Part shown: positions 1-64,000 of the stretch, piece after piece
Layout of the letters: every line of letters begins with the position of its first letter
Numbering within the stretch: the stretch's first letter is position 1
Assembly: GCF_020342435.1 (NCBI RefSeq)
Contig: NZ_CP080504.1
Location: 1-64,000, forward strand
Source: Candidatus Vallotiella sp. (ex Adelges kitamiensis)
Lineage (GTDB): Bacteria; Pseudomonadota; Gammaproteobacteria; Burkholderiales; Burkholderiaceae
Direction of reading: 5' to 3'
Length of the DNA: 64,000 nucleotides
Translations under genes and position numbers: made by a program
Notes under the pieces: model-generated
Databases searched by the model: none
Told to the model about the DNA's origin: nothing
Seen by the model: only the letters and a program-made list of their open reading frames with translations

Positions 1-156
1 CTAGGCTAGTCGACTGCGATAATTAAACGATTATACAGCTTCTTTATAAAGCGCTTTTATAAAAGTTATTAATACAATAGTAGTTTAAAAGTTACTTAGA
101 TAAATAAGGATAGTAAGGAGGGTCGCTTTTGACGAAGTTAACCTATACTGGGGTAG

Positions 157-185
157 TTGACACTCGCATCTAATTAGCTGACAAT
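157..185 (+). promoter_or_regulatory. Sigma-70-type promoter of the tRNA-tuf operon
   Basis: A TTGACA box (157-162) is followed after exactly 17 bases by GACAAT (180-185). Transcription would begin about 7-8 bases later, just before tRNA-Tyr at 200. It is the best -35/-10 pair upstream of the tRNA cluster and would drive tRNA-Tyr, tRNA-Gly, tRNA-Thr and probably tuf. The -35 is perfect and the -10 matches in four of six positions. Function is inferred from position. Confidence 0.6.
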
Positions 186-199
186 GCCTATCCTTTGCA

Positions 200-286
200 G
201 GAGGGGTGCCCGAGTGGTTAAAGGGGGCAGACTGTAAATCTGTTGGCTTTACGCCTACGTTGGTTCGAATCCAACCTCCTCCACCA
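200..286 (+). tRNA. tRNA-Tyr (anticodon GUA)
   Basis: The acceptor stem GGAGGGG (200-206) pairs with CTCCTCC plus an encoded CCA at 284-286. The anticodon GTA lies at 233-235, and the T-arm GTTGG-TTCGAAT-CCAAC is intact. The 87-nt length reflects the long variable arm typical of bacterial tRNA-Tyr. It is first in a tRNA-Tyr/Gly/Thr-tuf cluster, the arrangement usual in beta- and gammaproteobacteria. Confidence 0.97.
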
Positions 287-321
287 GAATTTATTGATAG
301 TAATATAAGAAAAATTATCTT

Positions 322-395
322 GCGGGTGTAGCTTAATGGTAGAGCAGAAGTCTTCCAAGCTTATGACGAGGGTTCGATTCCCTTCACCCGCTCCA
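322..395 (+). tRNA. tRNA-Gly (anticodon UCC)
   Basis: The acceptor GCGGGTG (322-328) pairs with CACCCGC, followed by T and an encoded CCA (393-395). The anticodon loop CTTCCAA (352-358) places TCC at 354-356. It lies 35 bases after tRNA-Tyr and is presumably processed from the same transcript. Confidence 0.97.
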
Positions 396-409
396 ATATA
401 TAGGTATTT

Positions 410-484
<75 letters not shown>

Positions 485-546
485 GTAAGTTTTAGTGATG
501 CGTTTTCGCGCGAAGCAACAGATCAAATTCCTGTGAGGAGTCAAAA

Positions 547-1737
547 ATGGCTAAAGGCAAGTTTAGACGAACCAAGCCGCACGTGAACGTAGGCACGATC
601 GGTCACGTTGACCATGGCAAAACCACACTGACGGCGGCACTCGCGACAGTGCTATCATCGAGGTTTGGTGGCGAAGCGAAGAAATACGATGAGATTGATG
701 CAGCGCCGGAAGAAAAAGCTCGTGGCATTACGATCAATACAGCGCATATTGAGTATGAGACAGAACAGCGTCACTATGCACATGTAGACTGCCCGGGTCA
801 CGCAGACTACGTGAAAAATATGATCACGGGCGCAGCACAGATGGATGGCGCGATCCTAGTTGTGTCGGCTGCTGACGGCCCGATGCCCCAAACGCGTGAG
901 CACATTCTACTAGCACGTCAGGTGGGTGTACCGTATATCGTTGTATTCCTGAATAAATGCGATATGGTAGACGATGCGGAGCTGCTCGAACTAGTAGAAA
1001 TGGAAGTGCGCGAGCTGCTATCTAAGTATGAGTTTCCTGGCGATAATACACCGATTATTAAAGGTTCGGCGAAGCTAGCCCTAGAGGGAGACAAAAGCGA
1101 GTTAGGTGAGGCAGCGATGCTAAGTCTGGCTAATGCGTTAGATGTGCACATCCCAACACCTGAGCGTGTGGTAGATGGCACATTTCTCATGCCGGTGGAA
1201 GATGTCTTCTCAATTTCCGGCCGTGGCACCGTAGTTACTGGACGCGTGGAGCGTGGAGTAATTAAGGTTGGTGAAGAAATTGAGATTGTGGGTATACGCA
1301 ACACATCAAAGACAACATGTACAGGCGTGGAGATGTTCCGAAAACTTTTAGACCAGGGTCAAGCTGGTGATAACGTAGGTATACTACTACGTGGTACTAA
1401 GCGTGAGGATGTAGAGCGCGGCCAAGTATTATCTAAGCCTGGGACAATCACGCCACATACGCACTTCACAGCAGAAGTATACGTGCTAAGTAAAGACGAA
1501 GGCGGGCGACACACGCCATTTTTTAATAATTATCGGCCGCAATTCTATTTCCGAACGACAGATGTGACAGGCTCAATTGAGTTACCTCTAGACAAAGAAA
1601 TGGTGATGCCGGGTGATAACATATCGATCACAGTCAAGTTAATTGCGCCAATCGCAATGGAAGAAGGCCTGCGCTTTGCAATCCGTGAAGGTGGTCGTAC
1701 TGTCGGTGCTGGTGTTGTTGCTAAGATTATTAAATAA
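547..1737 (+). CDS. tuf: Elongation factor Tu, copy 1
   Basis: EF-Tu carries aminoacyl-tRNA to the ribosome as a GTP complex. The 396-residue protein has the G1 loop GHVDHGKT (residues 19-26), G3 DCPGH (about 81-85) and G4 NKCD (about 136-139), followed by the two beta-barrel domains and the usual C-terminus. A GAGGAG ribosome site sits just before the ATG. The gene follows three tRNAs and precedes tRNA-Trp and secE, the classical tufB position. Its protein is identical to the second copy at 20310, and the DNA also appears identical, including 33 bases past the stop. This points to gene conversion. Confidence 0.98.
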
Positions 1738-1783
1738 AACACAGCTTTTATTATAGGAATATATTGTAGTTACAGCGCGCTTT

Positions 1784-1859
1784 AGGGGTATAGCTCAACT
1801 GGTAGAGCGTCGGTCTCCAAAACCGAAGGTCGGGGGTTCGATGCCCTCTACCCCTGCCA
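1784..1859 (+). tRNA. tRNA-Trp (anticodon CCA)
   Basis: The acceptor AGGGGTA (1784-1790) pairs with TACCCCT, followed by G and an encoded CCA (1857-1859). The anticodon CCA is at 1817-1819 and the T-arm contains GGTTCGATG. It sits between tuf and secE, as in Burkholderia and Escherichia. The tuf repeat stops 13 bases before this gene. Confidence 0.97.
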
Positions 1860-1898
1860 ATACAACACCGTTTATACGGTATATTTGTTTAGAGTATT

Positions 1899-2279
1899 AT
1901 GGCAAATTCATCCGCTGAAACTGTAAATACTATAGGTAATAGATTACTATTTGCACTAAGCATACTACTAATTATTGCTGGAGTTTCTGGTTTTTATCTA
2001 CTGGAGATGTATGATTGGTATATACGTAGTCTAGTTTTGGTAATTTGTGTTGTTGTAGGCATTGCAGTAGAGCTTGCCTCTTCTTCAGGCAGAAGCTTTA
2101 TTATATTTGTGAAAGATTCATATCGTGAGGTTCAAAAAGTTATTTGGCCAACCCGAAAAGAGGCTAGTCAAACAACTATAGTCGTATTTAGTTTTGTGTT
2201 GCTGATGGCAATCTATCTATGGATTAGTGATAAGACTATTGAATGGATTATCTTTTCACTGATTTTAGGTTGGAAGTGA
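1899..2279 (+). CDS. secE: Preprotein translocase subunit SecE
   Basis: SecE clamps SecY in the inner-membrane Sec channel. The protein has 126 residues and three predicted membrane segments (about residues 13-34, 45-62 and 97-116). The conserved amphipathic motif before the third helix includes [12 protein letters not shown], the signature of the family. It is the three-helix form seen in proteobacteria. The gene is followed after one base by nusG, so the two are certainly cotranscribed. Its partner SecY is encoded at 31280. Confidence 0.95.
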
Positions 2280-2280
2280 T

Positions 2281-2838
2281 ATGAATAATAGTACAGCACC
2301 ACTAGGTGAAAATCGTTGGTATGTCGTACATGTCTATTCTGGTATGGAAAAAAGTGTACAACGTACGCTTCAAGAGCGTATTGAACGTGCTGGTATGCAG
2401 GATAAATTTGGTCAGATCTTAGTTCCAACAGAAGAGGTTGTCGAAATTAAGGGTGGACATAAATCACTAACCGAACGCCGGTTTTTTCCGGGTTACGTGT
2501 TAGTAGAAATGGTAATGACTGATGAAACATGGCATTTAGTAAAAAATACCGCCAAAGTTACTGGATTTGTCGGTGGTGTTCGGAATCGTCCAAGTCCTAT
2601 TTCTCAGCATGAAGTTAATAAAATTATGTCGCAAATGCAAGAAGGCGTCGAGAAACCACGGCCAAAAACTTTGTTTGAGGTTGGGGAGTTGATTCGTGTT
2701 AAAGAGGGCCCTTTTACAGATTTTAATGGCAGTGTTGAGGAAGTAAATTATGAAAAGTCGCGTGTTCGTGTTTCAGTAACAATTTTTGGTCGAGCTACGC
2801 CAGTTGAGCTTGAATTTGGCCAGGTTGAAAAGGTCTAA
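2281..2838 (+). CDS. nusG: Transcription termination/antitermination factor NusG
   Basis: NusG binds RNA polymerase and couples it to Rho or to the ribosome. The 185-residue protein has the N-terminal NGN domain beginning [10 protein letters not shown]-like (WYVVHVYSG, residues 13-21), the conserved [10 protein letters not shown] segment (about 70-79), and a C-terminal KOW domain with [11 protein letters not shown] (about 141-151). The length is typical. It starts two bases after the secE stop and precedes the L11-L1 genes. Confidence 0.97.
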
Positions 2839-2997
2839 ATTAGATTTCATGTTTAATATAAGCTTTCCACGTAACAGAGTCTTATCCAGTATTGAAGTAC
2901 TTTTAGTTTGCTTCATTAGCTATTAAGAAGCATTGGTATAGTTTTATAAAAGCATCTTACTACTTGCCGAACGCCTAGCGTTCACCCGAGATTTTAA

Positions 2998-3429
2998 ATG
3001 GCAAAAAAAATTATTAGCTTTATTAAGCTTCAGATTCCTGCGGGTAAAGCCACCCCTTCCCCACCTATTGGTCCAGCACTAGGTCAGCGAGGCTTAAATA
3101 TAATGGCGTTCTGTAAGGCATTTAATGCGCAAACACAAGGCCTTGAGCCGGGTTTGCCAACGCCAGTTTTAATTACGGCTTATGCAGATAAAAGTTTTAC
3201 GTTTGTTCTAAAAACCCCCCCAGCAGCCATTCTTATTAAGAAAGCAGCAAAGGTTGATAGAGGCTCGAATAAGCCACATATGGATAAAGTAGGTAATATT
3301 ACATACGCACAAGCCACAGAAATTGCTAAGACAAAGATGCCAGATCTTACCGCAGCTAGTCTTGATGCAGCAGTTCGTACAATCGCCGGTACTGCTCGTT
3401 CGATGGGTATTACTGTGGGAGGTGTGTAG
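2998..3429 (+). CDS. rplK: 50S ribosomal protein L11
   Basis: L11 binds 23S rRNA in the GTPase-associated centre. The 143-residue protein has the hallmark proline-rich N-terminal region ([20 protein letters not shown], about residues 13-32) and the C-terminal rRNA-binding domain with [10 protein letters not shown] and GTARSMGI. It runs directly into rplA with no spacer. A run of seven C residues (3215-3221) encodes the TPP segment. The 159-base spacer after nusG probably holds the L1-responsive leader, but I cannot identify the site. Confidence 0.97.
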
Positions 3430-4128
3430 ATGGGCAAAGTTTCAAAGCGCTTAAAAGCACTGGAAAGTAAAGTCAATCACCTAAAGCTATACTCTATAGA
3501 TGATGCAATTTTGCTTGTGAAGCAGTGTTCGACTGCTAAGTTTAATGAATCAATAGATGTGGCAGTACAGCTAGGTATTGATGCAAAGAAATCAGATCAA
3601 GTAGTTCGTGGTTCAGTTGTATTACCAGCTGGTACCGGAAAAAGTGTGCGCGTTGCCGTATTTGCGCAAGGCGATAAAGCAGAACAGGCTAAAGCTGCGG
3701 GCGCTGAAATTGTTGGGATGGAAGACTTAGCTGAGCAAGTAAAAGCAGGTAATCTAAATTTCGACAGCGTAATAGCGTCACCAGACGCGATGCGTGTTGT
3801 TGGCACGCTCGGTCAAATTCTTGGCCCGCGTGGCTTAATGCCAAATCCTAAAATGGGCACAGTTACTCCTAATATAGCGACAGCAGTGAAGAATGCGAAA
3901 GCTGGCCAGGTGCAATTCCGTGTTGATAAAGGTGGGATTATCCATGCGACTATTGGTCGTGCATCATTTGAATCAAGCGATTTGAAATCTAATCTTACTA
4001 TATTAGTAGATACGCTACAAAAAATGAAACCAGCAACTAGTAAAGGTATTTACCTACGTAAAATTATGATATCAAGCACGATGGGTATCAGTGTGCGAGT
4101 AGATTTAAGTACGGTTATCGCAAAATAA
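3430..4128 (+). CDS. rplA: 50S ribosomal protein L1
   Basis: L1 binds the mobile stalk of 23S rRNA and, in enterobacteria, represses its own L11-L1 operon. The 232-residue protein includes the family signature near [20 protein letters not shown] (about residues 115-135) and [14 protein letters not shown] (about 133-146). The ATG immediately follows the rplK stop codon, so translation is coupled. Length and sequence are ordinary. Confidence 0.97.
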
Positions 4129-4433
4129 GTAATTACACAGTAAGATGTACTAATAGTTAAGCTTTTCTACCGCCTATAGGCTAGGTGTTTATGTGGTTGC
4201 TATAAGACGACATAGTTAATTATTAAGATCGTGGGTAAAAGTAGTTGTAGCACCCAATCTTTATTAAAGCCAACGCAGATAGCAAACTCGAAATAGTTTT
4301 GCAGAATATAAGCTGGGTGCAGTACTGTAATACCAGTGAAAATACCCCAACAATCTCGGGCGCGCTGTTCATGAAACGCGGTGCGCGATGTGGTCGGAAA
4401 GACCGTCTAACGGACCAAATCTGGAGGTTAAAC
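4129..4433 (+). promoter_or_regulatory. Untranslated leader upstream of rplJ (candidate L10 leader)
   Basis: There are 305 bases without a gene between rplA and rplJ. In proteobacteria this spacer holds a structured leader bound by the L10-L7/L12 complex, which represses rplJL translation. The last 90 bases are clearly more GC-rich than the rest and contain a small hairpin GGTC-GGAAA-GACC (about 4393-4405), followed by the Shine-Dalgarno CTGGAGG (4421-4427). Calling it the L10 leader rests on position and composition. I did not fold it. Confidence 0.4.
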
Positions 4434-4931
4434 GTGCCACTTAATCGTGAAGATAAGCGGGCCGTCGTAGCTAAGATTTCTGCAAAAGTTGCGAAAGCTC
4501 AGACTATTGTATTGGCTGAATATCGAGGGATTTCGGTTGGCGATCTAACCCATCTTCGCGCAAAAGCATATGAGCAACACGTATACCTATGTGTGTTGAA
4601 AAATACGCTTGCGCGCAAAGCGGTTATGGGTACGCCGTTTGCTCCACTTGCCGAGCATATGAGAGGTCCTTTAATTTATAGCATTTCAGACGATGTAATT
4701 CCGGCAGCTAAGGTTATTTATGACTTTAGCAAGGCTACTGACAAGCTTGTAATTAAAGCCGGCTTCTATGAAGGTAAGGTAATAAACAAAGTTGACGTGC
4801 AAGCGTTAGCTTCTATTCCGAGCCGAGAGGAACTGCTTGTGAGGCTGCTAAGTGTTATTCAAGCACCTGTTTATAGCTTCACATATGCTTTGGCTATTCT
4901 AGCCGAAAAGCGGCAGAGTGAAGCCGCCTGA
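4434..4931 (+). CDS. rplJ: 50S ribosomal protein L10
   Basis: L10 anchors the L7/L12 dimers to the ribosome stalk base. I start it at the GTG at 4434 (reading [12 protein letters not shown]), which is preceded by CTGGAGG at the right distance and gives 165 residues, the usual family length. The open frame extends 45 codons further upstream, but that part resembles no L10 and overlaps the probable regulatory leader. The C-terminal helix that binds L7/L12 is present. rplL follows after 76 bases. Confidence 0.95.
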
Positions 4932-5007
4932 CAGGTAGCCGGGCACGAGCCCGGTTAACCGCGGATCGTTGGCTAAAAATCCAAATTCCAAGTTAGGAGT
5001 ATTTTAA

Positions 5008-5385
5008 ATGGCAATCGCAAAAGAAGACATCTTAGAAGCCGTTGGCGCGATGTCAGTCCTGGAGCTAAATGAGTTAGTTAAAGCCTTCGAGGAGAAGTTT
5101 AATGTATCGGCTGCTGCGCTTGCTGTTGCGGGTCCATTAGGTACCAGTAGTGACACTGCGGCGGTAGAAGAACAGATAGAGTTTGTAGTAAACCTACTAG
5201 AAGTTGGTCCGAATAAAGTATCAGTTATTAAGACTGTTCGTGAACTCACTGGCCTAGGTCTCAAGGAAGCAAAAGATTTAGTCGATAGCGCACCCAGATC
5301 TGTTAAGGAAGCGGTATCGAAAGACGTCGCTGAAGAGGCAAAGAAGAAACTTGAAGACGCTGGCGCAAAAACTGAAATTAAATAA
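5008..5385 (+). CDS. rplL: 50S ribosomal protein L7/L12
   Basis: L7/L12 recruits translation factors to the ribosome. The 125-residue protein has the N-terminal dimerisation helix ([16 protein letters not shown], about residues 15-30), a shortened alanine-rich hinge, and the compact C-terminal domain with [20 protein letters not shown]-like sequence (about 73-92). An AGGAG site precedes the ATG. The last coding bases and the stop codon lie inside a long hairpin (5363-5400). Confidence 0.97.
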
Positions 5386-5400
5386 TTCCAGTTTTTGCGC
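5363..5400 (+). promoter_or_regulatory. Long hairpin spanning the rplL stop codon
   Basis: GCGCAAAAACTG (5363-5374) is repeated in perfect inverted form as CAGTTTTTGCGC (5389-5400). Inside it AATT pairs again with AATT around an AAAT loop. The result is a hairpin of about 16 base pairs with one mismatch that includes the rplL stop codon (5383-5385). It lacks its own T-tract and sits just before a terminator-like hairpin, so it may protect the rplJL mRNA or act as a processing site between rplL and rpoB. Confidence 0.7.
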
Positions 5401-5404
5401 GAAG

Positions 5405-5434
5405 GGCTGGCGGTTCCAGACCGTCAGCCTTTTT
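5405..5434 (+). terminator. Terminator/attenuator between rplL and rpoB
   Basis: GGCTGGCGGT (5405-5414) pairs with ACCGTCAGCC (5420-5429) with one G-T pair around a TCCAG loop, followed directly by TTTTT (5430-5434). This is a textbook intrinsic terminator. Enterobacteria have a partial attenuator at this position that lowers rpoBC expression relative to rplJL, and this is probably its equivalent. Confidence 0.8.
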
Positions 5435-5490
5435 GCGCTTTGTAGATCTAGCGAGCGCTTTAATAGCACTATGTTTGCGTCAAAGAAACT

Positions 5491-5531
5491 AAAGAAAAAA
5501 GCATTTAGCAAAATTATTTGCTTTTTTCTTT
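5491..5531 (+). promoter_or_regulatory. Overlapping alternative hairpins in the rpoB leader
   Basis: AAAGAAAAAAGCA (5491-5503) is perfectly complementary to TGCTTTTTTCTTT (5519-5531). The smaller hairpin AGCAAA-ATTA-TTTGCT (5507-5522) uses part of the same right arm and is followed by a T run, as in a terminator. The two cannot form together. No gene lies in 5386-5747 apart from these elements. The rpoB ribosome site GGAGAT lies just before 5748. Confidence 0.5.
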
Positions 5532-5747
5532 GCTTTCTGAAGCGACTGCAGAAGGCAAGTTTGGTCCGGGTAGCGGGCAATATGGGCAACCGCTGCTGTC
5601 AGCCAGCGGTTGGTAGCGGCCAACCACCAAGCTTCTTGGTCCATTCAGATATCTGGATGACCATAGGGTTTCAGTCGGTGAACACTCAGGCAATTTTATT
5701 CACTGCTGTTAGAGCAGTGTACTATCACGCCATGATTCGGAGATCGC

Positions 5748-8700
5748 ATGCAATATTCTTTCACCGAGAAGAAGCGTATTCGCAAAAGTTTTGCAAAACG
5801 CCCTATCGTTCACCCGGTTCCTTTTCTACTAGCTACTCAGCTTGAATCATTTAGTGCTTTTCTCCAAGGAGATGTGCCTGCTGCACAACGTAAGTCAGAG
5901 GGACTCCAGGCTGCTTTCACGTCTATTTTTCCGATTATTTCGCATAATGGTTTTGCCCAACTTAAGTTTGTTAGCTATGCGCTCTCATTGCCGGTATTCG
6001 ATGTCAAGGAGTGCCAGCAACGCGGCTTAACCTATTGTTCTGCATTACGGGCTAAGGTTCGCCTGGTTATTTTCGACAAAGAATCTCCAACTAAACCGCT
6101 TGTTAAGGAGGTTAAAGAGCAAGAAGTGTATATGGGCGAAATTCCGCTTATGACGCCAACCGGCTCGTTCGTAATCAACGGTACTGAGCGTGTAATTGTT
6201 TCGCAGCTACATCGGTCACCGGGCGTATTCTTTGAACACGATAAGGGTAAGACGCATAGCTCGGGTAAGCTATTATTCTCAGCGCGAATTATTCCGTACC
6301 GCGGCTCCTGGCTAGATTTTGAATTTGATCCAAAAGACATTCTGTACTTTCGGGTTGATCGTCGCCGTAAGATGCCGGTAACAATCCTGCTTAAAGCCAT
6401 TGGTTTGACGCCAGAGAAGATCTTAGCTAATTTCTTTGTATTCGACAACTTCACGTTGATAAACGAAGGTGCGCAGATGGAGTGCGTACTAGATCGATTG
6501 CAGGGCGAGGTTGCACGTTTTAATATTGCTGATCGAGATGGAAAAGTTATTGTCCAAAAAGATAAACGAATCAATGCCAAGCATATTTGTGATCTTGAGA
6601 ATACAAAGACGAAATATATCTTAGTACCGGATGACTACTTAATTGGTCGTGTTCTTGCCAAAAACGTGATTGACACTGATACCGGGGAGATAATTGCCCA
6701 TGCTAATGAGGAGATAACTGAGATTCTACTCGATAAGCTTCGAGAAATAGGAATGACAGAAATCCAGACGTTATACACAAATGATCTGGATCATGGTCCA
6801 TACATATCAGCAACGCTGCGTATCGACGATACTACCGATAAGACTGCCGCGAGAATTGCAATCTATCGGATGATGCGGCCAGGTGAGCCGCCCACAGAGG
6901 AAGCCGTCGAAGCGCTGTTTAACCGTTTGTTTTATAGTGAGGACGCGTACGACTTATCGAAAGTCGGCCGCATGAAGTTTAACCGACGTGTCGGTCGTGA
7001 CGAAATTCATGGTCAAATGACTTTGACTGATGCTGACCTTCTTGCCGCGATTAAGATCTTAGTCGAGTTACGTAATGGTAAGGGTGAAGTCGATGATATT
7101 GACCATCTTGGCAACCGTCGCGTACGCTGTGTCGGAGAGCTAGCTGAAAATCAGTTTCGGGCCGGCTTAGTGCGTGTAGAGCGTGCGGTTAAAGAGCGCC
7201 TTGGCCAAGCAGAAAGTGAGAACTTGATGCCGCACGACCTGATTAACTCAAAACCGATTTCGTCAGCGATTCGTGAGTTCTTCGGCTCCTCACAGCTATC
7301 ACAGTTTATGGATCAGACTAATCCACTATCTGAGATTACGCATAAGCGGCGCGTATCAGCGTTAGGACCAGGCGGGTTAACACGCGAGCGCGCTGGTTTT
7401 GAGGTGCGTGACGTTCACCCAACCCACTATGGCCGCGTATGCCCGATCGAAACGCCGGAAGGTCCAAACATTGGTCTTATTAATTCACTTGCATTATATG
7501 CCCACCTGAATGAATATTGTTTTCTTGAGACACCGTACCGGAAAGTAATCAATGGAAAAGTAACAAACCAGATTGACTACCTATCTGCGATTGAGGAAGG
7601 GCGATATGTAATCGCTCAGGCAAATGCGGCGATTGACGATGAAGGTAGGCTAATTGACGAGCTGGTTTCGGCTCGAGAAGCTGGTGAAACGCTGATGGTT
7701 ATACCAGATCGCATCCAGTATATGGATGTTGCGCCATCACAGATCGTGTCTGTAGCTGCATCGCTTATTCCATTCCTCGAGCATGATGATGCAAACCGTG
7801 CATTAATGGGTTCAAACATGCAGCGTCAAGCGGTACCTTGCTTACGGCCAGAAAAAGCGGTGGTTGGAACTGGTATTGAGCGTAGAACTGCCGTGGACTC
7901 CGGCACGACAGTACAGGTATTCCGCGGCGGAGTGATTGATTATGTTGACGCGCGCCGCGTAGTAATTCGCGTAAATGATGAGGAAGCGGTAGCTGGTGAG
8001 GTCGGAGTCGATATCTATAATCTGACTAAATATACGCGCTCAAACCAAAATACGAATATCAACCAGCGGCCTATTGCGAAAGTTGGAGATTGTGTCACGC
8101 GTGGCGACGTAATTGCTGATGGTGCGTCAACGGATCTAGGCGAGCTTGCGCTTGGCCAGAATATGCTGGTTGCTTTTACGCCGTGGAATGGCTACAACTT
8201 TGAGGATTCGCTTCTTATTTCTGAACGTGTCGTTTCCGATGATCGCTATACCTCGATCCATATTGAAGAGCTGAATGTTGTAGCACGAGATACGAAACTC
8301 GGGCCAGAAGAAATTACGCGAGATATCTCTAACCTAGCTGAAGTTCAGTTAGGCCGCTTAGATGAATCAGGTATCATTTATATTGGTGCTGAAGTTGAGG
8401 CGGGTGATGTGTTAGTTGGCAAGGTAACACCGAAAGGCGAAACTCAACTGACCCCAGAAGAAAAGCTGCTGCGCGCAATCTTCGGCGAGAAAGCCTCTGA
8501 TGTAAAAGATACCTCCTTGCGCGTTCCATCAGGTATGACTGGCACAGTAATTGATGTGCAAGCATTTACACGCGAAGGGATCCAGCGCGATAAACGCGCA
8601 CAGCAGATTATTGATGATGAGCTTAAACGCTATCGATTAGATTTGAATGACCAGTTGCGTATCGTTGAAAGCGATGCGTTCGAACGGTTAGCTCGGATGC

Positions 8701-9860
8701 TTAACGGTAAAGCTGCGAACGGCGGGCCGCAAAAGCTTACGAAGGGTACAAAGATTACACGCGAATACCTAGATCACCTAGATCATTATCACTGGTTTGA
8801 TATTCGCCTATCTGATGAAGATTCGGCGGCTCAACTAGAGGCAATCAAAGAATCGATCGAGCAGAAGCGCTATCAATTTGACCTCGCGTTTGAAGAAAAG
8901 CGCAAGAAACTTACACAAGGCGATGAACTGCCCCCGGGTGTACTAAAAATGGCTAAAGTATACCTAGCAGTCAAGCGTCGCTTGCAACCCGGTGACAAGA
9001 TGGCAGGTCGCCATGGTAACAAGGGTGTCGTCTCCAAGATCGTTCCAATTGAGGATATGCCATATATGGCTGATGGCCGCCCATGCGATATTGTGTTAAA
9101 TCCGTTAGGTGTCCCATCGAGAATGAATGTTGGGCAGATACTCGAAACTCACTTAGGCTGGTCCGCAAAAGGCTTGGGTTGGCGTATAGGTGAAATGTTG
9201 CAGGCTAAGAAAGCAACGCTAGTCCAGGATCTACGATTATTTTTGACGAAGATCTATAACGAGTCCGGTCATCTAGAGTCGATTGATGAAATGTCCGATA
9301 ATGAAATTATCGAGCTTGCGCAGAACTTGAAAGAAGGTGTGCCATTTGCAACACCGGTATTTGATGGTGCACATGAGAAAGAAATTTCTCATATGCTCGA
9401 TCTAGCGTTCCCAGATGAGATAGCACAGCAGCTAGGAATGACAAAGTCGAAGAACCAGGTGACACTGTACGATGGACGCACAGGCGAGGCTTTCGAACGT
9501 CCGGTAACTGTTGGTTATATGCATATGCTAAAGCTTCATCATTTAGTAGATGATAAGATGCATGCACGCTCGACTGGTCCGTATTCACTAGTGACGCAGC
9601 AGCCGTTAGGTGGTAAAGCCCAGTTTGGGGGGCAGCGCTTTGGGGAAATGGAAGTATGGGCGCTAGAGGCATATGGTGCATCCTACGTGTTGCAGGAAAT
9701 GTTGACAGTGAAGTCAGATGACGTAACAGGCCGTACAAGGGTATATGAAAACCTTGTTAAGGGTGATCATGTAATCGATGCGGGGATGCCGGAGTCATTC
9801 AACGTACTTGTGAAAGAAATACGGTCGCTCGGTATTGATATCGACCTAGACCGGAACTAA
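5748..9860 (+). CDS. rpoB: DNA-directed RNA polymerase subunit beta
   Basis: This is the beta subunit of RNA polymerase. At 1370 residues it matches the usual Burkholderiales length. It contains the rifampicin cluster ([20 protein letters not shown] region, about residues 510-530) with the wild-type D, H and S positions, so the sequence predicts rifampicin sensitivity. The active-site region [16 protein letters not shown] lies at about 1080-1095. The ATG starts [18 protein letters not shown] and has GGAGAT upstream. It is cotranscribed with rpoC, 21 bases downstream. A longer upstream open frame (from 5351) is in another phase and is not used. Confidence 0.98.
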
Positions 9861-9881
9861 TCGGACTACTGGAGAGAAGCG

Positions 9882-12800
9882 ATGAAAGCTTTGCTCGATC
9901 TATTCAAGCAAGTCCAGCAAGAAGAAGTTTTTGATGTAATCAAGATAAGCCTAGCCTCGCCGGATAAAATCCGGTCGTGGTCGTTTGGTGAGGTGAAAAA
10001 GCCGGAAACAATTAACTACCGCACGTTCAAGCCAGAACGTGATGGTTTATTCTGCGCGAAAATATTTGGCCCCATTAAGGACTATGAATGTCTATGCGGC
10101 AAATACAAACGCTTGAAACATCGCGGTGTAATCTGCGAAAAGTGCGGCGTTGAAGTAACGCTTTCGAAAGTGCGCCGAGAGCGTATGGGTCATATTGAGC
10201 TTGCTTCGCCAGTTGCGCATATATGGTTTCTAAAATCACTACCGTCGCGCCTAGGTATGGTGCTCGATATGACATTACGCGATATTGAGCGCGTTCTTTA
10301 TTTCGAAGCATATGTCGTAATTGATCCCGGTATGACGTCTCTCAAGGCGCGGCAGATCATGACCGAAGAGGATTACTATAAAGCTGAAGAAGATGGTGAG
10401 GAGTTCCGAGCGGAGATGGGCGCAGAAGGTATACGTGAACTACTGCGCTCAATTGATATTAATTCTCAGATCGAGCAACTTCGTGCTGAGTTGAAGAATA
10501 CCGGCTCCGAAGCGAAGATCAAGAAGTATGCAAAACGCCTAAAAGTACTTGAGGCATTTCAGCGTTCTGGCATTAAGCCGGAGTGGATGATTCTTGAGGT
10601 ACTGCCTGTTCTACCGCCAGAGTTGCGTCCACTAGTACCACTGGATGGTGGCCGGTTCGCGACGTCAGATCTAAATGATTTGTATCGCCGTGTGATCAAT
10701 CGTAATAATCGGTTAAAGCGCCTACTTGAGCTAAAAGCGCCCGAGATAATTATTCGAAATGAAAAGCGAATGTTGCAGGAAGTAGTAGACTCGTTGCTAG
10801 ACAATGGTCGTCGTGGTAAGGCTATGACTGGCGCTAATAAACGCCCCCTGAAATCTCTTGCAGATATGATCAAAGGCAAGGGTGGCCGCTTCCGCCAGAA
10901 TTTACTTGGTAAGCGAGTTGACTACTCTGGCCGATCAGTAATTGTTGTTGGTCCGACACTTAAACTTCATCAGTGTGGTTTGCCTAAGTTAATGGCACTT
11001 GAATTATTTAAGCCGTTTATTTTCAATAAGCTTGAAGTGATGGGCGTTGCAACAACTATTAAGGCGGCGAAGAAGGAAGTTGAAAGCCAGACACCAATTG
11101 TATGGGATATTCTTGAAGAAGTAATCCGCGAGCATCCAGTAATGTTAAACCGTGCGCCAACGCTGCATCGGCTTGGAATTCAAGCGTTCGATCCTGTACT
11201 AATAGAAGGTAAAGCAATCCAACTACATCCGCTCGTATGCGCAGCGTTTAACGCTGATTTCGATGGTGACCAGATGGCTGTGCATGTGCCGCTATCGCTC
11301 GAAGCACAGATGGAGGCGCGCACTCTAATGCTTGCGTCTAACAACGTTCTGTTCCCAGCCAACGGCGATCCTTCAATTGTTCCATCACAAGATATCGTAC
11401 TAGGATTGTATTACGCGACGCGCGAAGCAATCAATGCTAAGGGTGAGGGAATGACCTTTACTGGCGTTAGCGAAGTCCTGAGGGCATATGAGAATAAGGC
11501 GGTAGAACTAGCATCGCGTATTAATGTGCGAATTACTGAAATGGTAGCTAACAAGATTCAATCGGATAGTGAACCAAAATTTATAGCCAAGACCTTACTA
11601 TATACAACTACTGTAGGTCGTGCAATTCTCTCAGAGATTTTGCCACCAGGTCTGCCATTCAGTGTCCTGAATAAACCCTTAAAGAAGAAAGAAATTTCTC
11701 GACTGATTAATACTGCCTTCCGTTGTTGCGGTCTGCAAGAGACAGTGATTTTTGCCGATCAGCTCATGCAATCTGGATTCCACCTAGCTACCCGCGCCGG
11801 TATTTCGATCTGTGTTGATGACATGCTCGTACCGGCGCAAAAAGAAGCGATTGTAGGCGAAGCTGCTAAAAAAGTTAAGGAATATGATCGACAATATATG
11901 TCAGGCCTAGTTACTGCCCAGGAGCGCTATAATAACGTAGTCGACATTTGGTCAGCAACCTCTGAATTAGTTGGTAAAGCAATGATGAAGCGGCTGTCAA
12001 CCGAATCGGTAATCGACCGCAATGGTAATGAGACACGCCAGGAGTCATTTAACTCAATCTATATGATGGCAGACTCTGGTGCACGTGGTTCGGCAGTACA
12101 GATTCGTCAATTAGCGGGTATGCGTGGGCTTATGGCTAAGCCAGATGGCTCAATTATTGAGACGCCAATTACCGCAAACTTTCGAGAAGGCTTAAATGTA
12201 TTACAGTATTTTATCTCAACGCATGGTGCCCGAAAGGGATTAGCAGATACTGCGTTAAAAACTGCAAACTCAGGCTATCTAACTCGTCGTTTAGTCGACG
12301 TAACGCAGGATTTAGTAGTAGTTGAGGATGATTGCAATACTAGTAAGAGTGTGGCAATGAGAGCGCTTGTAGAAGGCGGTGAAGTTGTCGAAGCGCTGCG
12401 TGACCGGATTCTTGGTCGGGTAGCAGTAGTCGATATAATTAATACTGAAATTCAGGAAGTACTGTACCAATCAGGTACGCTGCTAGATGAAACTGCAGTT
12501 GAAGAAATTGAGCGTCTTAGTATCGATGAAGTACGTGTACGCACCCCGTTAACTTGTGAAACACGCTATGGTTTATGCGCAAAGTGCTATGGCCGCGATC
12601 TTGGGCGCGGTACACTAGTAAATGTGGGCGAAGCAGTTGGTGTAATTGCCGCACAATCAATCGGTGAGCCGGGTACGCAGCTAACAATGCGCACATTCCA
12701 TATTGGTGGTGCAGTATCACGAACGGCGGTGGCATCCAGTGTTGAGGCGAAGTCTAATGGAACTGCACGATTCACTCCGACGATGCGCTATGTGACAAAC

Positions 12801-14129
12801 GCAAAAAACGAACAGATTGTTATTTCTCGCTCCGGAGAAGTAGTTATCACAGATGACTACGGACGAGAGCGCGAATGCCATAAAATTCCGTATGGTGCAA
12901 CGCTATTGCAGTTAGATGGCACGCAAATTAAGGCAGGCACCCAGCTTGCAACGTGGGATCCAATGACACGTCCGATTATCACGGAGTACGGCGGTACCGT
13001 AAAGTTTGAAAATGTTGAAGAAGGCGTAACTGTTGCAAAACAGATCGATGAAGTAACTGGTCTATCGACTCTCGTTGTAATTGATGCAAAGCACTGCGGT
13101 TCTCAGTTGTCTAAGAGTGTACGCCCACAAGTAAAGCTGCTCCATAAAAGCGGTGACGAAGTAAAAATTCCGGGAACAGAGCATGCGGTACAGATTGGCT
13201 TCCAGGTCGGTGCACTAATTACTGTTAAAGATGGTCAGCAGGTTCAGATCGGTGAAGTACTAGCTCGTATTCCAACCGAGTCACAGAAAACTCGTGACAT
13301 TACCGGCGGTTTGCCTCGAGTTGCCGAGCTATTTGAAGCGCGTTCACCAAAGAATGCAGGCTTCTTAGCGGAAGTTACTGGAACAGTATCGTTCGGAAAA
13401 GATACGAAGGGCAAGCAGCGCTTGATCATTACAGACCTAGATGGTAATCAACATGAATTTTTAATTGCAAAAGAAAAACAAGTACTTGTACATGATGGCC
13501 AGGTTGTAAACAAGGGCGAGATGATTGTAGATGGGCCTGCCGATTCGCATGACATACTACGTCTACAGGGAATCGAAGCGCTATCTCGATATATCGTTGA
13601 TGAAGTACAAGACGTATATCGTTTGCAGGGTGTAAAAATTAATGACAAGCATATTGAGGTGATTGTGCGACAAATGCTGCGCCGCGTACAGATTATTGAT
13701 AACGCTGACACGCGGTTTATCCCGGGCGAACAAGTCGAACGCTCTGATATGCTGGACGAAAATGACCGGATCATTACGGAAGGTAAACGTCCGGCAACCT
13801 ATGAAAACGTGCTGCTTGGTATTACAAAAGCGTCACTGTCAACTGATTCGTTTATCTCAGCTGCATCGTTCCAAGAAACAACGCGCGTTTTAACTGAAGC
13901 TGCGATTATGGGCAAGCGCGACGACCTCCGTGGTCTAAAGGAGAATGTAATCGTTGGCCGCTTAATCCCAGCTGGTACAGGGCTTGCATTCCATAAGGCT
14001 AGAAAGAGAAAAGAAGTGGCTGATCAAGAACGTTTTCGGCAGATTGTAGCAGAAGAAGAACACGCGAGCCCATTTGACTTTACTTTACCAAAAACTCTAG
14101 TCGAACAGCCTCATTCTAAAAATGAGTAA
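9882..14129 (+). CDS. rpoC: DNA-directed RNA polymerase subunit beta'
   Basis: This is the catalytic beta-prime subunit, 1415 residues, a normal length. Visible hallmarks are the N-terminal zinc site ([20 protein letters not shown], about residues 71-90), the magnesium-binding NADFDGDQM (about 458-466), the bridge-helix/trigger-loop region, and the second zinc site made by CNTSKS and [13 protein letters not shown] (about 816-905). An ACTGGAGAGAAG site precedes the ATG. The gene ends the rplJL-rpoBC unit and is followed by a hairpin terminator. Confidence 0.98.
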
Positions 14130-14200
14130 TATAGCGCTTGCTAGAGAATAATCAATAGTATTAGTGGGTTGTAACTACTTATTCCCCATTATAAAATGGT

Positions 14201-14234
14201 AATCCCCATATGTGAAAGCGTATGGGATTTTATC
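14201..14234 (+). terminator. Terminator downstream of rpoC
   Basis: CCCATATG (14205-14212) pairs with CGTATGGG (14219-14226) around a TGAAAG loop. Flanking AAT/ATT can extend the stem past one bulged C. It is followed by ATTTTATCC. It lies 75 bases after the rpoC stop and probably ends the rpoBC transcript. Confidence 0.6.
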
Positions 14235-14980
14235 CTTGTATGAAGTATACTAGATATTGAATAGTGAAACTTTATCGCCTAGTACTTGATATTTAGAGTT
14301 TCTCTAAGCGTTAAAAGCATCGAAAATAATAATATACACATGTATTGACTGTGATAAATACACTGTAAAAACGATGAAATGCCTCGAAGACTGCTACCAG
14401 CATACTGCCTAGTACGTAACATATATCTCTACTATAAAAAGATGATAAGTTTTTACTATAGAGAGTAGATAACTACTACTAGACGGCCCGATAGGGCGCG
14501 CTCTAAAAATATAGCAATATCAAGACTAGCCTATCTTAATTTTAGTAAAATTAAATAAGCTTAAGATACTAATGCACTGCATGATACTGCATCTATACTC
14601 TAATCTTCTCATTGCTTTGTGTTTGTAAGTTTTATTTTGTATAAAAAGTTTATTATCATGCGGGGAATATTATATAGGGGTAAGTGGCGGGCGCGGCAGT
14701 TTTCCTGACATCTAAAATTATAGATGCAAAAACGCTTTAAATAAAAGATACAAGACTATCTAAATTTCGTCCTCTCTATCTTGTTTGGGCAAGAATTTTG
14801 TTGCTTGTGTGAGTAATATTTTAGGTATTTCAAGAGGGAATATAAATCTAGCTATTCCGGGATAGGCGCATTAAGCTACCTTTATCAGCTATTGATAGAA
14901 CATACCTGCCTATGCGCGATTGATAAAATGCGTTGATCTAAATACGCATTGTGCAGCTGTGTTCTTATCCGTGGAGTTTC
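14235..14980. other. Long AT-rich spacer before recQ, no gene recognised
   Basis: About 750 bases with frequent stops in all frames and no protein-like segment that I can recognise on either strand. Composition is clearly more AT-rich than the genes on either side. It is best read as eroded DNA. The recQ promoter should be near its end, but I see no convincing -35/-10 pair. Confidence 0.6.
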
Positions 14981-16582
14981 ATGTCCCACTGTCTTACTTT
15001 ACTCAAAAAAGTTTTCGGATATCCTGCGTTTCGCGGTTCGCAAGCTGATATCATCGAACATGTTGCAGCGGGACACGATAGCCTCGTGCTAATGCCAACT
15101 GGGGGCGGTAAGTCTTTATGCTATCAAATTCCAGCGCTGATACGCCATAATGCCGGCCTGGGCGCTAGTATCGTAGTATCGCCGTTGATCGCATTGATGC
15201 AGGATCAAGTTGCGGCATTAACTAAAGCAGGAGTACGGGCAGCATACCTAAACTCCTCACTTACCTTAGCTGAGGTAGTTATAGCCGAGCGTGCATTTGT
15301 ACGTGCTGAGTTGCAATTATTGTATATTGCACCAGAGCGACTAATGACATCGCGGTTTCTAGAGCTACTGACAAGAAGCCGAATAGGGTTGTTTGCGATC
15401 GACGAAGCCCACTGTGTGTCTCAGTGGGGTCATGATTTCCGGTGCGAATACATGCGTCTATGTGCGTTGCATAAGCGTTTCCCGAGGGTACCTCGTATCG
15501 CTTTAACTGCGACAGCAGACACACTTACGCGAGAAGAAATAATCGAGAGGCTTGCACTACACCATGCTCGAGTATTTATTTCGAGCATTAATCGACCGAA
15601 CATTCGTTATCGAATCATTGAAAAAAATAACGCGCGTGCGCAATTACTGGATTTTATCCAGGCTGAACATACTAAGATAGATGGCACTACCGATACAGGC
15701 ATTGTTTATTGCCTATCGAGACGGAAAGTTGAGGAAACAGCCAACTGGCTTGTACGACAAGGGTTACGTGCGTTGCCATATCACGCCGGTATGGATGCGC
15801 GGCTTCGCCTGAAAAATCAACAGGTTTTCCAACACGAGGAAAGCGTTGTAATATGTGCAACAATTGCATTTGGAATGGGAATTGATAAACCCAACGTGCG
15901 CTTTGTCGCACATTTAGATCTGCCTAAGAGCATTGAAGGCTACTATCAAGAAACCGGTCGGGCAGGCCGAGATAACCACGCATCTAATGCGTGGATGGTT
16001 TACGGACTAGGTGATGTTATGCAACAGCGTAGGATGATTAGAGAATCTACGGCTAATGAGTTGTATAAAAGAGTGCAAACAGCGAAGCTTGAGGCATTGC
16101 TTGGATTATGCGAAACAGCTAAATGTCGGCGCGTGCAGCTACTCAGCTATTTTGGAGAAACAGGCCAGCCATGTGGCAACTGTGATATATGTCTAGATCC
16201 GCCAGCAACCTATGATGGTACACGTGAGGCACAGATGGCGCTCTCGTGTGTATACCGTGCGAAACGAGCTAGTGGCTTTGGGTTTGGCGAGAGTCACCTG
16301 ACTGACATATTATGCGGTAATAAAACTAAGCGTGTTAAGAGATGGGGGCATGACACCTTAAGTACTTTCAGTATTGGTGCATCATTGCCGGCGGAGCAAT
16401 GGCGATCTATTTTTCGTCAATTAATTGCGCTGGGCTTGCTTTCTATCGATCACGGAGGTCACGGCATACTAGTCCTTACAGAATTAAGTAAATCTGTGTT
16501 GAAAGGGGAGCGTAATATTACGCTGCGCCAATACAGCAAATTTAAACGGGATACGCAAGGCGGATGGCACACATTATGGTAA
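14981..16582 (+). CDS. recQ: ATP-dependent DNA helicase RecQ, lacking the HRDC domain
   Basis: RecQ is a 3'-5' helicase of recombination and fork repair. The ATG at 14981 ([19 protein letters not shown]) gives 533 residues; the frame is open ten codons further upstream. Seen are Walker [14 protein letters not shown] (about 41-53), DEAHC, LTATAD, the QETGRAGRD motif, and the RQC zinc cysteines ([12 protein letters not shown]...CGNCDIC, about 380-405) plus a winged-helix region. Relatives are about 610 residues with a C-terminal HRDC domain. Here translation stops right after RQC, and a frame-shifted HRDC remnant may lie downstream. The catalytic core looks intact, so residual helicase activity is likely. 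Confidence 0.92.
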
Positions 16583-16649
16583 TTTAGTTTAATCGCTAGT
16601 ATGTCGTTATTCAGTATACGTACTAGAGGGGCAGTTAACGCCTAGCGTC

Positions 16650-16736
16650 GCTAGAGCGCTCAAGCCTAGCCCACGTTATTTTCACAATGTAATACTTAAC
16701 GAACTAGCCTACACTGCGGAAAATATCATCCGATAG
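16650..16736 (+). pseudogene. Possible HRDC-domain remnant of recQ
   Basis: In the +1 frame relative to recQ, codons from 16650 read ARALKPSPRYFHNVILNELA and then run to a TAG at 16734. The segment FHNVILNELA aligns with the conserved HRDC pattern IFHDATLREIA. It lies 67 bases beyond the recQ stop, where the HRDC domain would be after loss of the linker. The match is short and judged by eye. The remainder of 16583-17023 shows no gene. Confidence 0.45.
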
Positions 16737-16858
16737 ACTATGCCGCGCATCAAGCCGAAGCACTTTTAAATTTGAAGGGCTCAGTCACTAGAGAGATAAG
16801 CAGGCACCCATTTTATAGCATCAGTCATTCTCTTATCATAATAAGATTATAAAATCTG

Positions 16859-16886
16859 TTGACGTACTTACAAAGTTTAGAATAGC
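16859..16886 (+). promoter_or_regulatory. Candidate promoter of the str operon
   Basis: TTGACG (16859-16864) is followed by TAGAAT (16878-16883) with only 13 bases between, or by AATAGC (16881-16886) with 16 bases. No better pair is visible in the 441-base spacer before rpsL, and strong ribosomal promoters are expected here. The short spacing to the better -10 suggests either a small deletion or a weaker promoter. Confidence 0.35.
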
Positions 16887-17023
16887 ATGAAGAGATATTC
16901 TATCGGCAAAACCGTGCACGCATCGTTGGCTATTCTTTCGATACTTAGACCCCTGCTAGATTATCTAGCATGACCTCTACCTAGGCCTGCGTCATCCGGT
17001 TTTGACTACTTCTAGGAATCAAT

Positions 17024-17404
17024 ATGCCGACCATTAACCAATTGGTTCGCAAAGGTCGCACTTCGGAGCATGCGAAGAGCAAAAGCCCGGCTTTGCAGGA
17101 CTGCCCGCAGCGGCGCGGTGTGTGTACTCGTGTGTACACGACAACGCCCAAGAAACCAAACTCAGCGCTTCGTAAAGTCGCAAAGATTCGTCTGACGAAT
17201 GGCTTCGAGGTTATCTCATACATTGGTGGTGAGGGCCATAACCTGCAGGAGCACTCAGTTGTATTAATCCGTGGCGGCCGGGTTAAAGATTTGCCAGGTG
17301 TGCGTTACCACACAGTGCGAGGATCACTTGATACCCAGGGCGTTAAAAACCGCAAACAAGCTCGATCAAAGTACGGCGCAAAGCGTACTACTTCAGGTAA
17401 GTAA
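17024..17404 (+). CDS. rpsL: 30S ribosomal protein S12
   Basis: S12 lies at the decoding centre. The 126-residue protein contains [20 protein letters not shown] (about residues 40-59) with the lysine at the classic streptomycin-resistance position 43 unchanged. [17 protein letters not shown] (about 84-100) keeps the second such lysine. The sequence therefore predicts streptomycin sensitivity. It is first gene of the str operon; rpsG follows after 154 bases. Confidence 0.98.
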
Positions 17405-17558
17405 ATAGTATTGCTATCGAAAAGCAGTGACGCTAAATAATTAAACTCTATCAAGCAAGTACTCACATAGTAAGGGTAGTTAATCACAAGATAGAGAGAA
17501 ATTTAATAGGTAGCCGCATAAGAAAAAACCACCGCAACTGAATAGTTAAAGGAAAAAA

Positions 17559-18029
17559 ATGCCGCGTCGTCGCGAAGTCTCCAAGCGAGAAATATTGCCA
17601 GATCCAAAATTCGGTAATATTGATGTTGCAAAATTTATGAACGTGCTAATGCTTTCAGGAAAGAAATCAGTCGCTGAACGTATTGTATATGGGGCTTTTG
17701 AGCAAATACAAGGCAAAAGCGGGAAAGATCCACTTGAAGTATTTACTGCCGCGCTGAATAACGTGAAGCCAGTAGTTGAAGTAAAAAGTCGTCGCGTTGG
17801 TGGCGCGAATTATCAGGTCCCGGTTGAAGTGCGGCCATCACGCCGCATGGCATTGTCGATGCGTTGGTTGCGCGAAGCCGCGAAAAAACGTAGTGAAAAG
17901 TCCATGGTACTGCGTCTAGCCGGAGAATTGCTCGAAGCTATAGAAGGCCGAGGCGGGGCGATGAAAAAGCGCGATGAAGTACACCGGATGGCGGAAGCAA
18001 ATAGGGCTTTCTCGCATTTCCGTTTCTAA
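17559..18029 (+). CDS. rpsG: 30S ribosomal protein S7
   Basis: S7 nucleates assembly of the 30S head. It has 156 residues, the usual length, beginning [19 protein letters not shown] and ending FSHFRF. The conserved [16 protein letters not shown] region is at about residues 88-103. An AAAGGA site lies just before the ATG. A strong hairpin separates it from fusA. Confidence 0.98.
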
Positions 18030-18074
18030 TAGCTAGTTAGACTGGAAGTCTGTAATAAGCAGAGAAAGAAATTT

Positions 18075-18109
18075 CGGGCGGGTGCGCTTCCGGAGCGCCT
18101 CGCCCGTTT
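18075..18109 (+). terminator. GC-rich hairpin between rpsG and fusA
   Basis: CGGGCGGG-T-GCGCT (18075-18088) pairs with AGCGC-CTCGCCCG (18094-18106), giving 13 base pairs with one bulged T and a TCCGG loop, then TTTGTG. It stands out because spacers here are usually AT-rich. It may be a partial terminator or an RNA-stability element adjusting fusA-tuf against rpsLG expression. Confidence 0.6.
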
Positions 18110-18162
18110 GTGTTAGAGCGCATCGCGGTTTTTCCGCTGCGCAATCTTCTTGAGAGATTAAA

Positions 18163-20265
18163 GTGGCTCGTAAGACTCCTATCGAGCGTTACCGTAATAT
18201 CGGTATTAGCGCTCATATTGACGCCGGAAAGACGACGACAACAGAGCGTATCCTGTTTTACACGGGTGTAAATCACAAGATCGGCGAAGTGCATGATGGT
18301 GCTGCAACGATGGATTGGATGGAGCAAGAGCAGGAACGTGGTATCACAATTACATCCGCTGCGACAACGGCCTTCTGGAAAGGCATGGGTAACAACTACC
18401 CAGAGCACCGAATTAATATTATCGATACGCCCGGTCACGTCGATTTTACAATCGAGGTCGAGCGTTCAATGCGCGTCCTGGATGGCGCATGTATGGTGTA
18501 CTGCGCTGTCGGCGGCGTTCAGCCGCAATCGGAAACGGTATGGCGCCAAGCTAATAAGTACAAGGTGCCGCGTCTCGCGTTTGTTAACAAAATGGACCGT
18601 ACGGGCGCAAACTTCTTTAAGGTATATGAGCAGTTAAAGATGCGCTTGAAGGCTAATCCAGTGCCGATCGTCGTGCCGATTGGTTCAGAAGAGTCATTTA
18701 GAGGTGTTGTTGATCTCTTGAAGATGAAAGCGATTATTTGGGAGGATGCTTCACAAGGAACAAAGTTTGAATATACAGATATTCCGCTGGAACTCGTAGA
18801 TACGTGTAGAGAGTGGCGTGAGAAGATAATCGAGGCGGCTGCTGAAGCGAGCGAGGCACTAATGGAAAAGTATCTTAGTGGTGAGACGTTAAGTGAAGCT
18901 GAGATTGTCAAGGCGCTGCGCGATCGCACAATTGCTTGTGAAATTCAGCCAATGTTATGTGGGACTGCATTCAAGAATAAAGGCGTGCAGCGCATGCTAG
19001 ACGCGGTGATCGATTTCTTACCATCGCCGATCGACATTCCGCCGGTTAAAGACGAGACTAAGAGTGGTGAAAATGTAGAACGCTATGCGTCAGATAGCGA
19101 AAAATTCTCAGCACTCGCGTTTAAAATTATGACAGACCCATTTGTTGGTCAATTAATTTTTTTCCGTGTGTATTCAGGTGTCGTAAATTCTGGCGATACA
19201 GTGCTAAATTCAACAAAAGGCAAAAAAGAGCGTATTGGGCGGATTCTACAAATGCATGCGAATCAGCGCGAGGAAATTAAAGAGGTACGTGCTGGCGATA
19301 TTGCCGCTGCAGTTGGACTGAAAGAAGTGACCACTGGTGACACACTATGTGCTCTGGTGAACCCAATTGTGCTTGAGCGTATGCTATTTCCAGAGCCAGT
19401 TATCTCACAGGCTGTTGAACCAAAGACAAGAGCTGACCAGGAAAAGATGGGTATTGCACTCAACCGTCTAGCTCAAGAAGACCCCTCTTTTCGCGTACAT
19501 TCTGATGAAGAATCTGGGCAGACAATTATCTCGGGTATGGGAGAATTACATCTAGAAATCTTAGTCGATCGGATGCAGCGCGAATTTAATGTCGCAGCGA
19601 CAGTCGGTAAGCCACAGGTTGCTTACCGCGAGACAATACGAAATTCAGCAGTTGATGTCGAAGGCAAGTTCATTAAGCAATCTGGAGGGCGAGGTCAATA
19701 CGGTCACGCCGTAATTATGCTAGAACCCAATGAACAGGGTAAAGGCTATAAATTCATTGATGAGATAAAAGGTGGTGTAATTCCGCGTGAGTATATCCCT
19801 GCGGTTGATAAAGGCATTCAAGAAACACTAAAAAGTGGCGTGCTAGCTGGCTTCCCGGTTGTCGATGTGATAGTACATTTAACGTTCGGTTCATATCATG
19901 ATGTAGATTCAAACGAAAATGCATTCCGAATAGCCGGATCAATAGCGTTCAAGGAAGCAATGCGGCGAGCGAATCCAGTAATTCTAGAACCAATGATGGC
20001 TGTCGAAGTTGAAACACCAGAAGAATATATGGGAAATGTAATGGGTGACCTATCAGGTCGCCGCGGTATTGTGCAGGGTATGGAGGATATGGTCAGCAGC
20101 GGTAAGATTATTCGTTCTGAGGTACCGATGTCAGAAATGTTCGGTTACTCAACATCGTTACGTTCGCTGACGCAAGGCCGCGCTACATACACAATGGAGT
20201 TTAAACACTATGCCGAGGCTCCACGCCATGTTGCTGATACGATTATAAATGCAAAGACGAAATAA
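18163..20265 (+). CDS. fusA: Elongation factor G
   Basis: EF-G drives ribosomal translocation. The 700-residue protein begins at a GTG ([20 protein letters not shown]) with GAGAG upstream. GTPase motifs are AHIDAGKTT (about residues 17-25), DTPGH (about 88-92) and NKMD (about 142-145), followed by domains II-V including [10 protein letters not shown]. It is the third gene of the str operon and is followed by tuf after 44 bases. Confidence 0.98.
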
Positions 20266-20309
20266 TTAGTTAGTACGGTATTCAAGAAACATTTTTAAAA
20301 GAAGAGAAA

Positions 20310-21500
20310 ATGGCTAAAGGCAAGTTTAGACGAACCAAGCCGCACGTGAACGTAGGCACGATCGGTCACGTTGACCATGGCAAAACCACACTGACGGCGG
20401 CACTCGCGACAGTGCTATCATCGAGGTTTGGTGGCGAAGCGAAGAAATACGATGAGATTGATGCAGCGCCGGAAGAAAAAGCTCGTGGCATTACGATCAA
20501 TACAGCGCATATTGAGTATGAGACAGAACAGCGTCACTATGCACATGTAGACTGCCCGGGTCACGCAGACTACGTGAAAAATATGATCACGGGCGCAGCA
20601 CAGATGGATGGCGCGATCCTAGTTGTGTCGGCTGCTGACGGCCCGATGCCCCAAACGCGTGAGCACATTCTACTAGCACGTCAGGTGGGTGTACCGTATA
20701 TCGTTGTATTCCTGAATAAATGCGATATGGTAGACGATGCGGAGCTGCTCGAACTAGTAGAAATGGAAGTGCGCGAGCTGCTATCTAAGTATGAGTTTCC
20801 TGGCGATAATACACCGATTATTAAAGGTTCGGCGAAGCTAGCCCTAGAGGGAGACAAAAGCGAGTTAGGTGAGGCAGCGATGCTAAGTCTGGCTAATGCG
20901 TTAGATGTGCACATCCCAACACCTGAGCGTGTGGTAGATGGCACATTTCTCATGCCGGTGGAAGATGTCTTCTCAATTTCCGGCCGTGGCACCGTAGTTA
21001 CTGGACGCGTGGAGCGTGGAGTAATTAAGGTTGGTGAAGAAATTGAGATTGTGGGTATACGCAACACATCAAAGACAACATGTACAGGCGTGGAGATGTT
21101 CCGAAAACTTTTAGACCAGGGTCAAGCTGGTGATAACGTAGGTATACTACTACGTGGTACTAAGCGTGAGGATGTAGAGCGCGGCCAAGTATTATCTAAG
21201 CCTGGGACAATCACGCCACATACGCACTTCACAGCAGAAGTATACGTGCTAAGTAAAGACGAAGGCGGGCGACACACGCCATTTTTTAATAATTATCGGC
21301 CGCAATTCTATTTCCGAACGACAGATGTGACAGGCTCAATTGAGTTACCTCTAGACAAAGAAATGGTGATGCCGGGTGATAACATATCGATCACAGTCAA
21401 GTTAATTGCGCCAATCGCAATGGAAGAAGGCCTGCGCTTTGCAATCCGTGAAGGTGGTCGTACTGTCGGTGCTGGTGTTGTTGCTAAGATTATTAAATAA
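20310..21500 (+). CDS. tuf: Elongation factor Tu, copy 2
   Basis: This is the tufA-position copy, 396 residues, identical in protein sequence to the copy at 547. The DNA identity appears to begin three bases before the ATG and to end 33 bases after the stop (20307-21533 against 544-1770). Upstream of that the two leaders differ completely. This copy would be expressed with fusA in the str operon and ends at a hairpin terminator. Two tuf genes are common in proteobacteria; keeping both in a reduced genome is less usual. Confidence 0.98.
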
Positions 21501-21540
21501 AACACAGCTTTTATTATAGGAATATATTGTAGTGTCCGGA

Positions 21541-21585
21541 GCAGCTTACCCGTTTTCTATTAGGGAAGCTGCTTTGTGTTCTTTT
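21541..21585 (+). terminator. Terminator of the str operon
   Basis: GCAGCTT-A-CCC (21541-21551) pairs with GGG-AAGCTGC (21563-21572) with one bulged A and an 11-base loop, followed by the T-rich tail TTTGTGTTCTTTT. It begins just beyond the end of the tuf repeat and precedes rpsJ by about 45 bases, so read-through into the S10 operon is possible. Confidence 0.7.
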
Positions 21586-21628
21586 ATTATAGCGACGTAA
21601 TATCGCTTCGCTCTTTACAGGAAATGTC

Positions 21629-21940
21629 ATGCAAAAGCAGAAAATCCGTATTCGACTAAGAGCTTTCGACTATAAGCTAGTTGATCAATCGGCGCGCCAG
21701 ATTTTCGAGACAGTACAGCGCACCGGAGCGGTTCTCGTCGGGCCAATTCCGCTGCCGCGGCGCATCCAGCGGTTCGACATCCTGCGCTCGCCACATGTGA
21801 ATAAAACATCGCGCGATCAGCTAGAGATCCGTACGCACCTACGCCTTTTAGATATTATTGATCCAACAGATAAAACCGTCGATGCACTTATGAAGCTTGA
21901 CTTACCTGCCGGCGTAGACGTTGAAATAAAGCTACAGTAA
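21629..21940 (+). CDS. rpsJ: 30S ribosomal protein S10
   Basis: S10 is a 30S head protein that also serves transcription antitermination as NusE. The 103-residue protein begins [20 protein letters not shown] and includes [20 protein letters not shown] (about residues 37-56). An ACAGGAA site precedes the ATG. It is separated from rplC by 200 bases that contain an extra promoter, so it may be transcribed partly with the str operon. Confidence 0.98.
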
Positions 21941-22000
21941 CAGCTTCTCTGCCCCACACGTCACGCAGTAATAGAGCGACACCTGAAAGTCATTGATTTC

Positions 22001-22029
22001 TTTCAAAAATACGAGATTTCTGCTAGAAT
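22001..22029 (+). promoter_or_regulatory. Promoter between rpsJ and rplC
   Basis: TTTCAA (22001-22006), 17 bases, then TAGAAT (22024-22029), preceded by TGC as in extended -10 promoters. The start would be near 22036, leaving a leader of about 105 bases before rplC at 22143. This leader could hold the L4-responsive control region of the S10 operon, which I cannot identify directly. Confidence 0.55.
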
Positions 22030-22142
22030 CCTTTCGTATTTACGTTTTAAAAATTAATGTAACTTATAAGCGTTAAGCTTTTTTGATTTGCCAGTAATTA
22101 GTAATCAGCCCCGACCAATCGTAGTCGGAAATGGAGAGAACA

Positions 22143-22799
22143 ATGAGCCTTGGACTTATAGGTCGCAAGGTTGGGATGACCCGAATTTTCGCGGATGATG
22201 GTGATTCGATTCCTGTGACTGTTTTAGACGTGTCAAACAACCGTGTAACACAAATTAAATCCGTTAAAACAGATGGTTATACAGCAGTTCAAGTCGCCTT
22301 CGGAAAGCGACGCGCCTCGCGCGTAACTAAACCAAATGCCGGCCATTTTTCTAAAGCCGGTGTTCAGGCTGGAGAAATTCTCAGAGAATTTCGAGTTGAA
22401 GCCAATAAAGCAGCTGAGCTATTGCCGGGCGCATTAATCAATATTAACTTTTTAAAAGTAGGACAAAAAGTCGATGTGCAGGGTATCTCTCTTGGTAAGG
22501 GCTATGCCGGTACAATTAAGCGCTATAACTTTAGTTCGGGTCGAGCATCGCACGGTAATTCACGTTCGCATAATGTACCAGGTTCTATTGGTATGGCACA
22601 AGATCCAGGACGTGTATTCCCCGGTAAGCGTATGACTGGTCACCTTGGCGATGTAACAGTTACTACCCAAAATCTTGAGATTGCGCGTATCGATACAGCA
22701 CGCGCTCTTATCCTTGTTAAGGGTGCGGTGCCCGGCTCAAAAGACGGAAAAGTTTTTATAACGCCGGCTATCAAAGCTCCTGCAAAGAAAGAGGCGTGA
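22143..22799 (+). CDS. rplC: 50S ribosomal protein L3
   Basis: L3 is an early assembly protein near the peptidyl-transferase centre. I choose the second ATG (22143, [16 protein letters not shown]), because the first (22131) lies inside the GGAGAG ribosome site. This gives 218 residues. The signature region [19 protein letters not shown] (about residues 135-153) carries the glutamine-free variant of the usual methylation loop. It is followed by rplD within two bases. Confidence 0.96.
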
Positions 22800-22801
22800 T
22801 A

Positions 22802-23422
22802 ATGGAACTAAAGCTTCTAAACGACCAAGGTCAGGAAAGTTCGGGTATAAACGCGTCGGATATTATATTTAATCGTGCTTACAATGAAGCGCTGATCCAT
22901 CAAATTGTTGTCGCATACCAAGCAAACTCACGCAGCGGAAATCGCGCGCAAAAAGATCGACAGCAGGTCAAGCATACAACTAAGAAACCATGGCGACAAA
23001 AAGGTACAGGCCGGGCCCGTGCTGGTATGTCTTCAAGCCCGCTATGGCGCGGCGGTGGCCGGATCTTTCCAAGCTCGCCAGAAGAAAATTTCAGTCAAAA
23101 AGTTAATAAGAAGATGTTTCGTTCTGGGATCCGATCGATCCTATCACAACTTGCCCGAGAAAGCCGTCTATTAGTGATTGAGGATATTAAGATCGAAGCG
23201 CCAAAGACAAAGCTACTATCGACTAAATTGAAGACGATGGGTCTCGAGTCAGTGCTTATGATTACCCATACTATTGATGAGAACCTATATCTTGCATCAC
23301 GCAATCTACCGTATATAGCAATTGTTAAGCCACGTTATGCCGACCCATTATCGCTGATCTACTTTAAAAAAGTACTAATGACGAAGACTGCGGTTGTGCA
23401 AATCGAGGAGTTACTGTCATGA
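22802..23422 (+). CDS. rplD: 50S ribosomal protein L4
   Basis: L4 lines the exit tunnel and represses the S10 operon in enterobacteria. The ATG at 22802 ([11 protein letters not shown]) is the family start; the frame opens at a GTG two codons earlier that overlaps the rplC stop. The protein has 206 residues with the loop [20 protein letters not shown] (about residues 61-80). It overlaps rplW by four bases (ATGA). Confidence 0.96.
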
Positions 23423-23733
23423 GTAATATTCGCAGGAACAATCATCGTTTGATGCAAGTTCTACTTGCGCCAGTAATTTCTGAGAAAGCGACATTGGTAG
23501 CCGATAAAAATGAGCAAGTCGTATTTAACATTGTACCAGGTGCCACAAGAAAAGAGATTAAGGAAGCGGTAGAGTTATTATTCAAGGTCGAAGTAGATTC
23601 GGTTAACGTGCTTAACTTTCGGGGTAAAGTCAAGCGCTCTGGCCGTTTTATAGGCCGACGAAAGGGCGTGCGCAAGGCGTATGTGAGTCTGAAGCCGGGT
23701 CAAGAGATTAACTTTGAAGCGGAGGCTAAGTAA
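23419..23733 (+). CDS. rplW: 50S ribosomal protein L23
   Basis: L23 surrounds the tunnel exit and docks trigger factor and SRP. The 104-residue protein includes [20 protein letters not shown] (about residues 16-35) and the [11 protein letters not shown] loop (about 74-84). Its ATG overlaps the rplD stop, implying coupled translation. rplB starts three bases after it. Confidence 0.97.
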
Positions 23734-23735
23734 TT

Positions 23736-24563
23736 ATGGGGCTTATTAAGCTTAAGCCGACTTCGCCTGGCCGTCGTGCAATGGTGAAGATATTCAACAA
23801 AGAACTGCACAAAGGTAAACCTTACTCAGCACTTCTAGATAAGCAAATTTCTACAGCCGGCCGCAATAATAATGGCCACATCACAACGCGACATAGAGGC
23901 GGTGGTCATAAGCATCACTATCGTAGTGTCGATTTTTATCGCGATAAAGATGGTATTCTAGCAAAAGTTGAGCGTCTCGAATACGACCCTAATCGCAGCG
24001 CGAATATTGCTCTTCTATGCTATGTTGATGGAGAGCGCCGCTATATTATTGCACCGAAAGGCATAGTAGTTCATACGCAGCTATTATCAGGCTCAGAAGC
24101 ACCAATTCGGCTAGGCAATACGCTACCAATACGCAATATTCCAGTAGGTACAACTATTCACTGTGTTGAAATATTGCCAGGTAAGGGAGCGCAAATCGCT
24201 CGCTCAGCTGGTTCGTCAGTAATGCTATTAGCTCGCAAAGGCGCATATGCACAGCTCCGCCTGCGCTCAGGTGAAATTAGGCGTGTACATATTGAATGCC
24301 GCGCAACAATTGGTGAGGTCGGAAATGCAGAACACGGTCTGCGTCAAATTGGTAAGGCTGGTGCCAATCGTTGGCGCGGTATTCGTCCAACGGTCCGCGG
24401 CGTCGCAATGAATCCGATTGATCACCCGCATGGTGGTGGGGAAGGGCGTACTGCAGCAGGTCGTGATCCGGTAAGCCCCTGGGGTAAACCGACGAAAGGC
24501 TTTCGCACGCGTCGTAATAAGCGCACGAGGACGATGATCGTCCAGCGCCGTCATAAGCGTTAA
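23736..24563 (+). CDS. rplB: 50S ribosomal protein L2
   Basis: L2 is a core 23S rRNA-binding protein needed for subunit joining and peptidyl transfer. The 275-residue protein begins [18 protein letters not shown] and contains the highly conserved [20 protein letters not shown] segment (about residues 226-245), including the histidine implicated in activity. Length and context (after rplW, before rpsS) are normal. Confidence 0.98.
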
Positions 24564-24573
24564 GGAGTAGGCA

Positions 24574-24849
24574 ATGGCACGTTCTGTTAAAAAAGGTCCT
24601 TTCTGCGATGTTCATTTACTTAAAAAAGTTGGAGTAGCCGTAGCTCTGCGTGACAAAAAACCAATTAAAACTTGGTCGCGTCGTTCAACTATTCTGCCCG
24701 ATTTTATCGGCCTGACAATCTTTGTTCATAATGGCCGACAGCATGTTCCCGTATATGTATCAGAAAACATGGTAGGTCATAAGCTTGGCGAATTCGCGTT
24801 GACTCGTACGTTTAAGGGACACGCAGCCGACAAAAAAGCTAAGAAATAA
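24574..24849 (+). CDS. rpsS: 30S ribosomal protein S19
   Basis: S19 forms the 30S head with S13. The 91-residue protein begins [19 protein letters not shown] and has the conserved [20 protein letters not shown] region (about residues 53-72). AAGGAGTAGGC precedes the ATG. It lies between rplB and rplV. Confidence 0.98.
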
Positions 24850-24861
24850 GGGGCAATTAAG

Positions 24862-25191
24862 ATGGAAGTGAGAGCAATTCATCGCGGCGCCCGCATTTCA
24901 GCGCAGAAAACGCGTCTTGTAGCCGACCAGATCAGGGGTCTACCAGCTGAAAAAGCGCTACATATTTTAACTTTCTTACCAAAGAAAGCAGCCGGCATTA
25001 TTAAGAAAGTGCTGCTATCAGCAATAGCCAATGCAGAGCACAATGAGGGTATAGACATTGATAGTTTAAAGATCAAGACCATTTGTATTGATAAAGCAGC
25101 TTCGCTAAAGCGTTTTTTCGCTCGAGCGAAGGGTCGAGGCAACCGTATCGAGAAGCAATCTTGTCACATTACTGTGACAATCGGGAATTAA
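24862..25191 (+). CDS. rplV: 50S ribosomal protein L22
   Basis: L22 contributes a loop to the exit tunnel. It has 109 residues, with the [18 protein letters not shown] segment near the start (about residues 10-27) and the tunnel-loop region near [12 protein letters not shown] (about 84-95). The length is normal. rpsC starts 11 bases after the stop. Confidence 0.97.
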
Positions 25192-25202
25192 GGAGTCACA
25201 CG

Positions 25203-25958
25203 GTGGGACAAAAAATTCATCCGACTGGCTTTCGTCTATCTGTCAGTCATAACTGGGCATCGCGTTGGTACGCAAATAATACTCAGTTTGCTGAGATGCT
25301 TAAAGAAGATATCAGCGTTCGCGAATATCTGAAGAAAAAACTAAAAAATGCATTAGTAAGCCGTATTGTAATTGAGCGCCCAGCAAAAAATGCGCGTCTT
25401 ACAATCTTTAGTTCACGTCCGGGTGTTGTAATTGGTAAAAAAGGTGAAGATATTGAGTTATTAAAGACTGAATTACAGCGCCGCATGGGCGTACCAGTCC
25501 ACATTAATATTGAGGAGGTTCGTAAGCCAGAAACTGATGCGCAATTGATTGCTGATTCTATTACTCAACAACTTGAGCGACGGATTATGTTCCGTCGCGC
25601 AATGAAGCGCGCGATACAGAACGCAATGCGCCTAGGTGCTCAAGGCATTAAGATTATGAGTGCGGGGCGTTTAAACGGTATTGAAATCGCGCGCACCGAA
25701 TGGTACCGCGAAGGCCGTGTACCACTGCATACACTGCGTGCTAGTATTGATTATGCAATGTCAGAGGCAAAAACAACTTACGGCATTATTGGTGTTAAGG
25801 TGTGGGTCTATAAAGGCGATACACTTGATCGCAACGATCTACTAGTTTCTGAAGAATCTCGGGAGGACAAGCGTACTCGCCGCAATGTCCGGCCAAGTGA
25901 TCGTCGCCCGCGTCGTAGCGGTTTTGTTGTTAGCGGCGATGTAAAAAGTGGGGCATAA
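25203..25958 (+). CDS. rpsC: 30S ribosomal protein S3
   Basis: S3 is a 30S head protein at the mRNA entry site. The start is the GTG at 25203 ([18 protein letters not shown]), preceded by AAGGAG. The open frame runs 14 codons further back into rplV, but that part is not L22- or S3-like. The protein has 251 residues with the KH-domain motif [13 protein letters not shown] (about residues 75-87) and a basic C-terminal tail. The neighbours are rplV and rplP. Confidence 0.96.
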
Positions 25959-25960
25959 GC

Positions 25961-26377
25961 ATGCTGCAACCGAAGCGCAGAAAATATCGTAAAGAACAAA
26001 AGGGTCGTAATACCGGCATTGCTACACGCGGTAATGCTGTATCTTTTGGCGAGTTCGGCCTGAAAGCAATTGGGCGAGGTCGTTTAACCTCGCGTCAAAT
26101 TGAAGCCGCGCGTCGAGCGATGACCCGTCACATCAAGCGTGGTGGTCGAATCTGGATTCGGATATTTCCAGATAAGCCGATTTCAAAAAAGCCCGCTGAA
26201 GTACGAATGGGTAATGGTAAAGGTAGTCCTGAGTACTACGTTGCTGAAATTCAACCCGGTAAAATGTTATACGAGATGGATGGTGTAAACGAAAAATTAG
26301 CACGTGAAGCATTTCGTTTAGCAGCGGCAAAGTTATCGTTAAAAACAACATTTGTTACTCGACAGATCGGTGCTTAA
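25961..26377 (+). CDS. rplP: 50S ribosomal protein L16
   Basis: L16 organises the aminoacyl-tRNA site region of 23S rRNA. The 138-residue protein begins [17 protein letters not shown] and contains the [20 protein letters not shown] region (about residues 50-69). It starts two bases after the rpsC stop. Nothing unusual is seen. Confidence 0.98.
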
Positions 26378-26388
26378 GGAGTTAAGCA

Positions 26389-26583
26389 ATGAAAGCTTGT
26401 GAGCTTCGTAATAAAGATAAAACCTTCCTTTATAAAGAATTATCAGATCTACTAAAGGCCCATTTCGGTCTGCGCATGCGACTTGCAACACAGCAATTGC
26501 AAAATACTAGTCAGCTTAGAAAAGTCTGCCGAGATATTGCTCGTGTTCGTACAGTATTGACTGAAGAGGCAAATCAAAAATGA
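26389..26583 (+). CDS. rpmC: 50S ribosomal protein L29
   Basis: L29 is a small helical protein near the tunnel exit beside L23. It has 64 residues with the motif [20 protein letters not shown] (about residues 23-42) and ARVRTVL near the end. TAAGGAGTTAAGC precedes the ATG. Its stop overlaps the rpsQ start (ATGA). Confidence 0.97.
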
Positions 26584-26843
26584 ATAATAGTGTTAAGACG
26601 TCGCTTAAGCGGATGCTAGTAGGGAAAGTCGTTAGCGCTAAAATGAATAAGACTGTAACTGTTCTAGTTGAACATCGCGTTAAGCATCCAATCTATGGTA
26701 AGTACGTTGTACGCTCAAAAAAGTATCATGCGCACGATCAAGCAAATATCTATAACGAAGGCGACCTTGTAGAGATTCAGGAAAATCGCCCTATTTCAAA
26801 AACAAAAGCCTGGACCGTATCTAGCTTAGTAAAAAGTGTATGA
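26580..26843 (+). CDS. rpsQ: 30S ribosomal protein S17
   Basis: S17 is a primary 16S rRNA-binding protein. The 87-residue protein has [20 protein letters not shown] (about residues 15-34) and ends in the [13 protein letters not shown] segment. It overlaps rpmC by four bases and closes the S10 operon; a spacer of about 300 bases with a hairpin and promoter follows. Confidence 0.97.
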
Positions 26844-26895
26844 TTTATTTAAATGCAGGCCGTGTTATTTTATACGATTTAAGAAAATAATCATG

Positions 26896-26932
26896 GCAAG
26901 TCTATAATTATTTGTTATAGTTATGGACTTGC
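26896..26932 (+). terminator. Hairpin downstream of rpsQ
   Basis: GCAAGTC (26896-26902) pairs with GACTTGC (26926-26932), and CTATAA/TTATAG (26902-26907 with 26915-26920) forms an inner stem sharing the boundary C. AT-rich sequence with six A residues follows rather than a T run. It lies about 50 bases after rpsQ and may end or stabilise the S10 transcript. Confidence 0.4.
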
Positions 26933-27072
26933 TGCAATAAAAAAGCAATAGCCTCTAAGTAGTAAGCTAAATTAGTTACTACACATGAAAGTAGTCATTG
27001 TTTCGCCGCGAAAATTTCGGGATTTAATTTCCGCTTTGATTTCGCTACTTTCTAAATAGTCAGTAAAATCGG

Positions 27073-27101
27073 CTGACAAAACCAAAACTAACCGGTATTC
27101 C
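27073..27101 (+). promoter_or_regulatory. Candidate promoter of the spc operon
   Basis: CTGACA (27073-27078), 17 bases, then TATTCC (27096-27101). A 7-base inverted repeat, CCGGTAT (27092-27098) and ATACCGG (27114-27120), overlaps the -10 and the likely start. rplN begins at 27142 after a GGGGAAAA ribosome site. The promoter call rests on spacing and position only. Confidence 0.4.
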
Positions 27102-27141
27102 TACTGTAATGGTATACCGGATTAAGTTGGGGAAAATAAAT

Positions 27142-27510
27142 ATGATTCAGACTGAATCTCGGCTGAAGGTGGCTGACAATACGGGTGCGCGCGAAGTGTT
27201 ATGCATTAAAGTACTCGGTAGTTCAAAACGTCGCTATGCATGTATCGGTGATCTTATTAAAGTAAGCATCAAAGAAGCTACTCCTCGTGGACGAGTCAAG
27301 AAGGGTGAAGTTTATAGTGCAGTAGTAGTTCGCACGCTCAAAGGTGTGCGTCGCCAAGATGGATCACTTATTAAATTTGATAGTAATGCTGCTGTACTTT
27401 TAAATAATAAGCTTGAGCCAATCGGAACACGTATTTTTGGACCAGTCACACGTGAATTACGAAGCGAACGCTTTATGAAGATAATTTCACTCGCGCCAGA
27501 AGTGTTGTAA
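27142..27510 (+). CDS. rplN: 50S ribosomal protein L14
   Basis: L14 binds 23S rRNA at the subunit interface. The ATG at 27142 ([20 protein letters not shown]) gives the standard 122 residues; eleven upstream codons in frame overlap the promoter region and are not L14. The conserved segment [19 protein letters not shown] is at about residues 16-34. It is the first gene of the spc operon. Confidence 0.97.
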
Positions 27511-27521
27511 AGGGAGTTGCA

Positions 27522-27833
27522 ATGAATAAAATTCGAAGGGGTGACAAAATTATCGTTGTTTCTGGTAAGGATAAAGGTAAGCACGGTACAGTTCTAGTAA
27601 CTGCAGGTGACTATGTGATAGTTGAGAATATTAATCTTGTAAAAAAGCACCTCAAGCCTAACCCGATAAAAAATATAGCTGGCGGTATAGAAAATAAATC
27701 AATGCCGATACATATCTCTAATGTTGCCTTAGCTGATGTAAATGGTCGCGCTACACGTGTTGGTATCAAGATTAAAGATGATGGCAAAAAAATGCGTTTC
27801 CTAAAAACCACCGGTGCTATGCTCAGCACTTGA
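27522..27833 (+). CDS. rplX: 50S ribosomal protein L24
   Basis: L24 is an assembly initiator near the tunnel exit. The 103-residue protein has an N-terminal KOW motif ([20 protein letters not shown], residues 3-22) and the following basic VKKHLKPNP segment. AAAGGGAG precedes the ATG. It is followed 13 bases later by rplE. Confidence 0.97.
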
Positions 27834-27846
27834 GTTTGGAGGCAAT

Positions 27847-28386
27847 ATGGTACGCTTGCAAAGAATTTACAAAGAAAAAATTGTTTCCGAACTTACTAAC
27901 AAGTTCGGTTACCAGTCTGTTATGGAAGTGCCTCGTATTACTAAGATTACTTTAAACATGGGTCTTGGTGAAGCAGTTGCTGATAAAAAAATTATTGATA
28001 GCGCAGTAAGTGATTTAACAAAAATTGCTGGGCAAAAGCCCGTTGTAACAAAAGCGCGCAAAGCAATTGCTGGATTTAAGATTCGTCAAGGCTATCCGAT
28101 TGGGGTAATGGTAACACTTCGCAGTCGAGTAATGTATGAATTTCTAGATCGTTTTGTAACAATTGCACTACCCCGTGTTCGAGATTTCCGTGGTATCTCA
28201 GGTCGAGCATTTGATGGTCGAGGCAACTATAATATCGGAGTAAAAGAGCAGATTATTTTTCCCGAGATTGATTACGATAAAATCGACATGCTGCGCGGAT
28301 TAAACATAAGCATTACAACTACTGCTAAAGCTGACGAAGAAGCGAAAGCACTACTCACAAGCTTTAAATTCCCTTTTAGAAACTGA
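27847..28386 (+). CDS. rplE: 50S ribosomal protein L5
   Basis: L5 binds 5S rRNA in the central protuberance. The ATG at 27847 ([13 protein letters not shown]) with TTTGGAGG upstream gives 179 residues, the family length. The frame opens 11 codons earlier inside rplX, which I reject. The conserved [15 protein letters not shown] and [10 protein letters not shown] segments are visible at about residues 39-53 and 109-118. Confidence 0.97.
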
Positions 28387-28393
28387 GGTTACT

Positions 28394-28699
28394 GTGGCCA
28401 AATTGGCATTGATCGAGCGCGAAAAAAAGCGCGCTTATCTCGCGGTGAAGTATGCGCCCATACGCGCAGCTCTAAAAGCGATTATTAATAATACAAGCAA
28501 ATCCGAGGAAGAGCGTTATAAAGCGCGTCTGAGATTACAGCAACTTCCGCGTAACGCTAATCCAACTCGTAAGCGTAATCGCTGTGCAATTACTGGACGC
28601 CCACGCGGTACATTCCGAAAATTTGGCTTAGCGCGTGGTAAAATTCGAGAAATTGCATTTCGTGGTGAGATTCCTGGCCTAACAAAGGCGAGCTGGTAA
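28394..28699 (+). CDS. rpsN: 30S ribosomal protein S14
   Basis: S14 is a 30S head protein. It begins at a GTG ([20 protein letters not shown]), with GAGG just upstream, and has 101 residues. This is the zinc-free long form; the region [19 protein letters not shown] (about residues 63-81) lacks the CxxC pairs of the short form. It sits between rplE and rpsH. Confidence 0.97.
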
Positions 28700-28711
28700 A
28701 AGGAACATAAT

Positions 28712-29107
28712 ATGAGTATGAGTGATCCTATCGCGGATATGCTGACTCGCATTCGCAATGCGCAGACAGTCGAAAAATCAGCAGTAACGATGCCTTCGTC
28801 AAAAGTAAAAGTCGCGATCGCGCACGTCCTTAAAGAAGAAGGCTATATTAATGATTTCGTCGTAAAGACAAACGCCCCAGGAGCAAAACTAGACATTACG
28901 TTAAAGTATCATGCTGGTCAGCCAGTTATTGGGCGTCTAGAGCGCATCTCTAAGCCCGGACTTCGTGTATATCGTCGTCGAAAAGAAATCCCTCGAGTCA
29001 TGAATGGTCTAGGCGTTGCTATAATATCTACCCCGAAGGGAGTAATGACTGATCGAAAAGCACGTGCAATAGGCGTAGGCGGTGAAGTAGTTTGCTATGT
29101 CGCTTAA
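28712..29107 (+). CDS. rpsH: 30S ribosomal protein S8
   Basis: S8 binds the central domain of 16S rRNA and represses the spc operon in enterobacteria. It has 131 residues beginning [18 protein letters not shown] and ending with the conserved [16 protein letters not shown]. Two in-frame ATGs lie two codons apart; related proteins also carry MSMSD, so the first is used. Confidence 0.97.
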
Positions 29108-29128
29108 GAGCCGACAGGAGGTTGCAAT

Positions 29129-29662
29129 ATGTCTCGAGTAGGTAAAAGCCCGATTCCTCTGCCTAATGATATGGAAGTAATGCTTGATAATGCACAGATT
29201 ACCCTAAAAGGGCGGTTAGGTTCGATTTCTCAAAGGCTAAATCCGCTTGTGCAAGTAATTAATAATGGCCGTGAATTAAAATTTCAACCGACTAATAAGT
29301 CGATTGAAGCAAAAGCGCTGTCTGGAACAATGCGCGCGCTTGTTGCAAACATGGTAAGTGGAGTAACGAAAGGTTTCGAGCGCAAGCTCACACTAGTCGG
29401 CGTTGGTTACCGTGCGCAAGCACAGGGTAATACATTAAATTTGTCATTAGGTTTCTCACATCCGATTACACATCAGATGCCAGAAGGTGTAGACGTAGAA
29501 ACACCATCGCAAACAGAAATTGTTATTAAAGGAGTCGATAAACAAAAAGTTAGCCAAGTAGCTGCAGAAGTGCGCCGCTACCGCCCACCTGAACCCTATA
29601 AAGGAAAAGGCGTGCGCTATACCGATGAAATCGTAATCCTCAAGGAAACAAAAAAGAAGTAA
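29129..29662 (+). CDS. rplF: 50S ribosomal protein L6
   Basis: L6 lies near the factor-binding site. The 177-residue protein begins [19 protein letters not shown] and shows the two-domain L6 fold, with [21 protein letters not shown]-like sequence (first 19 residues from about 90) and the C-terminal [16 protein letters not shown] (about 151-166). AGGAGG precedes the ATG. Confidence 0.98.
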
Positions 29663-29673
29663 AGTGCGCAATT

Positions 29674-30039
29674 ATGGATAAAACTCAATCTCGCCTGCGC
29701 CGCGCTCGTCAAACGCATATTAAAATATCTAGACTACAGATTGCACGTTTAGCCGTGCACCGAACTAACCAGCATATTTATGCTCAGGTATTCTCGCCAT
29801 GCGGTACAAAAGTGGTAGCTGGTGCATCAACTGTTGAGAGCGAAGCTCGCCGGCAGTTAGATGGTAAGTCAGGTAAAGGTGGTAATATTGCTGCAGCTCA
29901 GCTGATTGGCAAGCGCGTTGCCGAGAAAGCTAAAGCTGCCGGTATTGAATTTGTTGCCTTTGACCGTTCTGGCTTTCGCTATCATGGTCGTGTTAAAGCA
30001 CTTGCTGATGCCGCACGTGAAGCAGGGCTCAAGTTTTAG
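29674..30039 (+). CDS. rplR: 50S ribosomal protein L18
   Basis: L18 binds 5S rRNA. It has 121 residues with [19 protein letters not shown] (about residues 24-42) and the C-terminal [20 protein letters not shown] (about 97-116). It follows rplF after 11 bases and precedes rpsE. Confidence 0.98.
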
Positions 30040-30053
30040 AACGAGGATTTATC

Positions 30054-30572
30054 GTGGCAAAAATGCAAGCAAAGATTCAAGCAAGTGAACGTGATGACGG
30101 CCTGCGCGAAAAGATGATATCAGTCAATCGTGTAACTAAAGTTGTAAAAGGTGGCCGCATTCTTGGTTTTGCCGCACTAACAGTAGTAGGTGATGGTGAT
30201 GGGCGGGTTGGTATGGGTAAAGGTAAAGCTAAAGAAGTACCAGTCGCTGTTCAAAAGGCAATGGAGCAAGCTCGCCGCAATATGTTTAAAGTTTCGCTAA
30301 AAAACGGCACTCTTCAACATGAAGTAAATGGTAAGCACGGTGCATCACAGGTTTTACTTGCACCAGCTAAGCTGGGTGCAGGAGTAATTGCTGGCGGTCC
30401 AATGCGTGCGGTATTCGAAGTTATGGGTGTAACAAACGTCGTAGCCAAGAGCCATGGCTCAACGAATGCATATAACCTTGTTCGTGCCACACTTGATGGT
30501 TTAAGTCGTCAGTCAACTCCGAGTGAGATTGCAGCTAAACGAGGAAAAAGCATCGAAGAAATTTTATGTTAA
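30054..30572 (+). CDS. rpsE: 30S ribosomal protein S5
   Basis: S5 contributes to decoding fidelity and mRNA unwinding. It begins at a GTG ([20 protein letters not shown]) and has 172 residues. The double-stranded-RNA-like motif [20 protein letters not shown] (about residues 31-50) and the [19 protein letters not shown] segment (about 107-125) are intact. An ACGAGGA site precedes the start. Confidence 0.97.
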
Positions 30573-30587
30573 GACAAGATGGTTACT

Positions 30588-30770
30588 ATGTCTGAGAAAA
30601 CTATTAAAGTCCGGCTTGTAAAAAGCCTGATTGGTACTCGTGATACGCATCGTTTAACAGTGCGCGGTCTCGGTTTGCGCCGCTTGAATTCAGTAAGCGA
30701 ATTGCAAGATACGCCGGCGGTTCGAGGCATGATTAATAAAGTCTCATACCTTATTAAGATCGTTGGTTAA
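30588..30770 (+). CDS. rpmD: 50S ribosomal protein L30
   Basis: L30 is a small 50S protein. The ATG at 30588 ([16 protein letters not shown]) gives 60 residues, as in relatives. An upstream in-frame ATG at 30579 would add three residues and is less likely. The conserved [20 protein letters not shown] is at about residues 24-43. It lies between rpsE and rplO. Confidence 0.95.
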
Positions 30771-30796
30771 ACTCTATACGAGCTTTAGAGGTAAAT

Positions 30797-31231
30797 ATGC
30801 AACTCAATAATCTAAAGTCAGCCATGGGTTCTAGGCGCGAAAAACGTCGCGTTGGGCGTGGCATTGGGTCAGGTTTAGGTAAAACTGCAGGGCGCGGGCA
30901 TAAAGGTCAAAAATCGCGTTCAGGTGGTTTTCATAAAGTAGGTTTTGAAGGCGGGCAGATGTCATTGCAACGCCGTTTGCCTAAACGTGGGTTTACATCA
31001 TTAACAAAAAAATGTGCTTGTGAAATACATTTAGACGACCTAGAAAAATTAAAAGTTGAGGAAATTAATCTATCTGTCCTAAAGCAGAAAGACCTTGTAA
31101 GCACTTTTACTAAAAAAGTAAAAATTATTGCAACCGGTAAAATTAAGCATAAAGTTGTAATTAAAGGGCTAAGTGCTACGAAAAGCGCTCGTACAGCAAT
31201 TGAAGCTGTAGGCGGGCGATTCATTTTCTAA
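30797..31231 (+). CDS. rplO: 50S ribosomal protein L15
   Basis: L15 is a late-assembly 50S protein. It has 144 residues with the glycine-arginine-rich N-terminal region ([20 protein letters not shown], about residues 17-36) and the C-terminal [20 protein letters not shown] (about 120-139). AGAGGT precedes the ATG. secY follows. Confidence 0.97.
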
Positions 31232-31279
31232 TTAAGTCTTTGTTTATAAAGTTATTTGGACTTGTTACGGAGAAGATTA

Positions 31280-32614
31280 TTGGTTAATAGTCCAATTTTT
31301 TCAAAGACTAGATGCAATAAACCGCATTATAGTGATTTACGTCGACGATTAATTTTTCTACTTCTTACATTAATCGTCTACCGGATTGGTGCGCATATCC
31401 CAGTTCCGGGAATTGATTCTTGTCAGCTAGCTAAGCTGTTTCAAAATCAGTCCGGTAGTATTTTAGCCATGTTTAATATGTTCTCAGGTGGTGCACTATC
31501 ACGATTCACGATATTTGCACTGGGAATAATGCCGTATATTTCGGCATCAATTATTATACAGCTATTAGCGCTTGTATCCCCTAGATTAGAGACTCTTAAA
31601 AAAGAAGGGCATGCTGGTCAGCATAAGATTAATTGTTATACACGTTACTTCACAGTTGCATTAGCTACCCTTCAGGCTTTCAGTATCGCGCTGGCACTTG
31701 AAAATCAGCTAAATTTAGTGGTTGATCCGGGCATAATATTTCAGCTTACGACAGTAGTAACATTAGTAACTGGCACTATGTTTCTGATGTGGCTGGGCGA
31801 GCAGATTACTGAGCGTGGCCTAGGTAATGGAATTTCGATTATTATCTTTAGCGGCATTGCTTCGGGATTGCCAAATGCGATTAATAGTTTATTTAAACTA
31901 GTAGATACTGGGTCAATAAGCATTGTTTCAGCAATTATTATTATTGCGTTAATTTCTGCGGTTACATATTTAGTCGTTTTTATCGAACGAGGGCAACGCA
32001 AAATTCTTATAAACTATGCAAAGCGTCAAGTTGGAAAAAAAATATATGGTAGTCAGTCATCACACTTGCCATTAAAACTAAATATGGCAGGTGTGATTCC
32101 ACCTATTTTCGCATCCTCGATTATTTTACTACCTGCGACTATTGCTAATTGGGTGGGTACTAGCGCCAATATACATTGGCTTCATAAGATGATAGTAATA
32201 TTAGAACCGGGGCAGCCGCTATACGTTATTTTGTACTCATTAGCTATTATTTTCTTTTGTTTTTTCTATACAGCATTAGTGTTTAATAGTAAAGAAACAG
32301 CAGATAACCTAAAAAAAAGTGGTGCGTTTGTTCCAGGAGTGCGTCCAGGCGATCATACTTCGCGTTATATCGCTAAGATTCTTACTCGTCTAACTCTAGC
32401 TGGTGCAGCTTACATTGTGTTCGTTTCTCTTTTGCCTGAATTCCTAGTGCTACACTGGAATGTACCATTTTACTTTGGGGGTACTTCGTTATTAATTATT
32501 GTCGTTGTAACAATGGACTTTATGGCGCAAGTACAGTCGTATGTTATGTCTCAACAGTATGAATCGCTACTCAAGAAAGCTAACTTTAAGAGTAGCGGCC
32601 TTCCGATGCGTTAA
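31280..32614 (+). CDS. secY: Preprotein translocase subunit SecY
   Basis: SecY is the channel-forming subunit of the Sec translocase, with about ten membrane helices. I place the start at the TTG at 31280 ([20 protein letters not shown]), with CGGAGAAG upstream; relatives begin MANSP at this point. The frame is open eight codons further to another TTG at 31256. The protein has 444 residues with [13 protein letters not shown] (about 43-55), the plug/TM2 region [20 protein letters not shown] (about 72-91) and [10 protein letters not shown]. Partner SecE is at 1899. Confidence 0.95.
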
Positions 32615-32625
32615 GCACAAGGAAT

Positions 32626-32844
32626 ATGACCAAAGACGATGTTATTCAGATGCAAGGTGAGGTTCTTGAAAACCTCCCTAATGCAACATTTCGGGTCAAA
32701 CTCGAAAATGGTCATGTTGTATTAGGGCATATCTCCGGAAAGATGCGTATGCACTACATTAGGATTCTTCCCGGCGATAGGGTAACGCTAGAATTGACGC
32801 CTTATGATTTGTCTCGTGCACGGATTATATTTCGGGCGAAATAA
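32626..32844 (+). CDS. infA: Translation initiation factor IF-1
   Basis: IF-1 blocks the ribosomal A site during initiation. The 72-residue S1-fold protein begins [20 protein letters not shown] and includes [20 protein letters not shown] (about residues 34-53). It lies between secY and rpmJ, a common beta- and gammaproteobacterial spc-operon arrangement. Confidence 0.97.
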
Positions 32845-32872
32845 TTGAAGAAAAGGTAATAAAGGTAATATT

Positions 32873-32989
32873 ATGAAAGTGATGGCATCGGTTAAATGCG
32901 TTTGCCGTAATTGTAAGGTTATTAAACGTAAAGGCGTTGTACGTGTTATTTGTAGTTTAAATCCACGTCATAAGCAGCGCCAAGGTTAA
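32873..32989 (+). CDS. rpmJ: 50S ribosomal protein L36
   Basis: This is a 38-residue gene. It begins [20 protein letters not shown] and ends PRHKQRQG. The zinc-ribbon ligands of the zinc-binding L36 form are present (cysteines 11, 14 and 27 and histidine 33, with an extra cysteine at 9). AAAGGTAATA precedes the ATG. The position after infA and before rpsM is the standard one. Confidence 0.96.
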
Positions 32990-33026
32990 GGCAGCTGCGC
33001 TTACGCTTTTCTGTTTGGGGAAAATA

Positions 33027-33392
33027 ATGGCTCGTATCGCAGGGGTAAATATCCCAGTTCATAAGCATACCGTGATTGGCTTACAGGCGATCCTCGGTAT
33101 CGGTTTCTCGCGCGCACGGTTAATCTGTGCATTAGCTGGTGTCGATACTTCAAAGCGAGTTAAAGAACTAACCGACGCAGATTTTGAAAATCTGCGAGAT
33201 GAAGTTGCGAAACTTATCGTCGAGGGCGATTTACGCCGTGAAGTGACGATGAACATTAAGCGCAAGATAGATATCGGATGTTATGAAGGTATTCGTCATC
33301 GCAAGGGTTTACCTATGCGTGGTCAGCGCACTCGCACGAATGCTCGTACTCGTAAAGGTCCACGTCGGGCAGCTCAAGCGCTGAAGAAGTAA
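33027..33392 (+). CDS. rpsM: 30S ribosomal protein S13
   Basis: S13 contacts the P-site tRNA and the 50S subunit. The ATG at 33027 ([20 protein letters not shown]) gives 121 residues; four upstream in-frame codons include the ribosome site and are rejected. The basic C-terminal tail contains [20 protein letters not shown] (about residues 93-112). It is first gene of the alpha operon. Confidence 0.97.
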
Positions 33393-33425
33393 GCGGAACT
33401 GATAGTTATAGTATAGGAAAACTTA

Positions 33426-33830
33426 ATGGCTAAAGCTTCGAATAGCAGCGCAGCGCAACGCGTTCGCAAGAAGGTCAAAAAAAGTATTGCTGAAGGCATA
33501 GTACACGTCCATGCGTCATTTAATAACACAATTATTACGATTACAGATCGTCAGGGTAACACGCTAGCGTGGGCGACATCTGGTGGTCAGGGGTTTAAGG
33601 GTTCTCGAAAGTCAACTCCATTTGCTGCACAGGTTGCCGCCGAGGCAGCTGGGCGTGTTGCGATGGAGTATGGTGTAAAAAATCTTGAAGTACGGATTAA
33701 AGGTCCTGGCCCGGGTCGCGAATCGGCGGTCCGCGCGCTTCATGGTCTTGGTATTAAAATAACAACTATTTCTGACGAGACGCCCGTACCACATAATGGA
33801 TGCCGCCCGCCGAAACGCCGACGTATTTAA
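33426..33830 (+). CDS. rpsK: 30S ribosomal protein S11
   Basis: S11 lies on the 30S platform. The 134-residue protein contains [20 protein letters not shown] (about residues 28-47) and ends with the invariant [13 protein letters not shown]. It follows rpsM after 33 bases; rpsD follows after 147 bases of spacer with an imperfect hairpin. Confidence 0.98.
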
Positions 33831-33977
33831 GAACATAAGCTTATTGGAGGCTCTCTGTTGCATATAACAAGCAGCCCTCCTTGAATAAGGTACTAACTAA
33901 ATCTACCATTTGGCTTAAAAGTGCAATCTAGCGTAGATTAATTAGATCTGCGCGAATTAATGTTAAGGAATTGCAAA

Positions 33978-34601
33978 GTGGCACGCTATACCGGTCCAAA
34001 AGAAAAACTGTCTCGCCGTGAAGGTACTGATCTCTTCTTGAAGAGTGCGCGTCGCTCGCATACTGATAAATGCAAGAGCGATAGTAAGCCAGGGCAACAT
34101 GGTCGTACTTCAGGTGCGCGCACATCTGACTATGGTTTTCAATTACGTGAAAAACAAAAAGTAAAACGGATCTATGGTGTGCTTGAGCGTCAGTTTCGGC
34201 GTTACTTTTCCGAAGCTGATCGTCGCAAAGGCAATACTGGAGAAACGTTATTACAACTTCTTGAGTCACGCTTAGACACGGTTGTATATAGAATGGGGTT
34301 TGGTTCGACACGCGCTGAAGCGCGTCAGCTAGTTAGCCATAAAACAATCCTTGTGAATGGTAAAGTAGCGAACATTCCATCATTCCGGGTAAAAGCTGGC
34401 GATGTACTTACTATACGCGAGCTGGCAAAGAAGCAGACGCGAATTCAGGAAGCGTTGTCGCTAGCTGAGCAAAATGGTTTTCCAAGCTGGGTGTCGATAG
34501 ACTCAAAGAAATTTGAAGGCGCTTTTAAGCAGGTGCCCGAGCGTAGCGATATTGCCGGCGATATAAATGAAAGCTTGATCGTCGAATTGTATTCACGCTA
34601 A
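33978..34601 (+). CDS. rpsD: 30S ribosomal protein S4
   Basis: S4 nucleates 30S assembly and represses the alpha operon in enterobacteria. The start is the GTG at 33978 ([20 protein letters not shown]), preceded by AAGGAA, giving the standard 207 residues. The S4 RNA-binding domain includes [20 protein letters not shown] (about residues 94-113) and [16 protein letters not shown]. The frame is open six codons further upstream. Confidence 0.97.
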
Positions 34602-34725
34602 TCGTATTGATAGTAGCATTACTTATTTTCGCCTGTACATACAGGTGTTTAGCTATGTATCTTCAGGTTGTCACTCAGTCAGCCTTATCGGTGTAACGAG
34701 CCGAGGGTATTGAAAAGAAAAACCT

Positions 34726-35703
34726 ATGCAAACCAGTTTGTTGAAACCTAAAATTATTGCGGTAAATTCGCTTGGTGATAACCATGCAAAAGTGGTTATG
34801 GAACCATTTGAACGCGGTTATGGTCATACTTTGGGGAATGCGCTACGGCGTGTTTTATTGTCATCAATGATTGGTTATGCGCCGACCGAGGTAATGATTT
34901 CTGGGGTCGTTCATGAGTATTCAACTCTTGATGGTATTCAAGAGGATGTAATCAACTTACTATTGAATCTTAAGGGTGTAGTATTTAAGCTTTATAATCG
35001 ATCTGAAATTACAGTTACATTGCGCAAAGCATGTGAAGGTGTAGTAATTGCTGGTGATATCGATATTCCTCATGATTGCGAGATCATTAATCCGGGACAC
35101 GTTATTGCTCATCTATCAAAAGGTGGTAACCTTGATATGCAAATCAAGGTTGAGAAAGGGCGGGGCTATATGCCGGGTAATGTGCGCCACTATAGCGACG
35201 AAAGCTCTAAGGTTATCGGGTGTATTATTCTTGACGCATCATTCTCGCCAGTTCATCGAGTTAGCTACGCAGTTGAGAGTGCACGTGTCGAGCAGCGTAC
35301 AGACCTAGATAGGCTTGTAATTAATATTGAGACTAATGGCATAATTTCGCCAGAGGAAGCGATTCGTCAATCAGCTCGAATCCTAGTTGAACAATTATCT
35401 GTGTTTGCGGCGCTTGAAGGAACCGAAGCAGTAGCTGAAACACCTTTACGCGTACCACAGATTAATCCAATGCTTCTGCGGCTGGTTGACGATCTCGAGC
35501 TAACAGTCCGATCTGCAAACTGTCTGAAAGCCGAGCATATATACTATATTGGCGATCTAATCCAGCGCACCGAGAATGAGCTATTAAAAACGCCGAATCT
35601 AGGCCGTAAGTCGTTAAATGAGATTAAGGAAGTTCTGGCTTCGCGGGGTTTGATGCTCGGCATGAGACTAGAAAATTGGCCGCCAGCAGGCCTTGATAAG
35701 TAA
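34726..35703 (+). CDS. rpoA: DNA-directed RNA polymerase subunit alpha
   Basis: This is the assembly platform and promoter/activator-contact subunit of RNA polymerase. It has 325 residues with [20 protein letters not shown] (about residues 28-47) in the N-terminal dimerisation domain, and the C-terminal DNA-binding domain with [20 protein letters not shown] (about 288-307). It sits between rpsD and rplQ in the alpha operon. Confidence 0.98.
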
Positions 35704-35812
35704 TCGACGGTTATTGCTGCGCATTCTTATAAGTTGTGCCAACTTATAAACATATTTTACATTGAGTTACATAATAAAAAACTAATCAAAACTCTAAATC
35801 AAGGAAATTGAA

Positions 35813-36208
35813 ATGCGTCACCGTCACGGTTTTCGGAAATTAAACCGCACAAGCAGCCATCGCCTAGCAATGCTCCGTAATATGTCGAACTCATTAATTG
35901 AGCACGAATCTATTAAAACAGCTTTACCTAAAGCAAAAGAGCTTCGAAGAGTTATTGAACCACTAATTACGTTAGGTAAAAAATCTTCCATTGCAAATCG
36001 CCGACTTGCCTTTGCGCGGTTGCGTGATGACAAGTCGGTATCAAAGTTGTTTGAAGTGCTGGGGCCGCGTTATATAACACGCTCGGGTGGTTATCTTCGG
36101 ATTCTTAAGTTTGGCTTCCGAATTGGTGACAATGCACCGATGGCGCTAGTTGAGTTAGTAGATCGACCGCTTGTTGAGAAAGCAGAAAAAGCGGCAGAGA
36201 GAGAATAA
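35813..36208 (+). CDS. rplQ: 50S ribosomal protein L17
   Basis: L17 lies near the tunnel exit. It has 131 residues beginning [20 protein letters not shown], with [20 protein letters not shown] (about residues 31-50) and the conserved [20 protein letters not shown] (about 89-108). AAGGAA precedes the ATG. It ends the alpha operon and is followed at once by a hairpin. Confidence 0.98.
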
Positions 36209-36221
36209 GCGCTGCATTAAA

Positions 36222-36250
36222 GAATAAGCCAAGCTGAGCTTAGCTTATTC
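36222..36250 (+). terminator. Terminator of the alpha operon
   Basis: GAATAAGC (36222-36229) pairs with GCTTATTC (36243-36250), and an inner AAGC/GCTT stem follows one C-A mismatch around a TGA loop, for a total of 12 base pairs. The tail TTCCACTATAT is only weakly T-rich. Being 14 bases past rplQ, it most likely ends the long ribosomal transcript. Confidence 0.6.
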
Positions 36251-36403
36251 TTCCACTATATAGTGTTTATCTAGAGATAAATCTGAAACCCAGGTATGAT
36301 TAAGCTTGAGCATAAGTTCATATATTAAAGCAAAATAAAAGTATTGAGTATCGAAGTATTTAGCAGGCTTGCGCATTATTATTTAATAATGCCGGAGAAA
36401 CAT

Positions 36404-36736
36404 ATGTTATCGACTCTAATTTTAATGTTTACAACATTGCCCGATGCTCATTCTGCTGAAACTCTTTCCCGCGCTGCACTAGATGCTAGGTTAGCCGCCT
36501 GTGCCTCCCAACTTTCGCCGTCACATTCGATCTATCACTGGCAAGGAGAGCTAAAACATACTAATGAAGTACCCCTCTTATTTAAGACGACAGTAGAACG
36601 CGCATTTGAGTTGGAAAAATTTATTGTTGAAAATCATCCTTATCAAACACCAGAAATTTTGTCTTGGTCTGCTACATCATCGCCTGCTTATTCATTCTGG
36701 GTTAACACGGAGACATTGCGCCCGACTAATGTATAG
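36404..36736 (+). CDS. cutA: CutA-family divalent-cation tolerance protein
   Basis: CutA proteins are small trimers linked to copper tolerance, with an uncertain biochemical role. I start at the ATG at 36404 (MLSTLILMFTTLPDAHSAE) with GGAGAAA upstream, giving 110 residues. The frame opens 20 codons earlier. Family features are ARLAACA (about residues 29-35), YHWQGELKHTNEVPLLFKTT (about 44-63) and HPYQTPEIL. The C-terminal SPAYSFWV matches the conserved YLxWV. In Burkholderia cutA follows rplQ and precedes dsbD and hemB; both of those are missing here. Confidence 0.88.
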   Translation: MLSTLILMFTTLPDAHSAETLSRAALDARLAACASQLSPSHSIYHWQGELKHTNEVPLLFKTTVERAFELEKFIVENHPYQTPEILSWSATSSPAYSFWVNTETLRPTNV

Positions 36737-36933
36737 TTTTAAGATTTTAGTTAACTGTGCTGCGTAATTGGTCTTGAATTTTCTTTACAGGCTAAGCAGT
36801 AAAAAAACAGCTTAATCACAATACACAATTAGCTCTTATAATCTAATTATAGAAGATGCAATAAATATAAAAATTGATATTTAGCATTTTTATAAATTAC
36901 TTTATTAAGTATTTGTTTGCTTTTAAGATAAAA

Positions 36934-37557
36934 TTAGGCGCCTACTAGCCAGTATTTTAAGAGTGCATGGGCCTGGCTCAAGCCGATCTTCGTAAGAGCC
37001 GAGAATAGCTGTATCGTAATTTTGCTTTGTAAACCAGAGGTTTTGTAAAAAAAAACAGATTTCTGCGCAGTACGCAATGCGTTTATACTGTCATTTTTCG
37101 ACAGTTTATCACATTTAGTTAACAATATATGGATTGGACGTGTAGTCGTGCTAAACCACTCAATCATATGCCGGTCTAATTCCGTAAATGGCCGCCGAGA
37201 ATCCATTACGAGAATCAGGCCGCGGATTTGGGGGCGTGTTATCAGATAGGTACTCAGTAATGCTTTCCAATATATCTTCGTTGCGTTAGGAACTTTAGCG
37301 TAACCATATCCGGGTAAATCTACAAGATATCCTACAGGCGTTCTCGCTGGCCCAATCGAGAAGTAATTAATATGTTGTGTACGTCCAGGTGTTCTGCTTG
37401 AGAACGCAAGCCGCTTATAGTTACATAACACATTAATCGCAGTAGATTTACCAGTGTTAGAACGGCCAGCAAATGCTACCTCTGATTGTATGGTTTTGGG
37501 TAAATCTCGTAGATGATTGACGGTCGTGAAAAAATGAGATTGATGCAAAAAGGACAT
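36934..37557 (-). CDS. engB: Ribosome biogenesis GTP-binding protein EngB/YsxC
   Basis: EngB is a TRAFAC GTPase needed for 50S assembly. The ATG at 37557 ([20 protein letters not shown]) matches relatives and gives 207 residues; the frame is open six more codons to a TTG at 37575. No ribosome site is visible for either. Motifs are GRSNTGKST (about residues 31-39), [15 protein letters not shown] (about 79-87) and TKCD (about 147-150). A nine-base T run (sense; 37047-37055) codes for part of SVFFYKT and could promote slippage. It is the first minus-strand gene after the ribosomal block. Confidence 0.94.
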
Positions 37558-37575
37558 GAAATTAGAGGAAACCAA

Positions 37576-37959
37576 TAAAGCGGCGCAATATCGGGATAGC
37601 GGGTAAGTGATAATCCGAAGGCTGACATTATCGAAACAAAGTGTTTTTGCACGCTACGTAAATTACTGGCTATGCAAGTGCGTGTTTATAGTAAGCAGGC
37701 AATATAGATATAAGAACCTGGAAGAAATCCGTGTATTAATACTAATTCTATGTGTAGCCATTAAAAATGTTGCCTAGCATGCTAGGATTATGTCTAGGGC
37801 ATTAATTAGGTTCTATAATCTCTGATATGAGTTTCTTATTATCTGCCTTACATAGTAACAACAAACTATAATTGGTGCTAGTTCATATTATACCTTTCTA
37901 AGGTGGCTTGTTTTTTATTATATTATACGTAAGACAAATATCGCATGCACGTATTGTAG
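37576..37959. other. Spacer between engB and lysA, no gene recognised
   Basis: About 400 AT-rich bases (from the engB start to the lysA stop) with no recognisable coding segment. In Burkholderia this interval carries cytochrome c and ccsA/resB cytochrome-biogenesis genes. None is visible, so they have been deleted or eroded. Confidence 0.5.
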
Positions 37960-39234
37960 TTATTTTATACCGTCAGGCGGCAATGCAAATTCTCCATCTG
38001 TCAACTGCGCGAGCGTTTCGCGTCGACGGGCCACATGTACTCGATCGCCATCTACAAGTAGTTCAGCAGCTCGGGGTCGACTATTATAATTTGAACTTAT
38101 AGCGAACCCATATGCACCAGCTGACCGTATTGCAAGAAGATCTCCGGCCTCTAGAACAAGCGGGCGATCGCGAGCTAACCAGTCCCCGCTTTCACATACT
38201 GGACCGACAATATCGTAGGTCACTAGCGGCTGGTCATTGCGTGGCATAACTGCGTCGACGGCGTGGTATGCATCGTACATAGCGGGGCGGACGAGATCAT
38301 TCATTGCTGCATCGACGATCGCGAAATTTTTGGCAGCGCCCGGTTTTAAATATTCGACGCGGGTTAGTAAGATCCCTGCATTACCGACTAGCGAACGGCC
38401 AGGTTCGAACCAAATCTCACGATGACCGTGTCCACGTCGATCGAAATAGTCTAGTATTGTTTTTACAAATGTGCCGATGTCTGGAGGTATTTCGTTATCG
38501 TAGCGAATGCCTAGACCGCCACCAACATCAATATGGTGGATTAGTACACCGTCCGATTCAATTTGAACGACTAACTCAAGTATCTTCTCAAGAGCATTGA
38601 GGTAAGGCGAAATTTCGGTAATTTGAGAGCCGATATGGCAATCAATACCAGTAATACGCAAATATTTCATGTCTAGCGCCGCACGATACGCTGCGCGCGC
38701 ATCATCGAATGCAATACCAAACTTGGTCTCTTTTAAGCCTGTTGAAATATACTGATGAGTTTTCGCATCAACATCGGGGTTTACTCGTAGCGATATCGGT
38801 GCGATCTGTCCAGATTCACCAGCAACCTGGTTTAGTTGCGCTAATTCAGCCAGCGACTCGACATTAAAGCAACGCCCACCTATATCTAATGTACTGCGCA
38901 TCTCGGCGGCACTCTTGCCGACGCCAGAAAATACTACGTCGCTTGGTTTTCCACCTGCGGCAAGCACACGAGCGAGTTCACCGCCAGAAACGATATCAAA
39001 TCCGGCGCCTAAGCGTGCAAACACGCTCAAGACCGCAAGATTGCTATTAGCTTTAACTGCAAAATAAATCTTTGCGCGATGTCCAATACAGGCATCTGCA
39101 TACGACTGGTATGCATCTGTCAGCGCAGCCCGTGAATAAATATAGAGCGGTGTACCATATTGTTCAGCAAGCACACGAGCGGGCACGCGTTCGGCATGTA
39201 GTTGATCGTCAAGATAAGTGAAAGCATTGATCAT
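37960..39234 (-). CDS. lysA: Diaminopimelate decarboxylase
   Basis: LysA decarboxylates meso-diaminopimelate to lysine, the last step of lysine synthesis, using pyridoxal phosphate. The 424-residue protein has the PLP lysine in YFAVKANSN (about residues 55-63), HIGSQI (about 195-200), HIDVGGGLG (about 236-244), the EPGRSL segment, and the C-terminal CESGDWLARDR active-site cysteine region. Retention of lysA together with a full his operon fits a symbiont supplying amino acids. Burkholderia neighbours lptM and cyaY are not intact here. Confidence 0.96.
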   Translation of the reverse strand: MINAFTYLDDQLHAERVPARVLAEQYGTPLYIYSRAALTDAYQSYADACIGHRAKIYFAVKANSNLAVLSVFARLGAGFDIVSGGELARVLAAGGKPSDVVFSGVGKSAAEMRSTLDIGGRCFNVESLAELAQLNQVAGESGQIAPISLRVNPDVDAKTHQYISTGLKETKFGIAFDDARAAYRAALDMKYLRITGIDCHIGSQITEISPYLNALEKILELVVQIESDGVLIHHIDVGGGLGIRYDNEIPPDIGTFVKTILDYFDRRGHGHREIWFEPGRSLVGNAGILLTRVEYLKPGAAKNFAIVDAAMNDLVRPAMYDAYHAVDAVMPRNDQPLVTYDIVGPVCESGDWLARDRPLVLEAGDLLAIRSAGAYGFAISSNYNSRPRAAELLVDGDRVHVARRRETLAQLTDGEFALPPDGIK

Positions 39235-39822
39235 AATAAATCAATTTTGAGTAGATCGTAGAATAGCGGTGGATGACATCGTATATTCGTGTATGCCGCT
39301 CCTGGCAGACGACGTAGTAGCACGGGGACACAGGTATGTGATGAATCCATCTACTAATAAGGTAGACAGTGAAATAGTTACTCCATGGGCGGGAATTCTA
39401 TAAGATACTACAATAGCGTGCGCATGCAGTACTACCGAAATGTTTAATGAACCTAAGGCTACGCGCATGACAGACCTTGTCTAATCTAGCTATCAGAGTT
39501 TAGCAGACGAATTCTCACCATTTAGTGCTAAGCTAAATAGGTGCTGTATAGATAGTAATCATAGGTGGAACTGATGAGTTGAGTATCGATATCAGAGATA
39601 AATTCGGAAAAACTTATTGATGCTTTAGTTTGAAGTAATGCACTCATCATAGTAAGCTCGCCGATACTAAAGCACAAAAATTACTTTAAGTATGTTAGCA
39701 GCGTATGATACGGTACTTGCACATTAACTATTACAGATGTTTTTTTAGGTATTATCTTCAGTGATATTGTCAAATCTAGGTCGGTCTCAAATTAGCGTAT
39801 TACTATAGTGCGCGTGTGCCCC
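39235..39822. other. Spacer between lysA and mrcA with a possible cyaY remnant
   Basis: About 590 bases without an intact gene. Burkholderia has cyaY (frataxin) on the plus strand here. At 39572 an ATG after AGGTGG reads MS-stop-VSISEINSEKLIDALV-stop, which loosely resembles the CyaY start (MSxSEFxxLAExLLDALE), but nothing further downstream is convincing. The minus-strand open frame at 39241-39468 has no recognised similarity. I read the region as decayed. Confidence 0.3.
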
Positions 39823-42228
39823 CTAGTCCTCGAATATTTTTAATATATGTTCTAATTTAGATCTCCCAACAGTCGTGTTGAGGCTTGAGTCAAGAGTGTC
39901 GCTTATTGATTCCTCAATAAGCGCTGAGGAAGGCATATCTACCCTTTCAACAAAACCTAAGCCTGGCAGCATATTAGCGTAATATAGCTCGCCATCGATT
40001 TCTTCTATGCCTGATGGGCATGGCATAGTATACACAGGCTTGTTTTGAAGCGCCCGGTCCATGTAATTAATCCAAATAGGCAATGCAAGGCTGCTCCCGG
40101 TTTCATGATCGCCTAGGCTATGTGAGCTGTCAAAGCCGATCCATGCTACCGCTACTAGCGTGTGCTGGTATCCAGCGAACCAAGCGTCGCGAGATTCGTT
40201 AGTCGTTCCGGTCTTGCCACCAATATCAACACGCTTTAGTACATTCGATTTAGCGCCTGTTCCATGCTGTGCGACGTCAATTAGAAGATTATTCATGATA
40301 TACGCATTACGTGGATCAAGCACCCGAGGCGCATTTTGCTCAGCTATTACTGGCCGTGCTCGCGTAACGAGCACGCCGCGCGCATCAGTCACCTCAGCAA
40401 TCAAGTAGGGATTAATACGGTAGCCGCCATTAGCAAATACCGCATACCCAGCGGCCATTTGCAATGGTGTGACAAGCCCTGCGCCAAGTGCCATTGGCAG
40501 ATAGGCAGGATGTTTATCTGGGTTGAAACCGAAGTACCTGATATGATTCCTCGCGTAATGCGTACCGATGTAGTTCAAAATTCGGATTGATACAAGGTTT
40601 CTCGACTTCTGTAGCGCAGTGCGCATCGTTATTGGACCATCATAGTCTCCGCCGTAGTTCCTCGGCTCCCAAGCCCGGCCGCCTGGAGTAGTTGGCGGAA
40701 AGTATAGCGGTGCGTCATTGATAATCGTTGCTGGACCCAGGCCCTTATCCAGCGCAGCGGAATAGATAAATGGCTTGAAGCTTGAACCAGGCTGGCGCCA
40801 TGCCTGCGTAACGTGATTAAATTTACTCTTATTGAAATCAAATCCGCCAATCAGAGAGCGGATTGCGCCGCTCTGTGGCGTGAGTGCGATGAGTGCGCCC
40901 TCAACCTGCGGCAACTGTACAATGCTAAACGAACTATCTGTATTTTTAGTGATGCGGATAATCGATCCTGGGTAGATGCGCTGCTGCCGGTGGGCCCGAC
41001 TAGATAGGGCTGCGGATGCAAAACGCAGCCCATTGTTTCGAATAACAATGGTGTGTCCATTAACTAGTGAAGCTTTAACTTCGTGGGAATTGGCTGCAGT
41101 GACAACAGTAGCGATCAGGTCGCCACTGTCCGGATGCTTAAGCAATGCATCGTCGATCGCTTGTTCTCGCTTAATGGCGTCACGAGGTAATTTAACGAAT
41201 CCTTCTGGCCCACGATAACTATGTCGCCGATCGTAGTCCATTACACCTTTGTATACAGCGCGATATGCCGTTTCTTGATCCGATGAGTTAATAGTTGTCA
41301 TAACTTCGAAGCCGCGCGTGTAGATCTCATCGTGATATTGCGAGTACATTAATTGTCGCACTATCTCCGCTACATATTCAGCGTGTACGCTGTATGGAGT
41401 GCTCACTTTTTTAAGCGTAATTGGCTCTTGTATCGCCGAGTTATATTGATCTGTATTGATGTAGCTTAACTTAAGCATACGCTGCAGGATGTACTCCTGT
41501 CGAATCTTTGCTCGTCGAGGGTTTACTATAGGATTATATGCAGATGGTGCTTTAGGTAGACCGGCGAGCATAGCCGCCTGAGCAAGTGTTAAATTTTTTA
41601 AATCTTTTCCGAAGTAGACGTGCGCTGCACTAGCGAAACCATATGCACGGTGGCCAAGATAGACATGATTCATATAGACCTCTAGAATCTGATTCTTCGT
41701 TAATGCTGACTCGATCTTGTATGCAAGCAGAATTTCGTACAGCTTGCGCGTGTAAGTTTTCTTGCTAGATAGGAAGAAGTTACGAGCAACCTGCATTGTG
41801 ATTGTGCTAGCGCCTTGAGCATTACTACCTTGAGTAAAATTAGCTATGCTAGCGCGAAGAATACCGGTTAGGTCAACGCCGCTGTGATCGTAGAATCGAT
41901 AGTCTTCGATCGCTAGCACTGCTTTTTTCAGCGTTTCCGTGATTTCATTAAGTTGAACAACATTTCTGCGTTCCTTACCGAATTCTCCAATTAGCACATG
42001 ATCCTCTGTATAGATACGTAGTGGAATGTTAGGCCGATAGTCCGTCAGTGCGTTCAACGGAGGGAGGTTGCGCCCAGCAACGATTACCACGTAGTACAGC
42101 ACTAATCCTAGTGCCACAGCTGTTCCGATAAGTAGGCTGATGGTCACAACCAAAAACCGCCACCACGACGTACCTTTATACTTAGTATCGGATGGAGAAA
42201 AAGAGACGTCAGGTGTCGTCGATTGCAT
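39823..42228 (-). CDS. mrcA: Class A penicillin-binding protein 1a (transglycosylase/transpeptidase)
   Basis: This bifunctional enzyme polymerises and cross-links peptidoglycan on the outer face of the inner membrane. It has 801 residues with a membrane anchor at about 24-50, the GT51 motif AIEDYRFYDHSGVD (about 107-120), then the transpeptidase motifs PGSSFKPF (SxxK), KSRN (SxN) and GGKTGTTN (KTG). The ATG at 42228 reads MQSTTPDVSFSPSD. Presence of PBP1a and murA shows that this bacterium still builds a wall. The usual divergent pilMNOPQ-aroK-aroB cluster is absent. Confidence 0.95.
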   Translation of the reverse strand: MQSTTPDVSFSPSDTKYKGTSWWRFLVVTISLLIGTAVALGLVLYYVVIVAGRNLPPLNALTDYRPNIPLRIYTEDHVLIGEFGKERRNVVQLNEITETLKKAVLAIEDYRFYDHSGVDLTGILRASIANFTQGSNAQGASTITMQVARNFFLSSKKTYTRKLYEILLAYKIESALTKNQILEVYMNHVYLGHRAYGFASAAHVYFGKDLKNLTLAQAAMLAGLPKAPSAYNPIVNPRRAKIRQEYILQRMLKLSYINTDQYNSAIQEPITLKKVSTPYSVHAEYVAEIVRQLMYSQYHDEIYTRGFEVMTTINSSDQETAYRAVYKGVMDYDRRHSYRGPEGFVKLPRDAIKREQAIDDALLKHPDSGDLIATVVTAANSHEVKASLVNGHTIVIRNNGLRFASAALSSRAHRQQRIYPGSIIRITKNTDSSFSIVQLPQVEGALIALTPQSGAIRSLIGGFDFNKSKFNHVTQAWRQPGSSFKPFIYSAALDKGLGPATIINDAPLYFPPTTPGGRAWEPRNYGGDYDGPITMRTALQKSRNLVSIRILNYIGTHYARNHIRYFGFNPDKHPAYLPMALGAGLVTPLQMAAGYAVFANGGYRINPYLIAEVTDARGVLVTRARPVIAEQNAPRVLDPRNAYIMNNLLIDVAQHGTGAKSNVLKRVDIGGKTGTTNESRDAWFAGYQHTLVAVAWIGFDSSHSLGDHETGSSLALPIWINYMDRALQNKPVYTMPCPSGIEEIDGELYYANMLPGLGFVERVDMPSSALIEESISDTLDSSLNTTVGRSKLEHILKIFED

Positions 42229-42962
42229 GAGAATACCAAAAACACGAACCCGTAATTATAATGTGGGCTGCTGACATAGTTGTTTTTCCCTAGATAGCAG
42301 GGATACTGATTGTCAGCACATATGGTGTGATTGATCAACTAATAGTGGAGCAACTAATTTTTAAAGAAAGTATAGTTACCTAGATGCCTCTTCGAACGCA
42401 AAGTCATAAGATTTCTGTTAGAAGCAGCGGAGTGAGAGCAAGCTAATTTAGAATGTGCTTTTTTTGTTAGATGCTGGTTCTAAAATTTGGCGTGTCATAC
42501 GTATTCGAGCAGTATGCTTGTACAATGTTTCCATGCTAGTATCAGCACTAGTCTACCTTACTTATTAGGCTAGCACGCTACATTCATGGCTTTACATCGG
42601 GGGAGGTTCAAGTTTTTCGTATTTAATAAATAAATTGAGGTCTTAATTTACTTAACATAGATCTATTGTCGACCAATGTTAGTTGTCTATGGTAAATCAT
42701 CGCGAGAAAGTGATGGCTACTATCGTTTGCAGTATATTATAAATCAATTTCACCTATAAAAAAAGCTCATATCTGACATTTATAGATTATGTGTGGGTCT
42801 ATGTCGGGGAAAGACAGGCTTCGCACTGAGCTGCTTTTATAAATAAAACTGTATATTTCGGGGCCTATAAATCGCTTTAATCCGATGCGCGTTGGTAGTG
42901 CCACAATGACAGTGACTAAGCTTAGCTTGCGAATAGCGTAGCCACTGCCACGCTTCCGCATA
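42229..42962. other. Long spacer between mrcA and the ABC transporter, no gene recognised
   Basis: About 730 AT-rich bases. The only open frame of note (42767-42973, minus) overlaps the end of the ABC transporter and resembles nothing. In Burkholderia the pil and aro genes start beside mrcA. The jump here to an unrelated transporter suggests a large deletion or rearrangement boundary. Confidence 0.5.
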
Positions 42963-44684
42963 TTAATTCTCACTCATTACTTCGATTTTCTCATCGTGCA
43001 TTGCCTGCACCGACTCTCGATGTGCAACACTGACAATTGCTGCATGAGCTAGATTTGTCCTTAGCACTTGGTATAGCGCTGTCTCGGTATCAATATCAAG
43101 TGCGCTAGTAGATTCGTCAAGGAATAGGAAATCGGGCTTTTGTAATAGCACGCGAACAATGGCTAGGCGTTGCTGTTCGCCCGGCGATAGAATGCGCCCC
43201 CAATGATCGATCACATCGAGCTTGTCGACTAATTTACCTAGCCGACATACTTGAAGTACATTAATATAATCTTCATTAGTAAAAGCGATGGCATCCGCTG
43301 GATAAGATAAGACTTTCCTGAGCTCGCAAATTGGCACATAGCTTTTCTGTGGTACAAACATAAGCTTTGCATTAACAGGGATTTCGATTGTGCCGCTACC
43401 AAATGGCCATAGGCCGGCGAGTGAGCGCAGCAGTATGCTTTTACCGGAGCCAGATGCGCCTCGTACTAGAACCTGCGAGCCAGATGCGATATCAATCGAG
43501 CCGATTGTCGACAGCAGTGTGCCATCTGGATGTAGAAGCTGAAGCGCCCGTACTCGTAGCGCCGTTGTATCGGTGATCCGAGTGTGAGTGATATTATGCT
43601 TAGTAGAATGAGAGGCTGACTCGAGTAACCTCGGTTGCACTATGGCGTGTTTGAATTCCTTTAGACGATTAGTCACTGCGCGCCATGTAGCTAAAGTTGA
43701 GTAGCTTCCAATAAACCACGAGAACGAGCTGCTGACGGTACCGAACGCGCTTATTGTTTGCTGATAACCGCCATAGCTGACTACCTTAGAAAAGTATTTC
43801 GGTGCAGTAGCGATAAACGGGAACACAATAGCTAGTTGCGAATAGCTGACTATGACAAAGTTCAGCCGCTTTGTGTAGCGCATAATCATCCGCCAATTAT
43901 CGCGGATACGCTTAAAACTGCCTTGCAGTGCTTTCTCCTCAAATAGCTCGCCCTCGTATAAGGCAATCTGATCCGCATTTTCGCGTAAACGAATTAACGA
44001 AAAACGAAAGTCTGCCTCGACACGTTGTTGTTGGTAGTTAATCGACATGAGTGGATTATTAACGCGATGCGTGATATATGAGCCGACTACTGCGTAGAGT
44101 AAGCTAGTCCATACCATATAGCCAGGCACTGTTACATCGGTGCCAAACACGGTAAAGTTAAGTGAGCCAGCTAAGTGCCAGAGGACATTACTAAACCAGA
44201 GTAATGTGACAGACGTGGACAGAAAATCTAGTGAAAGAGAAAGTGTCGTACTTGCCATTTCCTGTAGATCTATTGAAACTCGCTGGTCAGGATTGTCTAA
44301 GAGCTTATCACGTTCGATACGATAGTACGCGCGGCCTAATAGCCACTCGTGCATGTATTGTGTGGTGAGCCACTGGCGCCAGCGGAATTCGATCATCTGT
44401 CGGAAGTATATTCGGTATGAACCGAGAAGGATCAGCGCCATCGCGATTACTATAAATTGCAGTAGAGAATGCTTAAAAACCGGATAGTTATACTGCTGGA
44501 TTGCATCAAAAAACACGCGCTGCCACGTATTAAACCACGCGTTGACTGCTACCATTATCATATTTATCGTGACTACCAGTAAGAGCAGTCCCCAGGCGAT
44601 CCACTTTTCGTTTGATACCCAATACGGTTTGATCAGGTTCCATGTCGTAATTCGTTCGTTAGCGACTAATTCTGGTTGACTCAT
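42963..44684 (-). CDS. YddA/SbmA-BacA-type ABC transporter (fused membrane and ATPase domains)
   Basis: This 573-residue protein has an N-terminal membrane domain of the SbmA/BacA-like type (membrane spans at about 31-55 and 75-95, then others to about 330) and a C-terminal ATPase domain. The latter has Walker A GASGSGKS (about 413-420), the variant signature LSPGEQQRLA (about 509-518) and Walker B DFLFLDESTSALD. Relatives import antimicrobial peptides, long-chain compounds or cobalamin; the substrate here is unknown. It is divergent from thiO, so a vitamin-uptake role is possible but not shown. A run of eight C (sense) lies just before the ATG, where a ribosome site is expected. Confidence 0.88.
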   Translation of the reverse strand: MSQPELVANERITTWNLIKPYWVSNEKWIAWGLLLLVVTINMIMVAVNAWFNTWQRVFFDAIQQYNYPVFKHSLLQFIVIAMALILLGSYRIYFRQMIEFRWRQWLTTQYMHEWLLGRAYYRIERDKLLDNPDQRVSIDLQEMASTTLSLSLDFLSTSVTLLWFSNVLWHLAGSLNFTVFGTDVTVPGYMVWTSLLYAVVGSYITHRVNNPLMSINYQQQRVEADFRFSLIRLRENADQIALYEGELFEEKALQGSFKRIRDNWRMIMRYTKRLNFVIVSYSQLAIVFPFIATAPKYFSKVVSYGGYQQTISAFGTVSSSFSWFIGSYSTLATWRAVTNRLKEFKHAIVQPRLLESASHSTKHNITHTRITDTTALRVRALQLLHPDGTLLSTIGSIDIASGSQVLVRGASGSGKSILLRSLAGLWPFGSGTIEIPVNAKLMFVPQKSYVPICELRKVLSYPADAIAFTNEDYINVLQVCRLGKLVDKLDVIDHWGRILSPGEQQRLAIVRVLLQKPDFLFLDESTSALDIDTETALYQVLRTNLAHAAIVSVAHRESVQAMHDEKIEVMSEN

Positions 44685-45084
44685 AGGGGGGGGATTCCTT
44701 AAATCAGGCTATTCACTGGTGCTCGAATTATGTCGCGAATATCCTGGCAACAGCCGACTCATTCCAGTAAAAATTATTGGGGTTGCTGTCATTCCGGTTT
44801 AAGGCTCGAGATAGGCAGCTCAGTTAGCTGCTATTGTGCCAGAGCAGCTCATTGCAACTTAAAGCAGTTTTGTGATCTAATAGGAGTGGATAAAAAATGA
44901 TTTGCGCGATACTTGCACTGATGTATGTTTTTAGATCAACGTACATCAAACTGTGCATTTCTAAGTCGGTTAAAAAGCCTGTTCGCACTTGCTAATAATT
45001 CATTGCGGGCTAGGTCTCTACTCAGATCTAGATCTCCCAGTTTCGTCCTTGTACTCCTATTCCCGTATATAGAATTCGATTGCC
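44685..45084. other. Divergent spacer between the ABC transporter and thiO
   Basis: 400 bases without a gene. I searched it for the TPP riboswitch core (CTGAGA with a downstream ACCTGATCTGGATAATGCC-like element) on both strands and found neither. No clear promoter is visible. The eight-G run at 44686-44693 abuts the transporter start. Confidence 0.5.
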
Positions 45085-46233
45085 GTGCACCAATCTAATT
45101 CCCATTTAGAAACGGCATTCCGCGCCACGCTGACGCCTGATGTCGCAGTATTAGGCGGTGGCTTGTCGGGCCGTCTCATTGCTTGGCGGCTCGCGCGCAC
45201 TGGCCATTATGTCGCACTGTATGATCAGGGTGAGCCTAGCGGCTACTGCGGCGCAGCGTGGGTCGCTGCGGCTATGCTAGCGCCACTAGCCGAAGCAATT
45301 AGTGCTGAGAGATTTCTGGTGGAGCTGGGTGCCGTATCACTCGAGCGTTGGGCTGAATGGTTGCCGCAGCTGCCACAACCAGTATTTTTTCAGCGTAACG
45401 GCACTTTGATTGTTTGGCATGCACCTGATCGCGCAGAATGGCTATTGTTCGAGCGTCATGTGCGAGTGAATGTGCCTATTACCATGCAGCGCGATGGCAT
45501 CGTTTCGCTGCACGGTGCCCAGGTTACCCAAGCTGAACCGGCACTTGGTACGCGTTTCCGCGAAGCACGTCTTTTAGTTGGCGAGGGGCAATTAGACAAT
45601 CGGCAGTTGCTATTAGCTTTAGCTAATGCACTCGACGAACTGCATGTCAAAACGCATTGGCATACCCATGTGCGCGAGGATAATATGCCTACCGCTGGTT
45701 TACTAATCGATTGCCGCGGACTTGGTGCGAAGTGTGCATGGTCCAGTTTGCGCGGCTTGCGGGGCGAAGTTGCTCGTGTTCATGCACCAGGCATTGGTTT
45801 AAGACGCCCAGTGCGTCTTTTACATCCACGCTATCCTTTATATATCGCGCCTAAACAGAATGATCACTATGTGATTGGAGCTACTGAGATCGAGGGCGAG
45901 GATATGTCGCCAATGAGCGTAAGATCAGCGCTCGAGTTATTGTCGGCAGCATACTCCATACATCCCGCCTTCAGCGAAGGTCGGATCCTTGAGCTGAATA
46001 CACATTGCCGGCCTACATTACCAGACCATCGACCTATCCTGTTATGGGATGGCGCGTCTATGCTGCGAGTTAATGGCTTATACCGCCATGGTTATATGAT
46101 TGCACCGGAGATAGTACGTGAAACCGTAGCAATAGCCGGTGCGTTGCTTAATACACAAGTAAAAGATCTAGATGATTTTAATACATGGCGCACCGCATCG
46201 CGCTGGCCGATGCTTTATCGTATGGCTAGCTAG
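45085..46233 (+). CDS. thiO: FAD-dependent glycine oxidase ThiO
   Basis: ThiO oxidises glycine to dehydroglycine for assembly of the thiamine thiazole ring. The 382-residue protein has the FAD-binding Rossmann motif VLGGGLSGRLIAWRLA (about residues 22-37) with a downstream aspartate, and DAAO-family C-terminal signatures including THCRPTLPDHRP (about 307-318) and NGLYRHGYMIAPE. The start used is a GTG without an obvious ribosome site, so the true start is uncertain. It heads thiO-thiS-thiG-thiE, all closely spaced. Confidence 0.9.
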   Translation: MHQSNSHLETAFRATLTPDVAVLGGGLSGRLIAWRLARTGHYVALYDQGEPSGYCGAAWVAAAMLAPLAEAISAERFLVELGAVSLERWAEWLPQLPQPVFFQRNGTLIVWHAPDRAEWLLFERHVRVNVPITMQRDGIVSLHGAQVTQAEPALGTRFREARLLVGEGQLDNRQLLLALANALDELHVKTHWHTHVREDNMPTAGLLIDCRGLGAKCAWSSLRGLRGEVARVHAPGIGLRRPVRLLHPRYPLYIAPKQNDHYVIGATEIEGEDMSPMSVRSALELLSAAYSIHPAFSEGRILELNTHCRPTLPDHRPILLWDGASMLRVNGLYRHGYMIAPEIVRETVAIAGALLNTQVKDLDDFNTWRTASRWPMLYRMAS

Positions 46234-46245
46234 CCTAATAAATAA

Positions 46246-46446
46246 ATGAATATTCGAATTAATAATCAGCCGTTTTCTGTGCCAGATAATACGTGTCTTA
46301 CTGCCGCGCTAGCCTCGTATGGTGAAGTGCCATTGCTGTATGCAATTGCGATTAATGGTGAATTTGTGCCACGCGCACAGCATTCTTCGCGTGAACTTAA
46401 GCAAGGTGACAGAATTGACGTTATAAAGCCTGTAGTAGGAGGATAA
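46246..46446 (+). CDS. thiS: Thiamine sulfur-carrier protein ThiS
   Basis: ThiS is a ubiquitin-like protein that delivers sulfur as a C-terminal thiocarboxylate to ThiG. It has 66 residues, starts MNIRINNQPFSVPDN, and ends in the required Gly-Gly (KPVVGG). It lies 12 bases after thiO and about 65 before thiG. Its activating enzyme ThiF is not encoded in the window. Confidence 0.95.
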   Translation: MNIRINNQPFSVPDNTCLTAALASYGEVPLLYAIAINGEFVPRAQHSSRELKQGDRIDVIKPVVGG

Positions 46447-46510
46447 GAAGTAGCAACACGCTATGGGTAGCGATAATCTGACCTATCGGTCATCAAAACT
46501 GACGGAAATA

Positions 46511-47362
46511 ATGATGAATTCGCATTCCATCTCTGACGCGCTAGTCCTGTATGGACAACTCTTTACAAGCCGGATGTTGCTCGGTACTGCCCGCTACCCC
46601 TCGCTGCATGCACTCGAAGCTTCAATTAAGGCTGCTCAGCCGGCAATGGTAACCGTTGCACTGCGTCGCCAACTGGCTATGTCAAGAAACACCGATGTTG
46701 GTTTTTTAGACATGTTGAGGCGACAGAGTGTGGCGTTGTTACCTAATACTGCTGGTTGTCATACCGTCAATGAGGCGGTAACGACCGCTAAGATGGCTCG
46801 CGAAGTATTCGAAACTAATTGGATTAAGCTCGAAATTATAGGAGATGACTACACCCTGCATCCCGATCCAGTTGGTTTAATTGAAGCTGCGGAAATTCTT
46901 GTGCGGGACGGCTTCAAGGTGCTGCCGTATTGTACAGAAGACCTTGTTGTTGCGGAGCGGCTGGTCAATGCCGGGTGCGAGACATTGATGCCGTGGGGAG
47001 CGCCGATTGGTACTGGTAAGGGAGTAGTAAATCCATATGGGCTTAAGCTATTGAGAGAGCGCTTGAGGGGTATTCCGCTTATCGTCGACGCGGGACTAGG
47101 TGTCCCATCACATGCTTGCCGGGTAATGGAATGGGGGTTTGAGGCTGTACTACTAAATACGGCGGTATCGCAAGCGGCGCAGCCTGATACGATGGCGCGG
47201 GCATTCTCAAGCGCTATCAATGCAGGCCGTCAAGCATATTTGGCTGGGCCAATGCTGGAGCGTGATAGCGCTTGTCCAAGTACACCGATAGTTGGTATGC
47301 CCTTCTGGCATCAGAAGGACGACTGCTCCTCATCAGTTGGCGCTGCCTTCCCCGCTCTATAG
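46511..47362 (+). CDS. thiG: Thiazole synthase
   Basis: ThiG forms the thiazole phosphate from deoxyxylulose phosphate, dehydroglycine and ThiS thiocarboxylate. I begin at the tandem ATGs at 46511/46514 ([20 protein letters not shown]), as in relatives; the frame is open to 46463. The protein has about 283 residues, with LGTARYPS (about residues 24-31), the catalytic-lysine region [10 protein letters not shown] (about 105-114), [14 protein letters not shown] and [12 protein letters not shown]. It ends with the conserved VGMPFWHQ plus a short tail. thiE starts ten bases after the stop. Confidence 0.94.
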
Positions 47363-47372
47363 GGGAGAAGCT

Positions 47373-48494
47373 ATGAGCAATTTTTTGCTATGGGAGAATA
47401 AGATTTTTTATCCAGCATCGGATAAACTGCTGAAGACTACAAAGCAAATACGAGCAAAGTTGGGTGATTGGCCGCATGCACGCCAGCCTATACGTATTTG
47501 TTTTATGCCGTTACCGCCCTTTCTAGGGCAGCATGATGTAATCATAGCAACTGGTTCGCGGCTGCACGCAACTGATATCACGTTCTGGGTGGCTTCTGGG
47601 GCTGCGGTGCTAGATGCATCAGCATCTACTACCATTAGGTTATATCGGGGAGATACGATTCGTATATTAGAAGCCTCATCTCGGTGTGACGACTGGATTT
47701 CAGCGCTTGCCGCATTTATTGATTGTGGCTACGAGATACATGATGCCTTATGTCTTGCCTTGGCTTGGCGACATGGCGATGAGCATAAGCAGGATCCATG
47801 GCCGACTGACTTATCACGCTTCCCGCGCGTACTGGGGTTGCCCGATGCGCCGATCCTACCATTTGCCAAGTGCCCGGAGCGTCTTGGTTTATATCCCATC
47901 GTACCTACTGCTAACTGGATCGTCCAACTTCTACCTTTGGGTGTACGTACGGTGCAACTACGCCAAAAAGTTGATATAACGAATCCGTATGATTTAGCCG
48001 CCCTGCAGGCCGATGTGCACAGAGCTGTTATAGTTGGTCAGCGCTATAAGAATGCACGTGTGTTTATCAATGACTACTGGCAATTAGCGCTTAAAGAACG
48101 CGCATACGGCGTACATTTAGGTCAGGAAGATTTATGGTATGCAGATATTAATGCCCTTATGCAAGCAGGCATTCGGCTAGGAATATCCTCGCACGGATAC
48201 TATGAAATATTAGTCGCGCTGCACTTCAAGCCAAGCTATATTGCGCTAGGCGCAGTTTTTCCAACCTCTACTAAGATGATGCCTAGCTTGCCGCAGGGGC
48301 TTACGCGCCTTGCGCGTTATGTGCACTTCCTGGATGGAAAAATACCCTGCGTTGCAATTGGTGGCATTGATCTGCAATCTCTAAACAACGTACTATCTAC
48401 TGGTGTGCGTAGTGCTGCAGTTGTGCGCGCAGTAACACAAGCTCATGACGTCGAAAAAACAATTTTTGCGTTACAAAGCAGATTTATGCGATGA
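47373..48494 (+). CDS. thiE: Thiamine-phosphate synthase with N-terminal extension
   Basis: ThiE couples thiazole phosphate and HMP-PP to thiamine phosphate. The ATG at 47373 follows GGGGAGAAG. The protein has 373 residues against about 210 in single-domain ThiE. The C-terminal part (from about 170) shows [40 protein letters not shown] and the AIGGID phosphate loop. The first 165 residues resemble a degenerate ThiD-like segment ([20 protein letters not shown]), an arrangement known in Burkholderiales. It is the last gene of the thi set; thiC and thiD are not in the window. Confidence 0.92.
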
Positions 48495-49630
48495 CAAAAG
48501 CTTTTCTACCTCGTCAAGCAGTATGTAGTTGCTTCTCCCCCCACCTTATCTTATGTAAACGCCTACTACTTTAGCCCTGTATCGCAGTGTCTCATGGGAG
48601 ATTTTGCGTCTTTTCTATCTGCGTAATAGTCTTGTTCCAATCTATATCTTGAATATAAATTTCAAGTGTGAGTAAACAGTTGTTACTTAGATGACTATCC
48701 CTAGCAGGACGACACTCAGATGACAGTATTATTTAGTAGACTCATAAATAGGCGTCCTAGCCTAGGATAGAGTATTGTTCTAGTTCGGGGCTGTTTTATA
48801 TGAAATATTAATTATTTCATATTGCGCACTGTGGCATATGCGCATTGTCCACTAAAGAGATCTTATTTGTGCATATCCTTCTGACGAAACTTAATGTAGT
48901 TAACTTATCGGTATACACAGTGCATAGCACACATTCCTCGAAGTATCGGAAGATATAGTGTGTTGAACAACATTAACATATACGCCTACACTAGGCGTTA
49001 TCGCATTCTGCGCTTATTTATTCTTGTGATGTACGATGTGCTAGAGTTGACGTCAATCTCTAAGCTATTCGTATTCTCTTTCAGCAGACATGCTATTCGA
49101 GACACTTCTCCGAAGTTATATATGCCCAAATATCCTGAGTATGTAGCTATATATAGATAGTGAGACTGATAGTCTTTTGATTAATGCTATATGTAAGCAC
49201 AATGCTAATACGGGCTTCGGTTCCCCCCTTAATAGGAATTAGCGTACCGTCGAGGACAGAGGATACTATCTATTGGTTAAAACTAGTATATGCGTTCTCT
49301 GTTCTTTAAATCTAGCTGCGAGAAGAAAATAAAATTCGATAGCATCACTTGACTGAAGCTGTATGTAGCGTTCAAGAGTGTCTATGTAAGGCTAATTTCT
49401 AAATCTTAATGATATTACTGCTCGACTAGAGTTAGAAGCGCACGTACTAAGTTAGTACATCACTCTGATCATCGGTTCTTCTTAGGGCAGGTCGAATATT
49501 TAATATGGGGGATATATCTAGCGAAGATGAGATGTAATTCAGATAAGAAACTATAGATGAACTAAGTTAGTAAAATTTTTACTGACACCAACTGGTATTT
49601 CAATATATTTGTCGTTCAGTATTAATTCAC
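48495..49630. other. Long decayed spacer after thiE (expected mla gene position)
   Basis: More than 1.1 kb without a supported gene. Burkholderia carries the mlaFEDCB phospholipid-transport genes and an ABC-2 exporter between thiE and bolA-murA. I could not recognise any of them on either strand. The 66-residue frame at 48960-49160 looks random. A perfect 10-base inverted repeat, ATATGAAATA with TATTTCATAT (48798-48822), is AT-rich and lacks a T tail. Confidence 0.5.
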
Positions 49631-49771
49631 TTGCTGCAACATGAGCTATTAATTACTGGGGCCCCGGAGCATAAACTAGTGACATTTTAGAACCTACCTA
49701 CTGAGCATCATTTGAGACAAACTGTTGATCAGATATGCGAGGAGATTTACCTATTGAGTCCAAAAACGCTG
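49631..49771 (+). pseudogene. bolA: Probable bolA remnant upstream of murA
   Basis: One frame from 49631 to 49771 reads LLQHELLITGAPEHKLVTF, a stop, then LPTEHHLRQTVDQICEEIYL and LSPKTL. The end CEEIYLLSPKTL matches the BolA C-terminal pattern REEIHALSMKTL, and EHKLVTF matches QHFFATI at the right distance. In Burkholderia bolA sits directly upstream of murA. It has an internal stop, about nine missing residues and no visible start. Recognition is by eye, so confidence is moderate. Confidence 0.5.
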
Positions 49772-49909
49772 AAATTAACTAAGGCAAAATCGATAAGTGA
49801 AATTCGAACGAGAATAAATGAGATAAGCTAGCTGTGACAAACGATATCCCTGCGGCCCAGGCGGGCAAATACGGCGCGTCTGTTAGCAGTACAACGCGGA
49901 AGTAAACCA

Positions 49910-51313
49910 ATGGATAAATTATTGATCGACGGGGGGGGGCGCCTCAATGGGGAAATCGCGGTATCCGGCGCTAAGAATGCAACGTTGCCGATTTTATGTG
50001 CAAGCTTGTTGAGCACAGAGACAGTTCGACTAGAGAATGTACCAAACCTACAGGACGTGCGTACTACGTTAAGATTACTCAAACAGATGGGGATGCACTT
50101 AGAGATGAACGGTAACGTCGTAACGCTAGATGCATCAAAGGTCAATAATCCAGTAGCACCATACGAGTTGGTCAAGAGAATGCGCGCATCAATACTGGTG
50201 CTAGGACCGCTGGTGGCGCGCTTCGGTCATGCTCAGGTATCGCTTCCTGGTGGATGTGCAATTGGTGCGCGCCCAGTCGATCAGCATATTAAGGGATTGA
50301 CTGCGATGGGCGCAGAGATCTCGATCAAGCATGGTTTTATTGATGCACGAGCGCAACGCTTGAAAGGTGCGCGCGTAGTTACCGACATGATTACCGTAAC
50401 CGGCACGGAGAATCTTCTAATGGCAGCAGTTCTCGCAGAGGGGGAAACTGTGCTAGAGAATGCAGCGCGTGAACCGGAGGTTGCTGATCTCGCAAATTTT
50501 CTTATCGCAATGGGTGCACGTATTAACGGGATTGGTACGGGCCGGCTTGTAGTGCATGGTGTACCGCGCCTAAATAGTGCACACCATGCGATAATCGCAG
50601 ACCGTATTGAGGCTGGCACATTCCTATGTGCGGCCGCTGCGACAGGTGGTGACGTAACGCTACGTGGTATAACTCCGCTGATCCTAGAAACCGTTATTGA
50701 TAAATTACGTAAGGCAGGCGCGCAAGTATCGGCTAGCGATGATTGGATCCGTTTGCAGATGCAAGGCCATACACGTGGGGTATCATTTTGTACTGCTGAG
50801 TACCCTGCGTTTCCAACCGATATGCAGGCCCAGTTCATGGCTCTAAACACTATTGCAGCAGGAACATCAAAAGTAGTTGAAACAATTTTTGAGAATCGCT
50901 TCATGCATGTGCAGGAACTAAATCGGCTTGGCGCGAATATTACAATTGATGGCAATACTGCTCTAGTACGCGGCGTAGATAAGCTATCCGGTGCGAAAGT
51001 GATGGCTACAGATCTACGTGCGTCAGCTAGTCTTGTGATCGCCGCACTAGTAGCTAACGGACAAACGCTTATCGATCGGATCTACCATCTTGATCGGGGC
51101 TATGAACGCATGGAAAGTAAGCTCAGTGCGCTAGGAGCAAGTGTTAGTCGTGTCAGTGAAAATATAGTAAATAATACGGACGAAGCATTAAGTAATGCTA
51201 TGCAAGATACGACAGAAACTGTTTTTCCAAACAGTGCTATAGCTTGGCAAGATACTGTCGGTCCGACATTAGCTGATACTAGGGGGGAGGTAGTACGCGG
51301 AGAGATAATATGA
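49910..51313 (+). CDS. murA: UDP-N-acetylglucosamine 1-carboxyvinyltransferase
   Basis: MurA performs the first committed step of peptidoglycan synthesis. The protein has 467 residues; the core equals about 420. The catalytic cysteine is present in [13 protein letters not shown] (about residues 110-122), the fosfomycin target. K22-equivalent and [11 protein letters not shown] (about 19-29) are intact. Residues from about 421 to 467 form a C-terminal extension absent from the Escherichia enzyme. A run of nine G (49931-49939) codes for Gly8-Gly10. It overlaps hisG by four bases (ATGA), so murA is translationally coupled to the his operon. Confidence 0.95.
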
Positions 51314-52017
51314 GTGCGTCGATCGCGTCCAATACATTAGGTGCATTGGCCCTAGAAGTTCAGTCAGGTATGCCGTTAACATTAGCATTGTCTAAAGGCC
51401 GTATCTTCGAGGAGACATTACCGCTACTAGCAGTAGCTGGTATTACCGTAACCGAGGATCCAGAGCTGTCGCGCAAGTTAATTTTGCGTACGACGGATCC
51501 CGGCCTACGTGTAATTATTGTCCGAGCAACTGACGTTCCAATCTACGTAGAGTACGGCGCAGCAGATTTTGGTGTGGCCGGCAAGGATGTACTGCTTGAA
51601 CATGGAGGAGACGGTCTATACCAGCCGATTGACCTAAATATTGCTCACTGCAGATTATCAGTCGCAGTGCCGCGAGGTTTTGATTATGTAAATGCAGTTC
51701 GACAAGGAGCACGATTACAGGTAGCTACGAAGTATGTAAATAGCGCACGCGAGCATTTCGCAGCTAAAGGAGTGTACGTAGACTTAATCAAGTTGTATGG
51801 CTCGATGGAGCTTGCGCCTCTCGTTGGCCTAGCAGATGCTATCGTTGACCTAGTGAGTTCTGGTGGCACGCTACGTGCGAATAACTTAGTTGAAGTCGAG
51901 CAGATTATGGAAATCTCGTCCCGTCTAGTGGTCAACCAAGCTGCACTCAAGCTTAAGCGAACAAAACTTAGGCCTATTCTTGATGCATTTGAGCGTGCTA
52001 GTAAGGCTGAAACATAA
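51310..52017 (+). CDS. hisG: ATP phosphoribosyltransferase catalytic subunit (short form)
   Basis: HisG catalyses the first step of histidine synthesis. The 235-residue protein is the short HisG type without the C-terminal regulatory domain, so it needs HisZ, which is not in this window. Motifs are [18 protein letters not shown] (about residues 23-40), [10 protein letters not shown] (about 85-94) and the PRPP-binding [16 protein letters not shown] (about 175-190). The ATG overlaps the murA stop. A second ATG at 51370 fits relatives equally well ([10 protein letters not shown]). Confidence 0.95.
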
Positions 52018-52092
52018 GTCACATCGTGAGGCCGTGTAGATACCGGAGCGTTATTCACATGATGCCTATACAACAGGATATAAAGGACTCAC

Positions 52093-53424
52093 ATGGCAAT
52101 CAAGATCCGAAAACTCGATTCCTCTGATGCTAGTTTCAAGACAGCGTTAGCAGCCGTTCTTGCATTTGAGACAAGTGAAGACGAAGCAATTGAACGTTTA
52201 GTCGCACAGATTTTAGCTGATGTAAAATCACGTGGTGATGCGGCTGTGCTAGAATACACTAAGCGTTTCGATCGGCTTAATATTGAAAATATTGCATCTC
52301 TAGAGTTACCAACTGCTCGGCTACGATTAGCACTAGATGCGCTGGATCCCAAGCAACGCGTAGCGTTAGAAGCGGCGGCAGAACGCATTCGGACGTATCA
52401 CGATAAACAAAAAATAGAGTGTGGCAGCCATAGCTGGCAATATACCGAGATGGATGGAACAGTGCTCGGCCAAAAAGTTACACCGCTGGATTACGTCGGA
52501 ATATATGTTCCAGGCGGCAAAGCCGCCTATCCCTCTTCGGTATTAATGAATGCGATTCCGGCGCGCGTGGCTGGCGTGCAAGAAATCGTGATGGTAGTGC
52601 CGACGCCGGATGGCGTCGTCAATGATCTTGTGCTAGCTGCTGCGCTACTCAGTGGTGTAGATAGAGTATTCAGCATCGGTGGCGCCCAGGCTATCGGTGC
52701 ACTCGCATACGGTACAAATACGATCCCAGCTGTGGATAAGATCTCCGGGCCGGGAAATGCCTACGTTTCTGCTGCTAAAAAGCAAGTATTTGGTACGGTC
52801 GGCATTGATATGATTGCGGGTCCATCAGAGATATTAGTGTTATGCGATGGCACTACGAATCCGAATTGGGTCGCAATGGATCTATTTGCGCAGGCTGAAC
52901 ACGATGAACTTTCGCAGTCGATTCTATTATGTCCGGATGCCACATTCATACGGCGAGTCGAGGAGGTGATTGATCAATTAATCTTAACAATGCCCCGGCG
53001 GGATGTGATCATCCATTCGTTGCAGAATCGCGGTGCGTTGATTAAGGTCCGGGATATGACTGAAGCATGTGCGATCGCTAATAATATCGCACCGGAGCAT
53101 TTAGAAGTATCGGCAAGCAACCCACATAAATGGGCGCAGCATATTCGCCATGCTGGCGCAATATTCCTAGGTCGCTACTCTAGTGAGAGTATCGGAGACT
53201 ATTGCGCGGGCCCGAACCACGTACTGCCGACTTCCCGTACCGCGCGGTTTTCATCCTCGTTAGGCGTATATGACTTTCTAAAGCGCTCCAGCATAATTGA
53301 AGTGAGCCCTGAAGGGGCACAGATGCTAGGTGAAATTGCTTCAGAACTCGCGTATGGTGAGGGATTACAGGCCCATGCAGTCAGTGCTGAATATAGGATG
53401 AGACCCATAACTAATCGCGCCTGA
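52093..53424 (+). CDS. hisD: Histidinol dehydrogenase
   Basis: HisD is a zinc enzyme that oxidises histidinol to histidine in two steps. It has 443 residues with [20 protein letters not shown] (about residues 139-158), [10 protein letters not shown] (about 216-225), the [11 protein letters not shown] segment, and the catalytic [10 protein letters not shown] (about 335-344). The [16 protein letters not shown] motif (about 374-389) holds a zinc ligand. AAAGGACTCAC precedes the ATG. It is 75 bases after hisG. Confidence 0.97.
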
Positions 53425-53450
53425 GGCGTAGGACAGCTGGACATTAGACT

Positions 53451-54521
53451 ATGACGATGCCCCGGGACGTTATTCGTGCAGATGTGCTTTCGCTAACGAG
53501 CTATCCAGTACCGAATTCCGTTGGTTTTATTAAGCTTGATGCTATGGAAAATCCCTATACTCTACCCTGGCCGCTTCAGGAACAACTTGGCGAACGGCTT
53601 GCGCGAGTTGCGTTAAACCGCTACCCACTGCCGCGCCCAAGCCTGTTACTAGACAAGCTAAAGTACACGATGCAGGTACCGGATGATTGTGACATACTTT
53701 TAGGTAACGGCTCAGATGAGTTGATCAATCTGATTGCAACAGCGTGCGCAAAATCAGGAGCTAAAATCTTGGCGCCAGTACCTAGCTTCGTGATGTATTC
53801 GATATCAGCAGTGCTTGCTCATGTGGAATTTATTGGTGTGCCCCTAAATGTTGATTTTACACTAGACGTGGCAGCAATGCTGGAAGCCATCACTGCGTAC
53901 CAACCTTCGGTAATTTATCTGTCTTACCCCAATAATCCAACTGGTACGCTGTTTGATGACGCAGATATTGAGCAGATCGTGCGCACGGCTAACCGCTCTC
54001 TAGTAGTCATCGACGAAGCATACCAACTATTCGCTCAGCGAACCTGGATGTCTAGGACTAACGAATTTGATAATGTAGTAGTCATGCGCACTGTCTCCAA
54101 GTTAGGTTTGGCTGGCATCCGGCTTGGCTATCTAGTTGGTTTGCCAGATTGGATTAGAGAATTTGACAAAGTACGTCCTCCCTACAATATTAATGTTCTA
54201 ACGCAGTCAACAGTCGATTTTATGCTTGATCACCTGAATGTGCTTGAAGCGCAGGCTGCTAAATCTCGTGCCGAACGCGAACGGCTTGCTGAAGCGATCA
54301 GCTTATTGTCAGGCGCTCATGTGTTTCCAAGTTCAGCAAACTTTTTGCTAGTGCGTGTTTCGGATGCCGACATGGTATTCGAGGCACTACTTAGCGCATG
54401 GATTCTAATCAAAAACATGAGTAAAATGCATCCGTTGCTGGGTGAGTGCGTGCGGATTACAATTGGCACACCAGATGAAAATGCAAGACTGCTGACTGTA
54501 TTGAAAAGTATTCAACTTTAA
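53451..54521 (+). CDS. hisC: Histidinol-phosphate aminotransferase
   Basis: HisC is a fold-type I PLP aminotransferase converting imidazole-acetol phosphate to histidinol phosphate. It has 356 residues with the LGNGSDELI cofactor loop (about residues 84-92), [10 protein letters not shown] (about 163-172), the aspartate in [10 protein letters not shown] (about 190-199) and the PLP lysine in [14 protein letters not shown] (about 218-231). In-frame ATGs occur at 53451 and 53457. The order hisD-hisC-hisB is standard. Confidence 0.96.
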
Positions 54522-54570
54522 TTTTTCGCGAGTTGCAGTTTAACTGTATCTATTATTTTCAGGAACATCT

Positions 54571-55158
54571 ATGCGTATTGCGGAAGTCGTGCGTAACACA
54601 CGCGAAACGCAGATCCGAGTTAAAGTTAATCTGGATGGCACGGGCCAAAAAAAGTTAAGCACCGGAGTATCATTTCTTGATCACATGTTAGATCAGATTG
54701 CTTGCCACGGCTTACTCGATCTTGAGGTTGATGCGCTGGGCGATTATCACATCGATGACCATCATACAGTTGAGGACATTGGTATAACAATAGGCCAGGC
54801 TGTTGCCAACGCAATCGCCGATTGTAAAGGTATTCGCCGCTATGGCTACGCTTATGTACTACTTGATGAAGCATTGTCCCGCGCTGTTATTGATTTTTCC
54901 GGGCGCCCAGGACTAAATTTTCATATTCCGTTTACGCGTGGGCGGGTCGGTAACTTTGATGTTGATCTAATAAGTGAATTTTTTCGGGGATTTGTTAATC
55001 ATGCTAGCGTCACGCTGCATATTGACAACTTGCGTGGCGTGAATGCACATCATCAAATTGAAACTGCATTCAAAGCGTTCGCTCGGGCGCTACGCATGGC
55101 TATCGAGATCGATGAACGTTCAGCCAGTCAAATACCATCGACTAAGGGTAGTCTATAA
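54571..55158 (+). CDS. hisB: Imidazoleglycerol-phosphate dehydratase
   Basis: HisB removes water from imidazole glycerol phosphate. It is the monofunctional form (195 residues, no phosphatase domain). The metal-binding histidine motifs are [14 protein letters not shown] (about residues 34-47), [11 protein letters not shown] (about 63-73) and the second set [18 protein letters not shown] (about 159-176). TCAGGAAC precedes the ATG. A 330-base gap follows, splitting the his operon. Confidence 0.97.
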
Positions 55159-55487
55159 AATACGTTAATATTATTAATTCCTAAAGATAATCAAGTGTTT
55201 TTAGAGACCAGGCCTAGAACTGAACTATGCGCGAAGAAAATTGCGCTGGAGAAAGAGATGTAAGAATATAGTTGCATCGATACTAATGATCCGTATCATC
55301 TCAGTATCTGCCTCACTTAGACAGTGTATTATTTATTCTTTGATATTAGTGTACGATAAATTACTCTACTAATATGGCTTGAGTGAAAAAATTAAACATC
55401 ACTACTTAGATAGTGATGTGCGCAGTATATAGTAATGCCACTATGCCACTCGGATCTTTAGAAGATATGTATTAGAAGTTGATTCTT
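55159..55487. other. Spacer inside the his operon with a strong hairpin (55396-55419)
   Basis: Burkholderia has marC between hisB and hisH; I see no trace of its reading frame in these 330 bases. ACATCACTA (55396-55404) is perfectly inverted as TAGTGATGT (55411-55419) around a CTTAGA loop. On the minus strand this stem is followed by a T-rich tail (TTTAATTTTTTC), so it looks like an intrinsic terminator facing against the his genes. hisH may have its own promoter here, but none is clear. Confidence 0.55.
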
Positions 55488-56129
55488 ATGAAAACCTTGA
55501 TAGCAATTGTTGACTACGGGATGGGCAACCTGCGCTCAGTTCGGCAGGCTATATTGCATGTAGATCCAGGAGCTGATGTAGAGGTGGTCAGTACTGCGAA
55601 CAAGATACGTGCGGCGCATCGCGTGGTGCTGCCCGGACAGGGTGCAATGCGCGATTGCATGACATACTTAACTGCTTCTAAGCTTCAGGACGCAGTATTA
55701 GATGCAACACGTACTAAACCTATCTTAGGCGTTTGTGTAGGTGAGCAGATGCTGTTCGACTATAGCGAAGAAGCCAACACGAAAAGCCTAGGAGTACTGG
55801 GTGGTAAGTGTATGCGCTTTCAACTGGATGGCAAGCTACAAGACGACGGCTCGCGCTTTAAGATACCGCATATGGGCTGGAACCGAGTTCGGCAGACTAA
55901 GACCCACCCGCTATGGGATGGAATCGCTGATGAAAGCTTCTTTTATTTCGTGCACAGCTATTATGTAGTGCCGAATGACATATCTGATTCCGCGGGGGAA
56001 ACCGTGTATGGTGCACCGTTTATGTCTGCAGTGGCACGAGATAATATTTTTGCTACTCAGTTCCATCCTGAAAAAAGCTCGGAAGCAGGGCTACAGTTGT
56101 ATCGAAATTTTATCCGGTGGAATCCATGA
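55488..56129 (+). CDS. hisH: Imidazole glycerol phosphate synthase, glutamine amidotransferase subunit
   Basis: HisH supplies ammonia from glutamine to HisF. The ATG at 55488 ([20 protein letters not shown]) gives 213 residues; a TTG three codons earlier is also in frame. The catalytic cysteine is in [10 protein letters not shown] (about residues 79-88), where most relatives have CxGxQ, and the His-Glu pair is in QFHPEKS (about 192-198). A 130-base spacer separates it from hisA. Confidence 0.96.
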
Positions 56130-56259
56130 TTTAGCCAGTATTTTTCTTTCGCTGGGGCGCTAGCAAGTACAGACTAAGACTAGCTAATTACTTATATTTA
56201 AATAATGGCTTAAATACGCCATCAAACTAAACTTTCCTCTACACTGCAAACTTATAATT

Positions 56260-57018
56260 ATGTTGCTTATCCCGGCTATCGATCTGCATGACGGCCAATG
56301 TGTGCGCCTAAAACAAGGTAATATAAATCAGGTAACAGTCTTTTCTGATGACCCAGCGGCTATGGCTCGCCATTGGGTCGAAAACGGTGCACGCCGACTG
56401 CATCTGGTTGACCTAAACGGAGCGTTTGCTGGTGAGCCAAAGAACGTAGGGGCGATTAGATCAATCATTAATGAAATTGGTGATGAGGTTCCGATACAGC
56501 TTGGTGGCGGGATTCGCGATCTTAATACAATCGAACGGTATCTAGACGATGGATTATCATATGTAATTATTGGTACCGCTTCCGTGAAGAATCCTGAATT
56601 CCTTCGGGATGCATGTGATGCGTTCGGTGGCCATATTATTGTCGGGCTAGATGCAAAAAATAGAAAAGTAGCCACGGATGGCTGGAGCAAGCTGACAGAG
56701 TATGAGGTAGTTGACCTAGCACGCCAAGCCCAATGTTATGGCGTTGAAGCAATTATATATACCGATATCGGCCGTGATGGCATGTTGCAAGGAATTAATA
56801 TTCCAGAAACCGTACGTCTTGCGCAAGCGCTTAAAATTCCAGTGATTGCTAGCGGGGGCTTGTCGAAGCTAACCGACATTGACGCTCTATGCGCTGTTGA
56901 AAAAGACGGAATTGATGGGGTAATTTGCGGGCGCGCGATCTATTCTGGAGAGCTGGATTTTACCGCTGCACAGAATCTTGCCGATTCGATATGCGAGAGT
57001 ACAGCGAATAAAGCTTAG
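56260..57018 (+). CDS. hisA: ProFAR isomerase
   Basis: HisA isomerises the ProFAR aminoaldose to the aminoketose. The 252-residue TIM barrel starts [20 protein letters not shown] with the catalytic aspartate at position 8. The second catalytic aspartate is in YTDIGRDGM (about residues 167-175), and the phosphate loops are LGGGIRD and ASGGLS. It pairs with hisF 62 bases downstream. Confidence 0.97.
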
Positions 57019-57080
57019 ACGCTTACATAGTAATATATGCCTGCTAAGCATATGCCTTTCACTTTTTAGCATTTACTTTT

Positions 57081-57854
57081 ATGGTTTTACCGAAACGCAT
57101 TATCCCATGTCTTGATGTATTTGCGGGACGCGTTGTCAAGGGCGTTAATTTTGTCGAGCTGCGAGATGCTGGTGATCCGGTTGAAATCGCACGCCGCTAT
57201 GACGAACAAAGAGCTGACGAACTTACGTTTCTAGATATTACCGCAACATCTGACGAGCGAGACTTGATCCTCCCAATTATTGAATCGGTTGCCGCGCAGG
57301 TATTTATTCCGCTGACAGTTGGTGGTGGCGTGCGTACCGTCGGGGACGTACGACGATTGCTTAACGCGGGTGCTGACAAGGTTAGTATAAATTCTACTGC
57401 AGTAGCTAATCCACAGTTCGTCCAAGAGGTAAGCCAGCGATATGGTTCCCAGTGTATTGTTATTGCGATCGACGCAAAGTGGGTCAGCAATTCGCATGAG
57501 ACTCCACGTTGGGAAGTCTTTACGCATAGCGGTTGCAGGGCAACTGGGCTCGATGCCATACAATGGGCATATCAGATGGCGAAATTTGGAGCTGGGGAGA
57601 TCTTACTAACTAGTATGGATCGGGATGGTACTAAAAAAGGATTTGATCTAGCTCTCACGCGCATGGTATCGAACGCAGTACCGGTACCAATTATCGCCTC
57701 TGGCGGGGTAGGTTCTCTACAACATCTAGCTGAAGGGGTTACTGATGGCTGTGCAGATGCAGTATTAGCTGCTAGTATTTTCCACTATGGAGAGTACACG
57801 GTAGGCGATGCGAAAAAGTTTATGGCCGAACGTGGTATTACAGTAAGACAGTAA
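57081..57854 (+). CDS. hisF: Imidazole glycerol phosphate synthase, cyclase subunit
   Basis: HisF closes the imidazole ring and releases AICAR. It has 257 residues. The catalytic aspartates are in [14 protein letters not shown] (about residues 8-21) and VIAIDAKWV (about 127-135). Phosphate-binding segments are VGGGVR (about 81-86) and IASGGVGS (about 203-210). Its TAA overlaps the hisI ATG by one base. It forms a heterodimer with HisH. Confidence 0.97.
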
Positions 57855-58255
57855 TGAATAGCAAAAATTGGTTAGATAAAGTAAAGTGGGATGCAAATGG
57901 CTTAGTTCCCGTAATTGTCCAGCAAGAGCTAAGTAATGATGTATTAATGTTTGCATGGATGAACCGCGAAGCATTGCTCAAAACGCTTGAGCTAGAGCGC
58001 GCTGTTTACTTTTCTCGTTCGCGTAACAAGCTATGGTTCAAGGGTGAAGTGTCTGGCCATTTACAGTACGTACGTGAAGTACGGCTTGACTGCGATCAAG
58101 ATGTTGTTCTATTAAAGATAGAACAGATATCTAATATTGCCTGCCATACTGGTCGGCATTCGTGTTTTTTTTGGAAATTTAAAGGCTCTCTAGACAGGGG
58201 TAACTGGGTATCAGTTGATCCCGTATTGAAAGATCCAGAGAACATTTATCTATGA
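57854..58255 (+). CDS. hisI: Phosphoribosyl-AMP cyclohydrolase
   Basis: HisI opens the adenine ring of PR-AMP. It has 133 residues, with [18 protein letters not shown] (about residues 29-46), the metal-binding [14 protein letters not shown] (about 79-92) and [10 protein letters not shown] (about 97-106) cysteines. It is a stand-alone enzyme, with hisE a separate gene overlapping by four bases. A run of eight T (58165-58172) lies in the cysteine motif region. Confidence 0.97.
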
Positions 58256-58641
58256 CTTATCATACTCAACCTACATTAGATAGGACGTCTAGTGGTTTGC
58301 AGGATAACCATACCCAACTTGACGTTTTGATGCGACTTGCAGCAACGATTGACAGTCGCAAGACAGGCGATCCCAAGGCTTCTTATGTTGCACAACTTTT
58401 TCATAAGGGCGCCAATGCAATTCTGAAAAAAGTTGGCGAAGAAGCTATTGAAGTCGTGATGGCAGCAAAAGATGCTTGCTTTAATAATTCGAGTGTAACG
58501 CTGGTGAATGAGGTAGCCGATCTATGGTTCCATTGTCTTGTAATGCTATCGTATTATGGTGTTGGGCTCCATGATGTTCTAACTGAGTTACAATGTCGCG
58601 AAGGCTTATCGGGCATTGAAGAAAAAGCTTTGCGTAAGTGA
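58252..58641 (+). CDS. hisE: Phosphoribosyl-ATP pyrophosphatase
   Basis: HisE hydrolyses PR-ATP to PR-AMP. It has 129 residues; the MazG-like core begins about residue 24. The family motif [18 protein letters not shown] (about 58-75) and [14 protein letters not shown] (about 84-97) carry the acidic metal ligands. The first 20 residues are variable in the family. The ATG overlaps the hisI stop (ATGA). It is the last surviving gene of the his operon. Confidence 0.96.
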
Positions 58642-59119
58642 GGAGCGGTATTGTGAAACTCCCTGCGGTCAGAGAGTTCCATTACGTTACATTTTATAAA
58701 AAATACCGTAGTTTAGATAAACTATAAGTCTGAGTTGAGCTGGTTGTGTAAGAGAAAGCACTCATTGCTTAGACTTTATTATGATAAAGTCTTCAAAGCA
58801 TATAGTGTGATATAAAGCTCTTAAGTATCGTTTATAGTTTATTCCTATAAATCCAGATCTAGCGATAATAAAATCGTAAAGAGATTTTACTATACGTGAC
58901 TGTTAGAGCATCTAAAATCTATCTCACAGAGATCCTATGGGATCTCTTCTATTAATTTATTTTTGAGAGGCTATCGACTACTACTATATAAATTAATATT
59001 ATTAGTGACTTAATCGATGATTAAAAAAATGGTAATTATAGCCAGTTGTAGCTTTATTTAAAAGATGATTAGCATAACTTATCACTAATTATGCTCAATA
59101 TAAATTTGTCTAATCTTTG
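58642..59119. other. Spacer after hisE (expected tatABC position) with a hairpin at 58928-58947
   Basis: In Burkholderia hisE is followed by a HIT-family gene and tatA-tatB-tatC. I see no recognisable part of these in the 478 bases. AGAGATCC (58928-58935) pairs perfectly with GGATCTCT (58940-58947) around a TATG loop and is followed by TCTATTAATTTATTTTT. This would serve as the terminator of the his transcript or is a leftover from a deleted gene. Confidence 0.5.
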
Positions 59120-60294
59120 CTAGGGTAGAGGTAAGCGCCTGCTAATCTTTACGTTGATGTCTATTTCGCAAGATCTGTGCCGCAAATGTACTTTGGCAAC
59201 CGCACCCGTCTTAATTAGAGTGATTACGTTAATTACTTGCTGTATCTGAAATATTTTCATCGCTGACTTTCATAAGAATATCGCCTAGTTTGATTACTAG
59301 CTTTATCCGCCCGCCAGCCCACCAGGTAACATTCTTAAACAATCACGCCAGATTTTTGCCTCAAACTAAATAATTTAGTTATTTCCGGCCTCACTTTCTT
59401 AAGTTCGACCCCGATCCAGCCCCGCATTACTGCCCCCGTTTTGATGATACCATCAAGCACACTGTAGGCTGTCGATACTAGACTAGCAAAACCTATTCCT
59501 AGCGAGCCGCTGCTACGAGAATAAATGCGGTATTAATTCCAAGCAAGTGACTATTTATATCAACTAATACGCCTCCAGAATTTCTCTAGATTAATCAATG
59601 TATTAGTTTAAATAAAGTTTTAGAATGTGTTAATCCTTGAATGATTACCCCCGAGTGCGTTGATAATATGCATTGTAACTGTTTGAAGACTCTAAACGGA
59701 TTTCCAATTGCTAGAACAGGTTGCCCACGCGTGTATTTTCATCCGTATAAGCGTAATTTTAGGCAAATTAGATAGAGAAATCTTAAGGACTGCTAAATCT
59801 GTTTCTGGATCTACTCCAATAATTTTAGCATTTGCTATACGTCTATCGGAAAAGGAAACTTTGATTTTATCGGTGTCATCTACTACGCGCTGGTTTGTTA
59901 AAATATAGTCTTCCGAACTTAGAATAACTCCGGAACTAAGATTATCTGCTAGCTCCTGATGTTTGTTCTCATAATTATCTTCCTCGAAGATAATAGCGAA
60001 ATAATTGGTTATTAGGGCGCTGCCCTAACATCTAAGAACTATCTTTTCTAGTAAATATATTGACTACAGCAAGTAATGCACGCTAGGCAGTGTCTGAATA
60101 TGATGTAACTAGTTGTCCGCAGCTGCAATACTTGGGGCAACTTTCTATCGCGTGACGATTATGGACGTTAGATATTGCCTAAGGTTACTTTCTTCGAGCG
60201 GCAGCCAGTTCGGCTTTAGAGTCGATACAATAAACACAAACGCAAGCAGTACCGTTACCGCTTGCGTAAAAAATAGCTAAAAGCGTCTTAGCAT
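59120..60294 (-). pseudogene. degQ: Decayed DegQ/HtrA-type periplasmic serine protease
   Basis: Reading the minus strand from an ATG at 60294 gives MLRRF, then TAG where relatives have Trp, then LFFTQAVTVLLAFVFIVSTL and KPNWLP, an HtrA-type membrane anchor. About 120 codons on, GVILSSEDYILTNQRVVDD matches the catalytic-histidine motif (GVIVSxxGYILTNxHVVD), but His is Arg. DPETDLAVLKI follows. Later pieces in shifting frames are QTVTMHIINALGGNH, SGGVLVDINSHLLGINTA (the catalytic-serine region), GSLGIGFASLVSTAYSVLDG, RGWIGVE and, just before the TAG at 59120, SRRLPLP. There are several stops and frameshifts but little net loss of length (about 390 codons). It is certainly non-functional. Confidence 0.9.
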
Positions 60295-62255
60295 TAGGGC
60301 TTATAGAGCTAGCATAGAAAAAATACTTTGGATTTGAAAGGGTTTGTAGAAACTTCCTATTCCTATAGCTATTGCTCTAAATCCCTACAGTTCGCAAGTT
60401 TAATATCTGCTGTCAGATGGAGAAAAACTTTGTAAGCATTACTGCTTATGCCCTACTTTTCGAGAGAGTGATCGATTATGAAATTAACATAGTAGACTCG
60501 TGCCTTTTACCTCTTTCTCCTAGAAAGAGGTAATAAAACTATGAGACTAGAAATATAGGTAGGTGAGTGCTTTAATCCAGAATAATGTTAACTTGTTAAC
60601 CTATTAATTGACACTAATAGATAATTATTTAGAGTTGAGGCATGATATGCGTCCTTTAGTACGACACTAAATTAGCTAGTACGACATAGAAAGACACTAT
60701 GTCAATATGATCTAGATTGCTAAGATCTATTTTTGGAGTAGAGTATTTTATCTTTTATCTTATTACCTACTTAGTAGTGGAGGTAGGTTTGTATATATAT
60801 GGACTCATCGCTATGTCTTGAGCATTATGTTATGTAACTCCGTAGAGCTAATAGGAGCGATATCTTTAGAGATTATCTGTATTTGATAGCTAAAAGCTAA
60901 CTAAATTAAGCTATATTAATATCCTAACTAAAAATCGGTATTAAATCAGATAGGAACAGTAGTGAAGCATGTTAAGTATACACGATGCATTAATAGTATC
61001 AAACGCTAGAGTCATATGTAGCGTACGCATAAATTTCGCGCAACGTCTATTTTGATCCCTATTAAGTACAAACAAGATACAGTGTCGCGCTGTACGAATT
61101 TATGCTGCTCAACCCTGATATAGAAGAATTTTACAAGACGAGCTGTAGTCTAAGTTTGCCTATAAAACGATTTTATCCACTATAGGTGCTTGCCTGAAGA
61201 CGGGATCTCCTCAGATTATATTATCTATTTGCTTAAAACTATCTTTGGTTGTCCGAAGCAACTATGTCAATATCAATGTTACATTGAGCTATTTTTTATG
61301 TTTAAAGTGATAAAAATCTGCTAGATAGCACTTGATTCAAGCTTCGTATTGATCAAATTTATATGCTTTTTTATTTAGTTTAATGCGATTGTGTTCTTTA
61401 AAAGCAACGCGTATACATAATACGCGAGAGATGCTAATCGAAAGTATACTAGTCTAAGAAATACGACCATATTCCACTCAATCTGGCATGGAATACTAAG
61501 TCTTTGTAGGCTATTTATAGTGATACTGCTCGAATTAATCAGCTCAATCACAGCCTGTACTGAGCCAAAATTAGCTAGTTACGCCTCCTGCTAGTGTCCT
61601 CTCAATAATTAGCGTTAAACTCAAGTACTAGCGCATTGTTATTATAGTGGTATTTTTACCTGTGTTTTATAGGGTAACGTAATCTACGTCTAGACAAGTT
61701 TATTCTTCATCATCTATATTTTTTTATTAATTCTTCTATGAGATCTTTATGGTTCTCTCTTTATTGTTTTCTTCCAGATACCACCCTTTCTCATCACTCG
61801 GCCTATATCTTTAGCTATAAGTGTAATCGCGTAGACTTACTAATACATTTAAATTTTTCCTAAAACTGCTAACCTTCTTTAGCCTACACTTATTTTCTTA
61901 TTCTTATAAGTGCGTAACTTTCAAACGAAATTTTATATTCATGAACGATTACATTCCTAATACACACGAGTAGTGGAGCGTGTTGCGCTGTTCATGGCAT
62001 CAGATGTGGAATTTATCAAAAATAATGATGAAAGCATTAAGGTAACTTACACATTAAATGGTTTTACCAAGATGATGATTAGAAAATCTTCTCAATAAAC
62101 TATGATGCGCTTGTTTCTTAAAAAGCTGGCCCTATGCGCCAGGAAACCTGCGTACTGATTTAAGAAAACACGCGATTAGCGTGTTTAGACTGGATAGTAA
62201 ACAAGAGCGGCGCGACTTTTTCTATCTAGTTCTTTAGTTTTTTAAGGAAAGTAAA
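60295..62255. other. Two-kilobase eroded region (expected petABC position) with hairpins
   Basis: Burkholderia has petA-petB-petC (cytochrome bc1) between this degQ locus and sspA. I could not recognise Rieske CTHLGC/CPCHG, cytochrome b or c1 CxxCH motifs in any frame. The DNA is very AT-rich with dense stops. Two perfect hairpins stand out: ACCTCTTTCT/AGAAAGAGGT with a CCT loop (60509-60531) and AAACACGC/GCGTGTTT with a GATTA loop (62166-62186). The second lies 70 bases before sspA and may be an old terminator or part of its leader. Confidence 0.55.
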
Positions 62256-62867
62256 ATGATGGTTTTGTATTCCGGCACTACCTGCCCATTCTCCCAGCGT
62301 TGCCGGTTAGTGCTGTTCGAAAAGGGCATGGATTTTGAGATCCGTGATGTTGATCTGTTTAAAAAACCGGCGGATATATTAGTAATGAATCCGTATGAAC
62401 AGGTACCAATTTTAGTGGAGCGCGACCTAATCCTATACGAGTCAAACATCATTAATGAGTATATCGACGAGCGCTTCCCTCATCCACAATTAATGCCTGC
62501 TGATCCAGTTCAGCGTGCCCGTGCACGCCTATTCCTTCTCAATTTTGAGAAAGAGTTATTCGTACACGTTAACGCGCTCGAGCACGAAAAAAGAAAGATA
62601 GCTGAGAAAGTATATGAACGCGCGCGCGTAAAGATTCGCGATCGGTTGACACAACTCACGCCGATTTTCGTTAAGAATAAGTATATGTTGGGAGAGGATT
62701 TCTCGATGCTCGACGTCGCGATTGCACCATTATTGTGGCGCCTAGATCATTATGGTATCGAACTATCTAAAAATGCGGCGCCACTTATGAAATATGCAGA
62801 ACGCATTTTTAGCCGGCCTGCCTATATTGAAGCGTTGACGCCATCTGAAAAAATTATGCGTCGTTAA
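62256..62867 (+). CDS. sspA: Stringent starvation protein A
   Basis: SspA is a glutathione-transferase-fold protein that binds RNA polymerase holoenzyme and adjusts transcription during starvation. The 203-residue protein begins MMVLYSGTTCPFSQRCRLVL and contains NPYEQVPILVERDLILYESN (about residues 46-65) and the conserved LLWRLDHYGIELSKNAAPLM (about 161-180). It lacks GST catalytic activity in known members. TTAAGGAAAG precedes the tandem ATGs. It is remarkably well conserved despite decayed surroundings and is cotranscribed with sspB. Confidence 0.96.
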   Translation: MMVLYSGTTCPFSQRCRLVLFEKGMDFEIRDVDLFKKPADILVMNPYEQVPILVERDLILYESNIINEYIDERFPHPQLMPADPVQRARARLFLLNFEKELFVHVNALEHEKRKIAEKVYERARVKIRDRLTQLTPIFVKNKYMLGEDFSMLDVAIAPLLWRLDHYGIELSKNAAPLMKYAERIFSRPAYIEALTPSEKIMRR

Positions 62868-62950
62868 GTGACAACAGGCCCGTGTCCTTAACCGCTAATT
62901 GCAGATGTGGTGCCTGCGTGTCAGGCGCCATACACAGAGTTTCATAAAAA

Positions 62951-63529
62951 ATGCAAAATATTTCTATTAAACCCTATTTATTACGCGCACACTATGAGTG
63001 GTGTACAGATAATGGATTTACGCCACATATCGCGGTGAAGGTTGATAATCGCACACGCGTACCTTATCAGTTCGTGCGTAACAATGAAATTGTTCTTAAT
63101 ATCAGCTTCAACGCGACTAGTCAGTTACAAATAAGTAATGACTTAATCGAATTCCTTACACGTTTTTCTGGTAAATCTTATAAAATTAGAGTGCCAATAT
63201 CTAACATTTTAGCGATTTATGCGCGTGAGAATAGTCAGGGAATAGCATTCGAAAGATTAACAGATGAGACGATCGACGGAGCATCAGCACTTATATCCCT
63301 TATAGGGAATAAGTTTCGTGATATAAATTCACAGGAAAAACGACGTATGCTAAATGAGCGCGCGTTTCAGCAGCCAGAGATCAGCAAACTAGGCGTAGAG
63401 ACACAGTTTAATCTGCCTCACTATGCCAGTGAAATACAAGGAAAGCATATTCCAGATTTAGATAATGTAGTTGCTGCAGATAATATTCAGAATAGTAGGG
63501 AGCATAAGCACCTAAAAGTAATCAAGTGA
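62951..63529 (+). CDS. sspB: ClpXP protease specificity-enhancing factor SspB
   Basis: SspB delivers ssrA-tagged proteins to ClpXP. The 192-residue protein starts MQNISIKPYLLRAHYEWCTD. The substrate-binding domain (about residues 1-105) includes HIAVKVDNRTRVP, NISFNATSQLQI and ILAIYARENSQGIAF. The linker is long and polar with no close resemblance to relatives, but the extreme C-terminus HKHLKVIK keeps the ClpX-binding tail (consensus LRVVK). It lies 83 bases after sspA. Confidence 0.94.
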   Translation: MQNISIKPYLLRAHYEWCTDNGFTPHIAVKVDNRTRVPYQFVRNNEIVLNISFNATSQLQISNDLIEFLTRFSGKSYKIRVPISNILAIYARENSQGIAFERLTDETIDGASALISLIGNKFRDINSQEKRRMLNERAFQQPEISKLGVETQFNLPHYASEIQGKHIPDLDNVVAADNIQNSREHKHLKVIK

Positions 63530-63571
63530 TCTTTTATCAAACACTAGTGTTGTAGTACACTTAAGCGCTAC

Positions 63572-63644
63572 GCCGGCTTAGCTCATCTGGTAGAGCAGTT
63601 GATTTGTAATCAACAGGTAGCTGGTTCGAGTCCTGCAGCCGGCA
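63572..63644 (+). tRNA. tRNA-Thr (anticodon UGU)
   Basis: The acceptor GCCGGCT (63572-63578) pairs with AGCCGGC (63637-63643), followed by the discriminator A. The anticodon loop TTTGTAA carries TGT. Unlike the other tRNAs here, no CCA is encoded (CAA follows), and the T-stem GCTGG/CCTGC has a central T-T mismatch. It follows sspB as in Burkholderia. It should still be functional after CCA addition, but it shows drift. Confidence 0.92.
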
Positions 63645-64000
63645 CAAATACTAGAAATAATTTCAGTAAATAAAACTTATTTGGGTACTTCACTAACACT
63701 ATCTACTACGCTTATAGGCGTAGTAAGTTGTGATGAATGTGAGGCTGGGATATCTTCTCAACTGAAAGCTACTCAGAAGACTAAAACTGTATGGCTACAT
63801 GCAGCGAGATAACACTTTATTTTCTGTGCTACACCTGGTCAGAATTGATGTTTTTCAGACACAAAATTTCGATAATCGCTGGGCTATAATTGCTTCTGAG
63901 CTAGATTAGCATCTATAACGTAGCTTCTGCTTTTCAAAAGTCCCCCTCGCTTTATGCGAAGGGGGGGTTAGTGTATTAGGACGTAGAAGAAGAAACTTAT
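63645..64000. other. Terminal spacer with a GC-rich hairpin (63942-63965)
   Basis: No gene is seen in the last 355 bases. CCCCC-TCGC (63942-63950) pairs with GCGA-A-GGGGG (63956-63965), with one bulged A and a TTTAT loop. On the minus strand the stem is followed by ACTTTTG, so it could end a minus-strand gene lying beyond the window. Confidence 0.45.

Follow-up and report, generated by a model that had tools for sequence, protein, structure and literature searches.

AlgW of Pseudomonas aeruginosa, a membrane-bound protease, has a PDZ domain and takes part in regulated intramembrane proteolysis; it senses misfolded outer-membrane proteins and starts the cleavage of an anti-sigma factor (PMC8545111). 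The same sensing and initiating activity is described for DegS of Escherichia coli, which has a single PDZ domain (PMC8263021). One E. coli strain cannot do without rpoE, degS and rseP, but in two ST131 strains these genes are not essential (PMC11481867); the relay is thus dispensable in some backgrounds. Bordetella has RseA-RpoE without a DegS homologue, and thus the partners of the relay can come apart in Betaproteobacteria (PMC8263021).

Here we analyse a gene of this kind in the window, i.e. the whole stretch of 64,000 nucleotides from Candidatus Vallotiella sp. (ex Adelges kitamiensis), which opens contig 1 of a genome of 1,172,651 bases in 2 contigs (G000). The genus sample comprised eight genomes, four of 1.1-1.2 Mb (G000, G002, G004 and G005) and four of 3.3-3.8 Mb (G001, G003, G006 and G007). 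Young insect symbionts generally carry pseudogenes. A comparable case is Candidatus Vallotia tarda, with 47 chromosomal pseudogenes defined by truncation, stops or frameshifts (PMC8692619). The main text of that paper contains neither "degQ" nor "protease", that of PMC8857208 neither "sigma" nor "protease", and a literature search for Vallotia together with a sigma factor returned no paper.

Family identity of the protease

Domain and equivalog tests were performed on three intact copies (G003, G004 and G005). All three match the Trypsin_2 domain, have a single PDZ domain (one overlapping PDZ stretch) and carry His-Asp-Ser triad motifs at what we take to be the catalytic positions. Their N-termini are hydrophobic as judged by eye, and a single-sequence model of the G004 protein, otherwise poor (mean pLDDT 38), contains a confident helix near residues 2-37.

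Among solved structures (best 60 of 99 matches), AlgW of P. aeruginosa came first for the G004 protein (PDB 7co2, 7co3, 7co5 and 7co7; E 9.8e-103), with residues 57-389 matching a chain of 389 residues, followed by a DegP-like chain (1.4e-83), DegQ (7.1e-75) and DegS (1.4e-64). In an unrooted HtrA tree of 14 sequences, in which the DegS branch is very long and the E. coli DegS sequence is without its last residues, the locus family clusters with DegS of E. coli (92%), apart from DegP, DegQ, MucD and a third HtrA. The intact copies miss the cut-off of the DegS equivalog model (TIGR02038; 316, 324 and 307 bits versus 422.95). Against the subfamily model for Do family serine endopeptidases (TIGR02037, cut-off 416.2), the G003 copy scores above (427 bits), those of G004 (413) and G005 (407) just under.

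The first-pass annotation had named the gene degQ. DegQ of E. coli also belongs to the HtrA family, and the protease and first PDZ region of its model are covered by our copies. However, DegQ of E. coli has two PDZ domains and is annotated as periplasmic, and the intact copies with their one PDZ domain fall far below the DegQ equivalog cut-off (NF007526; 318, 298 and 312 bits versus 756). Given also the tree position and the best solved relative, DegQ was rejected as the name of the orthologue. On these grounds the gene is an AlgW/DegS-type, single-PDZ HtrA protease with a putative membrane anchor. What distinguishes the locus from AlgW is that the window copy is dead, and that in those sisters whose own copy is intact, RseA, RseB and RseP were not found in intact form (see below).

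Decay of the gene copy in the window

Intact relative proteins were aligned to the minus strand by a three-frame Viterbi procedure (FASTY-like, own script), and the gene was further compared with five intact genes in a DNA alignment. The gene copy and its landmarks are as follows:

59108..60294, minus strand: AlgW/DegS-type (HtrA, one PDZ) serine protease pseudogene, full length, by frame-tolerant alignment to the G003, G004 and G005 proteins
60277..60279, minus strand: codon 6, TAG; Trp in G001, G003, G005 and G007, Cys in G004
59887..59889, minus strand: catalytic His codon, now CGC (Arg); CAC or CAT in the intact copies (DNA alignment)
59797..59799, minus strand: catalytic Asp codon GAT, unchanged (DNA alignment)
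59577..59579, minus strand: catalytic Ser codon TCT, unchanged but shifted in frame, just past an insertion and a TAG (both alignments)
59120..59122, minus strand: TAG earlier read as the gene end; aligns with Lys 390 of G003, with homology on to about 59108

With the G003 protein as query, residues 1-394 are covered over 60294-59108 (254/394 identical, score 1074); the G004 and G005 proteins gave 254/389 identities (score 1088) and 237/393 identities (score 979), respectively. Controls with the G005 protein scored 33-49 (eight shuffles), 40 (other strand) and 34 (reversed sequence), and six shuffles with the G003 protein reached at most 40. Independently, a whole-genome search with the Pfam Trypsin_2 model landed on 59743-59934 (E 5e-11). 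The frameshift-tolerant translated search thus matched HtrA relatives along the full length, in agreement with the first-pass annotation of a full-length HtrA-family pseudogene.

Eight in-frame stops are present relative to each of the three reference proteins. Six of them, at 60277, 60083, 60032, 59620, 59608 and 59586, do not depend on the reference, the last one coinciding with a frameshift. Frame-tolerant alignment yielded 13 frameshifts against G003, 13 against G004 and 12 against G005, and frameshifts separate the catalytic Asp and Ser codons. The DNA alignment contains 12 indel runs private to the window copy, with 9 bases in and 10 out. Eleven of these are internal, net +2 (eight of 1 base, two of 2 and one of 4). 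The remaining run, of 3 bases at 59120, is probably an alignment end effect. Most details of the initial reading were confirmed here: a stop in place of Trp at codon 6 (Trp in four of five intact relatives), the exchange of the catalytic His for Arg, a frame-shifted serine region, several further stops, and decay through substitutions and small indels at almost unchanged length. Its gene end, a stop directly after SRRLPLP, is probably not the native one. Relatives can still be aligned over a few codons beyond the TAG at 59120, so that this codon is probably one more nonsense mutation (Lys to stop).

The lesions were read from the assembled sequence, and frame errors probably occur in the collection: in G003, rpoB is divided between two frames (G003:C2:940986-945096), probably by an assembly error. 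In principle, a live gene could look broken through errors of sequencing or assembly, an explanation that we regard as scarcely credible. The flanking genes in the same contig are open, and the same gene is broken differently in G002. Moreover, five intact relatives have 249 invariant residues in common; the window copy is legible at 241 of them and changed at 52 of these 241, and its GC content is 0.397 versus 0.446 and 0.472 in the intact sisters; scattered read errors would not produce such changes. For residues invariant in G001, G003, G007 and G005, 81 of 281 legible ones are changed in the window copy, compared to 40 of the same 281 in the intact G004 copy.

A truncated but still functional product is also very improbable. 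An example would be the stretch 59692-60024 (minus strand, 110 aa between stops), which is open and includes the conserved region around the catalytic His and Asp. It ends, however, ahead of the catalytic Ser and the PDZ domain, its catalytic His is an Arg, and two intact sisters make the whole protein. The window copy is homologous to the intact relatives, disrupted and deprived of conserved residues, and intact orthologues occupy the same site elsewhere. We conclude that it is a pseudogene: its codon 6 is a stop, it has more stops as well as small frameshifts, its catalytic His has been replaced, and it now makes no protease.

The locus and its neighbours

The order of the locus in G003 is hisF, hisI, hisE, tatA, tatB, tatC, the protease gene (on the opposite strand), nif3, petA, petB, petC, sspA and sspB; these names were given by eye, and Pfam confirms only TatC and cytochrome b. 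Spacer remnants were accepted when they scored above the shuffle maximum plus 12 (6 shuffles each). Around the pseudogene, the window contains:

58252..58641, plus strand: hisE, intact, left anchor; above the cut-off of the NCBIfam phosphoribosyl-ATP diphosphatase model
58642..59107, no strand assigned: place of tatABC (order from G003), no legible remnant; no match above threshold in G000
60328..60637, plus strand: nif3-like remnant; 39/99 identities, score 113 versus 39 for 6 shuffles
61361..61925, plus strand: petB (cytochrome b) remnant; 63/184 identities, 7 stops, 9 frameshifts, score 82 versus 53
61990..62118, plus strand: petC remnant, faint and weak; 14/44 identities, score 59 versus 43 for 6 shuffles
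62256..62867, plus strand: sspA, intact, right anchor; NCBIfam SspA model is the best match, under its cut-off; 92% identical to relatives

The tat and pet loci had been described as unreadable. This stands for tat, as neither TatA, TatB nor TatC gave an above-threshold match in the G000 spacer, but not for the other side, where remnants of nif3, petB and, weakly, petC become legible with the help of relatives. No TatC match and no Cytochrome_B match was obtained in any of the four reduced genomes, whereas both were found in all four larger genomes of the genus; searches for TatA, TatB, PetA and PetC covered the spacers. A decayed petB is present in the spacers of all four reduced genomes. The sole trace of tat is a faint TatA match in the G002 spacer (57 versus 40 for 6 shuffles), and nif3 is weakly detectable in that of G004 (58 versus 44 for 6 shuffles).

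Two observations were made beside the main subject. The sspA gene of G005 (L098 3200-3988) encodes a longer product of 262 aa. Two overlapping parts of the query, residues 1-128 and 111-203, each match its frame, which looks like the result of an internal duplication or insert. Elsewhere in the window, at 14951-16582, a RecQ-like helicase gene is intact in G000, as it is in two larger relatives; the examined stretches of G002, G004 and G005 gave no match spanning 75% of its length.

Intact and broken copies in the sister genomes

The protease site between hisE and sspA is common to all four reduced genomes. In G004 and G005 an intact gene encodes 392 and 395 aa, respectively; that of G002 is broken and has lost part of its length, with only residues 137-388 legible (aligned to the G004 protein). 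The intact protease of G004 and G005 lies beside tat and pet blocks that are dead, so that it was still alive after these neighbours had died. The sister genomes thereby uphold the view, already taken in the first-pass annotation, that the protease gene would have died later than its tat and pet neighbours.

Phylogenetic analysis of 21 genes (27 were tried and six skipped for missing or short matches; each was present in 5 to 7 of 7 genomes) gave the topology ((G000,(G002,G004)),G005). The internal branch uniting G002 and G004 is short, and its UFBoot support is 94 for amino acids, 99 for codon positions 1+2 and 100 for all nucleotides of the same genes. A 7-gene tree again united G002 and G004, with support of 81 (amino acids) and 98. 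On this topology the two broken copies would not trace back to one event. The alternative is that G000 and G002 inherited one and the same loss from a shared ancestor, and that G004 is misplaced as the sister of G002. For a grouping of G000 with G002, the AU test gave p values of 0.034, 0.0058 and 0.0005 under the same three treatments, whereas the SH test does not reject it (p 0.29, 0.23 and 0.21). A single loss would also fit a small M50 protease with the same pattern (see below), and G002 has, like G000, an Arg codon at the column of the catalytic His, although the G002 sequence to the left of this column cannot be aligned. Not a single indel column in the DNA alignment is, on the other hand, common to G000 and G002 alone. 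Taking these points together with the UFBoot values, we consider a single loss unlikely. Independent losses in G000 and G002 are favoured, but not proven.

For a comparison of codon positions we used 319 codons; frameshift-adjacent codons and residues 30-62 of G004 (a poorly aligned linker) were left out, as was the whole of G002. Branch lengths at positions 1+2, for the protease versus functional genes, were 0.211 versus 0.057 in G000, 0.056 versus 0.072 in G004 and 0.107 versus 0.070 in G005. The ratio of positions 1+2 to position 3 for the protease was 0.37 in G000, 0.21 in G004 and 0.15 in G005 (functional genes: 0.21, 0.19 and 0.12), with overlapping bootstrap ranges for G000 (0.21-0.62) and the intact G004 copy (0.08-0.55). 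Open frames, a triad that is conserved and codon-position ratios close to the functional-gene values suggest that the protease works in G004 and G005. A codon-position estimator gave a relaxed fraction of 0.19 for the G000 branch (95% range -0.60 to 0.51, 40 bootstraps); as this range includes zero, it provides no finer date for the death of the gene within that branch.

The sigma-E relay

In G003, rpoE, rseA, rseB, mucD and lepA form one gene run (RseA named by Pfam, the others by eye). The reduced genomes keep mucD intact in all four cases, and rpoE is intact in G002, G004 and G005; the two of these that were tried, G002 and G005, pass the RpoE equivalog model. The rpoE gene of G000 is broken by one stop and four frameshifts (G000:C1, L118 6490-8646, minus-strand operon).

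The RseA_N HMM, which may miss a diverged RseA, found no match in the four reduced genomes and a match in each of the four larger genomes of the genus. Accepting relay remnants at 8 above the shuffle maximum, we detected broken rseA in G000 and, weakly, in G002 (74 versus 51, 6 shuffles), and broken rseB in all four reduced genomes. The loss of RseA in G004 and G005 is suggested by the missing HMM match, by the lack of an above-threshold local match and by the dead rseB. No intact RseP copy was found in the four reduced genomes; its one remnant, with 11 stops, is in G005.

In G002, G004 and G005 rpoE is kept, and no intact rseA or rseB was found. Sigma-E in these three genomes seems to be without an anti-sigma factor, and the AlgW-type protease apparently outlived RseA, its canonical anti-sigma substrate. 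The idea of a protease kept solely for RseA was discarded, as G004 and G005 retain the protease although RseA_N matches nothing there and neither RseB nor RseP was found intact.

Next to a gene taken for trpS lies the gene of a small M50 (site-2-type) protease that is not RseP. G004 and G005 have it intact, and it has become a pseudogene in G000 (L133 4922-5554, 120/210 identities) and G002 (L134 5210-5715, 95/164). It has thus been lost in the same two genomes as the AlgW-type protease, a lead that comes from two events among four genomes and from a few stretches per genome. The AlgW-type protease (site 1) and this M50 protease (site 2) might have been a working pair without RseA, kept together in G004 and G005 after RseA, RseB and RseP had gone and lost together, independently, in G000 and G002. 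Three of the four genomes would then have a sigma-E that runs with no anti-sigma factor. We mention this as a speculation that will probably turn out to be wrong.

Distribution in other genomes

The protease gene is present in full length at 62 of 80 sspA loci, always on the minus strand relative to sspA. At the remaining loci we found split, partial or one-stop matches (5 loci) or no match (13 loci); seven of the latter are shortened loci, and six have a full 10-kb flank (L003, L050, L051, L054, L057 and L071).

Among 17 further genomes of the family, 14 have a protease match (E at most 1e-30) and nine an RseA_N match. Five of the 17 have the protease with no RseA_N match (G008, G014, G016, G018, where the gene contains one TAA, and G024), and three very small genomes (G010, G012 and G020) match neither. 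These counts agree with the protease outliving RseA; alternatively, RseA_N may miss diverged RseA proteins.

Proposed history and significance

We consider it highly probable that the window contains the pseudogene of an AlgW/DegS-type protease which was lost late, separately in G000 and G002, and after tat, pet, rseA, rseB and rseP. Judging from its family, the ancestral protease would have sensed misfolded outer-membrane proteins through its PDZ domain and cut RseA, whereupon RseP would have released sigma-E. By parsimony on the four reduced genomes, tat, pet, rseA, rseB and rseP would be the first genes to have died in the lineage; a single death of each in the ancestor is the most parsimonious reading, though they may have died in parallel. 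The protease would then have stayed in use for a while, probably in general envelope quality control: it is open and looks constrained in G004 and G005, where neither its canonical target nor the next protease was found intact, which makes another use probable. Later it would have been lost separately in G000 and G002, presumably because its intact relative MucD could cover for it. With the death of rpoE in G000, the whole relay would be gone there.

As a pseudogene in a shrinking symbiont, the locus is a case of ordinary genome decay. Of specialist interest are the repeated loss and a protease that apparently survived RseA. At one and the same site, the genus offers a natural series from an intact gene via a broken full-length copy to one that is broken and partly deleted, next to neighbours that died earlier. 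The sigma-E envelope-stress relay appears to have been dismantled stepwise, and its anti-sigma factor apparently was survived by both the sensing protease and the sigma factor. If this is true, the role of AlgW/DegS-type proteases without RseA would become testable by comparison.
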